A stretch of 64,000 nt of DNA from Owenia fusiformis. Lineage: Eukaryota; Annelida; Polychaeta; Sabellida; Oweniidae. Location of the stretch: contig CAIIXF020000001.1 in NCBI GenBank assembly GCA_903813345.2, forward strand, positions 46,393,885-46,457,884, in the 5' to 3' direction. A program made the position numbers and the translations under genes. The notes under the pieces were generated by a model. The model searched no databases, was not told the origin of the DNA, and saw only the letters and a list, made by a program, of their open reading frames with translations. Shown in pieces: positions 1-64,000 of this stretch; the stretch's first letter is position 1; the number at the start of each line of letters is the position of its first letter.

Positions 1-3000
1 CTACATTTAGGGCATTTTGGTTAAAATAACTTGATGGCCATTACAATTTTACCATTAACTTGTCATCAAAATTCGAGCAAAACCACTTATCCGTTCAGAC
101 TGAATTACATGGTGGCCATTTTGAATTTTGAGTAAACTGGTAAATCGGCTATTTTGGATTTTTCGACATACTTCAAATCTACCAATTTTTGGGAAAAAAA
201 TTTAAAAGTTCCTTGGGGTTCAAATCTGACCTTAGATATAATATTATTTTTTGGAAGTGTTTTCGTATCAAGGGAAGTTAAGTCTCTTATATAAAATAAA
301 CGTATTTTAATATAGAGAATATAAGAGGGAGAGGTTGACTTACTCTCATGTCTTGTATGCAATGAAACATATTTAGACAGTTTCAATTATAAATACTTCA
401 ATGCAGGCCTTGATTGAACATTTCAATTCAGCAATTTACAGTTTGTTTAAACACTTGTTAAAAACATATAAATGGGAAATGATGTTTTTATAAGTGTTAA
501 TTAACATTGCTAACGAGAGAGGGTGTTCTCCCGAGCCCGAAATTTTATTGAAAGAACCTACACGATACTATTTTTTAAAGATGATTTGTTTTGATGAAAG
601 TTTATTTTATACGAATTTGAAAAAGTATATTGAAATATTTTAAAACAATAAAGGTGAGAGGAAAATATACTAAAATAATGTAGAGAAAGGTCCGGTGCCC
701 AATATCATTCGAATTACCACTCGGGTTAGCTTAGCGGGGTTTTGTATAAAGACCACAATGCCATCTTTATTTATTCATAAAACCTATTCTTACTACAATC
801 GATTGGGTAATATTTTATTGTGCATTCGTAGTTCAAAAGATGGCAGTCGAAAACAAGTTTATTTACGATGTAGCATCCCCTCACATGTTATTCCATGTGA
901 ATTATTTTATCCCTGTGAATTGATTTTCATTATCAACTATCTTCACAGCGAAAAGGCGTTAAAACACACCAATTTGGATATTTCAAGTATGATCTGCAGA
1001 TATATATGGACACTATGTTGATACACACACCATTAAAGGTAAGGTAGAAACTTAGGTTGTGACCGGTTGTGCTATTGAAAATGCTGTCTGTACATATACG
1101 TTACAATTGTGTTATTTGTAATATCAATATTCTGTGTTACATAGGTTAAATCTATGCTCCAATATGTTTTGCCAGTTTTGGGATTATATTCTAAAGGCTT
1201 TAGCTTTCATACTGAATGGTAACCAGCGGCACGGTGGAAACTACAAGCCTTGGAGGAGGGAACATACGTTTTTGGCCTACCTATGGTCACGGTGGGTGGT
1301 ATCCATTATGGGTTGACCAATTCCCTTTATTCTGATTTGTCAATCTTTATCTAAATATCCCGACTATATCAAGAGTGTGTACCCGAGTGCACCTGTTGAT
1401 ATTAAAATGTTCATTACAAAGTGACGTGAGATCTTGGGAAGGATAAAGATTGTGTCCGAATCTATAAAAGCAGATACAGCGTATGGAGGAATCCGCCCCC
1501 CCCCCATCCTTGGAGCAATGGTATATTTTAAGCATTAATGAAGTCCTTTGAAGAAGGATGGAATCCCCACTTGTTCCGATGTGTCGCAACAAGCACAAAT
1601 TCCAACTCGGTCCCATTGGTCGTTACGATCCATTTATCTCTCAAGACACTGATTCCTGTGAGGCACAACGCAATTTTAATGCTATGGAGGGGTAGTTGTG
1701 ACAAGACATGCTGTGTTGCAACCAATTCCACCAGTATTTCAACTCTTCGGCGTTAGCATGGAACCTGGTATTTACTCTGTTATAAAGCAGTTTCATAACT
1801 AGGATTTCACAGGGGATGCAGTGAGTTTTATCAATAAGGCAAATGTTTACTTTCAATGAGGCAAAATATCGTCGGCGGGGCAAAAAAGTCGGGGAGACAA
1901 ATATCTAGTCTTCCACTATTGTGTTCGTAACATTTACAATCTAGATTCTGACATACTTGTATCTATCCGGGATAATGGAGAGTAAATACACTGAATCAAT
2001 AAGAATTTAAACTTAATAATCTCTAAGATGAGTGGAGTCCATCTGAAAAAAATAAAACTATTTTTTTCGCTATGGATTGATTTTTCTTTGAAAATGTGAT
2101 GGGTAATAAATATTCATTCGAACAAACGCTTGTGTTTATAAAATATAAACGATATGGGGTGTCCCAAAAATTGAACCACTCTTTGACAGGTATTTTTTTA
2201 GCTATAGATGAGCCGAATTCTCTGAAATTTTCTATAAACTGAAGGAACTATATATCATTCATTAGCAAGTGCTATAAATACACCCCCATGCAGACAGATC
2301 GCCTAAAGTACATTTGTATGATACGAGACTCGTCATTCACCAGGAAACTAGAAACATTTTGCCATATACAACTTGTATATGGCAAAATGTATAATATTGT
2401 AGCATTGTATGTGTAATTACATAATCTACATGTTCTGAAAAAAATGATATGGATATGTGAAAAAAAATCACAAAATGAGAGCATTTTTATCATATGGATC
2501 GCCCGTTGTATCCAAACTGAAATTTTGGAAAGAACGTATTTTGGAAACAGAGAACATTCAAGCAAATCAATAAACCTGACTCAAAGACAAGCTTTTTTGA
2601 GGCTAAAATTGATTGGCGAATTACCTGGGGCACAAACACTATAAAGGTCTTATTGCGTAGTTCTGATATTGAATTTTTTGGTATGCATTTTTTAATTTTG
2701 TCAATTCTCACATTACGTAACTGACATCAATTAATTGGCCAGTTTTCGATGAACGTGCACTGCAATTGTTTTATCTTATCATTTTAGTTGGTGGGATATT
2801 GTGAAAATCACCTGCATTAATAATGCAGGTAATTACCCAGCAACTCGAATAAAAAGCTGTAAAACCCGGAAAAAGGTTAACAGCCCGGAAAAAAATTGAA
2901 CAATCCGGAAAAATGACGTAATTCTGCCGCATTTGCAAAAAGTATCTCTCCTTTTTGAACCCGATTTTTTCCTGTTTTTTAACAGTGATGTTCTTTATGT

Positions 3001-4073
3001 TTTGAAATCGCATTTCTATAATTCATTGTCACGCCTGAAACATACACATCCTGTGATTACTATTAGATCTAGCAATACAATTTCATTTTCCAATTTGTTT
3101 ATTGTTATGGGACTTAGGCCTACAACAAACTTATATTGTGATCAGACTTACTGTAGCAACAAAAAGTGAATTCCATACTGTATTCGGAAATGGCAGTCTT
3201 GCTGGGGATTATGAAAACCCCTCAAAATCAGATTCATAATGATCAGTTATAAACACTTGTTGAGATATAGGGTTTATCCTTATGCTAATACGGGATTATC
3301 GTAATGCCCGGTGTAAAAGAAATTATAGTCCCCTGGGGATTATGGTCCCCTTAAAGGCCCTTACTTGCCCTGATTAAATGAGGATACGATAATAAGGGAA
3401 AGAGTTGTATTTAGGTCACCATGTAAATCAATGGAAAGTAGGACCATAATTTGATAGGACCTCCTACCCTTTTATACCGGGTCCTAATGCTAATATAATG
3501 TATCCACCCACGGGTTGGGGCCTCCAACATAGCCTAGATATATTATATTCGCCAAGGGGAAAAACAATATATGGAACCGCCGAATTCTCAAGAAATCATT
3601 ATTAGAATAGCAGAATGATCAGTCAATACCATGCAAGACATGCGATATCAAAGTCAAATATTGATAATGAGTTGGAAGAGGAAGAAAGGAGAACTGTTAA
3701 AGATCTGAAACTATCCATTTCCCTCGATACATCGTACAGAAGGCGGAATATATAAATATTTCCCTCGGAATAAACCGTATCAAATACCTCCCAGTACACA
3801 ACCTTTATGTACGTAACTCTGTAACTGGAATATTATAATATCTAGCCGCACATTTCGTTACCAAATCAAGGTGAACACATACCCAAAGTTACGCACTGGA
3901 AATTGCAGTTTCCAAATTAGTTATTAAAACGCACGGATTCGTTTCACTAACAGAGTGTCGCAACCTCGAAGGTACGATTTTTCTTTCCTCATTTCACGAG
4001 TTATAGGCAAAATTACCCGACGTTTTTTATTATAAACGTATGTCGGTATCATATCTTTAAGAAAACCAACACG
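1..4073. other. Gene-free, repeat-rich flank
   Basis: I see no convincing gene here; the short open frames lack family motifs and splice partners. Visible contents are GCCATTTT-rich sequence at the left edge resembling the repeats at 63 kb, a near-uninterrupted palindrome at 2354-2390, a mariner-like end near 2155 (GGGGTGTCCCAAAAATTGAA), and a stretch at about 3200-3480 with recurring GGGGATTAT and its complement. A 32-bp segment near 1533 recurs near 34610. Confidence 0.5.
2354..2390. repeat. Perfect 18-bp-arm palindrome with 1-nt centre
   Basis: The arm ACATTTTGCCATATACAA is followed by a single C and then its exact reverse complement. It would form an 18-bp cruciform or hairpin. No gene nearby explains it. 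Confidence 0.85.
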
Positions 4074-4078
4074 TTAAG

Positions 4079-5256
4079 CCAAGGGAAAGATCAATACCCG
4101 GTGTTTTCAGCGGGAAGTGGCGTTTCGTTCAGTGGATGAGCTGCGCGCGCACGCATATAATTAGGGGAGGGCTATTTGAAATAGTTTTTGGTCTCAGGCG
4201 CGACCCAGGGCTGTTGTCTTAAGGATATTTCGTTGAAAATGAGCCATTCGGCTGATAATAATTGGTAAGAGTTTGCGATCTTATAATGTATAACTGTTAC
4301 TCAGACACATATTTTGACACGATTCTGTTGGAAATAAGCTTTGAACAGAGAGATATTCACGATTGATATGCCCATTTTTGATTGTGCCATTGCTTTTCGA
4401 TTGCACAATCCATGTATTGATAGAAGAAACATTAATAATGCAGATTGTTTTACCTTCAATACATGGCAGACACTACATATCGGTCTATTAATACCAGTTT
4501 GTGCCTTAAATAGTTTTATATTTCCATCCACGGCCTGGAGCCTGGGTGTGTTTGTCTCTTATTTGTATGCTTGTGCATGGACTTCTAATCACTAGCAGAA
4601 TTTAACATGATGCAAACTCGACATTATAACTCATGCTGTAACATTTTGACTTCGCTGGAAAACAATAGGAATTATTTTTCTTGCCAATCAATCATGAATC
4701 ACAATCAAAATTTCAGAATGAGCAATCAGGCAATGATCCAAATCAAGTTATAACATTATATGATATTCAGCAAGAAGTCCGGTAGAAATACAGAATATTT
4801 AAACATCAAAGCTGAAAGTTAAAAGCTAATCTGTCAATTTTCTGTCTGCAAAAGAGCGTTTACATTTGACACAATAACAGACTGAGGCTTTGAAATCTAG
4901 GATTCCCCAGGAAAATATGACGTCATACTAACTAGCATAAGGATTTCCCTATTGGTCTGGGTCGAGCCTTGTTCGAAAACACAATCCATAAATACATGCT
5001 AATTTTTAAGGAGATAGGAAGTGTATAACGTGTTTATCGATTTTGTTTAAAGATTTAATCAATTATCAAATTGTTTAAGTGGATAAAGTGGTCACACTTG
5101 CTTCAATTCATAGCGAAATCGACGGATAGAAACTGACCGAATTCCCCGATATCCTCAGTATTACTGTAGGCTATAAGCACAGTGACCTACAGAGGGCGCT
5201 ATCACAAACAAGTACTGCACGAACCGATAAATTCCCGGGTATTGTAACGCCCTTGG
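4079..5256 (+). mobile_element. TIR transposon, non-autonomous, copy 1 (1178 bp)
   Basis: The element begins CCAAGGG and ends CCCTTGG; a second shared block, AATACCCGG, lies just inside both ends, giving imperfect terminal inverted repeats of about 22 bp. It is flanked by the direct repeat TTAAG (4074-4078 and 5257-5261), a 5-bp target duplication. No transposase is visible, so it is non-autonomous. A second, reverse-oriented copy lies at 5839-7512 with about 97% identity by eye over the part compared. A 5-bp duplication with these ends does not let me assign a superfamily. Confidence 0.8.
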
Positions 5257-5261
5257 TTAAG

Positions 5262-5833
5262 CGAACAAATCAGAGGACGACAGAAACATTGATATACCTC
5301 GATCACTATTATTGCGTAAACGAAACAAGGTAGCCTTGCCCAAGTCTGTCTCTTTTACTTATCTTGCCAGATCTTAATCTTAACCGTTTCTGAAGTTCCA
5401 TCCGATAACGGAGCAATCTAACATCATCGGGGATGCAGTACGTGCGGTGAGATCTAAGGCAGACATTTGCATTGAAAGACATGGAGGTCATGTTGAAGGA
5501 CACTGGGGTTAAAACAACTTTGAATGGACTTTGGGATTTAAAAGGGCTAAAAGAGTAATATCCCGATGTTTGTTGTTGCTTATCACTATGTTACGAACCC
5601 ATTTCTGACATGGTCACTTAAATCCCTCATTCTAAATCATCTGTGGAGGAAAATAAAACATCCTTGGTATCATATGAAAGAGGACATAACTTGACGGAAA
5701 AAGATGACATTTAAAACTGTTCTTCATGTATTTTTTTATTCCCTTTTTTATTAGAAACATAATAAACCATTTAATTGAATAATCATGATACGTGTATATT
5801 CCTAATCATATAGTCTTATTGTATGAATGATTG
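5262..5833. other. Spacer between two transposon copies
   Basis: About 570 bp of AT-rich sequence separating the two inverted transposon copies. It has no recognisable gene or repeat. The short minus-strand frame near 5309-5503 has no family signature. Confidence 0.5.
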
Positions 5834-5838
5834 CCAAT

Positions 5839-7512
5839 CCAAGGGCGTTACAATACCCGGGAATTTATCGGTTCGTCCAGTACTTGTTTGTGATAGCGCC
5901 CTCTGTAGGTCACTGTGCTTATAGCCTACAGTAATACGGGGTAGGATATCGGGAATTCGGTCAGTTTCTATCCGTCGATTTCGCTATGAATTGAAGCAAG
6001 TGTGACCACTTTATCCACTTAAACAATTTGATAATTGATTAAATCTTTAAACAAAATCGATAAACACGTTATACACTTCCTATCTCCTTAGAAATTAGCA
6101 TGTATTTATGGATTGTGTTTTCGAACAAGGCTCGACCCACCCCAATAGGGAAATCCTTATGCTAATTAGTATGACGTCATATTTTCCTGGGGAATCCTAG
6201 ATTTCAAGGCCTCAATCTGTTATTGTGTCAAATGTAAACGCTCTTGGGACGCTCTTTTGCAGACAGAAAATTGACAGATTAGCTTTTAACTTTCAGCTTT
6301 GATGTTTAAATATTCTGTATTTCTACCGGACTTCTTGCTGAATATCATATAATGTTATAACTTGATTTGGATCATTGCCTGATTGATCATTCTGAAATTT
6401 TGATTGTGATTCATGATTGATTGGCAAGAAAAATAATTCCTATTGTTTTCCAGCGAAGTCAAAATGTTACAGCATGAGTTATAATGTCGAGTTTGCATCA
6501 TGTTAAATTCTGCTAGTGATTAGAAGTCCATGCACAAGCATACACATAAGAGACAAACACACCCAGGCTCCAGGCCGTGGATGGAAATATAAAACTATTT
6601 AAGGCACAAACTGGTATTAATAGACCGATATGTAGTGTCTGCCATGTATTGAAGGTAAACCAATCTGTATTATTAATGTTTCTTCTATCAATACATGGGT
6701 TGTGCAATAGAAAAGCAATGGCACAATCAAAAATGTGCATATCAATCGTGAATATCTCTCGGTTCAAAGCTTATTTCCAACAGAATCGTGTCAAAATATG
6801 TGTCTGAGTTAGTGTTGTCGCGATGTGCCATAATCGTACATCGATGCATCGGCAATTTTCAGTAGTAAACATCGATGCACATCGCGATGTACATCGAGAA
6901 AAAGTTCGAGAAAAGTGCACTGAAATACCGAACATTAATGCACTAAAATATCGAACAGAACAAATTAATAAGAGTACGCTGGTACATCCGGGAACATGGT
7001 GAAATGAAAGTAAAGTAATTTTTTAGATTTATGGTTCATTTCGACTAGCTATAACAGTTTTAAAGCGAAAGAATATCAGAAAACATTTGAAAATGAAATA
7101 ATACATGAATAAAGGTAAGCAATTTGCGTCAAAATAAGATAAGAAAGGGCGATTTTTAGCAAATTAAAATTTTTTAAAAACATCGATGTTTTGTTTCAGA
7201 CATCGATGCATCGCCAGAACCAGCTTTGGCGATGTATATCGCGATGTATCGATTAATCGCGACAACACTAGTCTGAGTAACAGTTATACATTATAAGATC
7301 GCAAACTGTTACCAATTATCAGCCGAATGGCTCATTTTCAACGAAATGTCCTTAAGACAACAGCCCTGGGTCGCGCCTGAGACCAAAAACTACTTCAAAT
7401 AGCCCTCCCCTAATTATATTGGATAATCACATTTATGCGTGCGCGCGCAGCTCATCCAATGAACGAAACGCCACTTCCCGCTGAAATCACCGGGTATTGA
7501 TCTTTCCCTTGG
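5839..7512 (-). mobile_element. TIR transposon, copy 2, interrupted by a MITE
   Basis: This is the same element as 4079-5256 in the opposite orientation. Its flanks are CCAAT at 5834-5838 and CCAAT at 7513-7517, an independent 5-bp target duplication. It is longer than copy 1 because a 461-bp element plus an 8-bp duplication interrupts it at 6810-7278. Different target duplications show two separate insertions, not one foldback element. Confidence 0.8.
6810..7270. mobile_element. hAT-type MITE (461 bp) nested in transposon copy 2
   Basis: Perfect 15-bp terminal inverted repeats (TAGTGTTGTCGCGAT) bound the element. The 8-bp duplication GTCTGAGT flanks it at 6802-6809 and 7271-7278. The matching uninterrupted site is present in transposon copy 1 around 4295, so the empty site is in the same window. 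8-bp duplications are typical of the hAT superfamily. Inside are many ATCGATG and CGATGTACATCG motifs. There is no coding capacity. Confidence 0.85.
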
Positions 7513-7517
7513 CCAAT

Positions 7518-8172
7518 CGGGGATATCTCCCCTCTTATGTGACTCAATTGATGAATGCAGCAAAATTCCGAACATGCACCCTGGCCTTAATTTACAACTT
7601 CATTAAAGGACTATTTCTCAAAGAATGTTGAAAAGCGACCTCATCCTGGCTACGCTAGAGTATTTTTCTCAAACAGTGGTTACTGTGGTGGAAAACAAAA
7701 GTCTGAAACCGGTGGAATACTTTCGTTCGCTTTTTCAGAACAGAATATATGTCGAGATTTTCGCAAGTCTCCTCATGAAGACCTATCATTCTGCTTTTTA
7801 GTTGGCGATCGTATTGAGAATTCTGTTCATTTGAAAATTATGTTAATGGTTTATATTCATGTAGGATATTCTATTGTTTTCTGATGATGAAACTTATAAT
7901 GGCGATGGTAATCATATAAGTGAAAATAGGCATAATTGGACGAGTTACAACGGTGAAGGTCCCTCACGTTACATTGTTTGTCACTAAATCGCATTCGGGA
8001 TACGCAATAAGAGGAGGGAAACCCCATGAGCTTAGAAGATGACACATTTCGTCTCTTGCTCACCACCTTCGTTTGTTTGAAAATTTACCAGCTCATGTCC
8101 GTGCTTTTTCGAATACCAACCGTCATTGTGAGCGAAGTGAAATACACAAATATAGCACAAAAGAGATACCAT
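7518..8172. other. No feature recognised
   Basis: I see ordinary AT-rich non-coding sequence here. Short frames at 7857-8066 (-) and 8026 onward (+) have no family motif. Confidence 0.4.
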
Positions 8173-8324
8173 CACTGGCGGGGGAGGGCAAATAAGGCAA
8201 AGTGCCCAAAAGGGCCCAATAATTTGAGGCCCTGCCAAAATTTGGGGCTTAATTTTCTTTTTACAAAACTTTTTTCTGGCCCCCCTTGGGTGCTCCATGG
8301 CCCCTCCCCCTGGATCCGCCACTG
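8173..8324. mobile_element. Probable hAT-derived MITE fragment
   Basis: The right end reads CTGGATCCGCCACTG, whose reverse complement CAGTGGCGGATCCAG is a terminus type I recall from hAT-like elements in many animals. The left end CACTGGCGGGGGAGGGC is a diverged counterpart. G-rich and C-rich segments face each other across the element. I found no clear 8-bp duplication, so the assignment is tentative. It accounts for the overlapping frames on both strands around 8030-8540. Confidence 0.45.
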
Positions 8325-8795
8325 CTTACTTATTGATGTATATTCTTCTAAGGCCCCGGGAATATTGAATATATTTTACTTCGTTCAGTGTTTTTTTTCC
8401 CATTTACCGGATGAGATTTACCAGCGACCATTTTGTATTTTTATTTGTTATTATTTTGGTCAGGTTTTCGGCCTTCTAAACAAGTCAGTTATGAAGATTG
8501 AGGGAACAACACTGCTAATGTGTATCAGAATCGATTAAGTTACTAACCGACTTATTCATCCAGTTCAGGATTTTCCCCGTTTTTGATGAGGTAAGCTTTC
8601 TCAAAAAAGTCGATGTTTTATTTTTTCGTCATGGAATTTTAGTCATAAATCCGACAGATGTATGCTGTTCTTCGATGTTCCTTGTTCTTATTTGAATATT
8701 TATTTTTTATTATTTTCTTTGCATACACGGTCGTACAGTCAAAATAGAAATGTTTGTGACTACTTTGAATTTAAAAAATACGGAGTGGCTCCAGG

Positions 8796-8950
8796 ACCGA
8801 CAATTGTCGGTACTGGAGACTGTCCAGGGGTATTTGCTGGGGTACCGACAATTGTCGGCGCTCTATCGTCAACTAGTAGTGCCAGATAGAGAACCGACAA
8901 TTGTCGGTACGCAAGTGGCTGCTACGTGTTTTTGCTAGAGAGCCGACAAT
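8796..8950. repeat. Cluster of the palindrome ACCGACAATTGTCGGT
   Basis: Full or near-full copies of the 16-bp palindrome lie at 8796-8811, 8844-8858 and 8893-8908, with a half-site at 8943-8950. A second cluster lies at 10264-10382. Purpose unknown; possibly subterminal sites of a transposon covering the interval between the clusters. Confidence 0.8.
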
Positions 8951-8993
8951 TTCATAAATAAATACACTACTTTTACTTTTAGAAATAACCTTA

Positions 8994-9066
8994 TCACTGG
9001 TAGTCTAGTGGTTAGCGAGCCCGACTCCAACACACTTGGTCCCGAGTTTGAATCCCGGCAAGATCT
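8994..9066 (+). repeat. tRNA-Glu-like sequence, pseudogene or SINE head
   Basis: The sequence TGGTAGTCTAGTGGTTAGCG resembles the 5' half and A box of an animal tRNA-Glu, and GTTTGAATCCC is a good B box at the usual spacing. A T-run (Pol III terminator-like) follows at about 9068-9080. The anticodon stem does not pair properly, so this is more likely a tRNA-derived SINE or pseudogene than a working tRNA. Confidence 0.4.
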
Positions 9067-9109
9067 TCTTTTTTTCTTTTGAGGGGGGGCATAGTGCTTC
9101 TTTTGCAGT

Positions 9110-10060
9110 ATGGAATCGTACAGGCATTAACTTGTAGTGAGCCATAATTTATTTCGACTAAAATTGATTCAACTTCCATCAAAATTGTCCTACAAGCTTC
9201 AATTAAAAAACATTTTAAAGCTCTTTTCTTGTTCTATCTAATGGGTCGATATATACAGTTAGGGGAGGGGATGCTTTCGCCCCCGTCACTCTCTACCCTT
9301 ACTACGCCATGGCACAGGAGAAATATCTCATTTCGAATATATCACTGTTTACTTTGCGTTTGGTAGCTCTCTCATGTGAGATGGAATCGTGGCCATTAAC
9401 TAAGGGAGCCAAATGCATCAAAAATTGTGCTATAAGGTATGAGTACCGTAATCCAACACCAAATTCGAAAATTCATAACAATACTTTGCACATATGGCGT
9501 TCGTGATCAACTATAAAACGCTTACCCACCATAGTGTTATATATCAAAATGCACCTGTCCATATAGGGGTTCGATTGACCTACATCAAATTATAGGGAGT
9601 CAGGTTACTTTTTTGAGATATCAGCGTCCGTTTATTGTAACTCGCGTTTGCTACCACTTCCTCAATTCTGATATGACGGGCAAACGCGTAGTAAACATGC
9701 TCACGTTCGGAACTATTTTGACCTACATCGCTATTTTCGTAATTCAAATGAAAGTTGAACTCCTCTTTATTTTGATACCAAATAGTGGCATACTAGGTAC
9801 CCTAGAAGCCAACTATGGGTTATTTAGAACGATACCACCGGTTTTTAAATGGACTATATAGGGGTCATACCTTTTGGCGGATGGATATGGAACCTCATAC
9901 CATAAGCTTCAGATAAAAAACATTCTAGCTATTTTCTTCTAGCTATCTAAATGGGTAGCAAACTCCCCTTTCTACGCCTGATCGGCTCAGGAGAAATATC
10001 CTGTCTGTTTAGAATATATATAGCCGTTTACTCTGCATTAATAGCTCTCTAACGTCTTAC
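9110..10060. repeat. Imperfect long direct duplications
   Basis: The segment from about 9194 (AAGCTTCAATTAAAAAACAT, then GCTCTTTTCTT, then GGAGAAATATCTC) is matched from about 9905 (AAGCTTCAGATAAAAAACAT, GCTATTTTCTT, GGAGAAATATCCT), roughly 710 bp apart. A shorter motif, TGGAATCGT followed by CATTAACT, is repeated near 9112 and 9382. No gene is recognisable. Confidence 0.45.
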
Positions 10061-10263
10061 TTGTTCATGTTTTTTATTGGGCCTTTCAACGTTTACTACA
10101 ATTCCCAGTTGCCGGGCTACCATTTTTTGACTGGGTTTGGTAATCCCCGGGTAATCGGGGCTAATGCCCTCCCCGGGTTTTGCACTTGTTCCCAAAATAT
10201 CCGTATGATATCTGAAATATCCCCCCGCGCATTGCGCATGCGCCAGAAAAATCGAAAATCAAT

Positions 10264-10382
10264 ATTTGTCGGTCCTCTAGCGTGTAAACACAGCATATCT
10301 CCCGTACCGACAATTTATTTGTCGGTCCTCTAGCGTGCCACCACATCAGAGTCTAGAGTACCGACAATTGTCGGTACTCTAG
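10264..10382. repeat. Second ACCGACAATTGTCGGT cluster with a 30-bp perfect palindrome
   Basis: The sites are a half-site near 10264, an interrupted site at about 10305-10325, and a full site at 10360-10375. The full site sits inside a perfect 30-bp palindrome (10353-10382) whose arms start CTAGAGTACC. The block GTCGGTCCTCTAGCGTG occurs twice (about 10267 and 10321). Confidence 0.8.
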
Positions 10383-11312
10383 CCTTTACGTAAAAAATAA
10401 GCAATCAAATGACCATAGAAGCCAATTAATGTATTTTACTCTAACTCGAAAAGTATTGGAGCGATTTTGTTCATATTTGGTATGTGAATACTATAAGCAT
10501 GGCAGCTACACCGTCTAATGACACTTTTAATATACTCACATGCCTTTTTACATATGCATGATCTTATAATGTTTGTCTTTAATTCCCACTTTTAGTGCAT
10601 TTATTTGAATATTCTTGAATGGCTTTTTCAACTTCGATTTGTAGGATATCATTGTCGTCAACAGTTCTTGCCTTTGTTGGCCTTATAGGCCAATTCAAAA
10701 TGTTACTCATTTTAGGCCTATTTTGAATTATTGCCCAACAACACTGGACGAAACGTTTTACACTGAGCGAAACATATCAAAAGTCCCAGGTCAAATCCCC
10801 GAAGATTTAAAAGACAAATTTCGCGACGATAGATGTTCGCGATTTTACTACATTCGCGAACAAATCAAAATTAAATCGCACGCGAACAATTCCCGGAGTA
10901 CAGTAAGTACTTCTTCTTGGGTTTACATGGAGCCCAATGGTAACTCCATTGTTGTCCAGAAACTATAAAAATTAGAAAACATGAAATATCAGCATTTCCT
11001 GGAGTTACCATTGACCTCTTACCAGGTTCACTAAAAGAAGACAATGTAATGATGCTTTCCTGAAAAAGCAAGGAAATTCATGAATGCCTTCATACTTTAT
11101 TTTATACCAGAAAATAAAATATGCATGTATTGCAATTTTTCAAAAGTGTTTTCCTTCCATCATTACCTTTATTGAAATTAATTGATTGAAATTGAAACAA
11201 ACCTTGTCCTTTGTGAGATCTCATCACACGATTATTGATGATGATGATGATAAGAGATCCTAGAGAAAAATATATATATGTTCTGTTCATCTGCAACATT
11301 TGTGTTTTTCAG
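10383..11312. other. Region upstream of period
   Basis: This holds presumed promoter and untranslated-exon sequence of period. I could not place a transcription start. At about 10436-10540 there is an antisense copy of the ~140-bp repeat found in tandem at 63.3-63.7 kb (CTCGAAAAGTATTGGAGCGA). A (GAT)n run lies near 11237. I saw no CACGTG E-box in this stretch. Confidence 0.4.
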
Positions 11313-11343
11313 TGGTTTTCCAAGTCCCTTGTTATAGAAGAAC

Positions 11344-14300
11344 ATGGATGATGAAGCGGGAGTTTCAGATTACATGAGCACATCATCACAGAAGGACAGC
11401 ACAACAAGGTAAATTCATAAGTTTTACAGTGCTTCACAGAGTTCAGATATGTCTCTAATAAATCATGTCATGGCAGAGTGAAATATTTTCAAAAGTGGGC
11501 CATCCACTACAAAAGTGAAATTTAACGGATATTGTATTTCACTAATTTTTAGTTTTTTGAAATTTTTTTTTTTTTAATTGATTTTTATTTCAAGTTTAGC
11601 AGCATTTCAATTTAATAAATACAAATATTCAATATAAAAAGGTTCTACATTAATTTTACATTAAATCGCAGGTATTTCTGCCAAGAGCACCACCAATAGA
11701 TAGAGTATTCAGTTGTTGTTACATTTCATGTAGATTATTTGGATATATATACAAGATCCTCCTAGACAAATTCAAGTAAATTCATTCTGCTATAATGATA
11801 ATAAGTGTTTGATCTCTCCCCACTTGTCCCCTTTCTCCAACTTTACATCAAGTTGAAAGTATTGTTGCACATTACTTTTAAAACCTACAAAAGTTGGTCA
11901 TACATTTTTACATTTGCATAGATAAATATATCTTTTATATATGCAAAATATTGTGTTTAACAGTATTGATTTTTCGTTCATGATTACTGGACCCAATATG
12001 ATCGTTCTCAAATCACTTAAAACGGACAGTTTTTTGAAATTTTGCGGCTGTTTATTTTTGCGGTATTTGAAAATGTGTCTTGCTTCTTTTATTTAGGTTG
12101 GTTAAAATGAACAAGAAGGTTTGTTTCTTTGTCAGTCATGCCATAATGCTGTAGAATCCTTTTACAAAATATGATAATTGATATGTACTAATTGTGTACC
12201 AAGAGACCAAAAGTCTCTAATTAATGACCCAATTAGGAAATACCCCCATGAACACTGCTATTGCCATCAGCTATTTGCAGCTAACCCATGAGATAATATT
12301 ATAATTTTCAGTGATCGCCACAGGATTTTTTTCTCAAGTGGTTGCAAATTTCTCATTTCCACAATTTCATCAGCTTATATGCTTTTTAGGGGTTGTTATG
12401 GGATTTGTTTTTTCTTTGCGTATGCGTCGTGTGTTTTCTCTTTATGTGCATGCATTATTTGATAGATTCCTTCAATAGATAAAAACGGCACCTTTTGATG
12501 AGCAAACACATAGTGAATCCTTAAACTTATTGAAAAAGGTCCATATCAATATTGAATCCTTCTGTCCATGTGATCACCTTCTCATGTAGACTTTGACTGC
12601 TTGATTTATAGCCAAAAGTTTTACTTGCATACTGGTGACATTGTGCCTTTTAAGATCTCATACCTTTGAAGCATATAAGTTAAGAAAATTCATATTTTAA
12701 CATTTGGACTTTTCTTGCAAAAATTTTGTCAGCCTTTCAGACATGAGTACATTTTCTTAAATTCAATTATTCAAGCACAATTTAGTTAAGAATCCTTTGT
12801 TTCTTGTCTTTTGCAGCAGCAGCCTCAGTTTATCCACTGACAGTGGAGATTATTTAGTAGAGCCTTCAACAAGTGGTTGCAGGTAAACACATAGCATTTT
12901 ACCAATTTAAAGGACTATTGTATAAGTGGTATCTTTGCCTAATCATTTAATTTGCCTATTGGCTTATTTCCGCCAGGTTCAGAAAATATAATGTCGTAAA
13001 TATTATTTTCATAATGTTATCCAATGGGAAGTTTCTTGTCATTAGGCAAATTAAAATAGGAAAATGATAGAATTTGACCATTTGGCAAATTAACCACTCA
13101 GATTAAATATCACTTATACAGACTATTAGCTGTAGTCATCCTAAATTAATAGAATATACTTTATGTCCAACTTTAATGTTAGGGTATATAATTAAATTCA
13201 ATCTTCCAAACTTCAAAATTACACTATATATGTTAGAAACTTGAAGATGTATACTTCAACCCAAGTGAAGCCCTACCCCTTTCCATCCTTAGCAGGAAAT
13301 TGTACAAATATTCCAATAACAATTGTTTATTCATGTTTGCAGTAGTGAAAATAACAAGATGGTCAAGAATCGCCAGGTTCGCAAGGAGAAAGTGAAAGAC
13401 TATATTAAAGAATTGAAAGGTCTCGTTTCGAGAGATGCGCACGGTAGTAAAGCAGACACATTATCAGCACTAAAGTATGTTGTTGGTGAATTCAAGAAAA
13501 TTAAAAGTAAGTAATTTGAATTTAAATTGATTGTTACTCAAGACAGAGGATATATAGGAGTTATATATCGGGAGGTTTTGGATATGGGATTTATTCAGAG
13601 GAAGATATGTATATCTACCTGAGGGACCATATATCCTATACCCAGTAAAGTTATCATATGACCGCTGCAATAATACACCGCAGTTGAAGTGAAATTACTG
13701 GAAGTGAGAAGATATGCCCTAGAGTGGGAGATATGGCAGGAGATATTGAGTTCTGGATATGGAAACCTCAAAATCAGAATTTCAAAATCTCCCCAAAACT
13801 CTATTTATTATGCACTCTTCCCTCTTTTCTGCAAGTTTAAATAAAATAATGAACTTTCAAGATTAATCAATGAATGTCTATCAAGTTGAAAAGAATTATT
13901 TATCATGTGTTAAATAATTATATATATATATCTTTTATTGACTCTCTGATGTCATTACAATGACATATTAGTCACTTAAAAGTACAATCTACAAAACTGA
14001 CCTAAGACTAAACTAACTATTGAATACAAAAATAAAGTTGTTGTCAAATACAATTCTAATTACATCATCAAATGTAAAATACAGAATACAAGATAATTGT
14101 AAAATACAAATATAACTTGACAGAAATTTAAATATCAGTGTGATGCATCGTTGACACATTAATCCAATTTTTTGAGTGAATGATAGATGAACTTTGCTAA
14201 ATGTAAAATTACATAAGAATTTTTGTGAGACATTAGTTTTTTAAAAATAATGTCAGGACTGCCTACAAAATTAAATCGTGTAAGGGTGTCAAACAAAATT

Positions 14301-17300
14301 TTTCTTTCTGTAGTGTTTTTCTTACAAATCATGATGAAGTGTTGTTCATCTTCTAAAATACCACAAATATTACATAAACGTTCATCTACAGGTTTTGGCT
14401 TTGGCTTTAAATGCAAGTTGAAATAAAATAATGAACTTTTAAGATTAATCAATGAATGTCTATCAAGTTGAAAAGAATTATTTATCATGTGTTAAATAAT
14501 TCTTTACCATTATTTTATGAATTTTTAATTTTTTTTTGATTTGTGTTCCAGGCAGTCAAAAATGGAGCAAAAAGTCCGAAGTAGATGCCGGCTTCATAAG
14601 CACTACAGGCAGTGATGGGATTGATTTTGATCAGGTCAGTTGGTTACTTTTATTTGAACCATGTATTCAGAACTATGAAAATTGACTGTAAAATTAAATG
14701 AGTTGGGCTAAAATTTATGCTGTAGGCCTAACACCCTATTTACTATTATTGCTGTACAAAAAATGAGATGAAAATAAGCAGCTAGTTTTTCCAATTCATT
14801 ATTTGAATCCAGTTTTTAGGCAAGTTTTAGATACATCTTGGAAAGTAAAGGAAAAGTAATGAGAAAATGCCCAGGAAACTTGCTACATTGATTAATGTTC
14901 AAAGTATGTAAATACTAGTTTTTGGACAACCGTTTAGTTTATATTTGTTTGTTTTTTCAGAGTAAATGTTGTATGGCTCTGTCATTAGACCATGGGTCCA
15001 AAGTATTGAACATGTCAGATGGTCTACAGAGTATCATCAAATTCCCTTGCAAGATGATCATAGACAGAGAGATATTAGATTTTATCCATGAACGAGACAT
15101 TGTGCCATTTCTTCACTGTTTATCAGTGCTAAAGAATGTTTTGGGAAACTTCAGTGATACAGCCGATAATGTTGATGTCAATAGTAATGCTGCCTACATT
15201 CGTTTAAGGTAAAATGTGTTTTTTGGAGCATGTTTGTATTATTGCTTATGTTCGGTCCACATGATCACAAATCAGTTATGAGTTGGAATTAAGCATTAAT
15301 CAAAGCATACTGTTATTGATTTATAACCAATTCCAAACCTCTACCATTCATCCTTGAATTTCATATATGTTACATCATAATATTATCTAAGTAAATGTAT
15401 TGCAACCAAAAAAATGTGTAACAACTAGAAAAAATATCATAACAACATTTTATTTATATATTGAATTCAATTAAAAAAATGGCACAAACACTGAAATGTA
15501 ATTTGTATGTCTGATACCAAATATACATAACTGTTTGTTTTCAAGTTATAAAGGTCCAGTCCTGATTTGCTTTGAATCATTTATTAAACTTCAGATATTC
15601 TCACGTTAGAATGGTTTTATGAATTGAGCCTGGCCATAGGAAAACCGATCTTATCACAAAAATTAAAATTGTGCAACAGAGCCAAAAATGTGCCCAAGAT
15701 TAAGAGGAAAATGTGCTTAATTAAAAACCGACTTTTTGGTCTATATATGCAAGGAAAAATCGTTAAGACACAAGTAACGGCTCATTTGAAACGTCTTTTT
15801 ATGTTTTTTAAGATAAACAAAAAATCAAAATATAGAAAATCTGTGATAATACCCCTTTTCCTGTGGCCTGGCTCAATTATTGACTAATTGACACTTATAC
15901 GAGTGATAATACTACTTAATATAGTATTTGAGTTCTACGTTTTGTGATCTTACCTTTTCAGACAGTACTGTAGCCTGGACGATGGGTTTGGTAATAGATT
16001 AACAAAGTATGTAGTTTTCAAATTGGTGCCTTCACTGAGATCAGTGGGAGAAAGTAATACTGGATCATCGAGTACAGACAATCAAGCTCAGCAGTATATA
16101 CATCTTGATCTTGAGGAACTTCACTCGGCTTATAAGACCCCGGGACAGACTCCAGTGAACAATACATTCTCAACAAGGCACACAGTTTATTGCAACTTCA
16201 GCTATATTCACCCAAGGTATTTACAGCTTATATTTTGCGCTTGTACGTACAGATATTGTTTGTTAAGTAAACGAAGCTTAAAAATGAAATCATCAGTGTT
16301 AACAGTAAGACTTTGTCATTATCATGTGCCATTATGAATGACAAATTAAATACTTATATGTCGATCGTAAAAATCTGCTATTATATCATATAGAAGACTG
16401 AAGAACACATTTTTGTTGATATCAGTTTGATATGAATTTATATAAAAGCTGACAGTTGTGGATTTTTTGTGGACTATTATCTCAAAACTATTGTTTGTTT
16501 CTATTCAATAAAATGTAAACTACATGTAAAAATAACATGTTAACAATTTGCAAAATTTGCAGTCTTGTTGGCTGGAATTGATAAAGAATTAATTGTGAAT
16601 ATGTTTTTTATTTAGTTCCATTCCATTACTTGGATTTCTCCCACAGGACTTGAAAGGAGTGTCAGTGTTTGACCTGTACCACCCCGATGATATTGCCACC
16701 ATGCATGATATATATAAGAAAGGTAAGACAAGATCAAATAAAAGTGTGCTGTAGTAAGTGGAGTGATGTTCATAAATTTTGTAAATACTTTAACCTTCTG
16801 CACTCTGACTTATTTCAGCAAATATATCCCACGCATCTGACTTATTTTTCAAAAATGATATGCCTGGACTAAATAATTAATATCTCAATAACTACTGAAT
16901 GAATCTGGATAAAATTTTCACAAAGGGAAGATACACTAGCGTGGCTCATGAGAAAAATGTTCTCATGAATTTTTTTCATACATAAACACGACTGGGCATA
17001 AATATACCATGAATACTCCTTCAGAATCCGCTGTTTCGCCCCTCGTGAGATTCAACGTCTGGTCAGAATCCAAAACTGAATTTGCAGCGATCGAATGTTC
17101 TTGTTTTCAGTTCAGAAAATATTCTAGTTTCTAGTTTCGATGACCATTATCGGCTTCCAAGAGCCTAAAGAGCTTGAAATCGCAATCCATTTCCTCCACA
17201 TTTTCGTTGTGATCGTATTTGGCCGTCATTTTGTACGATTTGTTCACTACAAACGACTTAAACACTGTTTAAATTGTTGAATTGAGAAATATTTTTCGAA

Positions 17301-20300
17301 ACATCGCCATTTCTAGGTCAACAGGAAGTCACCTACTAAGGACTGAATAAATCGGGCAATCTAATTGGATCATAAGAACGGCGGGAAAAAGTAAAGTTTT
17401 CAAAAGTTAGATTTGTGTCGTCCGGATCCGCCGGTGGATTCTGGCGGTAATTTTGAATGGGCGGACGCGGTCGCCGGTGGTCTGCTAAAGGTTAAAGCAG
17501 GGCACATTTTTTTGACACACTGCCTTTCATTCTGTCATTGGAAAAATGATGGGCATTTATGTACTGTCTATTAAGAAAACCGCTTGTCCGTTCGACTTAA
17601 TATGAGATTAGTGCCAACAACTGTTAAGGTTCTGGACGTGCTAGGTTAATTACATGGTGACGAGTGAAAGTACTTGAAGTATGACACATTGTCTCAATTT
17701 CAATAAGTCACCCATTTTTTATATGTGTAATTTTAAACCTTTTTTTGTAAATCAGAATTCAGAAAATAAGAAATATATTGGACCATCAGGCATATGGCTT
17801 ATTTGATCATATGCAGTATGTTTTTATTAAGAGTTAGATTGTCAATGTTCCCTACTGATGAGCTTCATCACAGTTTCACTCCTTGCTTCTTGTATTTCAC
17901 TCCTTGCATCTTGTATTTCACTCCTTGCATCTTGTATTTCAGTTATAGCGCTTCATGGGGATCGGTTCAAGAGTCACCCTTTCAGGTTAAAGCTGAAGAA
18001 TGGTGACTATATCATGGTGGAAACAGAATGGTCCAGCTTCTCCAACCCTTGGACCAAACATATCGAGTTCATCCTCGGACAGCACACTGTCATCCAGTAA
18101 GTAATTTAGTATTTCAGTAAGAGAGTCATATCAGACGAATATAAACAAGGGTCTGTTTTAGAATTAAATGCTATTCTTAAAGTAATTGGATCTTCTCTGA
18201 TCCATGTTGATGTCTAAAGTAGCTTGTTAAAAGTATTTGAATATAGTCCTACCTATCCATCAATATGTATTTTCCTTTGTAATGTCAGAGAATCAAGAAC
18301 TGAGGGGGGAATCTAGCAAACCTTGGCTTGGTGCAAGACAAGCTTGGATAATACATATACATGTCAAGTTTCAAAAAAGTGGAGATATTTTTAATATTAT
18401 AATACACGTTCTGGTATCAGTTTTGATATGTCTGACACTGTTGTATACTTGTTCAAAGGATCTCATATTTGTATATGCTTGTTTTAAAGGGGACCTAAGA
18501 ATATCAATGTATTTGAGGACCAAGGTCTGGATTGTAAACCATTCAGTATGAATAAAGAACAGAGCCTGGAAAATGTTAAAATTCAGCAACAGATAAAGAA
18601 CCTCCTCCAAAAGGTAAATATCTACATGATATCTGTGTTTTTGTTTTTATTTTTTTTATATTGATAAATGAAGTTGTTTAATAGCTCTCTTTACAAATGC
18701 CCTGATAAGAAAGGATATGAAGCTCAACTCTCTTATGATCTGCCATATACTGTATAAGTGGTAATTTTGCCTAATCATTTAATTTGCCTATTTCCTAATT
18801 TTTGCCTGGTTCGGAAGATTAAATGTAGGAAATATTGTCTTTATAATGTTATCCAATGGGAGGTTTCATCTCATTAGGAAAATTAAAATTAGGAAAATGA
18901 TGAAATTTGACCATTCGGAAAATTAACCACTCAGATTAAATACCACCTTTACAGTATGTGACATTATGACCTCATACACATTTATGTTTAATGGTCATTT
19001 GTTCTTATGTACTTTTAGCCTCTGACTTCTTGCCCTGCCCCAAAGGACTCAAAAGTGAAATTCTCTGAAGATGTACAGTCTAAAACTGAAGGTATGCTCA
19101 ATACATATAATATAACATATATATTAGTTATCTATTTCATATTTTAATACATAAGCTACCCCATCGGTCTAATTCCAATCCAATTTGCCTATAATAAGGA
19201 AATCATGAAAATAATAAACAAAACAAAATGGACTGTTCACGAAAAACATTTGCGTTGTAGTAATGTTTTATATTGAGTGAAATAGTATGCAGAGTATTTA
19301 AGTATACAGTATAGGGGAATGAGGAAATGTATCAAGTAAAATAAATCATCGCCCTGTATACATATCTTAAATAGACAAAGAATCAATCAGAAGAAGAGGA
19401 TTGGTCACTTGATTGTTTAGAGAAACTTTGATTGATTCATGGTTCTGTTCCAGAAGATGAAGGTAGGGGAGGAAGTCTAGAAACCCTAGTCTACAATAAT
19501 AGTGAGAAACTATCTGAATCTACTTCATCTGCTAGACCAGACCTGCAAACGCACTTTGCCTACAAGCAGCTGAACTATGTGCAAATGATACGTCAGTTCC
19601 TCATCAGCTGCTCAAAAGCAAGCTCCAGTGCAAGCTCCCAGAAAAATAGCAGCGTTTCTCCAGATGATCTTACTGGTAAGCAATGTGCATCAGTATTGCT
19701 GTTTATGTTTTTAACTTTGGAACTTTGACCTCATTAGTGTTTTTTGGTTTTCTGAATTATGATGCTCTTAAGGGACTTTGCTTGAGGTTCTTCAAATGTC
19801 TTGCACCCAAAGTTTTTATGACTTGAACCTCACACTTTGTAACTTTATATATATTATGAATCTTGATGTCTTAACCCATCCACATAATTCCCTTTTCCCA
19901 CATAATTCCCTTGTACAATAACTCAAAAATGATGTAGCTTTCTTATGACACTTTGGCTAGTAAGCTACTCTTTTTGAAAAATGGTGGCCATTTTTATGTT
20001 TGTTATCTTACAATTTTTGCTATAACTGAAAAAGAGTGGAGGGATTTTGTAAAAATGGCAGCCATAGTTGTTTGGTGGGATTTGCTACACCTTGGCATTG
20101 TTGTTATCTAGTTTTTTATGTCATGTTAATGCTGTATATTTATAATGTACTTTTTAGATGAAAGTGAAGATCTACCTGATGACTTGACAAGTATTATCCC
20201 AATTCCTAAGCCTCCTAGCTTTGGTAGTCGCAGTAGTACAAAGGTAATGTTATTTCTGATATTTCTCGAATATTAACAATTTTTTGTCATTAACATTTTT

Positions 20301-23300
20301 CAAATTTAGTTATCTGAGATTATTAGTAGCGAATAACACAACTTTGAAAAGTGCATGTAATTTCGTGCTTTTTGGATATTGGCTCATCTCCATTAGATAC
20401 GGAAAATGTGATTAAAATATTTAGAAATGCAGAATTCATTTGGATTTAGATAAATAATAAAAATGTATTTGTCTCTAATCTTGAGATATATTTTTGGTTT
20501 TAACTGTTTCAGGCACTTGTATCAGAATACGACCAGCCAGAGCTTGAGCTAATTGACCCAAGTCCTCAGTTTGAGGAGAAACAACAGAATGCAAGCTATA
20601 AGCCAGTGTCTCTTACATCAGAGATGTTAGACATCCACACACGTATGCAGGAACGCCAGTACCTGCACAGCTTGAAAAAAGATAAGCAAATGATAGGTTT
20701 TGTGCCATCTTCAGACATAGATGGCAGAAACCAGGATATCCCTGGGCAGCGATTTAAACGACCGCACGCTCCCTATTCCCAGGGGAGTCGTAAGAAGCAG
20801 AAGATCCGTAGTGGTAATTCAAGTGGGTCTGACCAAATGATGGACCAGGTGCTACCAAAATCAACCTTCAAGTCGAGGCTGAAGAGTAAGGCTGGCAAAG
20901 CATGGAAGAAATTGTCTTCTTCAAAGGAGGGATTATCTGAATCCAATTCAGTGAGTCTCCACACTTCAAGTGTCGTCACCACCTCTGGATATAACAGCAA
21001 AGGGACCCCCTCATTACCAAATAGCCAAAATCAGAGGGAGACAAAAACTGCTTTCCCAATATCTGTAATACAGCAGCAGCATAGCTCCAATATAACATGG
21101 CCTTGCTATCCCCAAAGTGGTAAGTGATCAATGAAAAACATTTTTGAAAAATGAAAAATGGAGCTCTGGTTCTGTAAGTCCATCTTAATATTCTGATAAT
21201 GGACATTTCATTAATGATGTAGTACCTCTCATCAAAAGTAAACAGAAATAAAAATAAGGATATATTTATACATATATGTCTCAATTACAAGAAATATCTC
21301 AATTACAAGAAACAAATATAAGTACATGTATCGGTTTAATATTTTCAGGGCTGTCTTTCATGCCTCAAATTATAAATGGATTCTACCATCCGACTACAGG
21401 CTATTTCCAACCGATTGTTTCCCAGTACAATCAGGGCCTTAATCCTTCAACATACTCAACATCTAGTTTCACAAGTAGCTGTTTAACTATTCCATTGAGT
21501 GTAAGTCATATATTATATTTTTATATAGTGGCCACATATTGAAAAATAGCTGCGTATCTATTTTGAGTGTAAGTCCTATATTAGATATTTTTCAATTGAT
21601 AATTAGTTTATTGATGGTTCCTTTTGTTTTTGGATTTATATTTGCATATAACAGTCATAATATTCACAAAATCGAATGATGTTCATCGAAACCAACTAAT
21701 AATATGTATTTGTTTTATTCAGGCTGGAAGAGTGGCAACATGCGCTCAGAAAGGCTCAGCAGAGACAGCTAGTGATGGAGAAGGAAGTCCCAGTAAAACA
21801 AGTAACGATGAAATGAATTCATCTCAACAAGATACAACATCATCGATAAATTATCTTCTAGACAGCAGCATGGGTTATAGTTCAGAGTGTGACACTCTCA
21901 TCAATGAGGGGGTAAGACCCGTTTTCATATTAACTTAATAACTTTATTACTTCAATTCCCATATTTTTTCCTGTAAAAATTATTGAAAGACACACTGGTC
22001 TTTTGCAACAGCCATGTCTAATTTTCCACTCTGCAAAACAAAAAAACTTATTTAATTCTTTTTAGAGTTTGCATGATATGTTTCAAACAGCAGTCATTGA
22101 GCTAATTAACACCTTAGTGAATCCTTATGTTAGATCACCACATCTCTTAACCTCTTGACTACCTGAGGTGACAAGAAAATCTGTCACATATATCTTTTCA
22201 CTAAAATTGCTCTTATTTGATCAATTTTCATCCAATTTACACAAAAAGTTGTTTCAAAAGAAAGAAATGATCTCTGCCATCTAATTTTACTAAGTTAAGC
22301 ACCTAAAGTTGTATAGGTATGTAGTTAAATGGTGGCAAAAATTGAAAAATTTCTGGTTTCAACCAATTTTAGAGCCGGGGATTCAAGAGGTTAAACAAGA
22401 ACTTAATGCCTTCATCTTGAATGACCATTGCAGAGGATATTTCTCTGATATTCAGATAGTAGTATTATATTTACAACTAAGTTCATCTCTCAAAAGATTA
22501 CTTTTGTTTTAGAAAAAGAATAAGAAAAAGATTCAAGAACTGCTGCCTAGTAAGCCATTCTGGATGATGGCGGCCAATTGGACAAAGGATTGTGAGTTTA
22601 AATATCAGATGCCGCATGGTACATCGCTACTGATGGAGAACAAGAGGAAACTACGCCATATGAACCAAGAGGAGCTCTTACTGGACCAACTGAAAGAAGT
22701 TACATTAGAGATCACGAACTCCAGTACAGCTCCTGTGGTTAGTGCCTTTACCGTATTTGTTCTAATAACCACACAATGCGTCTTCCAAATTCTCATGGAG
22801 GATATGTCTCAAATTGAAAAATCCTCAGGGATTTTAAACGGTACATATATATATGGGCAATTATAGGGTATTTCATGATTTTCCTCTTTGAAACTGAACT
22901 CGCTCCAACTAGATAACATAGTGTCATACGTCATTGTTTTTCTCATGCATTTATTGATCGGCTGAATATCTTTCGTGAGTTAATCCACTTACATTATGTC
23001 AAAATCAATGAAAATGTTGACTCTCCTGTTTCTTCGAGCAGACTGCCATTTTGGAAACTATGATGATACCCGAGTCAAAATCTAAAGGCTTTCTGTCACC
23101 GACTTCTTCATAGTTATTTATATTCATATAGAACTACTACACATGTATCAAGGAATGAATGTTTGTTTGTGTGGGAAGGATGGAGAAATATTTCTGGATC
23201 GGAAACTCCCATGATGCACTTTGAGTTTCAAATTGTGACTGAGATCGCTTTGATCAGAATTAACGTTCATTATAGCTTTTAACTCATCATTTTATAGTTT

Positions 23301-25063
23301 TAAGTTCTGGAGACACGTCTGTAACAGCATTGTGCACAGAAACAGCTCAATTGATATCGAATTATTGAAATGATTCAAAGCTTATTTTGGCTTTTGGAGC
23401 AAATTATAGATTACCAGATAGTGGTAGTGAAGCAATGGAGTAATAATCTACAGTAAAACCTATACTACAGTGAACACCTATGGAGCCAAAATATGTTCAC
23501 CATAGGTAGGTGTGCACTACGGAGAGGCAATTTTATACTGAACTCAGTGAAGTGTGTGCTGAGAAGAGGCTTTCATGAGAGAAAGGTGTTCACTAAGACA
23601 GGTTTTACTGTATACATGTATATTTAGAAACTGATATACAAGACATATGAATATTGTAACATTGTGTTTTTCAGGATGAGGAGGCTGATGATCTGTTCTA
23701 TCTATTTGAAGATGACGAGGCTCCATTTGGAAATGGTCCTGAAAGCACATCACAACTCTCAAACAGTGACCTCCCAGATAGCATTAGGAATGATAACATT
23801 GACAACAGATCCCAATCTGAGCCTAAGCACCTAGAAAGTGAACTAAATGACAGTATTAAAGCTAATGAATCAGACTTGAACAACATTAATGTGGATACTG
23901 ACAAAATAGCGAACAGTGATACTGGTAAAGAAAATGAAAATCTGGGTCATAATGATGAACCCATGAATATTCAAGAAGAAAAAACAAAGGACTTGATAAC
24001 AGCCCCTGTCCAAATCAAGTTAGAAACAGTTAGCAGTCCGGAGACGGTAAAATCAGAGAGCACAAATGATGGAAACATAAATGATGATTTACTGTCTCCT
24101 GATAAAGCTAAGACAGATGTTGGCAATGAAACTATTGAAATTATTGAAAAGCAAGAGATGTTACTGGAAAAAGAAGTCAGTGTAAGCGATACAGGGTCTC
24201 ACGAAGGCTCCAATGAGGTGTGTTCAGTAAACAGTGACAATCGTGGGGATAACAGCTCAAACTCAGGTATCCAGAGTATATCAGTATGTAGTAGCACTAT
24301 TACCCCAAGCGATGGTCAAAGTTTTGAAGAAGCGCAAAGTTCTAACAAAGAATCCGATGGTTCAAATTCGAGTAAAGGGGACGAATCCCCTATCCCTGAC
24401 CAAGGACAATCTGCTTCAGGTGCCACAGAAGGAAAGTTCCCACAGACCAAATTTCTACCATATAATGCATTATTTGTTTCAAATCCTACAATTTATCTTG
24501 AATATGATACCCCCTCTAACATACCAGGTGTAGTAAAGAGAGGCAGACCCATTTGGGAGGAGGTAGGGGAACCAATGGACGAGAGAGTCGGTCTCCGCTA
24601 CCAAATGACTCCACCCTCAAATATTGAAGCTGTTTTGGAGTCCGATAAAATGAAGCTAGAGATGTTTAAGCATTCAGACATGATACAGCAGCAAATACAT
24701 TGTGTGCTGAAAGAAGCAAGGGCAGATATGAGACAGAAAATGAAAAAGAAAAAGCATAAATCAAATCGTGTTGATGCTGTGGACAATGAGAATGAGAAGA
24801 ATGTGGATGAGAATGAAATGCTCCAAGAACAAGAACAGAGTGGAGGTCTACTCCATATGGATCAGGATAAGACTAGCTCATCCTCTGGTTCTGTTTGTGA
24901 ACATGAGATGATGGGTCAGAATGACAAAAACTTTGACAGTTCATCGTCTGATTCCATATGTCAGGATACCTCTATGGGGGAGACATTTGAGCTCCTTTTC
25001 TCTTCTAACAGTCCTACCGGATCAGCTATGGAGCTAGAAATGACCAAAACAGATTCAGTGTAG
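11344..25063 (+). CDS. per: Period circadian clock protein, 17 coding exons, 1402 aa
   Basis: PER is the repressor of the animal clock: it binds CRY or TIM partners, is phosphorylated by CK1 and inhibits CLOCK:BMAL1/CYC in the nucleus. Coding exons: 11344-11408, 12817-12882, 13343-13506, 14552-14634, 14961-15208, 15962-16216, 16616-16722, 17943-18096, 18490-18613, 19019-19091, 19454-19675, 20158-20243, 20513-21119, 21349-21500, 21723-21911, 22513-22737, 23675-25063. Every junction is GT-AG and phases agree. Visible parts: helix-loop-helix-like segment (about 50-98), PAS-A (about 127-240), PAS-B (about 278-385, with GFLPQDLKGVSVFDLYHPDD), a helix YKQLNYVQMIRQFLISC (483-499) like the PER CK1-binding motif, and basic SRKKQK (641-646), a likely nuclear signal. 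Ser/Asp/Glu-rich C-terminus. The start is the first ATG after an acceptor at 11311; upstream non-coding exons are probable. The family call is firm; minor exon edges are less so. Confidence 0.93.
12918..13121 (+). mobile_element. Tc1/mariner-type MITE in period intron 2, copy 1
   Basis: About 204 bp with ends TTGTATAAGTGGTAT and CACTTATACAG (inverted). It shares most of its length with 18750-18954, in the same orientation, including TTTGCCTAATCATTTAATTT. The left flank is TA; the right flank is less clean. Confidence 0.7.
13830..14501 (-). mobile_element. 5'-truncated LINE fragment in period intron 3, with 90-bp direct repeats
   Basis: On the minus strand, 14488-14159 encodes the C-terminal end of a non-LTR reverse transcriptase, recognised by the zinc-finger-like pattern CNICGILEDEQHFIMIC. 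The 3' end of the element is the (TA)n/AAAGATATA sequence near 13920-13935. A 90-bp stretch at its 5' edge (14412-14501) is repeated at 13830-13919 with two differences. The reverse transcriptase core is absent, so it is a dead fragment. It ends about 50 bp before the period exon at 14552. Part of the same 3' tail recurs at 58502-58600. Confidence 0.75.
16794..17491. mobile_element. TTAA-flanked element in period intron 7
   Basis: TTAA occurs at 16790-16793 and 17492-17495. The ends CCTTCTGCA and TGCTAAAGG are inverted relatives of each other. The inside is non-coding and includes a CG-rich right subterminal region. TTAA targets suggest a piggyBac or Kolobok-like non-autonomous element. A shorter relative with the same architecture is at 22151-22390. 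Confidence 0.55.
17877..17939 (+). repeat. Three 21-bp tandem repeats forming a 3' splice-site tract
   Basis: Three copies of a 21-bp unit (CACTCCTTGCATCTTGTATTT, one variant) run directly into the AG at 17941-17942 that precedes period exon 8. Each copy ends TTTCA, but only the last is followed by G to make CAG. The array supplies the pyrimidine-rich tract of this acceptor. Confidence 0.85.
18750..18954 (+). mobile_element. Tc1/mariner-type MITE in period intron 9, copy 2
   Basis: 205 bp, flanked by TA on both sides (18748-18749 and 18955-18956). Ends CTGTATAAGTGGTA and CCACCTTTACAG are inverted repeats. Same family and same orientation as 12918-13121. Confidence 0.75.
22151..22390. mobile_element. 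TTAA-flanked MITE (240 bp) in period intron 15
   Basis: TTAA at 22147-22150 and 22391-22394 flanks an element with ends CCTCTTGA and TTCAAGAGG (inverted). It is similar in design and partly in sequence to 16794-17491. A lone right end (GGCATTCAAGAGGTTAA) is also visible near 29703. Confidence 0.6.
23451..23610. mobile_element. Tc1/mariner-type MITE (160 bp) in period intron 16
   Basis: Ends CAGTAAAACCT and AGGTTTTACTG are perfect inverted repeats flanked by TA at 23449-23450 and 23611-23612. GTGAACACC and GGTGTTCAC are also inverted inside. A diverged relative is at 35392-35554. Confidence 0.75.
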
Positions 25064-28044
25064 ATGTAGAGTTTAAGTAATCTTCTTAAACTTTTTTAAA
25101 AAGGCTGGAAGGATATACAATGACATGTCTGTCCACTTGAATTGTTGAAGGTCGGATGTGTGGCAAACTCTTTCACCCTTGAAAATGGACAAAGAATATA
25201 TCTTTGAATTTAAGTGGCTAGAACCACATTAAATGTTGTTTCTTGTATAAGTATCATCTCTGTGTCTGCGCATTTGTTTTGTCATGAATGCAATATTATC
25301 AATCCGTGTGTGTTCAAGCTTGTGTAATGGATTGATGCCCATTTCGATTTTTAGTTTGGATCAATTTATTATCAGAGCTGATAAACATGATAAAGGTTGA
25401 CCAATTTAAAGGAACATGAAATGTAGATAAATAATATCCAAGCACTTACTGGTAACTTCAAAATGATCGAGCCTAAAACAGTGATTTAAGGTCAGGCAAA
25501 TGTTGGGTAGGTACTTGGTAGATTATTCAATTTTCCTGTCTAACTGGTAGTTTATTTAAATGAAAGGGGTAGTGCCTAGAGGTGTAGAGGGAAATGATTT
25601 ATTGACATAACACAAAATGTTATACAAATATTGAATGGTGTGGAGTGTATATATTTCTGAGGGTGCATCCAACGATGCCTGGAGGGCGAGTAGAATACAT
25701 CCCTCACAGAAGTATAAACAGATATTAAACGATCACATCATTCAGTATTTGTTTTATCATTTCCCCATTATCCACAGGTAGTACATGATATTTATAAGAG
25801 GTTTAGTTTCAACCATGGACTAATTCTTATCACATTTGCAGATATTCTGTTGAAAATCACGACTTACATCAGAGCCAATGGATAAAAATTAGATTCGAAT
25901 ATTTCATATAAAATTCTGTTAACGCCTTCATGTTTTGAATTGAGTTATTGATTTTTGTGCACATTACAAGGATCATAATAATCTTTCCTAACCATCCATT
26001 ATTAAAATCTTTATTTTTTAGTAATCTTATGTTTATTTCTGTCTGATATGAAGTCCAAGATATACAAAAAATAAATTAATGGATACTTAATTATTTTCCC
26101 AGGGATTTGATTTGTGGCTTCAAAAGCGTTGAATATGGCCTGGTATTCATTGATGAATAAGTCTTTTTAAGCATGTGGATGGAATACCGCTATTTATTTT
26201 TAGTCACATGGTACCTGATTGACCAATGAGAGAACAAGTATCACCGCATGGAAATAATAAAATGTTGTATTTAGTGTTTTTGTTGTATCCTGTACATGCT
26301 TAACATCAAAGCACTGATTATTATATTTTAAACACATCATATTCAGTAACACTATATATCACACAATATTTTGTTCGATTTCTAATGTCTGGTTATTTTA
26401 GATAGTCCAAAAGCATTGAGAAAGCACTTTCTGCTGTGGAAACTGATTTCATTGACCCATCTGGACTAGATTTCGAGTTGTCGCTAAAAGTCCTAAACAA
26501 AAGATGGAGATTGTATTACATGTATTTGGAAAATCTGTACCTTATGACAAAAATGTAATCCTGCTTTTATGATTAAAAAAATGAGGGTCTACCATAGAAA
26601 AAGTTCATTTCCACAGTTAATGATGCTTTCTGAGTTTCAAAAGAGATCATCGAGCTCAAATTTATTTTTAATTTATTTTGAAGTGCAACAACAAATTGAA
26701 CAATATTTTGATGTAACTCTTTTGTTCTATTTAAATCATTAGTAGTATTATTATACAAACTTACTTTTCCAAAATATCAGCATTGTTTTAAATACTAAAT
26801 ATTAAAGTTTCAAGGAACACTATGCTTTATATGGTGGTGCTGTACAGCAAAAAAATGTATGTAATTAAAGTCTGTCCTTCCATTTAAAAGCAATTGTGGG
26901 TAGTTCCGAGGTAGGCTACAAGTAATATTATTTTTAGCTACAATGAGGGAATATACAATGATGAATAAATAGTGGAATGTTGTGTACAAATACTCACGAT
27001 AAAGGTGTCATTATGAGAATTCATTCGTTTGCTCACCATTGGTCGTCAGCATGCGATTTGTCAAAGATTTTTTTGGTTCAGAATATCACATGACTAATAA
27101 ATTACAACGTTTAAAATGATTCATTTTCAATTACTCCTGCAAAATTTATATAGAATGACCAACGATGCTCTATTGGAAGGATCCTCACGTATGATGCGGC
27201 TGACTGTGGTTTGATTCCTCGTTCAACATTTTTGTTGTTACTTTAAGTCTATGTAATGCAGAAAAAATTAACAGGCCTAACCACATTGATTAAAAATCAT
27301 TTATAATCTCGACAGTTGTATGAAAATGTAATAATATATGTCCAAATATTGCGTTTTGATGGAAGGTCAGGCTTTAAACAGGTTTAAGCGTTTAAACAAT
27401 ATTATGTAGAGAAGATATGGAGTGAATCCTGAGGGTTTAAGTATGGGATTTATCCAAGGAATAAACCTACATGTCCCTGATGGATTGAGGAGATGTGTAT
27501 AATTTCAAGAGGGGCAAATCCTATATCTAAAAAATAGTGTAACTCATACTTGGAAGGAATGTTATGGATGATGTCTGAAACTATGTTGCTATTTTTCATT
27601 CAGTCCATTTGCTTATAATCTGCCATTGTATTAAGTGGTAGATATAGAATATGTCCATCCTTCTCTTCAGATATCACACATATTCTTGGGAGTTATCTAA
27701 TCCAAACCGTTCCAAGTATGAGATAGTTATACAGGGTGTTTCATAATATCCCATCCAAAGCCAATCCTATATTACATGGCCTCGTAATCTATATATCATA
27801 TTCATGTTTATTATCCCACCAAATGATGTTCTAGAAGGAATGTTGAGAAGGTGTTTGTCCCGGGTTTGTCCGTTTGCTTTCATATGATGTATAACATATG
27901 GGGGTATGCCATCTGGGATTGGCAATTCATAAAGGGGCGGTCATTACGAAACACCGAGTAGAGATGCATGGTGCAGAATTGTTAAATATTGATAAATAAA
28001 TGTATGGAATGCTACATGCTGCTTTATGTTGAGTGAAAAATGTG
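25064..28044. other. Period 3' untranslated region and intergenic sequence
   Basis: AT-rich sequence after the period stop codon; the 3' end of the transcript is not certain, with AATAAA-like candidates near 26071 and 26256. Segment 26200-26260 (AGTCACATGGTACCTGATTG) is repeated near 61779. A tRNA-like stretch with a B box (GGTTTGATTCC) lies at about 27166-27225. No further gene is seen. Confidence 0.45.
27732..27958. mobile_element. Mariner-type MITE (227 bp)
   Basis: Left end CAGGGTGTTTCATAAT and right end ATTACGAAACACCGAG are imperfect inverted repeats, flanked by TA at 27730-27731 and 27959-27960. Confidence 0.65.
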
Positions 28045-29450
28045 AACCATTTGAAACCAGCGTATGTTTTAACCTATTTGAAACATTGTTCCATGTTAAC
28101 TCATTTGAAACCAGTGTATGTTAACCCATTTGGAACTGTTTTATGTTAACTTATTTGAAACCATTCTATGTTAACTCATTTGAAAATGTTCTATGTTAAC
28201 TCATTTAAAACCATTCTGTGTTAACTCATTTGAAACTGTTCTGTGTTAACTCATTTGAAACCGTTCTATGATAACCCATTTGAAACTGTCCTATGTTAAC
28301 TCATTTGAAACCAGTCTATGTTAACCCATTTGAAACCATTCCATGTTAACTCATTTGGAACCAGTCTATGTTAACCCATTTGAAACCGTTCTATGTTAAC
28401 CCATTTGAAACCATTCTATATTGTTAACCCATTTGAAACCGTTCTATGTTAACTCATTTGAAACCATTCTATGTTAACTCATTTGAAACTGTTCTATGTT
28501 AACCCATTTGAAACCATTCCATGTTAACTCATTTGGAACCAGTCTATGTTAACCCATTTGAAACCGTTCTATGTTAACTCATTTGAAACCATTCTATGTT
28601 AACTCATTTGGAACCAGTCTATGTTAACCCATTTGAAACCGTTCTATGTTAACCCATTTGAAACCATTCTATGTTAACCCATTTGAAACCATTCCATGTT
28701 AACTCATTTGGAACCAGTCTATGTTAACCCATTTGAAACTGTTCTATGTTAACCCATTTGAAACCATTCCATGTTAACTCATTTGGAACCAGTCTATGTT
28801 AACCCATTTGAAACCATTCCATGTTAACTCATTTGAAACTGTTCTATGTTAACCCATTTGAAACCGTTCTATGTTAACTCATTTGAAACCATTCTATGTT
28901 AACTCATTTGAAACTGTTCTATGTTAACCCATTTGAAACCATTCCATGTTAACTCATTTGGAACCAGTCTATGTTAACCCATTTGAAACCGTTCTATGTT
29001 AACTCATTTGAAACCATTCTATGTTAACTCATTTGGAACCAGTCTATGTTAACCCATTTGAAACCGTTCTATGTTAACCCATTTGAAACCATTCTATATT
29101 GTTAACCCATTTGAAACCGTTCTATGTTAACTCATTTGAAACCATTCTATGTTAACTCATTTGAAACTGTTCTATGTTAACCCATTTGAAACCATTCCAT
29201 GTTAACTCATTTGGAACCAGTCTATGTTAACCCATTTGAAACCGTTCTATGTTAACTCATTTGAAACCATTCTATGTTAACTCATTTGGAACCAGTCTAT
29301 GTTAACCCATTTGAAACCGTTCTATGTTAACCCATTTGAAACCATTCTATGTTAACCCATTTGAAACCGTTCTATGTTAACTCATTTGAAACCATTCTAT
29401 GTTAACTCATTTGAAACTGTTCTCTGTTAACTTATTTGAAACATCTTAAT
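28045..29450. repeat. 25-bp minisatellite, about 56 units, with higher-order structure
   Basis: The unit is approximately GTTAACCCATTTGAAACCRT plus TCTAT (25 bp); GTTAAC recurs in nearly every unit. Variant types alternate: GAAACCATTC, GAAACCGTTC or GAAACTGTTC, and GGAACCAGTC. A 3-bp-longer variant (TTCTATATTG) occurs at 28413 and again at 29091, exactly 678 bp apart (27 units plus 3), and the sequence around both matches for roughly 340 bp. A related block repeats at a 425-bp (17-unit) offset. 25 is not a multiple of 3, so it is not coding. Confidence 0.95.
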
Positions 29451-31991
29451 GTCAAATCATCGGACTCGTTTTTTGTTTTGTTATTAGAATCAGGTTCGTC
29501 AAAATTTTGAATCAATTGTAAAAGGATTAAGATAGAATCATAAAGTCACTTCACCTATATATTTTTTTGATCTGTATGAATACGACATTGGCACTTTATA
29601 TACATTTATATGTATATTTAAGTTTACTTTGAATAGCCCCAATCTTGTTCACAAAGTCACATTGAAATTGCCTATATTGCTGCATATTAATTTGAACAGC
29701 CTGGCATTCAAGAGGTTAAAGTTGAAGGGGGCCTTTAAGGTCAATTGATACTTTAATAGTAATATGAGGTGGCATCATGATGTGCATCTGTTGGTTTTGA
29801 TACATACCCTTACAAATTATTTCCACTTAGCTTTGCTTTACTGGTTTTTCCAAACCATTACTTTCATTTTGAGATGTATTTTTATAAATCCAAATCCGAA
29901 TCAACAAATATTCCCACAACAACAGACCATTGACCTAACCTATCCATGTGTAAAGCTATGTCGAAGGTCAATGAAGCTTTGCAAATTTTGAATACAGCCC
30001 AACACAACACTCGCACCTGGATATCTAGTGAGCAAGCATCTAGTTGGATAGTTACTAACTGAGGGAGGAACTACTAACTAAATAGAAGTGTCATAACTGA
30101 TATAAAAGGTAAGATTCAGAAGAAGTAACTCATTTCTACATGTGTTCAAACATAAAGAGGATTGGGGTGACTAAGTACTCTTTGTTTTGAGTGGGTTGAC
30201 ATCGTATTCAGATAAGCAAACAGTTCTACATTCTGATGGGCTCTGATCAACACCAGCCAACACCAACAAAGGCTGGGGTTTTACAGGGAATATAGGTTGA
30301 AAACATGTGAAAGTGTGGAGTTACCTAAAGGGAGATTAGAGCAAACAAGCTAAACAAAAATTCGTTCAATTTAAGATTATTTTTGACTCAAATCATCTGG
30401 CCATATGTCTACTTTCTAAAATTCCTCAAAGTGCATATTTTAGATAGGAAAACTAAAGATTTTTACAATAATGTATTTATTTTTCTATAATTATGGTTAC
30501 CATTCTTATTATTTTGGGGGATTTTTGTTTTCCACCACTTTTGCACTTTGAATCCTAACAACTTCTAACTCCTAATAACACCAATTTATAACAATGATAT
30601 GATGGATCTTTTGGGAGATTTTGTATTTGAGATGGTGAGGAATAGATTGGTAGGTCAAATGCACATGTTGCTTGCAATATTTTGTCACTCAATAATGTAC
30701 AGTATTAAAGGTACATTTGACCTGGGAGGAAATCCAATATTCACAAGTTGTACAAGGGTTCATACACCCCTCCATTTGGATTCTGAACAACGTTGTGTTT
30801 ACTTAACGCAATTAAGGTATTCACAACTGTAGTACAGTAAGTATATTTGTCAATATTGTGCCCTTATCAAATAAAGGGATAAAGCTGCATACGTACTTGA
30901 GCATTGCATGCTGTAAACTTGGAAATTGACCAAACCAAATATTTCATACAGTTATACTACAACACAGCAAGAGGTAAGTTGCTCTAATACATAACCTGAT
31001 AACATATGATTTTAGGAAATCCAAGGGGAGTAAGTCAATGATCCCCTCATTTTACCTTTATACATGTTATAAGTATAGGTACAACGGTAAGGGGGGGGGC
31101 AGGAATGCAGTATATGTAGACCTTATACATAATAGTTCATACAAAGTAACATATATAGAATAAACTTGAATATTAGTCTGTTGATGAGAACAACGGATGA
31201 GATATATGTTAGTTCCATCTTCTAGGCTTCATCATGTTCATCAATTTTAACAATTGATATTATTATATCAGTACATGTAATTTGAAACTCAGGTCACATT
31301 TCTAGGTGATGGTCATCTCAGAGGGCAATGTCATGATAAGGAATCCCATATAAAGGCTCTATTAAAACAAATGATGCTTAAGGATTTAAGCCCTGAACTC
31401 AGTACCCTCAGTGCAATGTGGATTGACTATTCCTTGAAGGTGTTGCTTTCCAAAATTTGCACGAGATGCGGAGCATCAAGTGTTAATTTTAGTAAACAAT
31501 GTTGCAACGCCTGAAAAGAATAATACATAATACAATGCATTGAGTCTTCACACACTGCAAAATATTTTTGATGAAACTTTTTGCAAGGGTCAAGCTGGCA
31601 AAGTATCAGTTTCAATCTGTAGAGTCCACTCATTTCTATGACAATCATTTATTAGTGACTTGAGTTCATTATTGGTTATATAAAGGAATATATTGCAGTT
31701 ACATGAAATAGCGTGTTCTGATTGGTTGGAATCGGACACACCTTGCCTAATTACAGGGTGGTCAAAAAATGGAAACCCTGCATTTTTCTTATATCTTTGT
31801 CATTTTAGGTAATTACTCAAATAACTCCCTGATATTTGAAACATTTGTACATCATTCAGTTCCCTACCAGCTAACCATATTTCATGACCATCAGATTGAT
31901 AGTCACAATGGTACAGCACTTTGACCAACCTGTATGTGTCAATATCTCTCTCATTTAATATATTCATCATGTTTATTCATTTTTTTAACAG
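29451..31991. other. Intergenic region between minisatellite and membrane-protein gene
   Basis: I see no gene here. A MITE end lies near 29703 and a MITE at 31754-31932. Sequence near 31459-31520 (TTTGCACGAGATGCGGAGCA) resembles a stretch near 61325. Untranslated exons of the following gene may lie here. Confidence 0.4.
31754..31932. mobile_element. Mariner-type MITE (179 bp)
   Basis: Ends CAGGGTGGTCAAA and TTTGACCAACCTG are inverted repeats flanked by TA (31752-31753 and 31933-31934). It lies just upstream of the membrane-protein gene. Confidence 0.7.
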
Positions 31992-32013
31992 TATGATCTT
32001 ATTCCAGTCAAAT

Positions 32014-32953
32014 ATGGCAGACATCAGACTGAGTTTCAGCATTGCAATGGTTGCGGCAGTTGTCCTTGGAGAGTTGTTCAGTCTCATTTGGTACAATCTG
32101 CTCTTCAGGAGAGACTATGGGGAACGTAACCTCATAATGGCCATCCTAGCTGATGTTGGCCTCGCATTCATCCTGAATCATATTATGGGGTAGGTGCAAA
32201 ACATGTTACAGGTTTATAGGGTCAATATCTCTTTATGCCCACAAAATCTTTGTTGGCATACATCAAATTCTCAAAATTAGGAACTTTGATTTTAAAAAAT
32301 GCTCAATACATTTCTGAGGGATGGGAGGAGGTCAGTCTAACATTTTTGGACATTTCAAAATGTTGACATGATCCCTTTTTATGAGGTATTGATTATATTA
32401 TCATTGATCCAAGTGCAGTTTTGTGTGAAATATCAATTAAAAAAAAGATAGATATACATGATGGAAAATTGTGAATGATAATTATAGTTACATTATTATC
32501 ATATGTGCTGTGGTAATACTTAATCAGATGTAGCATTCACTCCAGCGAAAGGGATGAGTAAGACGAATTAATTACCATAAATATTAATGAAACAGGGTGA
32601 GACAGTTTGAAAAAATCATTTCGTCAAGGTAACACTCACTGGTTCCAAATGCAGCTGAACGATTGTTAATGTCGCACCCTGTGTGTGTTCACCCAGGTTG
32701 TTCATGTACGAGATTGCATATACATGTATTATAAAATGGCATTTTAATTGTTTCCAGGCAACACTGGTCAGTCCGTAACATCGAGGATGCTGTATGGCTA
32801 TCCATCTGGTTAGGATGTCTTTATATCTGTCTTGAGTCCCCTCATCATTTATGGCATCAACGTGATCTTACCCGCTTCCTCATCCATGCCTTGCACAAGT
32901 TTGGCATCTGCTTCGTGATGGTCTTCTCCCTCGATTACTTCAAGAACTACTAG
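32014..32953 (+). CDS. Small four-helix membrane protein, DUF1761-like, 123 aa
   Basis: Two coding exons, 32014-32189 and 32758-32953, joined by GT-AG, phase 2. The product has four hydrophobic segments at about 6-29, 39-58, 70-85 and 98-118, consistent with a small integral membrane protein. The segment VLGELFSLIWYNLLFRRDY (17-35) resembles the start of DUF1761 proteins, a family of unknown function. No signal peptide distinct from the first helix and no catalytic motif are seen. The ATG at 32014 has purine at -3 and G at +4; an in-frame ATG at 31993 would add seven residues but lies right after a possible acceptor. 5' non-coding exons are likely upstream. Gene reality is well supported by frame and splice agreement; the family name is tentative. 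Confidence 0.75.
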
Positions 32954-35391
32954 GTCTCAATCATAAATGAGACTTATATAAAGTCGTAGAATCTGAATGG
33001 AACAGACAATTATTAAAAATAGACATTCACTGGAATAAATTAAACAGCCATTTCTGGATCAACACTTACTACCTAGATAAATCTCAGGTGCAAGATGTTG
33101 ATTTCTTAATGAAGAAAATAATTCAATCTTTCATTCTCTCCTATATAAACATGCATCTATGATAAAGATTCTTCTTTATCAAGAACACAACATCAGGAAT
33201 AATCACTTAACTCAGGAACAGCAATTTACTGGTAGACCAATTCACTCCACTATACCTTGCATTTGGTGTTCATGAGCAACCCATTTGGCTTATGAGTCAT
33301 GATTTTGTATTTGTTTTTATGTGTCCATTCCTTATGAATGGTTTATCGGTTGAATGTTAGATGTTACTAAGGCACTTTCAAATATATACTAAACAATACA
33401 ATTGGACAAACAAAGTATCTTATGCATTCCTAGGTGTGAATTGTACGTACATACTGTATATTTAGGTACCTTGTATGCATTTATTTTTGGATTTATTAGT
33501 ATCACTGAAGATTAAGTAAACTATCTGATGTCCAGATAACCTAATAGATTACTGTCATCATGATTTTCTTAATGGAAATATGCTGTAAACTATAATCATC
33601 CACACCTTCTAATAACATTGTAACCTTGCAACTCATATATTACTCTGAAATTACATAAACTAGCCTCACTACTTTGCCTATTACAAATGATGTTTACTGT
33701 TTTGATGCTGATCTTAACAATCTCAAACGAAGCATCCATGACCTTATGCAGGTTTAAATGTTAAATGACATCATGGGCTCTAATTTGAAAGCCCATGATG
33801 ACATCTACATATTTTATCAAATGGCAGCCTGATATTCCAAGGATATTATAGATGAACAATATCTCATCAGAAATATTTTTGACATTTTATACTGTGTCTG
33901 AATGTTTGTATTTCATTTGGAAACTTGTTTTGTATTGTAACCACATTTATATTATGTATATTAGCATTAGAATTGTCATTGTAACTTTTGCCACCCTGGT
34001 TCCTCCATTCTTGGTAAGTTCTAACCATCTGAAAAACTAAGACTGAAATGACCATATATTAATATATTGTATTACATGTTGTTTAGTTAATTAATTATGA
34101 AGTGTATCATATTTCATGAAGGGATATACCTCCAGAACCAAACATCAGATAACTAATTTATCCTATGACCAGTGACTTTTTATCTATAAAACATTGATAA
34201 TTGTAAATTATCTTGTACAGATGGAATTAACAGATTTCTAAACTATGCTTTATTATGCTGTAGACTGTATATGAATTACACCATTAATTATATAAAATTA
34301 TTTGTTTTTATAATTTCCATAATCTGTTATGGACTTGAAACCCCACAAGTTTTAAAGAGGATGAGAGATGTTATAAAAACACATTCATTTAATTAATGTA
34401 CATGTAGATTAATTAGAACAATAATCAAATCTTGAATATGATTTTAAGAGTTTTTGTTCAATGTTCAATCCCTTTATTCTATGCATACTCCAATTTCTTT
34501 GATTTCATCACACTACAATGCATTGTATTTGATTAGGATCCAGATGTTTTGAATTGTGAAAAGTACAATAACACCATCCTTGCTGCAAGGGTATTTTACA
34601 AGTTATATTTAAGCATAAATGAAGTCCTTTGAAGAAGGATGCCATAACACCCCAACACTATATTCAGGGGAAATAAAGATGAAGTAATTTATGAAATGCC
34701 AATATTTTCTGTATTTCATGAGAAATGTTTAGATTAAGACGTAATACATAGCAAAATGATTATTTTAACAATGGGCTTTCAATTACAGTTAAAAGCCCAT
34801 GTTTTAGCATGACACCCCTCTTAGTATTATGCTAACATAATGACAAACGTGGACAATACTGATGATGATAATGATATGTATTAGTAATATGGATTCCCTG
34901 TCATCATAAGCTATTGAGAATATTGAATAGAGAAATACAAGCACTATATCAGGTTTAATATGGCATGTCTCCATTGACAATTCTGGTTTTCTCTAGTTAA
35001 AGGTTTACTAAACAAGCATTATTAATATTCATTGCACATGTTTCAACATGCTGAGGAAATAGAGGTACGATGTGTTGATTTATCAGTAATAAAGATTAAA
35101 AGATGGCAGCATTGTACAGTGGCAAGATGTAGAATTCAATTTGTTTATCACATGTCCTGTCCACAAATGAAAACATAGGGACCATAGTTCTCATTCTCTA
35201 TGGAAATATTCCAACTTATAAGTGGTAAAATTACAAGGGAATAAGGATCCAGGTCAATGATTTCCCAAAACATATCTCATCACTTTTCAAACTAACCCAT
35301 TTCCCAAAAATAACTAACATTTATTGACTTCTTTCAATTGGATTATTTCTTATCTAAATCTTTGTATCCTAAAAGAATATTAATATATATA

Positions 35392-35554
35392 CAGTAAAAC
35401 CTTTCTCATGATCCAAACATGTCAGCAAAAAGTGTTTAGATTAGCAGGTGTTCACATTTCAAGATTTTATAAACATGTGAATCAAAGGGAGATAACTTTG
35501 AGACCAAGAAAAAATGTTTAAACTGAGAGGTGCTCGGATATGCAGGTTTCACTG
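35392..35554. mobile_element. Diverged CAGTAAAACCT-type MITE
   Basis: The left end CAGTAAAACCT follows TA; the right end AGGTTTCACTG is its imperfect inverted copy. It has the same family design as 23451-23610, including GTGTTCACATTT-like internal sequence. The right TA flank is not preserved. Confidence 0.55.
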
Positions 35555-36589
35555 GACTAGTAAAATTAACCCCTCTCACAAAAATAAGATTAATATAAAC
35601 ATTTATACTCCCTAAAGTGCTTCAAAGTTGTGCTGTTGAAAATGTGTGCTTTAATAATTGCATTTAATGTAGTGTCACAGATCTTGTATAATGATGTCAT
35701 CCGGCCGTATCTCTTGAATGAACTTTTGGATTCAACACAAAATTTGATTTTTATACTTAATTCTGTATATGCATTAATACTTTATTGTTTTTATATACAA
35801 CCATCCTAGATACAACATACAATGGTCATTGTGAGAGAAACATTGAATCAAATGCTGTAAAAATAAAGTGAAAGTCCTTTTTAAATTCTAAGTATGTTCT
35901 CCTTTTGACAAATAAGACTAACAAGATACCTATCATGTTGTTACTACCAGGTCAATATTTCAATGTTGTTCAAAAACATAATGAACATGGTTAACATCAT
36001 TTCCAATTGACATCATCTACTTCTCAAAAAATATAAATGGCCTAGATTGATTATTTTACAAATAAAAGCCAAGGAGGATTGGCTCCCAGGGTTCATTCTC
36101 AATATTCTGCCTATATGGAGTCATGTCATATTAAAAATCTGAAATCAACCAGCTGCCAAATTTTTTCCTTCAGAATTTCAATTGCGACTTTTGGTCTTAT
36201 GTTATTTCCACACAAAAAATTTCAAAATACATGAGAAGTGATCAAAATATCAGTTCAAATCTTTTGGATCGCTGATTATGAAGTTAGTCATAATGTCAGA
36301 AAATAGCGGCATTTTCAATATTCTAGTCGATCAATGTTGAATATTGAGATGGAGGTCTGGGAGCCAACCTTCCTTGAATTAAAGCAAATCAGATTCAATA
36401 TTTTTAATATGCTATATAAAGATTGAATAACTATTGCTGGATTAGAGAATTTGTATTGATTCTAAACTTACATGTCTATTCACGTATATACAGTAAATAG
36501 AGAAAATACTCATTTTCAAATAAAAGTGCAGAACATCCTTATTTGCTCTTCTATAAGTATATCAATATCTTGCTCAATCGCTATGCTCA

Positions 36590-37040
36590 CTCATACAAAT
36601 ATTGATATAAACTCATTCTGTTCATTTGTTCCTTTAATAATAGATCTTTCTTTCGACTATAATGCAATATATTGAGTATCACAATATACTCAAGATCATG
36701 CTATATTAAGCATCACAACTGACTCATAATATATTGAGTATCACAAATAATATACTCACAATATTGTATATTGTGTACCACAATCTACTCACAAATAAAC
36801 ATCATAACCTACACATACTCAAATGAATGTAACAATTTGTTCACATTCAAATGTGCATATCGATCTTCTCACATTAAATTGAGCATCTCAATACACTCCC
36901 AATATAATCAGCAATCTAAATGACTCATGTTCAATTGAGCATCACAATTTACTCATATTACACATGTATTGAGCATTCACAGTATACTGAACATCGAAAT
37001 TTACTCAAACTATATTGAGTATCTTACTCACAATCTATGG
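36590..37040. repeat. Degenerate AT-rich repeat field (ATATTGAGTATCACA)
   Basis: Variants of ATATTGAGTATCACAATATAC plus ACTCA recur many times with irregular spacing up to the stop codon of the phospholipase gene at 37045. On the minus strand this would be the start of its 3' untranslated region. Confidence 0.65.
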
Positions 37041-37044
37041 ATCA

Positions 37045-40000
37045 TCATAATCTAGTTGCTTCTAAAGATTGAATTTTATCTTCAGTATTGCCATGCAGAC
37101 TTTCTGTAAAGACTGTGTCACTAGCCATTTGCCTAGTATCCTCTGATGTAGCAGGAATATCCTGTTCACCAACATCATTCAGTTTTTCAGCAACATTTGG
37201 TCCATTACCATCAACTGTTTCATCAAAGACTGTATCACTTCCCATTTGCCTAGCCCTTTCCTCACTAACTGTGTCGCTGGTCATTTCTCCTTTATGTTTA
37301 AATGGATCAGCAATGTTCTCTTGAATCCCTCCCGCCACACCACTCACTAACTCCATTAGTATTTCTGGACTTCTCGCTAACTCATTGACAGTATCATAAT
37401 TTGTTGAGCTGCATTCAGTTTGTACATGTTTATTGTCATCACCTTCAGGAACATGCCCGTTATTAATTGAGAGATGGAGTCCATTTCCATTACTCAATCT
37501 CTCCTTCACAAGTTTTGCTTGTATTTTAGCCTGCACAGCTGATCCAGAACGAGGCCTCTCTAGGGTGCCATTTGGTGTTCCCCCTAGGGAGCCTCCCAAT
37601 GAACCCCCAAGAGAGCCTCCTGGTGTTCCCGATCCCATGTTGTTCATTTTGAGATACTTTGTGAGGTAGGCCACAGTTGCATCTCGACCTTGCTGCAATA
37701 TCAAATAAATAACATTGACCCATTGGTTTTTAGAAAGTTTGTCTCTCCACAATATGGTTCTATTAAAATTGTTCACCCCTTCACTAATACTATTATATCC
37801 ACTAAATTAATAACTAAATGTTGATGGACAAAACAGGGAGTAGAAAAAAAGATTATTCATCAAAGTTTCAGTGGTAATTTTCTCAGTTTTGAAGCCAATC
37901 ATTTCTTGAATGACCAATATGACTTCGCTCTTTATGTATGTGAATTCTTACAGTTTAAAAGCAATGTTTAGGCAAAATACCAGGCCCCTCGAAACTTGAT
38001 ATTCATGGCCCACCCTGTTTACTTACAGCAGTAACGAAGTCACAATCTGCTGGTGCAAGTTGATCCAATGTGCCAACATAGTCAGTGTGGATTCCAACTG
38101 TCCTGTTAAAGTCTGCAGACTGCAAATATATATTGTTTATTTGATCAAGGGATATTTGTCCAGGACGATATCTGGACCTTTCATGTTAAATGATAAAATA
38201 TATTATTACATATTTTGACTTCACTATAGTTCTAAACTTAGTCAATACAGTTTCTCTGGTTTTACATAGGTATGTAGATAGTACTAATAGAGAATATTTA
38301 CCTGTAAACTGATGGACTTCATATGCACATCAATGGTGTCTATGATTGATCCGAAGAAAGCTCCTGCAGAGTCAAACTCAACATGTGTGGCTGACTGCAG
38401 GTAGGTTTGAGATGGTATCCCCTTGCGTTCCACAAAGTCCATGAACTCATTAAATGTTATCTGCTTATCTCCATCTCGGTCGAGTTCTTTCAACTGAAAC
38501 AGTGATTAAACAAAGATATATATTACAAATGCATTTAAATCAATTTGATCATCACATGTGTTTTTTAGAAAAGCCAAGTGTTTAAGAAATGTACGTTTTG
38601 AAAAATATTACATGGGCAAATAACATACAGACTACAGAGGCCTAACTACTAAGTGCTTACCATTTCAGTAAAGGTGCACCTCTCCCCAAAGAGTATCTGC
38701 ATATCTCTCCTCAAGACAGGATCCTCTTGTGCCCTCTCAAAGACTTTTTCAAGCTCCTCTATTCCTATGATACCATCCTGGTCAATATCATTCTCTTTAA
38801 CAACAGCCATGAATCTTTTGATGGCTTGAAAGGTGTGGAATTTACGTGCACTATCTGTCATTCTTTTCTGGCACGATTTTTCCTTCGCTCTGGAAAAATG
38901 AGTACTCGAAGAATTAAATCTATTCATGACAACACAAATAAAAATTCTCAAACCATCATACTTTGATTAACAATGTAAAAAGTGATTGCCATTGGCCATA
39001 AGGCAACCCAAGGCAATGATTTCCAAATGCTATTGCATTACCCTAAGTGAAGAAAATATTTCTGTTATAATATCACAAATTCTTAATTTTATTTCATTCA
39101 GTGCCCATAATGGGTCAGCCTTCACCCATTTGTTCAATGGATGCGTACACACCTCAACTGGAAATAAATGGATCCACCCAAGAGAAGCTAATTATTTAAA
39201 GGCATTTCACTAACAGTGCATTGAAATAGGTACCCTTGAAACACAGTACATGAATGACTTACTTTGCTAGCTTAGATTTTGGTCTGCTGGGTGTAGCAAA
39301 CTCAAAGTCTCTGTTCAGTAATTTGCCTCTCAAGAAATCACTCTCAAATGCAGAGAACTGAAAAACACAATAAATGTTCAGTATTTAGAAGAAGTCCTGA
39401 GCTCTTAACAGTCATTTCATTGCATAGCGTTTAAACCTGTGGTCTATTATTTTCCAATAAAAAAAGTTTTGGTTGGGAGTACAATATCATCAGACAATAT
39501 ACCAAGGTATGACAAGTCTAAATACATTTTTTAACATTTCGTGGTGGGAAGGGGTTCAAAACACAATTTGCATACAAAAACAGACATTAAAGATTTAACA
39601 TGACCCCTGTATGAAGTTGGGCACTCACCACAAGAAGACCAAGTGTCTTGGGGTTATACGTCTCAAAGAATTCTTCCTCCGTCCCAAGCTTTTGGAAGAA
39701 TGAATCCTGGCTTTTCATTGACAGAAACCATCCTGAAATTATTTAAATATTTTTTTAATGTCAATTAGTTAACAAAGAGACAAGTTGAGCGAGGGTAACT
39801 TTTCGAAAATTGTCTCGGTTTTTTGTACACAGCATTCCTTGAGGTTCTGACTTTACTCTGTAGAAATCTCTCGCTTTTTAAGATCATCAACATAAGGTTC
39901 ATTATCATGGAGTCAATGGACAGCGGGACTTTAAAAACCCCTTCCACTTGTATTGTAAGGTGTTCCACTTACAGAGGTGTTCCATTTAGCAGTTTCTACA

Positions 40001-43000
40001 GTATTATATTACTTGTCAATTAAACCTTTTTTTGATAGATATCTCATATAATCCGATATCAAGTGAGATCACAAGGAACTAAACCCATTAGCAAATTTAG
40101 CATGTTTTTATCACAATGATTGCTTCACCCTTCAGGCCCGTAGCCAGGATTTGCCAAGGGGGGTTCAGTTTTTAAAAATTTCCAGGGGGGGGGGTTCACA
40201 TTTGACAATTTTGGCCCAAATATGACTAAAATCACTTGAAAAGTGCTCAAAATGGTGAAAAACTGCATGATTTTTAAAGAATTTTTGGCCAGGGGGGGGG
40301 GTTTGCCCGAACCATGCGAACCCCCTCTGGCTACGGGCCTGCCCATATCATTTGCTTGCCGACACTTTATGTAATAACATGCCAAGGGTTCATGCAGTAT
40401 ATGATTTTCACATGTAACTGCCCTTTATAACATGCTGAAAAGGCCATATGTCATTATGTAGTTATTTAAAGGTATTTCAATGACTGCATGTGATCATTTT
40501 CAAATTTTAGATTAAATGAAAAGCTGTGTTCAGTGTTGAACTGACAGGTTACTTTTAATCTGCCAAAATAAATACTAAAACACTAAAATAATATTGGGAA
40601 AACACATCAATATATAAATTAAAAATCAATCCGAAGCAATTCCAGGTAGAGTACATAGTTAGGCCCTTTGCAATAATTCACAAAAGTTATTTCATTTTGA
40701 AAAGTATGCCAATGTTTCTCTTAATCCTTGTTTCATTTTCTGAGAAAAGAATTGAGATATACAATTATTATATCAATTATTCCCTTAAAATCTATTTTGT
40801 TTTCTGAAAAAGGAATTGAAATATCTGATCAAATGTACATAGAAGTTATTAAAGGATTTAAGATGGAGACATGTCCAAAACCTTAAAAAGATTGTCTTGC
40901 TATAAAGTTTTTCTTCATCTTAAGGAACTAGGCATGACATGGAACAATGAAACCAAAAAATGTTTCAAATTTACTCTCATCTCATCTTTATCCCATTTGC
41001 TTCTTTAAATTTCAATTCAAAGTAGACCTACACCCCAAAATGCAATCTGATTTTCGACACCGTTTCGGTGCCAAATTTTGGTGCCGTTCTGGCACCAAAT
41101 GGACTGACTAGTCCGGTAGCAAATTTTGGTGTCGAAATATTTCGGTGCCCGAACGGTGTCGAAACGGTGCCGGAACAGTGCCGAATTTTTTCGATGCCGT
41201 TTCATTATATTGGCTGTGTACTGGTTATGGGCCTGTACTTGTGTAGCAACTTACCATCAAATGCCTTAATAGGATAATTATTGAGAAGACCCCCATCAAT
41301 GTAGTAATTTGTTAAACCATTTTTCACATACTTCACTGGCTGGAGAATACCTGAAAATATTCAAAATTAAGGTAAATTGTTAAGTTTGGCCAACGGACTG
41401 CATCTTTAATCATCCCCCCTGTTATTAATTAGTAATGCAGGTAGGAGGAGGATATGATATAACAATAACGATTGGATTCAAAACTAGCATATTAAAGCCT
41501 ACACTGCAATTAAGACTATTAGCAAACTATTATAGACATTATGAATGAAATCATTTGAATGACTAAATAAAATATCTGCAGATGCCCCAAAGACAGTCAA
41601 ATCTGCCCACATTACTCTGCCATGAGAATAGAAATTAAGTACATTGAATAAAGGAAAACATTACATTACATAACATTAAAGAAGCTGAAGTATGTGGTTA
41701 TGAACAAGCCAAAAGCACTGTGTATACTTTAGTATTTTAATACATATAGTAATAACACAGTACAGTGTGTAAAGTCTCTATATAATAGTAGGTTTTACCG
41801 TTTTAACACATTTTTTTCTTTACACTTTGCCAAGTTATACTGAGTCAGATATGATATATATTCCCAGGTGATATCTGCCCCAAACCCACTCAAGTATAAG
41901 ATACTCTGTTGCAATCTTTTTATGTAATTATAGTCAGTGATAGTATCCAATTGAGAATAAAAACACATATAGTATGATGATGAAAAAATTATAAATTGTC
42001 CTGTAACAAAGTGTCAAGTTTAATTTTTATTTTTTAGTGTTGAAAGATAAACAAATAGCAAAATGACACCATATATGAAAGACCAAAAAAAATATTTTCA
42101 AATTTCTTGCCCTCGTGTACTCATCCTCTATTCTGAAATATAACATTTTATCTTTGTATGCCAGTTACTAATCTATATGCCAACTACTATGGACCAATGA
42201 CCCTAGTCGGTAAAAGATGAAAATAATGTTGTCCTTTGGTACAATATCATGTTAAGGAGTTCTTACCTGGGATGGATAAAGACATTCTACAAGCAGTGAT
42301 TATAGGCATATCAGGACTGGTCTTCATATGGAAATACTCCAATGATGTAGTTGTCAGATTTGTAGCTGTCATGACTAGCTCTGTTCCAAATTGCTCATAA
42401 CACTAGAAACAACAAAAATGAAAAACCAAACATTTTACAAACTCTGATTGGCTCGGTGAGATCAGAGATTTATTGTAAACTGAAAGAGTGAAGACGAAGC
42501 TCTCCTTTAATAAGTGAAGTCGAACGAATGCAAAGGGTAAGTAACAGTTAGTCAATGAGACTGAAAACAAGAGGGTTTGGAAAAAGGCTTTATCAGAGGG
42601 ATAACATTTCTTGAAAGATGAACCCTGTAGTATATCCAAAACTGACTATTATAATATTTACATTAATAATATATTCAATTTTTGAAATCAAGAAAGTTAG
42701 TTATCACAGAATATAGACACACTACTATACCCCCATACTGTATCCTGTATTCCTTTAAAAGAAATACAGGTGACAGCGAAGTTGCAAATGGAGGTCGTTT
42801 GTTTATTTCCATAGTTCTGAAGTTATACTAGATTTTAAATATATTCCAAGTGTTCTACTATACATTTTATAGATTCATCGAGCAGTTTGCAACGTATTAT
42901 TACCAGAAAAGCCCAATGGACAAATATAGAGAATACCCACTCCATTTGCAACTTAACTGTACCCTGTATCCTTTTTTAAATGTGGTCACGTGGTAGGGTA

Positions 43001-46000
43001 GTGTGATAGAAATCATGGCACATAATATCGCACTTTTCTGCTGTTAAATACATTTTCTTTATTCAAAATTATTTATAACAATCCAACACCAAGATATTCC
43101 TTGACTTCTTAAGTCTCCAATATAGAAAATCGCTTCATCATTCATTGAAAATTCAATAAAAACTATAAAAGATCATGACTCCCAAAAATGGTCAATCATT
43201 ATATCCAGAGAATTCTTTGACAAAATAGCCCCTAGAATTTCATTAAAATACTCCTTTTAATCAAATACAAGTTTTGATAAAAAGTTCTTGATCCATCTGA
43301 TATTAGATTTCCTAAAATGGTTTGAAAGGTCATTTTTGCTAGAATTGTGTTATGGCTGAGAAATAAAGGATAGAACTGACCACTTTTAGCAATAAATCTG
43401 ATTTTTAAATGGCTTAGAGAGTGACCTGGTCAGCCTGACCTTTGATGTGTACATGTATAGGCCATCAATTTCACTCTGTGTAAAAATAGAACTGTCAATC
43501 AAATCTTGAAATGAAAATGAAATAAGAATAAACTGTAGATTTGGTTTGATATGCTGATGTTTGTTTCTCAAATAAACTTTTACAAATAAATTAATAATAC
43601 TTTGATAATTTGATAAAAATATGTAGCCTAAAGGTCACCGTGACCCATAAAGCAGCCTGTATAAATTCAGTTCTCTTGCTCCAAGAGCAAAAAAATGTAG
43701 GACTTTATTGCTGTGCTTATTGTTTTGAAAAGTGAAAACTACAAGAGAAAAGAAACAGATTATTGAAATGTTGGAGGCTTCAAATGGATTATTTGAATTA
43801 TAATTTACTAAGCTCAGGGGAATATGAGATTTACATTTTGCTCATCCAATTTAAATCTATTTTTCCCTCCTGTTTAACCAATGAGAGTGAGTATAATGTC
43901 ACTAACCTCTTTGAATGTTAAATCTGGCTTGCCCGATTTTCTCCTTATGGCCTCTCTACCGTAATTAACAAGTTTTTCTGCAGGATGCCAGCCAAACTTT
44001 CGGAACATGTTCGGAAGAAATGCAAATATCCCAAATGTAGCATCTGGAAAGATTTTTCTTGATTAAAAAAATCTGGAGAATTAACTTTAATTATGTACAA
44101 AGCATCTTAAAAATGTTCTGTGAAATGTATTGGGCATAATACTCATTGTACATGTACTGGAATCATTCATTCATTCATAATATAATCATATCCATAAATT
44201 CATAAATATCACATTATAAAAGCAAAAACACCCATTTTCCTCACCCATAAAAAGAGCTTTCTGGTCCATATTCCTCAACATGTCACCTATCTCCTTGGGG
44301 GTGTACCTGAGGGCAAGGCACATAGCTATAATCGCCCCACCACTACTGCCACAGAACCTAGTGATGTTCTGGAGGATACCCACATCTTCAAGCACCTACA
44401 ATGATTGACCATCTTAGACTAATTGTGATACTATTGTACATGTATATAGAATTATATTCAGTTGACTCTGTAAAGTGGAACATTCCTTTAAGTTGAACAG
44501 CTCCAGAAGTGGAACTTCTGTTAGTGGAGCACTTTTCAGAGTTCCAACTGACTTAAATTAAATAGAACACTTTTCAGAGGTAAATACTGTATATTATGAA
44601 GGTTTCACTAGTTAACTTGGGATTAATGTACTAAAGGGATATACGACAAAATAGCAATAGCATTCTGTGCATCAACTTAGAATTTCAAGCATATACTGTT
44701 TTATACAAAGCAATAGGTTCATGGCAAATTATGTAAGGATCTCTTTTTAATTTCTCATTATAAAGGGAAAGCAAAATGGTGCAAAAAAGTTACTTTCGTC
44801 AAACAAGACATAATGCAATTTTGGGCAAGTTGTGCAATATTTGAAATACTGGTACGAGTATCTCAGAATAAAAAGTCTGTGCAGTTAGTTGCCAAGGTTT
44901 CATTAAAAGACTGACTTCAGATAAGGCTCTCTTTTGAAAACTCTAACAAAATGTAACAGGGCATTAACATGCAAAATATCACCACCTGCCATTTGTTACA
45001 GACACTATGTCATTTGTTATAGACACTGACCATCAAACTCTGACCACCAACCACCATCCACAAAAAACACTTGAAGACTATGTGGTGGTGACATAAAAAC
45101 CAGGAAAATGGAAAAATTCATATCTAGAGGGTTTTTTCCAATTTTAATTCAGTGTCACACATAAAATGAAATGGTAAAATACTGTGTAGGCAAACAACAA
45201 TTTTTCAATTTCACAATTAATGATTGATAATATCTAAATGGCAACATTTCAAGTGAGGTCTAGAATGGGCCCAGAAGCTATTGACTCTGAATAAGTGTTG
45301 ATATGATACTACATTTTTCAATTAATCCTAAGAATATGACAGGCAAATCATAGCCTTGTTTACTCAGGTATTTTCAAAACATTCTGTTATAATAGTAAAA
45401 AATCTACGAGGACAGATAGCAACTGTCACACTTTCATCATATTTGAATTAGCCAAACTATTTGAGAATGGCTTAAAACTTCAAAGCTTTGCAGCCTAGGG
45501 TTGGATCATTAAATTCAGCTTAAACTTTTTCCCAAGTGCCAAGGTCAGTTTTCTCTCACAGGAAATATAAGGACCAAATATTTTTTCAAGGCTTTTTCTT
45601 GTCATCAAAGCCCAAATTGTCTTTTCTAACTTACCATATACAGTTCAAACAAGAACTACAGAACGACTAGAGGTAGACAAGGGAATTGATCGGGGAGGTC
45701 AGTTATTTCAAAAATAAAGGCCTAACTTCAATTTCAAAATGAGGCCCATATTAGTCCTATATAGAAAATTATTTCACTAGGCTATCCAATTTCATTGTTA
45801 AAAAAAACCAAACTAATTGAGAAAAGATTTTAAACTAGTATTGCTCAAAGACTGTATCCACCCCCCCCCCCCACCTTCACTCTCATTATCTGGCAATATA
45901 TAATATATAGAGAGAAGGATAAAAGGGGGGGGGGAGTACAGGGTCTTTTAAGCAAGACTAATTTTAAACCTTCTAAACTTTGTACCCATTGAATCATTAT

Positions 46001-46821
46001 ATTTGAGGGATATGGAATTTATTTCTAACTAACTCAGAAAACTTTAAGCAATGAAATAATTTTCTGCATCAATATTTAATAGTACTGCTGTACCAGGGTA
46101 TTTTTCCTCTGAAAAAGTCCAGGCTCCCAAAAGTTTAATTGGCCACCTAAAACATGTTGACATTTATCAATATAAAAGTTTCTTTCTAAAGATAGAATAA
46201 AAACATCATGAATGTCAGATTTAATGAGTTTATTCCATGTCTTATATCTATGTTTTGATATAGCTATTGAATTTTTGTACCCCTATTTTCATAAATATGC
46301 ATTCTTAATATGGTTCACTCATGTTATTCATTGTATTATGGACATTTACAGGGCGTCAAATAAATCTGTTCTCCCCTTAACTTTTTTATCATTGAAAATT
46401 GCTATGTAATAAATATCTTAACCACAGAGTAATATTTTGATTTGTGTTGGGATCGAATGGGACTCTAACCTATTGCTGGCTCCATGTTGTTCCAGATCCT
46501 CTCTAAACAAATTCTTACACTGTAAATAACTTTTTTTAATTTAGGAATAACATAGTGTTTTTATATATCACAGATATCTTCAGAGATTTCACTGACACTA
46601 ATTGTACAAGCTGGTCAGAAATAATTAAAATGGTATACCTGTAGAGCACCTGGATATGCAGTAGTCTTAACACCACCCCCTTCTAAAACGAGATTCTCAA
46701 AGGGAAACTCGTGCGTTTTCAGTCTCTCTATTGTTCGCTTGATACGGAGAGTGTGTCTTTCTGTGTCTTTGTTATACGCTTCACTCTCCCGTCTTTGTCT
46801 ATGTGAAATTCGTCTCGACAT
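37045..46821 (-). CDS. Patatin-like phospholipase fused to two EF-hands, 687 aa
   Basis: Eleven coding exons (minus): 46821-46639, 44395-44245, 44043-43907, 42402-42267, 41350-41255, 39732-39629, 39357-39263, 38889-38661, 38493-38302, 38119-38027, 37692-37045. All are GT-AG and phases agree. The patatin domain covers about 44-250: oxyanion loop LEGGGVKTTAYPG (GGG 48-50), nucleophile GSSGG (Ser79), and catalytic Asp in YYIDGG (Asp221), so the Ser-Asp dyad is intact and it should hydrolyse acyl lipids. EF-hand 1 loop is DIDQDGIIGIEE (335-346), canonical. EF-hand 2 is DRDGDKQITFNE (382-393), with Lys at the usual Gly position. This implies calcium control. The last exon carries GGSL repeats (497-510) and three SDTV-containing repeats (about 611, 624, 663). 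No signal peptide: the basic N-terminus suggests a cytosolic enzyme. Intron 1 is about 2.2 kb. Confidence 0.88.
40133..40341. mobile_element. MITE with CAGGCCCGTAGCCAG ends, in phospholipase intron
   Basis: Ends CAGGCCCGTAGCCAG and CTGGCTACGGGCCTG are perfect 15-bp inverted repeats; G-runs in the left half and right half follow. No matching target duplication is visible. Part of the inside (TTTTTGGCCA, CATTTTGAGCACTTTTCAAG on the complement) recurs at 49325-49460. Confidence 0.75.
41036..41210. repeat. CGGTGCC-rich imperfect palindromic repeat in phospholipase intron
   Basis: The motifs TTTCGGTGCC, TTTGGTGCCG, CGAAACGGTGCCGG and their complements recur about every 15-25 bp in both orientations, giving a CG-rich island in AT-rich sequence. 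No terminal inverted repeat or target duplication is obvious. Confidence 0.65.
44978..45095. repeat. Dispersed repeat with inverted TCACCACCT / GGTGGTGACAT ends
   Basis: Lies in the large first intron of the phospholipase gene. It is shared in part with about 50010-50130 (GCATTAACATGCAAAATGTC, CACCTGCC, GTTACAGAC) and with 59745-59876 in the GPCR intron. Confidence 0.55.
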
Positions 46822-49800
46822 CTTAGGTGATTAATCCTCGTTAATTTCTGAATTAATTCTCGTTAATCTCTGAATTTGGAGATTCAATCGTTCAAGCATA
46901 CAAGTATGACACTCATCCGAGAGGCCCAATCACTTTTATTTCTAACTGAAAAAAAGATTTCAGTATTGTCATATAAACTGGTTATTCAGAAAATACATTC
47001 TACTTAATACTGAAGTTTCCTTGGTGACTGGATTATTGCCAATCCAACCAACCCTTATTTAATAATAATAAACCACAAAAGGCCCCAGAGTATATTGACA
47101 TTCAGGAATGTTCATCTTACCAGGAATGTTCATCTTAATCTTGTATAAAATAAAACAGAAATTAATATAATGTTAAGGTAGATCAGCACAATGGGAATTT
47201 TTACGAAATCTTCAATTAAATCAGTAATAACAGTGAATTAATTAATGAAATGGGTGTATTTTTCACATTTTTTAGACATAAGTAATGAAATAAGTACATC
47301 ATTCAACAGTTACACCAAAGGGTATATCAAAGTACTTATATTAAACAGACTTGAAAATATATTTTTAACATATATTATTGCAACTTCTTATTTCATATTA
47401 CAATGTACACATCAATAACATGTTAACAAATATATTATTTCAAGTTCTTACCCAATTACACATATAAATAAAATGTTAACATATATATTATTGCAACTAC
47501 TTAGTACTTACTTAATGAGTTTGCGGATTGTCCCATAATCTCAAATCCCATAATACCCCATTATCTCAAATAACTTCCATGTCATGTATGTAAATAAATA
47601 TATATCAATGTGTACATTCATGAAATAAGCCTATATTAGCCACCATTCTACACATGTAATTAGTTATTACATATATTAAGGTTTTGCCTAAAATGTATTT
47701 TCAATGTTAAAATAAAACATATATAGAACATACAATTACCTGAAGCCTGCTTCAAATTACATGTAATGAAAGTCAACGTTGCTGCAAGCAAAATCCAATC
47801 AACCTTTAGTTCTTTCAAACTGTGAACTGATTCAGATCATATACATGTAATGACCATGTGGTCAGTATGATGAGGCCTGATCTCCCATTCAGTGAGCATC
47901 CATAAATCCACATGAAGTTAACTCCTTTTCATAGACATGCACATGTAAATGTTGACCATGAATTTGAAAATGTTCAATAGATCCTGTTATATGTTGCTAT
48001 AGTTTGATTCTGAAACATTCACTTAAAGATGCGCATCTATTCCATTCAATTCAATGTTCAATGTAGAAATGCCAAAATAAATATTATAAGACTTTTTATA
48101 AACATTTGGGCTACCAGCCAAACACTCCCTAAGTTAGTAGTTAAGATTGGTATCACTTTTTATATACTTCACTCACTCTAAAATATCATACATGTCAATA
48201 CAGCTTTTGAAGCAAATTATAAAAAAGTGATTTACTGTCAATTGATTGAATGTTCAAGTATCTTTCAATGAAATATAATTGTAGAGGATGTGCAGTTTTA
48301 CTCAGACTTTAAGAATTTAAAAGGGAACTTTATTGCCCAATGACTAGCAGCCATGAATGTTTACTGTATTTTTCTGTGGTTTGGTGTTGACAAAATGCAG
48401 TCGGGTCAACAAAAATGTTTGAGAATGTAGCCAATATGCACTTTAAACTTCCTCCTTTGACGATTTTCAACAAGCATTAGTTTGGTAGCTCTGATTGCTT
48501 TGAGAACAACTGAAGTGAAAACAATAAAGTCTTAAATATGAATGGCCTTTTTTGTTTGGTATGTATGTCAGAATAAATTACTTTTATTTCAACTTTTTTT
48601 TTTACTTTCTGCATTTTGCTTTCTCCTCCTTGCTAGAGTATATCTTTAATTCATTTTCAAATGATAAATAAAAAATACATGAAAAATTGTATAAGATAAA
48701 AAAGAAGTAATAAATGTTTTTAACTTTTTGAGGTAAACCCTTGAGTCAAAACAAAGATTAATACTAACCTAGTAAACATTCAGTGCATAAAAAAGTCCAT
48801 ATATGGCAACATGTTTACACATGTGACATTTCAATTATTTCCGACAAAAGTTAAATAAACAATGAATCAATTCCAACTATTTATCCAGTAAAGATGTAAA
48901 CATGAAATGTAATCATTTTTCAGATCCCTTTTGGACCAGCGTCACAAATATTTAAACTATTCGTGCTATGTTGAAATCGCATGATACCGCCGATGATGAA
49001 AAAAATAAATTAAAAATAGTAGTATTCTTATCAGGAAAAGACGTCACAAGTCATCTCTTAAGGCAATGTTGTGACACTATCTGCGATTTTAAAGGCCAAA
49101 AGCTTAAATATGAGTGCTGATAACCAATGTCATTGATCTGGATTATCCATACCAAATATGGAAAACTAATTTACATAAGGAATGACATGCCCAGTAAGCT
49201 AATATGAAAGTCAGATCAGTCAAGATTATCAAACAAATCTTTTGAATTTAAGAAAATGTACCACTGGGGAATAAACATATCATGTTGCATTATGTAGTAA
49301 ATCTTATGGTTTCATCCAGCATAGCCCGGCCAAAATTTCTTTCAAATCATGCAGTTTTTCAGCCTGGCCAAAATTTCTTTCAAATCATGCAATTTTTCAC
49401 CATTTTGAGCACTTTTCGAGTGATTTGGGCCAAATTGTCAAATTTAAACACCACTGGAGTTTCTGAATTCCTCTTAGCAAGACCTGGCAACAAAAGTACA
49501 ATGTATGATATGGTTGTGTTTTACATTCAATCATGTCTACTTATCTTCAATAAACAAACATAATTCAAAGCATACAGTTTTTTTCATATATTCTATATAA
49601 AATATGATGTTGCGGGCAAAATGCAACAATTCCATTGTGCATAATTGTAAGTCTTGCAGCAACCCTCTCTCTGCATCCCCCCACCACCACCCAGCCCCCT
49701 TACTGACTGTCTGTTCTCAAATCACATCCATCAAGAACTTAACATAACAAAAGTTTGAAGATACCTGCACATTTATTTAACTTGTATGTTAATGCCTCAT

Positions 49801-51257
49801 CGAATCTATTTTTCGAAAAAAAAAATTGTAAAAAATAAATATTATTTGTTAGATATGATCTAAGATGTGTTCTGATGATTTGTGTTCTAGATGACAGCAT
49901 GTGCATAACTTACCTCCTTACAGACCTTGTAGCATATAGAATGACATATGATATATGTGGGGGAGGGTGCACATGCATGCAAGACTACAAACTATAGTTT
50001 TGTATATTCAAACAAGGCATTAACATGCAAAATGTCACCACCTGCCATGTGTTACAGACTCCAACATCAGACTCTGAGTGCCAGGCACCATTATATAAAA
50101 GTTGGAAACTATAACAATATGTCTCCACTTGTGATATACATGTACTTATATGCTGAGAGATAAATGCTGTTTGTATGAATAGCTAGCTGCCTTTGAAGGT
50201 TTCATACTTTTTCATCTTACATTTAACATCTATATGCATTTTGATACTCATGATATCTCTGTCCTTTCTAACACTGGAAGAGTCTCTGTTTGAAAGTATC
50301 ACATATTGGTGTATACGTATTGCTTGCACTAAAACGAGCGATTCATGATACCATGAAAAACATACAAGGGGCAAACCAGTAGATATAAGGGACCTAACCT
50401 TGTTCAGAAAAATACTCTGGATCTGACTCTCTGAAGAAAAATATGTGTATGTTGGACTAGTAAGACAATTTTTTTCTGACTGTATATATTTTTGGTGCTG
50501 AAACTTTTTTGGGCTTCGATAGGGGATAGAGGTTTTTTCAGTGAAAATATTCTGAAAGCCCTTTTCTGAAAGCCCTTTCAATGTTACGATACCCTCATGC
50601 ACTACTGATTTTCTCCTGTATCACTTTACAAGTTTATATATCTGCTACATCAAAAATATATATCAACGAAAAAAACCTTTCCATGATTATTCATTGTTAT
50701 GCCTGATCCATGATTGTATAATACATAAATAAAATAAAAATATCACATTGTTGGGAGTCATTTTGTTTTTTCCTGACTGGAGGAACCATGGAAAGACTAA
50801 AATGATTCTATTATAAAACTACACTGAGTTTTCAATCTAATACTTTGGCACTAATATCACTTTTGGTACTTATTGGTACCACAACTAAATAAAATATAAA
50901 TACTATAATAGTAATGTAACTTGAAATGAGTCATATAAGCTAAAAAGCAAAAGCAAAAATTGGGATCCTTTCACACCCTAGCACCGGATCTTTACACAGC
51001 ATATATAAAGGCACATTCAATCACTGGTAGTGCTCAGTGAGTCAATATCAACCACCTTTACTTCATGAGAAGTATCTAAACAATTTGAAACTGCTCATAT
51101 ATGCATATTTCAGTTTTTCTATAAAGTAGCCCTTTTGGTTAATACAGTATTGTCCTTATGGCTTACATTACCATACATGATACGAGGCCTCCAGAATATT
51201 TACTGGATTTACTGGGTAGGGTTACATTCCAGTCAATTCAACATTTCCTCATATTGA
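46822..51257. other. Intergenic region between phospholipase 5' end and carrier 3' end
   Basis: No gene is recognised. The phospholipase promoter should lie just above 46822. Contents: a three-copy tandem repeat of about 70 bp at 47345-47510, a fragment related to the 40.1 kb MITE at 49325-49460 with an internal ~46-bp direct duplication, and a TCACCACCT-type dispersed repeat near 50010. The minus-strand open frame at 50183-50602 has no family signature. Confidence 0.45.
47345..47510. repeat. AT-rich tandem repeat, about 70 bp x ~2.5
   Basis: The block ACATATATTATTGCAACTTC followed by TTA, then ACACATCAATAACATGTTAA, is repeated with variation (ATATATTATTTCAAGTTCTT; ATATATTATTGCAACTAC). Confidence 0.6.
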
Positions 51258-54200
51258 TTAGTTATCCCTTAATCCCATCTCAGAGACCTTCCTCTGTGCC
51301 CAGCTCATGACAACCATGCTACATCCATTAGAGAGAAAACTCCTAATTGTGCCAGGACCAAGACCACGATACAAGCCAAAGAAACCACCTCTTTCCCTGA
51401 TGACTAGTCTCATACGCTGGAGGGTAGACATCTCTCTGAAAATGGGACAAGTTGACTCAAAATTCTTCAAAATCTTTTTTTTATGATGATGAGACTGAAT
51501 AATATAAGGGCTTATATAAACTGATGATCAAGCATTTTCTGTGTTTGCTATATCCTCTGTACTACATACCTGCTGTACAAATATGCAAAAATCTATAGAG
51601 ATAAAGAGGGTCAGATAAGCTTCAAAGGACTCTAGACATGTTTAACTTGGCCAGTTCTAATAGGTCGTAGAGTTAAGGAAAGCAAGACAGATTCAGTGAA
51701 CCAGACATTTTTAAGAGAGCCAGACAGGTTCAATAGGGCCAAATACCAGAAGGGTATAAGAGAGCTCACAGGTTTTAGAATGACAGTTTTAAATATATTC
51801 AAAAATTGTATATACACAATAAGATTTAGTTTTTAATAAAACTTCAGCTATACTTGTATAACTAATCTTACCCTGAATTCTCATTGGCAAGTCACACTAT
51901 CTTCTGACTATTACAAGTGATTGGAATTCTAAGATCTTACTAAACTCAAATGGATCTGTAAGTCTGAATGTGAAATGAATGTGAACTACTATTCCTGTAA
52001 GGGGAGGCATCAAAAGTTTGATGTCGGATAGAAAACTAAATAAATCTAGTTAGGGGGAGGGGGTTCAAACCCATTTCAGTTTGCAAAAAAATTTGACTTG
52101 GAATGGTTTAAAAATAAAGATTTTACCTGATGCTTTCCTCATCAAGATCATTCCAATGGATTCTATTCTATCAATAGTTGCTAAAAGCCGCAAATTGCGA
52201 TAGGAATTAACAAAAACTAGATCGTTTTTTTAGCAATAACTTTTCAATTTCTCAAACTGGAAGTCAGCGATCAACTTTCATGGTATTTAGTTTTGGGGGC
52301 AGGGGGGTCAGAGTCAAAACTAGATTTATTTAGTTTCCGATCCGACATCGAACTTTTGATGACTCCCCTAAATATGTATGCAGAAGATGGTGATTAAGAT
52401 TAATACACTGCACATATATTCTGATTTGATTTAGGGAAGATCAGAAGTTTCTCAATTCAAGAGAGTAGACAAATTAGTCATTCCTCTTGTAAAAAGTATT
52501 GATTTATTGATTGAACTTACTTGCCATATCCAGTTTGGACCTGTGACTTCATGTACTCTAATGGCCACACCAGCCACCATGCTAAAGTTGCTGCTATTCC
52601 AGATGTCAGGAATGGACCCAGGAATGGCCTTTGAAAATGTTCAGCAAAATGTCTTCTCCCGGTATCAACTAGTATAAAGTAAGTTGTCATGAGCCCCATG
52701 GTCCTGCACCATGTTACTCCAAAACCCTGGAATAAAAGTTGGAATGACAGTTGGTGTTTGATGTCTGTAACAATTGTTACACTTTAGTTACCATTTGCAG
52801 AGACTTAAAAGGCGGACACATTTTGTCCTGTTAATAATGTCTTCTTGTAAAATAAAGTGCCTTTTAAAAAATAAATATGCTGTCGGTAACCCCGGGGGGT
52901 TCACTGTATATAAACCTTGAAGGGGATCCTCGGCACACATGGGGTACCATTTTTGACATTTGGTATGGCAATGGACCCAAATTTTAGGATGTGGTATGAG
53001 AATGCCCCCTCATTATGACTTTTGAGGGATGGGAACGGTCAGATTTTCAACTTTCTTGTATGAGAATGGTCATGGAAAATATGTTATCTCACAATTATGG
53101 TATGGAATTGGTCTAGTAGATACACATATCCTAATATGAGGTTGTTTTGGTTCGTTTTCCTCAAAGATCGCCTTCTTCCTGGGACCTTCTTCAGTTTAAA
53201 TAAATAGCTTTTTTTCCTGGGATATATTCTACTTTGGACCAGTCATGTATTGGTATGGCATTGGTCCTATATTTTGACATTTGGTATGGCATTGGTTTCA
53301 TATTTGGGCATTTGGTATGGCTTTTGGGCACTATATCAGTTGGTATGGGAACACATCCAAATTTGACATATGGGTATGGGAATATATTGATATCCGAGGG
53401 TTCAGCCTAGGACCCCCGCCAAATTTTGTACACAGTGAACCCCCCGGGTCAGTAACATTGACTTTCTTCTAATATAACTCACTTTGACAATATAACATCA
53501 TAGTAGAAGTGTAAGTGACTATGAGTTTCATCAGATCTTTACAATTAAGGAAAGTCACTGGATACTCAACTTGGTGGTCATACAAGTGAATTCTAAGATG
53601 CACTATAGGCACTGTCGTTTTAACTCCCTCCAGATTTACTCAATAATTCCATACCGTATAAAGGCTCCTAAACTTCCAGGTTTGGTTGGTTTGTCTGCGT
53701 ACTTTGGCATATTCCAAGGGACATTCTATTATAGCCCTGGCTGTAGAACCACAGCAGCCAGCTAGTACAACACGGCTGCATTGAAACAAAAAATAAAATC
53801 ACTTTGGGTAAACAATTTTGGAATTAGTCTCGCAACAAGTCTGTGGACCTCTCATCCCATATCTTAGCTATCCTTTATTTACTTCATGAGGTGTGGAGGT
53901 GAGATAAGTAGGAGGAAGAGATCACACAGAGCTTAATGCAAGACTACTGTATGTGATTTAGTCAATAGAATTTAGAGCACATGGTATTAGGCCCAACTAT
54001 GTCTATGGATGTAAAAAAGGTGTAAATTCTGTGGCTTTATTGCATGTTGACAGATTCTTAATAATATCGACACTTACGTTTGGAGTCCAAATGTTCCAGG
54101 AATCTCTGATCTCCCAAACGATGTATCCATCATTGTGTATCTGTAAGAAAAACAAATTTATGCAATTTTTTAATCAAGATCGAAGTAGGATTTTATTTGA

Positions 54201-56065
54201 AATTCATTATAACTATAAATCTGGAGAATTTCTTCATTTGGTACATGGTTAATCCCAGTTATATTGCAGTTGCATAGTTAGCCAGCAAAGGCCTTGGTGT
54301 CAGTGGGTGTCAGTATTCAGTTACTAGTTCACCACCAGTTGGCTTAAACTCGAGTCATAAAACATGACAGAGCAAACAGATAATTTCCACTAAAATATTA
54401 AATATATTCCATATAAATACTAGACTCAGTAGACCAATTGTGATCTAAACAAGGGTTTAATAATATGCATGATAGCATGTGTACCAAATGACGCAAACAG
54501 TCACTTGTTACATTGAAATTGCAAGTGTGGCATCATGTTCATGTTCTAAGTATAGATATAACTATCATACATGTACAGTAATGTGTTCAGTAAGTACAAT
54601 TTTGACAAACAAAACCATAGATGTCAGCAAAATTCTGATTTGTAGTAGAATCAGACGCTCAATAAATATTCCACAAGATGAGACACCTACTCTTGTTCCG
54701 GGGCTCTTGTCTGTCCAAATATCATTGGTATCTCATCTTGTGGAATATTTATTGAGCTTATGGTTCTACTCAAAATTGTATTTTTGCTGACATCTATGAA
54801 CAAAACATCAGATTTTTCCCATTTTTATACAGGTATGTACAACTAACAGCCAGACCCCTCACATAAACATTACTGCTACTTACACAGCTTCAAATACGGC
54901 AAACTGAGTTGAACGAAATATTCCAGATCCCCAAAGTGGAGGTATGCAGCCTCTGAAAATAAAACATGATAAGTTTAAAGGCTTTACTTCTAAGTCAGAA
55001 CAAATCAAGGTCAAATGATATATGACATCATCAAAATCTTATAACATGGATTCACTAAATGACCTTTTACAGATTTTTCAATATTTTTGTATCAATTGTG
55101 AATGTTTGTCATGTTAAAGTCGCACCCGGTGATCGGACAAAATAGATGGATGGTCATTTAGGCGATTTCTCTTGAAAAAATAAATTTTGTTGAATTTTCT
55201 TGCAGAAATCGTCTACTCCCCCTCCATCCATTTTGTCAGATCACTAGATGTGAAAGTGGTTAATTATCTATAATTTACTTACTCAGCTCTTAGAAAAATT
55301 GTCTCACCTATACAGGCCTATAATGCCTTGTGTCCTTAGAGTCTTGCTGAATGCTTTGAACATGCCTGCCTTTTCAAAGCCTGATTGTGCCTGCATCTTT
55401 GTCTTGATAGTGTCAAAAGGATGTCCTACACATACACTGGTTGTCCCATATAACACACCCACTGCAACAGAAACACAAAGGTCTTGGTCAAAATATCAAT
55501 TTTTCTCCACATTAGATTATTGTTTGGGATGCTTGGGGTTGTTTCTTGATGGCCGGTTGTTTTATCAAATGTTCTTTTTCTATTCTTTTGTATCTACCTA
55601 ATATAATCATTTTCAAAAGCACATAACTTGAGTAGATGAGGAGATTGATTGACTCTAGCTAAAAGCATAAGCCTTTTGCTATTAACTTGAACATTACATA
55701 TTTCATCTATGTATACTTCGATTTTGCATGTAATTTGAATGCCGTTACAAACTTTACATTTTTTGAAAAACCAGGGGTCTCTGAAAATTCTGAAACTGCA
55801 TTGGAATGTTGAAAGGGGTGCTGTAATAATGTTGCCATAGCAACCATAACCCTAGATATTTACAAACTTTTTAAATTTTTGGAACCATGCGCACACCCTA
55901 GAATGGCCTAGATGGTTGGCCTAATCCTCCCATAAAGTAAATTAACAAATGTAGAATGTCAAACTAAAACCTGAATCAACTCCTGTTAGACATTCAATGT
56001 CCATTACCTCCTAGACCAATCATTCCCTCCTTGACCCAATGGGCCCTTTCTTCATTGTGTGTCAT
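51258..56065 (-). CDS. Mitochondrial carrier family (SLC25) protein, 282 aa
   Basis: Seven coding exons (minus): 56065-56008, 55461-55308, 54952-54884, 54140-54078, 53775-53655, 52726-52521, 51435-51258; all GT-AG with matching phases. The length is typical of the family. Three carrier repeats each carry the signature: PFDTIK (34-39), PLEYAK (134-139) and PLEYMK (210-215). Repeats 2 and 3 use Glu in place of the Asp common in the motif, as some carriers do. Glycine-rich helix ends such as GLYRGLGPGTIRSF in repeat 3 fit the even-numbered helices. Such proteins move metabolites across the inner mitochondrial membrane; the substrate cannot be told by eye. The start ATG at 56065 gives a short N-terminus without a presequence, usual for SLC25. 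Its promoter lies between it and the divergent small gene at 56915. Confidence 0.9.
52001..52368. mobile_element. PIF/Harbinger-type MITE, copy A (368 bp), in carrier intron
   Basis: Starts GGGGAGGCATCAAAAGTT, ends in the inverted counterpart, and is flanked by TAA on both sides (51998-52000, 52369-52371). A 3-bp TWA duplication with G-rich ends is typical of PIF/Harbinger. A reverse-oriented copy is at 57700-58107; copy A lacks about 40 bp found in B. Confidence 0.75.
52891..53448. mobile_element. hAT-type MITE (558 bp) in carrier intron, with internal tandem motif
   Basis: 24-bp terminal inverted repeats start CCCGGGGGGTTCACTGT and differ at two positions. Flanks TCGGTAAC (52883-52890) and TCAGTAAC (53449-53456) agree at 7 of 8 positions, an aged 8-bp duplication. 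The interior repeats TTTGGTATGGCATTGGT many times. Confidence 0.75.
54616..54798. repeat. Long inverted repeat (hairpin) in carrier intron
   Basis: Arms of about 72 bp begin CATAGATGTCAGCAAAA and share GCTCAATAAATATTCCACAA followed by GATGAGA; the loop is about 40 nt. It would fold into a strong RNA hairpin in the pre-mRNA. It is probably a MITE. Confidence 0.75.
55118..55259. mobile_element. TTAA-flanked inverted-repeat element in carrier intron
   Basis: TTAA lies on both sides (55114-55117, 55260-55263). Subterminal GTGATCGGACAAAATAGATG and its near-complement face each other across the middle. Small, non-coding. Confidence 0.55.
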
Positions 56066-56739
56066 TGCAGACAGCCCCCTCTATCAGCCAATCAAGTAAG
56101 CTTGCTCTGCAATAAGTCTAATTCGGGCCCATGTTGCCAAAATTGTCCAAGTCAACTGAAAAATATAAAATAATGTGTACTAAAGATGTAAGTTTTTGCT
56201 GATTTCATAAAATATAAATTGATAACATATCCATCCATATAGAAGTCATCATAACATAGAGATTAGGGAGGGGAAATGTTTGATACATTGATTTGAGTTA
56301 TTTCCCAGACGGATGCACATACATGTGTATGGACATATGCAATAAATTATACACTCATTAATAAATAATAGTTTTTAAACTTATCAAAATTTGTTGATAA
56401 TCCCTGAGTTTAAACACTAGGATTAATAAGAAAGATAATCCTGTCATCTTGGGCTGCAAATTTTGAAAGTTTTGAGACAGATGTAAACAAATTATTTTAT
56501 AAACAAACTGATTATCAATTAATCCCGGATAATATGTCACGTTTGAGTCCCATTTAAGTAGATTATTACTTGAGCATTTATTATTCCCTTAATCGAAACA
56601 ATTGGATTAATTAGAAAGATAATACCGTCATTTTGGTAAGCAGCTAAGTCCAGCACTCAAGGCTTATAAGTCAAGTGACATAGCACTACTCAAAGTCAGA
56701 TTAACTGACTCAAGCGGCTCAAGATGTTAAATCTGTTGT

Positions 56740-56800
56740 TGCATTGCTCAAAATGTCAAAATGTCAAATCTTCTCAGTGTTGCATTGCTCAAAATGTCAG
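56740..56800 (+). repeat. Duplicated promoter-proximal motif TTGCATTGCTCAAAATGTCA
   Basis: The 20-bp sequence occurs twice (about 56740 and 56781), with an extra partial AAAATGTCA between. Related sequence ACTCAAGCGGCTCAAGATGT precedes it. The pair lies 20-80 bp upstream of the CCAAT box of the small intronless gene, so it may be regulatory. Confidence 0.6.
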
Positions 56801-56818
56801 AACTGTTGCTTCATTCTG

Positions 56819-56880
56819 ATTGGTTCTGGGATTTGATAGAGCACCTTATAAAAATCAACCATCAAAGTATGAACAGTATT
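56819..56880 (+). promoter_or_regulatory. CCAAT and TATA core promoter of the small histone-like gene
   Basis: ATTGG at 56819-56823 is an inverted CCAAT box. TATAAAA follows at 56847-56853. The expected start of transcription is about 56878, giving a leader of only ~37 nt before the ATG at 56915. This close CCAAT-TATA-ATG spacing is the usual design of replication-dependent histone genes. Confidence 0.7.
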
Positions 56881-56914
56881 CTACATTGAATACTAAGAAA
56901 GCACATAATCAGCA

Positions 56915-57223
56915 ATGGCACCCAGGGCAAACAAAAAGAAAACCACCAAGACTAAAGTAAAGAAAGAGATCACAATTGAACAGCAAGAACACATCAATCG
57001 CATCAAGCTCCTGAAAAAACAACTACGGGATCAACAAAAGAAAAAATTGAAGCTCATCAAATTGATTGCAAGAGCTGAGCATAGACAAAGCAATCCACAA
57101 TACATAGCTAAGATCAAAGAGGAGCTTGACAATGTGGCTGTAATGGAGATGAGGGAGCAACTACAGGCTGCCATATCCATCATAGACATGAACGCCACAG
57201 AGCCTGATATGAGGAGATGTTGA
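56915..57223 (+). CDS. Intronless lysine-rich coiled-coil protein with histone-type mRNA end, 102 aa
   Basis: The single exon encodes 102 residues. The N-terminal 20 residues are a basic tail (MAPRANKKKTTKTKVKKEIT). Residues about 21-75 are a highly charged, Leu/Ile-spaced helix likely to form a coiled coil (HINRIKLLKKQLRDQQ onward), and 76-102 are a less basic amphipathic helix ending in Cys. No histone fold and no H1 winged helix is recognisable, and it matches no family I know. The ATG has G at -3 and G at +4. What marks the gene as real is its surroundings: CCAAT and TATA boxes upstream and a consensus histone 3' stem-loop 29 nt after the stop. I infer an S-phase-expressed, non-polyadenylated mRNA for a small basic, perhaps DNA- or chromatin-associated, protein. 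It lies head-to-head with the SLC25 gene, 849 bp away. Confidence 0.75.
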   Translation: MAPRANKKKTTKTKVKKEITIEQQEHINRIKLLKKQLRDQQKKKLKLIKLIARAEHRQSNPQYIAKIKEELDNVAVMEMREQLQAAISIIDMNATEPDMRRC

Positions 57224-57252
57224 GAAGCAGAGTCTACAGTTCGCAAACCAAA

Positions 57253-57291
57253 GGTCCTTTTCAGGACCAGCCATAATTAAAAAAGAGAAAT
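57253..57291 (+). terminator. Histone mRNA 3' stem-loop and downstream element
   Basis: GGTCCT-TTTC-AGGACC (57253-57268) is a 6-bp stem with a 4-nt loop, preceded by CCAAA and followed by AGCCA. It fits the metazoan histone 3' consensus (GGYYYT, TTTC loop, ARRRCC) at every position. A purine tract AAAAAAGAGAAA (about 57279-57290) sits where the U7-snRNP-binding histone downstream element is expected. In histone genes SLBP and U7 snRNP direct cleavage just after the loop, without a poly(A) tail. Confidence 0.85.
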
Positions 57292-57696
57292 TTAAATAAT
57301 GAATTCTTCTTAGACCCAGATGAACTAGAAAAAAGATAAATTATGTAATGTTTCAAAGGATTCGTGAACATCAATTGCTACATGTACATCATTTTTATAA
57401 AATATGCTCATAGTTTGATGTAACTAATTGCAAATATCAAAGCACATGTGCCAGGGTATAACTAAAAATTGGCAACTCCAGGGAGTAGCAAATTCCAACG
57501 AGCACTATAATATCTTTGAATGTGCATTATGTCAATGAAAGTTTTGTTTACCATCTACTCTACCCTTGATTAAATTGGCAGATATTATAAAAGACATACA
57601 TTGGAGATCAGAATTTCCATTGATTTAAGGATTTGAGTCCCAAAGGCACAAATCATTAAGACAATACAATACCTGAGTTCCAACATAGTATACTAG
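57292..57696. other. No feature recognised
   Basis: AT-rich non-coding sequence between the small histone-like gene and the Harbinger MITE. I saw nothing further in it. Confidence 0.4.
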
Positions 57697-57699
57697 TAA

Positions 57700-58107
57700 G
57701 GGGAGGCATCAAAAGTTCGATGTCAGATCGGAAACTAAATAAATCTAGTTTTGACTCTGACCCCCCCCCCCCTCCCCCCCCAAAACTAAATACTATGAAA
57801 GTTGATCGCTGACTTCCGGTTTGAGAATTTGAAAAATTATTGCTAAACACGATCTAGTTTTTGTTAATTCCTATCGTAATTTGCTGCTTTCAACAACTAC
57901 TGATAGAATAGAATCCATTGGAACGATCTTGATGAAGAAAGCATCAGGTAAAATCTTTATTTTTAAACCATTCCAAGGTATTCTGGGTCGAAATTGCCAA
58001 AAATGTTGAAATTTGTCGGATAGCAAACTGAAATGGGTTTGAACCCCCTCCCCCCTAACTAGATTTATTTAGTTTTCTATCCGACATCAAACTTTTGATG
58101 CCTCCCC
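57700..58107. mobile_element. PIF/Harbinger-type MITE, copy B (408 bp)
   Basis: Same element as 52001-52368 in reverse orientation. Ends GGGGAGGCATCAAAAGTTC and GAACTTTTGATGCCTCCCC-like sequence are inverted. Flanked by TAA (57697-57699 and 58108-58110). Confidence 0.8.
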
Positions 58108-58110
58108 TAA

Positions 58111-59005
58111 TGTAACCATCTGTAAGAAATTGTGAATTCCTGCTCTAGGCAGCCATTCTAAGGCACAAATCAGAAAACAATACCACAATTACTCAGATGT
58201 GAGGAGGTAATTACCAGTTTCGCCACCAGTTGGCTGATTCAGGGGAAATAACATGGCAGGGTATTGATTCATCTTCCAGAAGGATGGCGGGACTGACGGA
58301 CGGAGGGCTTCACTATATCCCTAGCAAATTTCATTTGTTTGGATATGACCAACAAAAAGAAGTAAGAACACAGACAAAAGTTCATTGAAAGGTACAAAGA
58401 TTCATATAAAAGATAAAAATATAAAAGATTCAAATCCCAATATCCCAAAAAATGATCTAACATATAAAGAAACAGTGTCTAACTGCCACTCCATCATTCG
58501 GAATATATATATCTTTTATTGACTCTTTAGATGTCATGCTCTGACATATTAGTCATTACAAAATAAAAACATTGTACTACACTACACTACACTAGGTCTA
58601 AGCTATTATAATACAATACATTATCACAATAACATTAAAAAAAGAAATAAAAGAAATGGTACATTTTGGAGTATGATGCTCACAGCATGATACCAGCCTG
58701 TGATACAAGTAAAATGACACTATTGATCTAGAGAGAAAATCATTAATCAATTAATAAGATGGACAAACATGTTGAATATAGGAAGGAACAACAATGGTAA
58801 CAATACGATATACTGTATTGGCAATTAGATAATCAATGTAAAGACTTGAAGGAAGCCACTGAGAAGGAAATGAAAACATGAACTGGTCTATTCATGAACT
58901 ATTTATGGATCTATATCACTATTATGAGCATTCCGGTTTAATACACCATCTACAGTTTTATTTGACTTGCGGAAAGTTGTGAACTCAAGAGGCTCTGACA
59001 TTAAA
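58111..59005. other. GPCR upstream region with LINE tail
   Basis: Contains a 3'-end fragment of the 13.9 kb LINE family on the minus strand (about 58502-58600: ATATATATCTTTTATTGACT, GACATATTAGTCA) and a short ACTAC microsatellite near 58575. No coding exon is recognised; GPCR 5' untranslated sequence probably ends this region. Confidence 0.45.
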
Positions 59006-61147
59006 ATGGTTTCTTATATATCAAATGAAGAAAAAGGAATAGAAATCATAGTATTAAGTTTTATTTGTTCACTAGCTGTTTTCGGGAATTTTACAATTGT
59101 TATGATCATATTAATAAACAAAGGGTTACAAACATATGCAAATACCTTTGTTTTGTGCCTTTGTATCGCAGATATCTTTGTGGGAATATTTAACATACCA
59201 ATGACAATTGTTGCCATCGTTACAGGAGTTTGGACATTTGGAGATGAGATGTGTATGATATCTGGATTTGTCAACATGTTGACACTGGTTGGGAGTGTCC
59301 TCTCTCTATGCAATATAAGTATCAATCGTTACATCATGATTTGCAGTACACAGAGATACAACAAAGTATATAACAAGAAAAACACTTTATTCATGATATT
59401 AGGTGAGTTCATTTACCTTCTATTAAAACCTTAAAACCTTATTAACCCTTTTGACCTTCTTAAGGTCATTGAAGGTCAAATCTTAAATCAGCTTTGAACT
59501 TCTGAAAACTTTTTGGAAAAAATTGAAGTCAGTCTAAACAGTATTTGTTATGTCATTGGAAGCTTTAAGCATTTGTTACAGACGCCACCCACCAATCGTA
59601 AACCTTTTTTGACCTCAAAAAGGTCAATGAAGGTCAAATCTTAAGTTTAAAGTCAGATTTGAACTTCTGAAAACTTATAGATGATTTTGAAAAAAATTGA
59701 AGTCAGTCCATAAACAGTATTTGTTAAATTATTGCCAGTTAAAAATTTGTTACAGAGGCCAACCACCAACGGCCGTCACAAAAAACAGAGACCATAACAA
59801 TATGTCACCACTTTTAGGTGGTGACATAAAAAATGGAGACCATAACAATATATCACCACTTTTTGGTGGTGACATAATAATTATCCAATCCGCATTTAGA
59901 AATTTAGAGAAGAAAACTATTCATTTTCGGTGAAAAAATATAAGAATTGATGGACAAAAATATTTGTCTAAAATTTCAATTCACTTAATATACTTATAAC
60001 ATAACATATAAATGCAAGTTATACTTTTATATATGAGGGAAATCTCTAATCATTGAGACAACCTATTTATGAATGTGACATATCATGACCCGGTATCATG
60101 ACTAGTACTACCTTAGCTATCGGAATTCTTGTTTCTGGTAAAATTGATGTGTGAATTGAAAGTTGTTTTTGGAGTGCATTTTTAACAAAAAATTTTTGCA
60201 ATGAGAGAGAGTGGTGTTTCATGACAAGGGATGTCACAGTTTCCTGATATTGTCCCGTCCCGTTGTATTGGTTATGTCCCATCCTAAATGTCCCATCCCG
60301 AAATGGATAATTCCCGTCCCGTCCCTAAATACTTTTGTTCCGTGACATCCCTAATCATGACCATATTTGATTGAATTAATTCTACAGAAATAAGCATTAA
60401 ATATTTTTTATATTTATAGGTATATGGATTTTCTCTGCTTGCATCTCATGTCCTCCAGTATTAGGATGGGGAGTATACACATATATTCCAACCCAGTCTA
60501 TGTGCTTCTGTGATTGGAAAGTATCAATATCTTACACATTATTTATGGTAGCAGTGTGTTTTGGAGGACCTTGTTCCATCATGTCAATCTGCTATGTAAG
60601 GCTTCTATTAGAAGTTCGAAAAAGTAGAAAAAGAATGGAAACAGGTACAAAAACTGACTTACCAGGTACTAGATTGCACACTTCACAATTCACTAAATCA
60701 AATAAGGAAACAGCATTTGATAAGAACAATACACTTAATGTTCCCGTTGATAACCACAAAGCTGCACATACCAGAAATAAAGACAAAATAGCAAAGGACA
60801 AGAAAGATAAGAAACAAGAAGATGAGATAAAATTGGCAATTTCACTTCTGGTTGTCATAGTAACATTCATCATATCATGGCTTCCTTTTTGCATAACCAT
60901 GTTCATCTCAGTTTTCTCTGGCGAGAATGTATCAAGGACTGCAGATATTACTACACTGATTCTAGGCTACGCAAATAGCGCATACAACCCTATTATTTAT
61001 GGACTAATGAATAAAAGGTACCAGGAAGGATTCAAAAAAATATTTCACAGGTGTTCAAAATTGAACAACTCTGTTACTAATCACAGGGTTGATCAGTCAG
61101 TAATAGCATCATCATACACAACAGAAACAAAAATAATACATTCATAA
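59006..61147 (+). CDS. Rhodopsin-class (class A) G-protein-coupled receptor, 374 aa
   Basis: Two coding exons, 59006-59402 and 60420-61147 (GT-AG, phase 1; the intron falls at the start of TM4). Seven hydrophobic segments with class A marks: GN (27-28) in TM1, LCIAD with Asp56 in TM2, Cys83 and Cys161/163 for the TM3-loop 2 disulfide, NRY (107-109) in place of DRY, SWLPF (285-289) in TM6 and NPIIY (322-326) in TM7. Intracellular loop 3 is long (about 195-268) and Lys-rich. NRY followed by IMICSTQRYNKVY resembles melatonin receptors, while PPVLGWG before TM5 recalls opsins; the opsin retinal-binding Lys in TM7 is absent (GYANSAYNPIIY). An orphan receptor, ligand unknown. The first ATG after an in-frame TTG region is used as start; the N-terminus is only about 12 residues. 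Confidence 0.88.
59450..59876 (+). repeat. Tandem ~170-bp repeat and GGTGGTGACAT hairpins in GPCR intron
   Basis: Two imperfect copies of a unit containing AAGGTCAAATCTTAA, TTTGAACTTCTGAAAACTT, AAATTGAAGTCAGTC and TTTGTTACAGA start near 59450 and 59615. They are followed by two hairpins: TATGTCACCAC...GTGGTGACATA at 59801-59828 and a near-copy at 59850-59876. Confidence 0.65.
60226..60353. mobile_element. Small hAT-type MITE (128 bp) in GPCR intron
   Basis: Left end AAGGGATGTCAC and right end GTGACATCCCTA are inverted; flanks TTCATGAC (60218-60225) and ATCATGAC (60354-60361) match at 7 of 8 positions. The interior contains repeated GTCCCGTCCCG. Confidence 0.65.
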
Positions 61148-63300
61148 TTTACGACATGAACGAACAGAAAGTGAATATTTTCATTGATAATTGTCAATAA
61201 ACCTACTAAAACAAATTCAAGCAATCAATAAATACATTAGGAATACTATATTGAGGTATCACATTCGGTTATTTAGTTGGACTGAGTCCAGTTTTGAGGA
61301 GGAAATTGATGTTTTTGTTTCAAACTTTGCACAAGATATGTAGCATGGAGTGTTAAGTCTAGGAAACAACATCTGAATGAATGAATGAATGAATGAATGA
61401 ATCGGTCACGAAGCATGGAGTCTTGGGCTTAAATTCTTTTCAAACAAAATTTTTTCAAATTTTTTCGGATCTTCCATGTTAAAGTCCATAGTCTTTGTGC
61501 TTTGATTAGTTGACATTTTGAATACATTTGTAAAATCATTATCCCACGTTTGTTACACAGTATTGAACCTTTTATTGGGAGGACTTCCTGATACAACTTC
61601 ACCGTCTATCATATCAGTTGAAAATTTAATTTTTACTAAATTCCCGGGAATTAAGTGACGTGATGTCATTTTAATTGAATATATAGTGGTATTCACTAAA
61701 AATGACGTCACTGCCGGTGTATACACCCTTCACACGTTTTCTAAGCAGGGAGACATGGAGTACCTCTATATATTTTTAGTCACATGGTATCTAATTGACC
61801 AATGAGAGAACGAGTATTACGGCATGGAAATAATAGTAGTACAATAGCGTCATTTCGAAGGGCAATATCATTAGTATTATTACCACCGTTAATGACCAGG
61901 ACTGAAACAGCAAGAAAATCGTACACACTGAACGATATCTAATTTCCCGAGGAAAATTACCGCAATCTTCTTGGGTGGATTGTTGGTTATATAATGCATT
62001 GTACTAATATGAAATAGAGTGTTCTGATTGGCTGAAATTGGACACATCTTGCTTAAATATGTGTGAATTAAAAATTAAGGCATTGAATAATATTTTGAAA
62101 TCAATAAAAATCATCAGTGGCGTTGTCTAGATATAATTGTTATGAACTGTAGAATTTATTCGTATTTAGCATTGATGTTTGCATATCACTTAAAAATAAT
62201 TAGCGTACCCGTAGACTCTTTTATGCGAGTTCATCTATTGTGCAGCATGCAATTAAGCAATCAATAGATCAAGCAGGTTCCCCACCCTAAACAAGGCACA
62301 GACGTGAACAATATCGTACCTAAAACACAGCATTGTGGTCTTGTTGACCAAGAAAGCAAGATGGCCGCAGAAAAGTTAATCAGCTCTAGAACTTATCACT
62401 GTGTAACATATGTAAAAATTTGAACGGTTTGGCTGGAAACCTGTAGACAAGTCTTGAAAGTAAAGATTTTAGGACGGAAAATCCAAAATGGCCACCTTAA
62501 AATTTACCCAGAATGCCCAAAAACTAATCAGTTCTTGACGTTGATATTCAAAAAGCTTGCTAATGTGAAATACTCCTACTGCGCTGGAGTTAACCTGAGA
62601 TCAGGAAATACTGTAGCATACCCCTTATGCTTAGGATCAATCATAATTACTAGGATCAAGGGGGTTATTATCAGGAACTTGTTAAAGTTGTTAAAGAATT
62701 CTATTTGTCCATTGTTGTCTATCATATGATGTCATTATATCCATGGTTACAATGATTGATTCAGGAATACTTAAATTTAAGGCAGGGAGCAAACATCTTT
62801 TCAACAATGTGGCACATAGTTTTTAGATTTTCAAGAGTGTAGTACACAGTTGCTCTAAGGCCGAGAGAATATTGAAACATAAAATCACACATTATAGATT
62901 AATGTAATGTCAGAAAATAGAGTGGGAACTATTTATCTCATTCAGTGTAAATAAAGTATTGCGGGGGCACTCCTGCGCAACAATTTTCAATTCTAATGAC
63001 ATCTATTAGCAAATATAAATCCACAATTTTGAATGATACTTGATATTATTAAATTCTTTCAAATGTATATAATTATTATATCATTGTTTTATTAATCTAT
63101 GATTTAACCCATAAAGTTCAGCAGTAGAGCATGTACCTCTTACGCAATAGGTCCCGAATTCGATCCCCGGTTCAGGCAATAATTGATTTGCTTGCAACTC
63201 GTAAAAAGGCTGTGGTGTGTACTTGTATAGAGAACAGCAACGCCAAAGTGTAGCAAATCCCATCCAACAGCCATGGCTGGTATTTTTACAAACATTTAAG
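61148..63300. other. GPCR 3' region and gene-free repeat sequence
   Basis: No gene is recognised. It contains a (GAAT)n microsatellite at about 61376-61401, a ~60-bp segment near 61775 shared with 26200, and a tRNA-like stretch at about 63113-63170 with a good B box (AATTCGATCCCC). The GPCR 3' end probably lies within the first few hundred bases. Confidence 0.45.
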
Positions 63301-63304
63301 CAAA

Positions 63305-63720
63305 AAATGGCAGCCATTTTTCAAAATGGCCACCTTCTACCAAAAGTATCATTAGACAGTGCGTCATGCTTACAGTATTCACATACCAAATATGAACATA
63401 CACTGTAGTTGCTTCACTACTTTTCGAGTTACAGTAAAATATGGTAAAAAGGTGGCTATTTTTCAAAATGGCCACCTTCTACCAAAAGTGTCATTAGACA
63501 GTGTGCCATGCTTATAGTATTTACATACTAAATATGAACAAAATCGCTCCACTACTTTTCGAGTTACAGTAAAATACGTTAAAATGGCTGCCATTTTTCA
63601 AAATGGCCGCCTTCTACCAAAAGTGTCATTAGACAGTGTGCTATGCTTATAGCATCCACATACCAAGTATGAACAAAATCGCTCCACTACTTTTCGAGTT
63701 ACAGCAAAAATCGTAAAATA
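63305..63720. repeat. Tandem array of a ~140-bp unit, three copies
   Basis: The unit contains CAAAATGGCCACCTTCTACC, AAAAGTGTCATTAGACAGTG and CTCCACTACTTTTCGAGTTA. Units start near 63331, 63473 and 63609 (spacing 142 and 136 bp). Antisense single copies or relatives occur at 10436-10540 and about 20030-20095. GCCATTTT-rich tails continue to the right edge. Confidence 0.85.
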
Positions 63721-64000
63721 ACGAGTAAAGGCCGCCATTTTTCAAGATGACTGCCATGTGCTTCTTTAATATCTACATTTCTAGCTTTATTATGTCCTAT
63801 ATAATTTTTTTACATTTAAAACATATTGCTATTTCAGTTTTACATATTGCACCTAAACTACTGTAAAATCGGCACTAAAATGGCCGCCATTTTTAAATGA
63901 GAGGCCATTTTGAAAATAGGCTTTCGAGCAGAACTTCTACCACCATAGGGTATATGTGATCCCCTGCCAGGACTATAGTCCTGTGAACGTCTTATTCTTT

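Follow-up and report, generated by a model that had tools for sequence, protein, structure and literature searches.

A non-histone gene with a histone-type mRNA 3' end in the annelid Owenia fusiformis, one of many in its genome

Results

Gene anatomy at the locus

The stretch analysed here, a 64-kb portion of the Owenia fusiformis genome (C1:46393885-46457884; hereafter the window, to which positions given without a contig refer), contains an intronless open reading frame (ORF) of 102 aa at 56915-57223 on the forward (+) strand, just as the original prediction had called it. All further features of the gene lie on the same strand. A TATA box (TATAAA, 56847-56852) precedes the ATG by 68 nt, and a histone-type stem-loop (57253-57268) follows the stop codon after 29 nt, a distance that ranges from 21 to 34 nt in 25 histone genes of this genome. 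In having a TATA box the gene is typical of its class, with the motif TATAWA present at -120 to -40 in 19/25 histone genes and 46/55 non-histone stem-loop genes versus 31/240 control stretches. The inverted CCAAT box (ATTGG, 56819-56823), a 5-mer that is weak when taken alone, is absent from most H1 genes and most related non-histone genes and is no general feature of the class; it is the weak part of the "complete histone-type promoter" described earlier. When the surrounding sequence (56300-57249) was subjected to dinucleotide shuffling, an ORF of 102 aa or more appeared anywhere in 38 of 4000 shuffles and ended 10-60 nt before the end of the stretch in none of them; an ORF in this particular place is unlikely by chance. 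A weak poly(A) signal, ATTAAA, at 57276 leaves room for polyadenylation of the transcript. Elsewhere in the window, exons that by eye resemble a rhodopsin-type GPCR lie just downstream of the gene (58928-61147, +), and a 25-bp tandem repeat of approximately 54 copies occupies 28089-29442.

The histone-type 3' end

The stem-loop GGTCCT-TTTC-AGGACC comprises a 6-bp stem (GGTCCT, 57253-57258; AGGACC, 57263-57268) and a 4-nt loop (TTTC, 57259-57262) that conform to the SLBP-binding consensus. It is recognized by the Rfam Histone3 family (RF00032; 57248-57293) with 36 bits and an E-value of 8.2e-07 (gathering score 34), the sole Rfam match above gathering score within the 64 kb. A covariance model trained on histones only, namely 29 histone 3' ends of the same genome (18 from H1 genes, 7 from H2A/H2B genes outside the core clusters, and 4 from core histone genes), matches the entire processing region (57245-57309) with 62.2 bits (E 4.1e-14), against 15.3 bits (E 0.48) for the runner-up in the window. 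The match spans the stem-loop, a purine-type histone downstream element (HDE; AAAAGAGAAATT, 57281-57292), which agrees with the downstream consensus of the 29 histone 3' ends and is aligned by the model at a histone-like distance, and an ATGAAT block (57299-57304) that the majority of the aligned histone genes likewise have beyond the HDE. The stem-loop that had been described 29 nt past the stop as matching the animal histone consensus is borne out by both models, the Rfam scan named as a check has returned a match above its cut-off, and the purine tract read as a U7-binding position matches, at the level of sequence, the HDE consensus of the genome's own histone genes. That a non-histone gene here bears a histone-type 3' end is, as an observation on the DNA, confirmed.

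The encoded protein

The protein is basic (pI 10.1), with 17 Lys, 8 Arg, 9 Glu, and 4 Asp among its 102 residues. Single-sequence AlphaFold2 modeling predicts a two-helix hairpin (residues 21-56 and 61-93) preceded by a Lys-rich N-terminus, with a mean pLDDT of 79.7 and a pTM of 0.53 for the best model (68.9-75.2 mean pLDDT for the other four); we read the product as a basic coiled-coil hairpin of two helices whose tail is rich in Lys. Scans against Pfam and NCBIfam gave nothing over the cut-offs, a sequence search of the PDB nothing below E 0.017, and a Foldseek search of the model against the PDB nothing below E 1.4; within the 498-Mb assembly the protein matched only itself. Viral origin was considered and set aside, no relative having been found among viral contigs. 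Neither the histone fold (PF00125) nor the H1 winged-helix domain (PF00538) is among its Pfam matches at E-values up to 10, while six control proteins of the same genome, four H1 (101-104 bits) and two H2A/H2B, score 64-104 bits with the Pfam histone models. The identification of the protein as a histone or H1 was rejected on these grounds, in keeping with the earlier claim that it possesses neither domain; a profile match placing it in a known histone family, which had been put forward as a result that would overturn that claim, was sought and none was found.

Stem-loops across the genome

The assembly searched totals 498 Mb, of which contigs C1-C12 (32-62 Mb each) make up 477 Mb; a published account gives 12 chromosomes for the species (PMC9539403). 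Across the genome, 101 sites fit the stem-loop pattern AANGGYYYTTYTHARRRCCA, that of the window included, versus 4 for the reversed control. From 100 of these matches, two of which share a locus, 99 loci were examined and sorted by eye on the ORF ending within 300 nt upstream of the stem-loop, yielding 25 histones (4 H1 and 2 H2A/H2B confirmed by Pfam, the other 19 by eye only), 55 small non-histone ORFs of coiled-coil type, among them that of the window, and 19 others. The locus set leaves out the 101st pattern match, C4:23663766, C144:17026, C9:9724071, C10:2398405, and C11:4377334. A genome-wide Rfam search produced at least 74 matches; the window's is not among the matches listed, as no more than 75 of 98277 candidates were scored. 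Thirteen further loci, eleven taken from the Rfam matches and two from a BAA pattern, comprise two H1 genes (L103, L104), two genes of the coiled-coil family described below (L102, L105), three Cys-rich genes (L108-L110), a separate coiled-coil gene (L114), a locus related to a transposase (L111), and four loci at which no ORF is clear (L106, L107, L112, L113). The gene in the window is one of many non-histone genes with a histone 3' end in this genome. At the level of DNA sequence, Owenia fusiformis appears to be an exception to the claim that essentially only histone mRNAs have such an end. The description of the gene as an orphan holds for its protein sequence, which has no detectable relative; as a type of gene it is not alone.

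The motif AAGAG, which formed no part of the search pattern, is found 5-40 nt past the stem in 20/25 histone genes, 48/55 non-histone genes (and is absent there in the other 7/55), and 14/19 other loci, as opposed to 64/1782 control stretches. Among 62 chosen non-histone 3' ends, the window's included, whose alignment was fitted to the structure, 99.5% of cells are paired, 31 cells show two-sided changes, and the covariation score is 0.230, each of these three measures being equalled by 0/500 shuffles; most of the two-sided changes (25/31) exchange T-A for C-G at the third pair, and the remaining two of five measures fall within the shuffles (pairs with a two-sided change, 167/500; further pair types, 500/500).

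Several other carriers of the signal were encountered. A 337-aa ORF of Tc1-like transposase type (L014, C3:1551269-1552448), for which Pfam yields weak, sub-cut-off HTH/Tc3 matches over the first 150 residues, and the two related copies L111 and L089 are all furnished with a complete stem-loop and HDE scoring 60-64 bits under the histone-only model, and the similarity between L014 and L111 continues through the 3' end. A dispersed repeat (L010, L037, L080, L084, L085, L096, L112), some copies of which are 99% identical, carries a stem-loop and HDE at 61-66 bits with no obvious adjoining ORF. Two ORFs of approximately 220 aa resembling SGNH/GDSL hydrolases, L008 (C1:55.26 Mb; below the PF13472 cut-off) and L098 (C12:29.03 Mb; above the PF00657 cut-off), end 14 and 28 nt, respectively, before a histone-type stem-loop with HDE. 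The Cys-rich proteins (92-100 aa; C10:29.54, 32.81, and 32.82 Mb) are each encoded 19 nt before a histone-type 3' end, and the one tested has a RING-finger match of E 0.058, below cut-off. Lastly, at L113 (C7:8084111) a core-type stem-loop and its HDE (60.7 bits) stand by themselves, with no clear ORF in front.

Histone genes and their stem-loops

The letters before the stem are different in the core histone genes, which were found only with a second pattern, BAAGG (77 matches in the genome and 0 in the control). Core-type stem-loops are concentrated at three places (37, 30, and 6), the core clusters being situated at C8:9.82-9.87 Mb, C10:7.89 Mb, and C11:19.69-19.74 Mb, and all 73 listed in these clusters are identical over 20 letters (CAAGGTCCTTCTCAGGACCA). 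In the repeat unit that was read, H2A is encoded on the strand opposite to H2B, H4, and H3; published work on the species likewise places H2A on the opposite strand of its repeat units and reports core-histone clusters of 35 and 29 genes together with a small one of 4 (PMC12153100). In H1, variant, and non-histone genes the usual letters are AA[AC]GG, with variation among genes, and the window's stem-loop (AAAGGTCCTTTTCAGGACCA) is nearer to this type than to the core type. On the sequences, the division looks like two regulatory classes or the outcome of concerted evolution.

A large coiled-coil family with histone 3' ends

To reach the family independently of the stem-loop, the genome was searched with one member protein (L079, E up to 0.01), which gave 80 matches, 8 of them with an internal stop. 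Whereas 43 fall in loci already known by their stem-loop, 37 are new, and 35 of the latter carry the 3' end under the histone-only model (E up to 1.3e-5), two of them weakly: L157 (35.4 bits) and L159 (30.8 bits). Overall, the 3' end accompanies 78/80 matches; the same model finds no stem-loop in the stretch examined at L129 and L154. Some members (L065, C8:13692883 and 13692926; L078, C8:35005238 and 35005285; L148) possess two tandem histone stem-loops, 34-47 nt apart.

Members share a core resembling DQLLLIDDKxKxxExRYxRA...YSLRLQLS. The family is mostly acidic, and many members end in an Asp/Glu-rich tail with an aromatic residue, which we take to recall the motifs of histone chaperones. 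In twelve partly overlapping groups of coiled-coil genes (some genes belong to more than one), pooled dN/dS is 0.17-0.38; in ten groups all pairs have dN below dS, as do 25/28 pairs of group C3a and 6/10 pairs of the L063/L064 group, for which pooled dS is 1.16. The window ORF, having no relative, stands outside these groups. Judged from these ratios, the family is under purifying selection and its members look like real proteins. Pfam offers no family over cut-off for seven members scanned singly or for L032. Tubulin cofactor A (TBCA), considered as the origin of the family, is matched by 6/18 members at E up to 0.05 (best 5.1e-5; L032, 22.4 bits against a cut-off of 30.3), and the A1 profile matches the BAP31 coiled coil at E 7.1e-6; both were dismissed, by judgement, as generic coiled-coil similarity. 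A second small coiled-coil group is formed by L114 (C4:28161209) and its matches at C4:28.76 Mb and C11:25.60 Mb, with stem-loops at some copies. Under the histone-only model, three loci matched by L114 and not by the large family (L163-L165) gave hits of 40.9 bits (L164) and 35.0 bits (L165) and no hit (L163).

At the level of sequence, no membership of the large family can be detected for the window protein. Its profile similarity to the family amounts to 0.5 bits, equalled by 195/500 shuffles, and to the first family profile 0.4 bits (E 28), equalled by 557/1000; hhalign gives a probability of 0.1%, and the best Smith-Waterman z against 92 proteins is 2.2. Membership was accordingly regarded as unsupported by sequence. 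The same shuffle test recruits L004 and L038 to the family (0/500 shuffles each), finds only marginal similarity for L114 (7/500 as good), and leaves L097 (457/500) in a position similar to that of the window protein.

SLBP and candidate U7 components

Matches to the SLBP RNA-binding domain are present in the genome at C5:14876994-14877641. A U7-like candidate (L121) contains TCTCTTTT, complementary to AAAAGAGA of the window, followed by GTTTGTCTAG and a 10-bp stem; it would pair with the window HDE over 8 nt, although the search pattern itself demanded TCTCTTT. The candidate scores 15.7 bits with Rfam U7, below the gathering score of 34. The search pattern is not enriched (30 matches versus 111 in the control), and of ten matches that were read only L121 has the right layout. 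A single match from the Rfam U7 search of the genome (24.2 bits, cut-off 34) was rejected, as it is without a U7-like Sm site.

Discussion

Interpretation of the locus and alternative explanations

The reading favored here, with a probability of approximately 0.8, is that the window harbors a genuine non-histone gene whose expression relies on the histone mRNA pathway. The TATA promoter would give rise to an intronless transcript, SLBP would bind the 16-nt stem-loop, and U7 snRNP would pair with AAAAGAGA downstream; as a consequence of these two contacts, the transcript would be cut a few nucleotides past the stem and would bear no poly(A) tail. Histone mRNAs are produced and retained chiefly during S phase, or are stored in oocytes, and the abundance of the window mRNA would by the same biology be coupled to S phase or depend on an oocyte store. 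The gene is probably an S-phase-coupled, non-histone user of the SLBP/U7 pathway, and the original suggestion of a new user of that pathway is well supported at sequence level by the match to the stem-loop/HDE model, the SLBP domain, and the many similar genes. Most simply, the product would be a nuclear protein for which demand scales with DNA replication; that it binds chromatin or DNA through its basic tail, the hairpin dimerizing or bundling, is conjecture.

The same anatomy might be accounted for in other ways. The mobile carriers of the signal, i.e., the Tc1-like elements and the anonymous repeat with their scores of 60-66 bits, raise the prospect that transposons or repeats have placed the 3' end behind unrelated ORFs and that some carriers, perhaps including the window gene, are decaying accidents; this is improbable for a gene whose ORF, TATA box, and histone-like stop-to-stem spacing are intact, in a genome where the proteins of the large family are maintained by purifying selection. 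The genome search for other copies of the locus was made with its protein. Less probable again is a chance ORF beside the orphaned 3' end of a lost histone gene. The absence of a homologue in the searches made (genome, Pfam, NCBIfam, PDB sequences, and viral contigs) would be expected on that account, whereas the intact 3' end, the failure of every shuffle to place such an ORF there, and the many comparable genes in the genome argue against it. Scarcely credible, finally, is a very diverged histone or linker histone: its Lys-rich N-terminus and histone-type gene anatomy are suggestive, yet the protein matches no histone in Pfam, NCBIfam, or PDB sequences, while control histones score strongly with Pfam, and its predicted fold is a two-helix hairpin.

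A different question is whether the window gene descends, with much divergence, from the large coiled-coil family and so has its origin as well as its 3' end in common with it. The proposal is tentative, and we hold it to be somewhat short of even odds. The gene belongs to a similar size class and has the same TATA promoter and combination of stem-loop and HDE, its stop-to-stem distance resembles that of 18/54 other non-histone ORFs, its protein is predicted to form a hairpin (21-56/61-93), and a promoter stretch, CTGATTGGTTC, is common to it and the family member L003 on the same chromosome; against these points, none of the four sequence comparisons reported above yields a signal.

Implications for the histone mRNA pathway

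Regardless of its ancestry, a real non-histone gene in the window, taken with its many counterparts, suggests that the histone mRNA machinery has a much broader use in Owenia fusiformis than is known. It is slightly better than an even bet that SLBP/U7 in this annelid lineage has ceased to be a histone pathway and constitutes a general S-phase (or maternal-store) channel for approximately 100 non-histone genes, including a lineage-specific coiled-coil family that is partly acidic and possibly histone-chaperone-like, the basic orphan of the window, Cys-rich proteins, and a Tc1-like transposon that may thereby time its transposase to DNA replication. The coiled-coil family is probably expressed together with the histones. 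Many conserved non-histone genes with a complete signal would, if that signal works, contradict the histone-only rule, and as genes with a common mRNA end and different proteins they provide a natural experiment on the purpose of the ending. A chromatin or replication role is now testable for a large family in which no tested member has a Pfam model over cut-off. Such genes would tend to be overlooked by poly(A)-selected RNA-seq.

Among the papers listed in searches of the open-licence literature, none reports animal non-histone genes with histone stem-loops, and no paper on the stem-loops of Owenia fusiformis was found; subscription papers and most preprints lay outside this scope, so an earlier description is possible. 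The word "stem-loop" occurs 0 times in the main text of the published work on Owenia histones (PMC12153100).

Comparison with known systems

Human cells are reported to contain non-histone, protein-coding mRNAs with no poly(A) tail or a short one (PMC3188798). These resemble the window gene in being protein-coding and non-histone, but differ in that the portion of that report drawn on here mentions a U7-directing stem-loop for histone genes only (PMC3188798). Like the window gene, the members of the coiled-coil family are small uninterrupted ORFs, mostly with a TATA box, that are followed by a stem-loop and HDE and are helix-rich by appearance, although many of them are acidic with an Asp/Glu-rich aromatic tail and none is detectably homologous to the window protein. 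The replication-dependent histone genes (H1, H2A, H2B, H3, and H4) likewise combine an uninterrupted ORF, a TATA box in most cases, and a short 3' UTR with the class of stem-loop, the HDE, and the ATGAAT block that are seen in the window; what sets the window gene apart from them is its product, which is not a histone, and, relative to the core clusters, a stem-loop that reads AAAGGTCCTTTTCAGGACCA in place of CAAGGTCCTTCTCAGGACCA.
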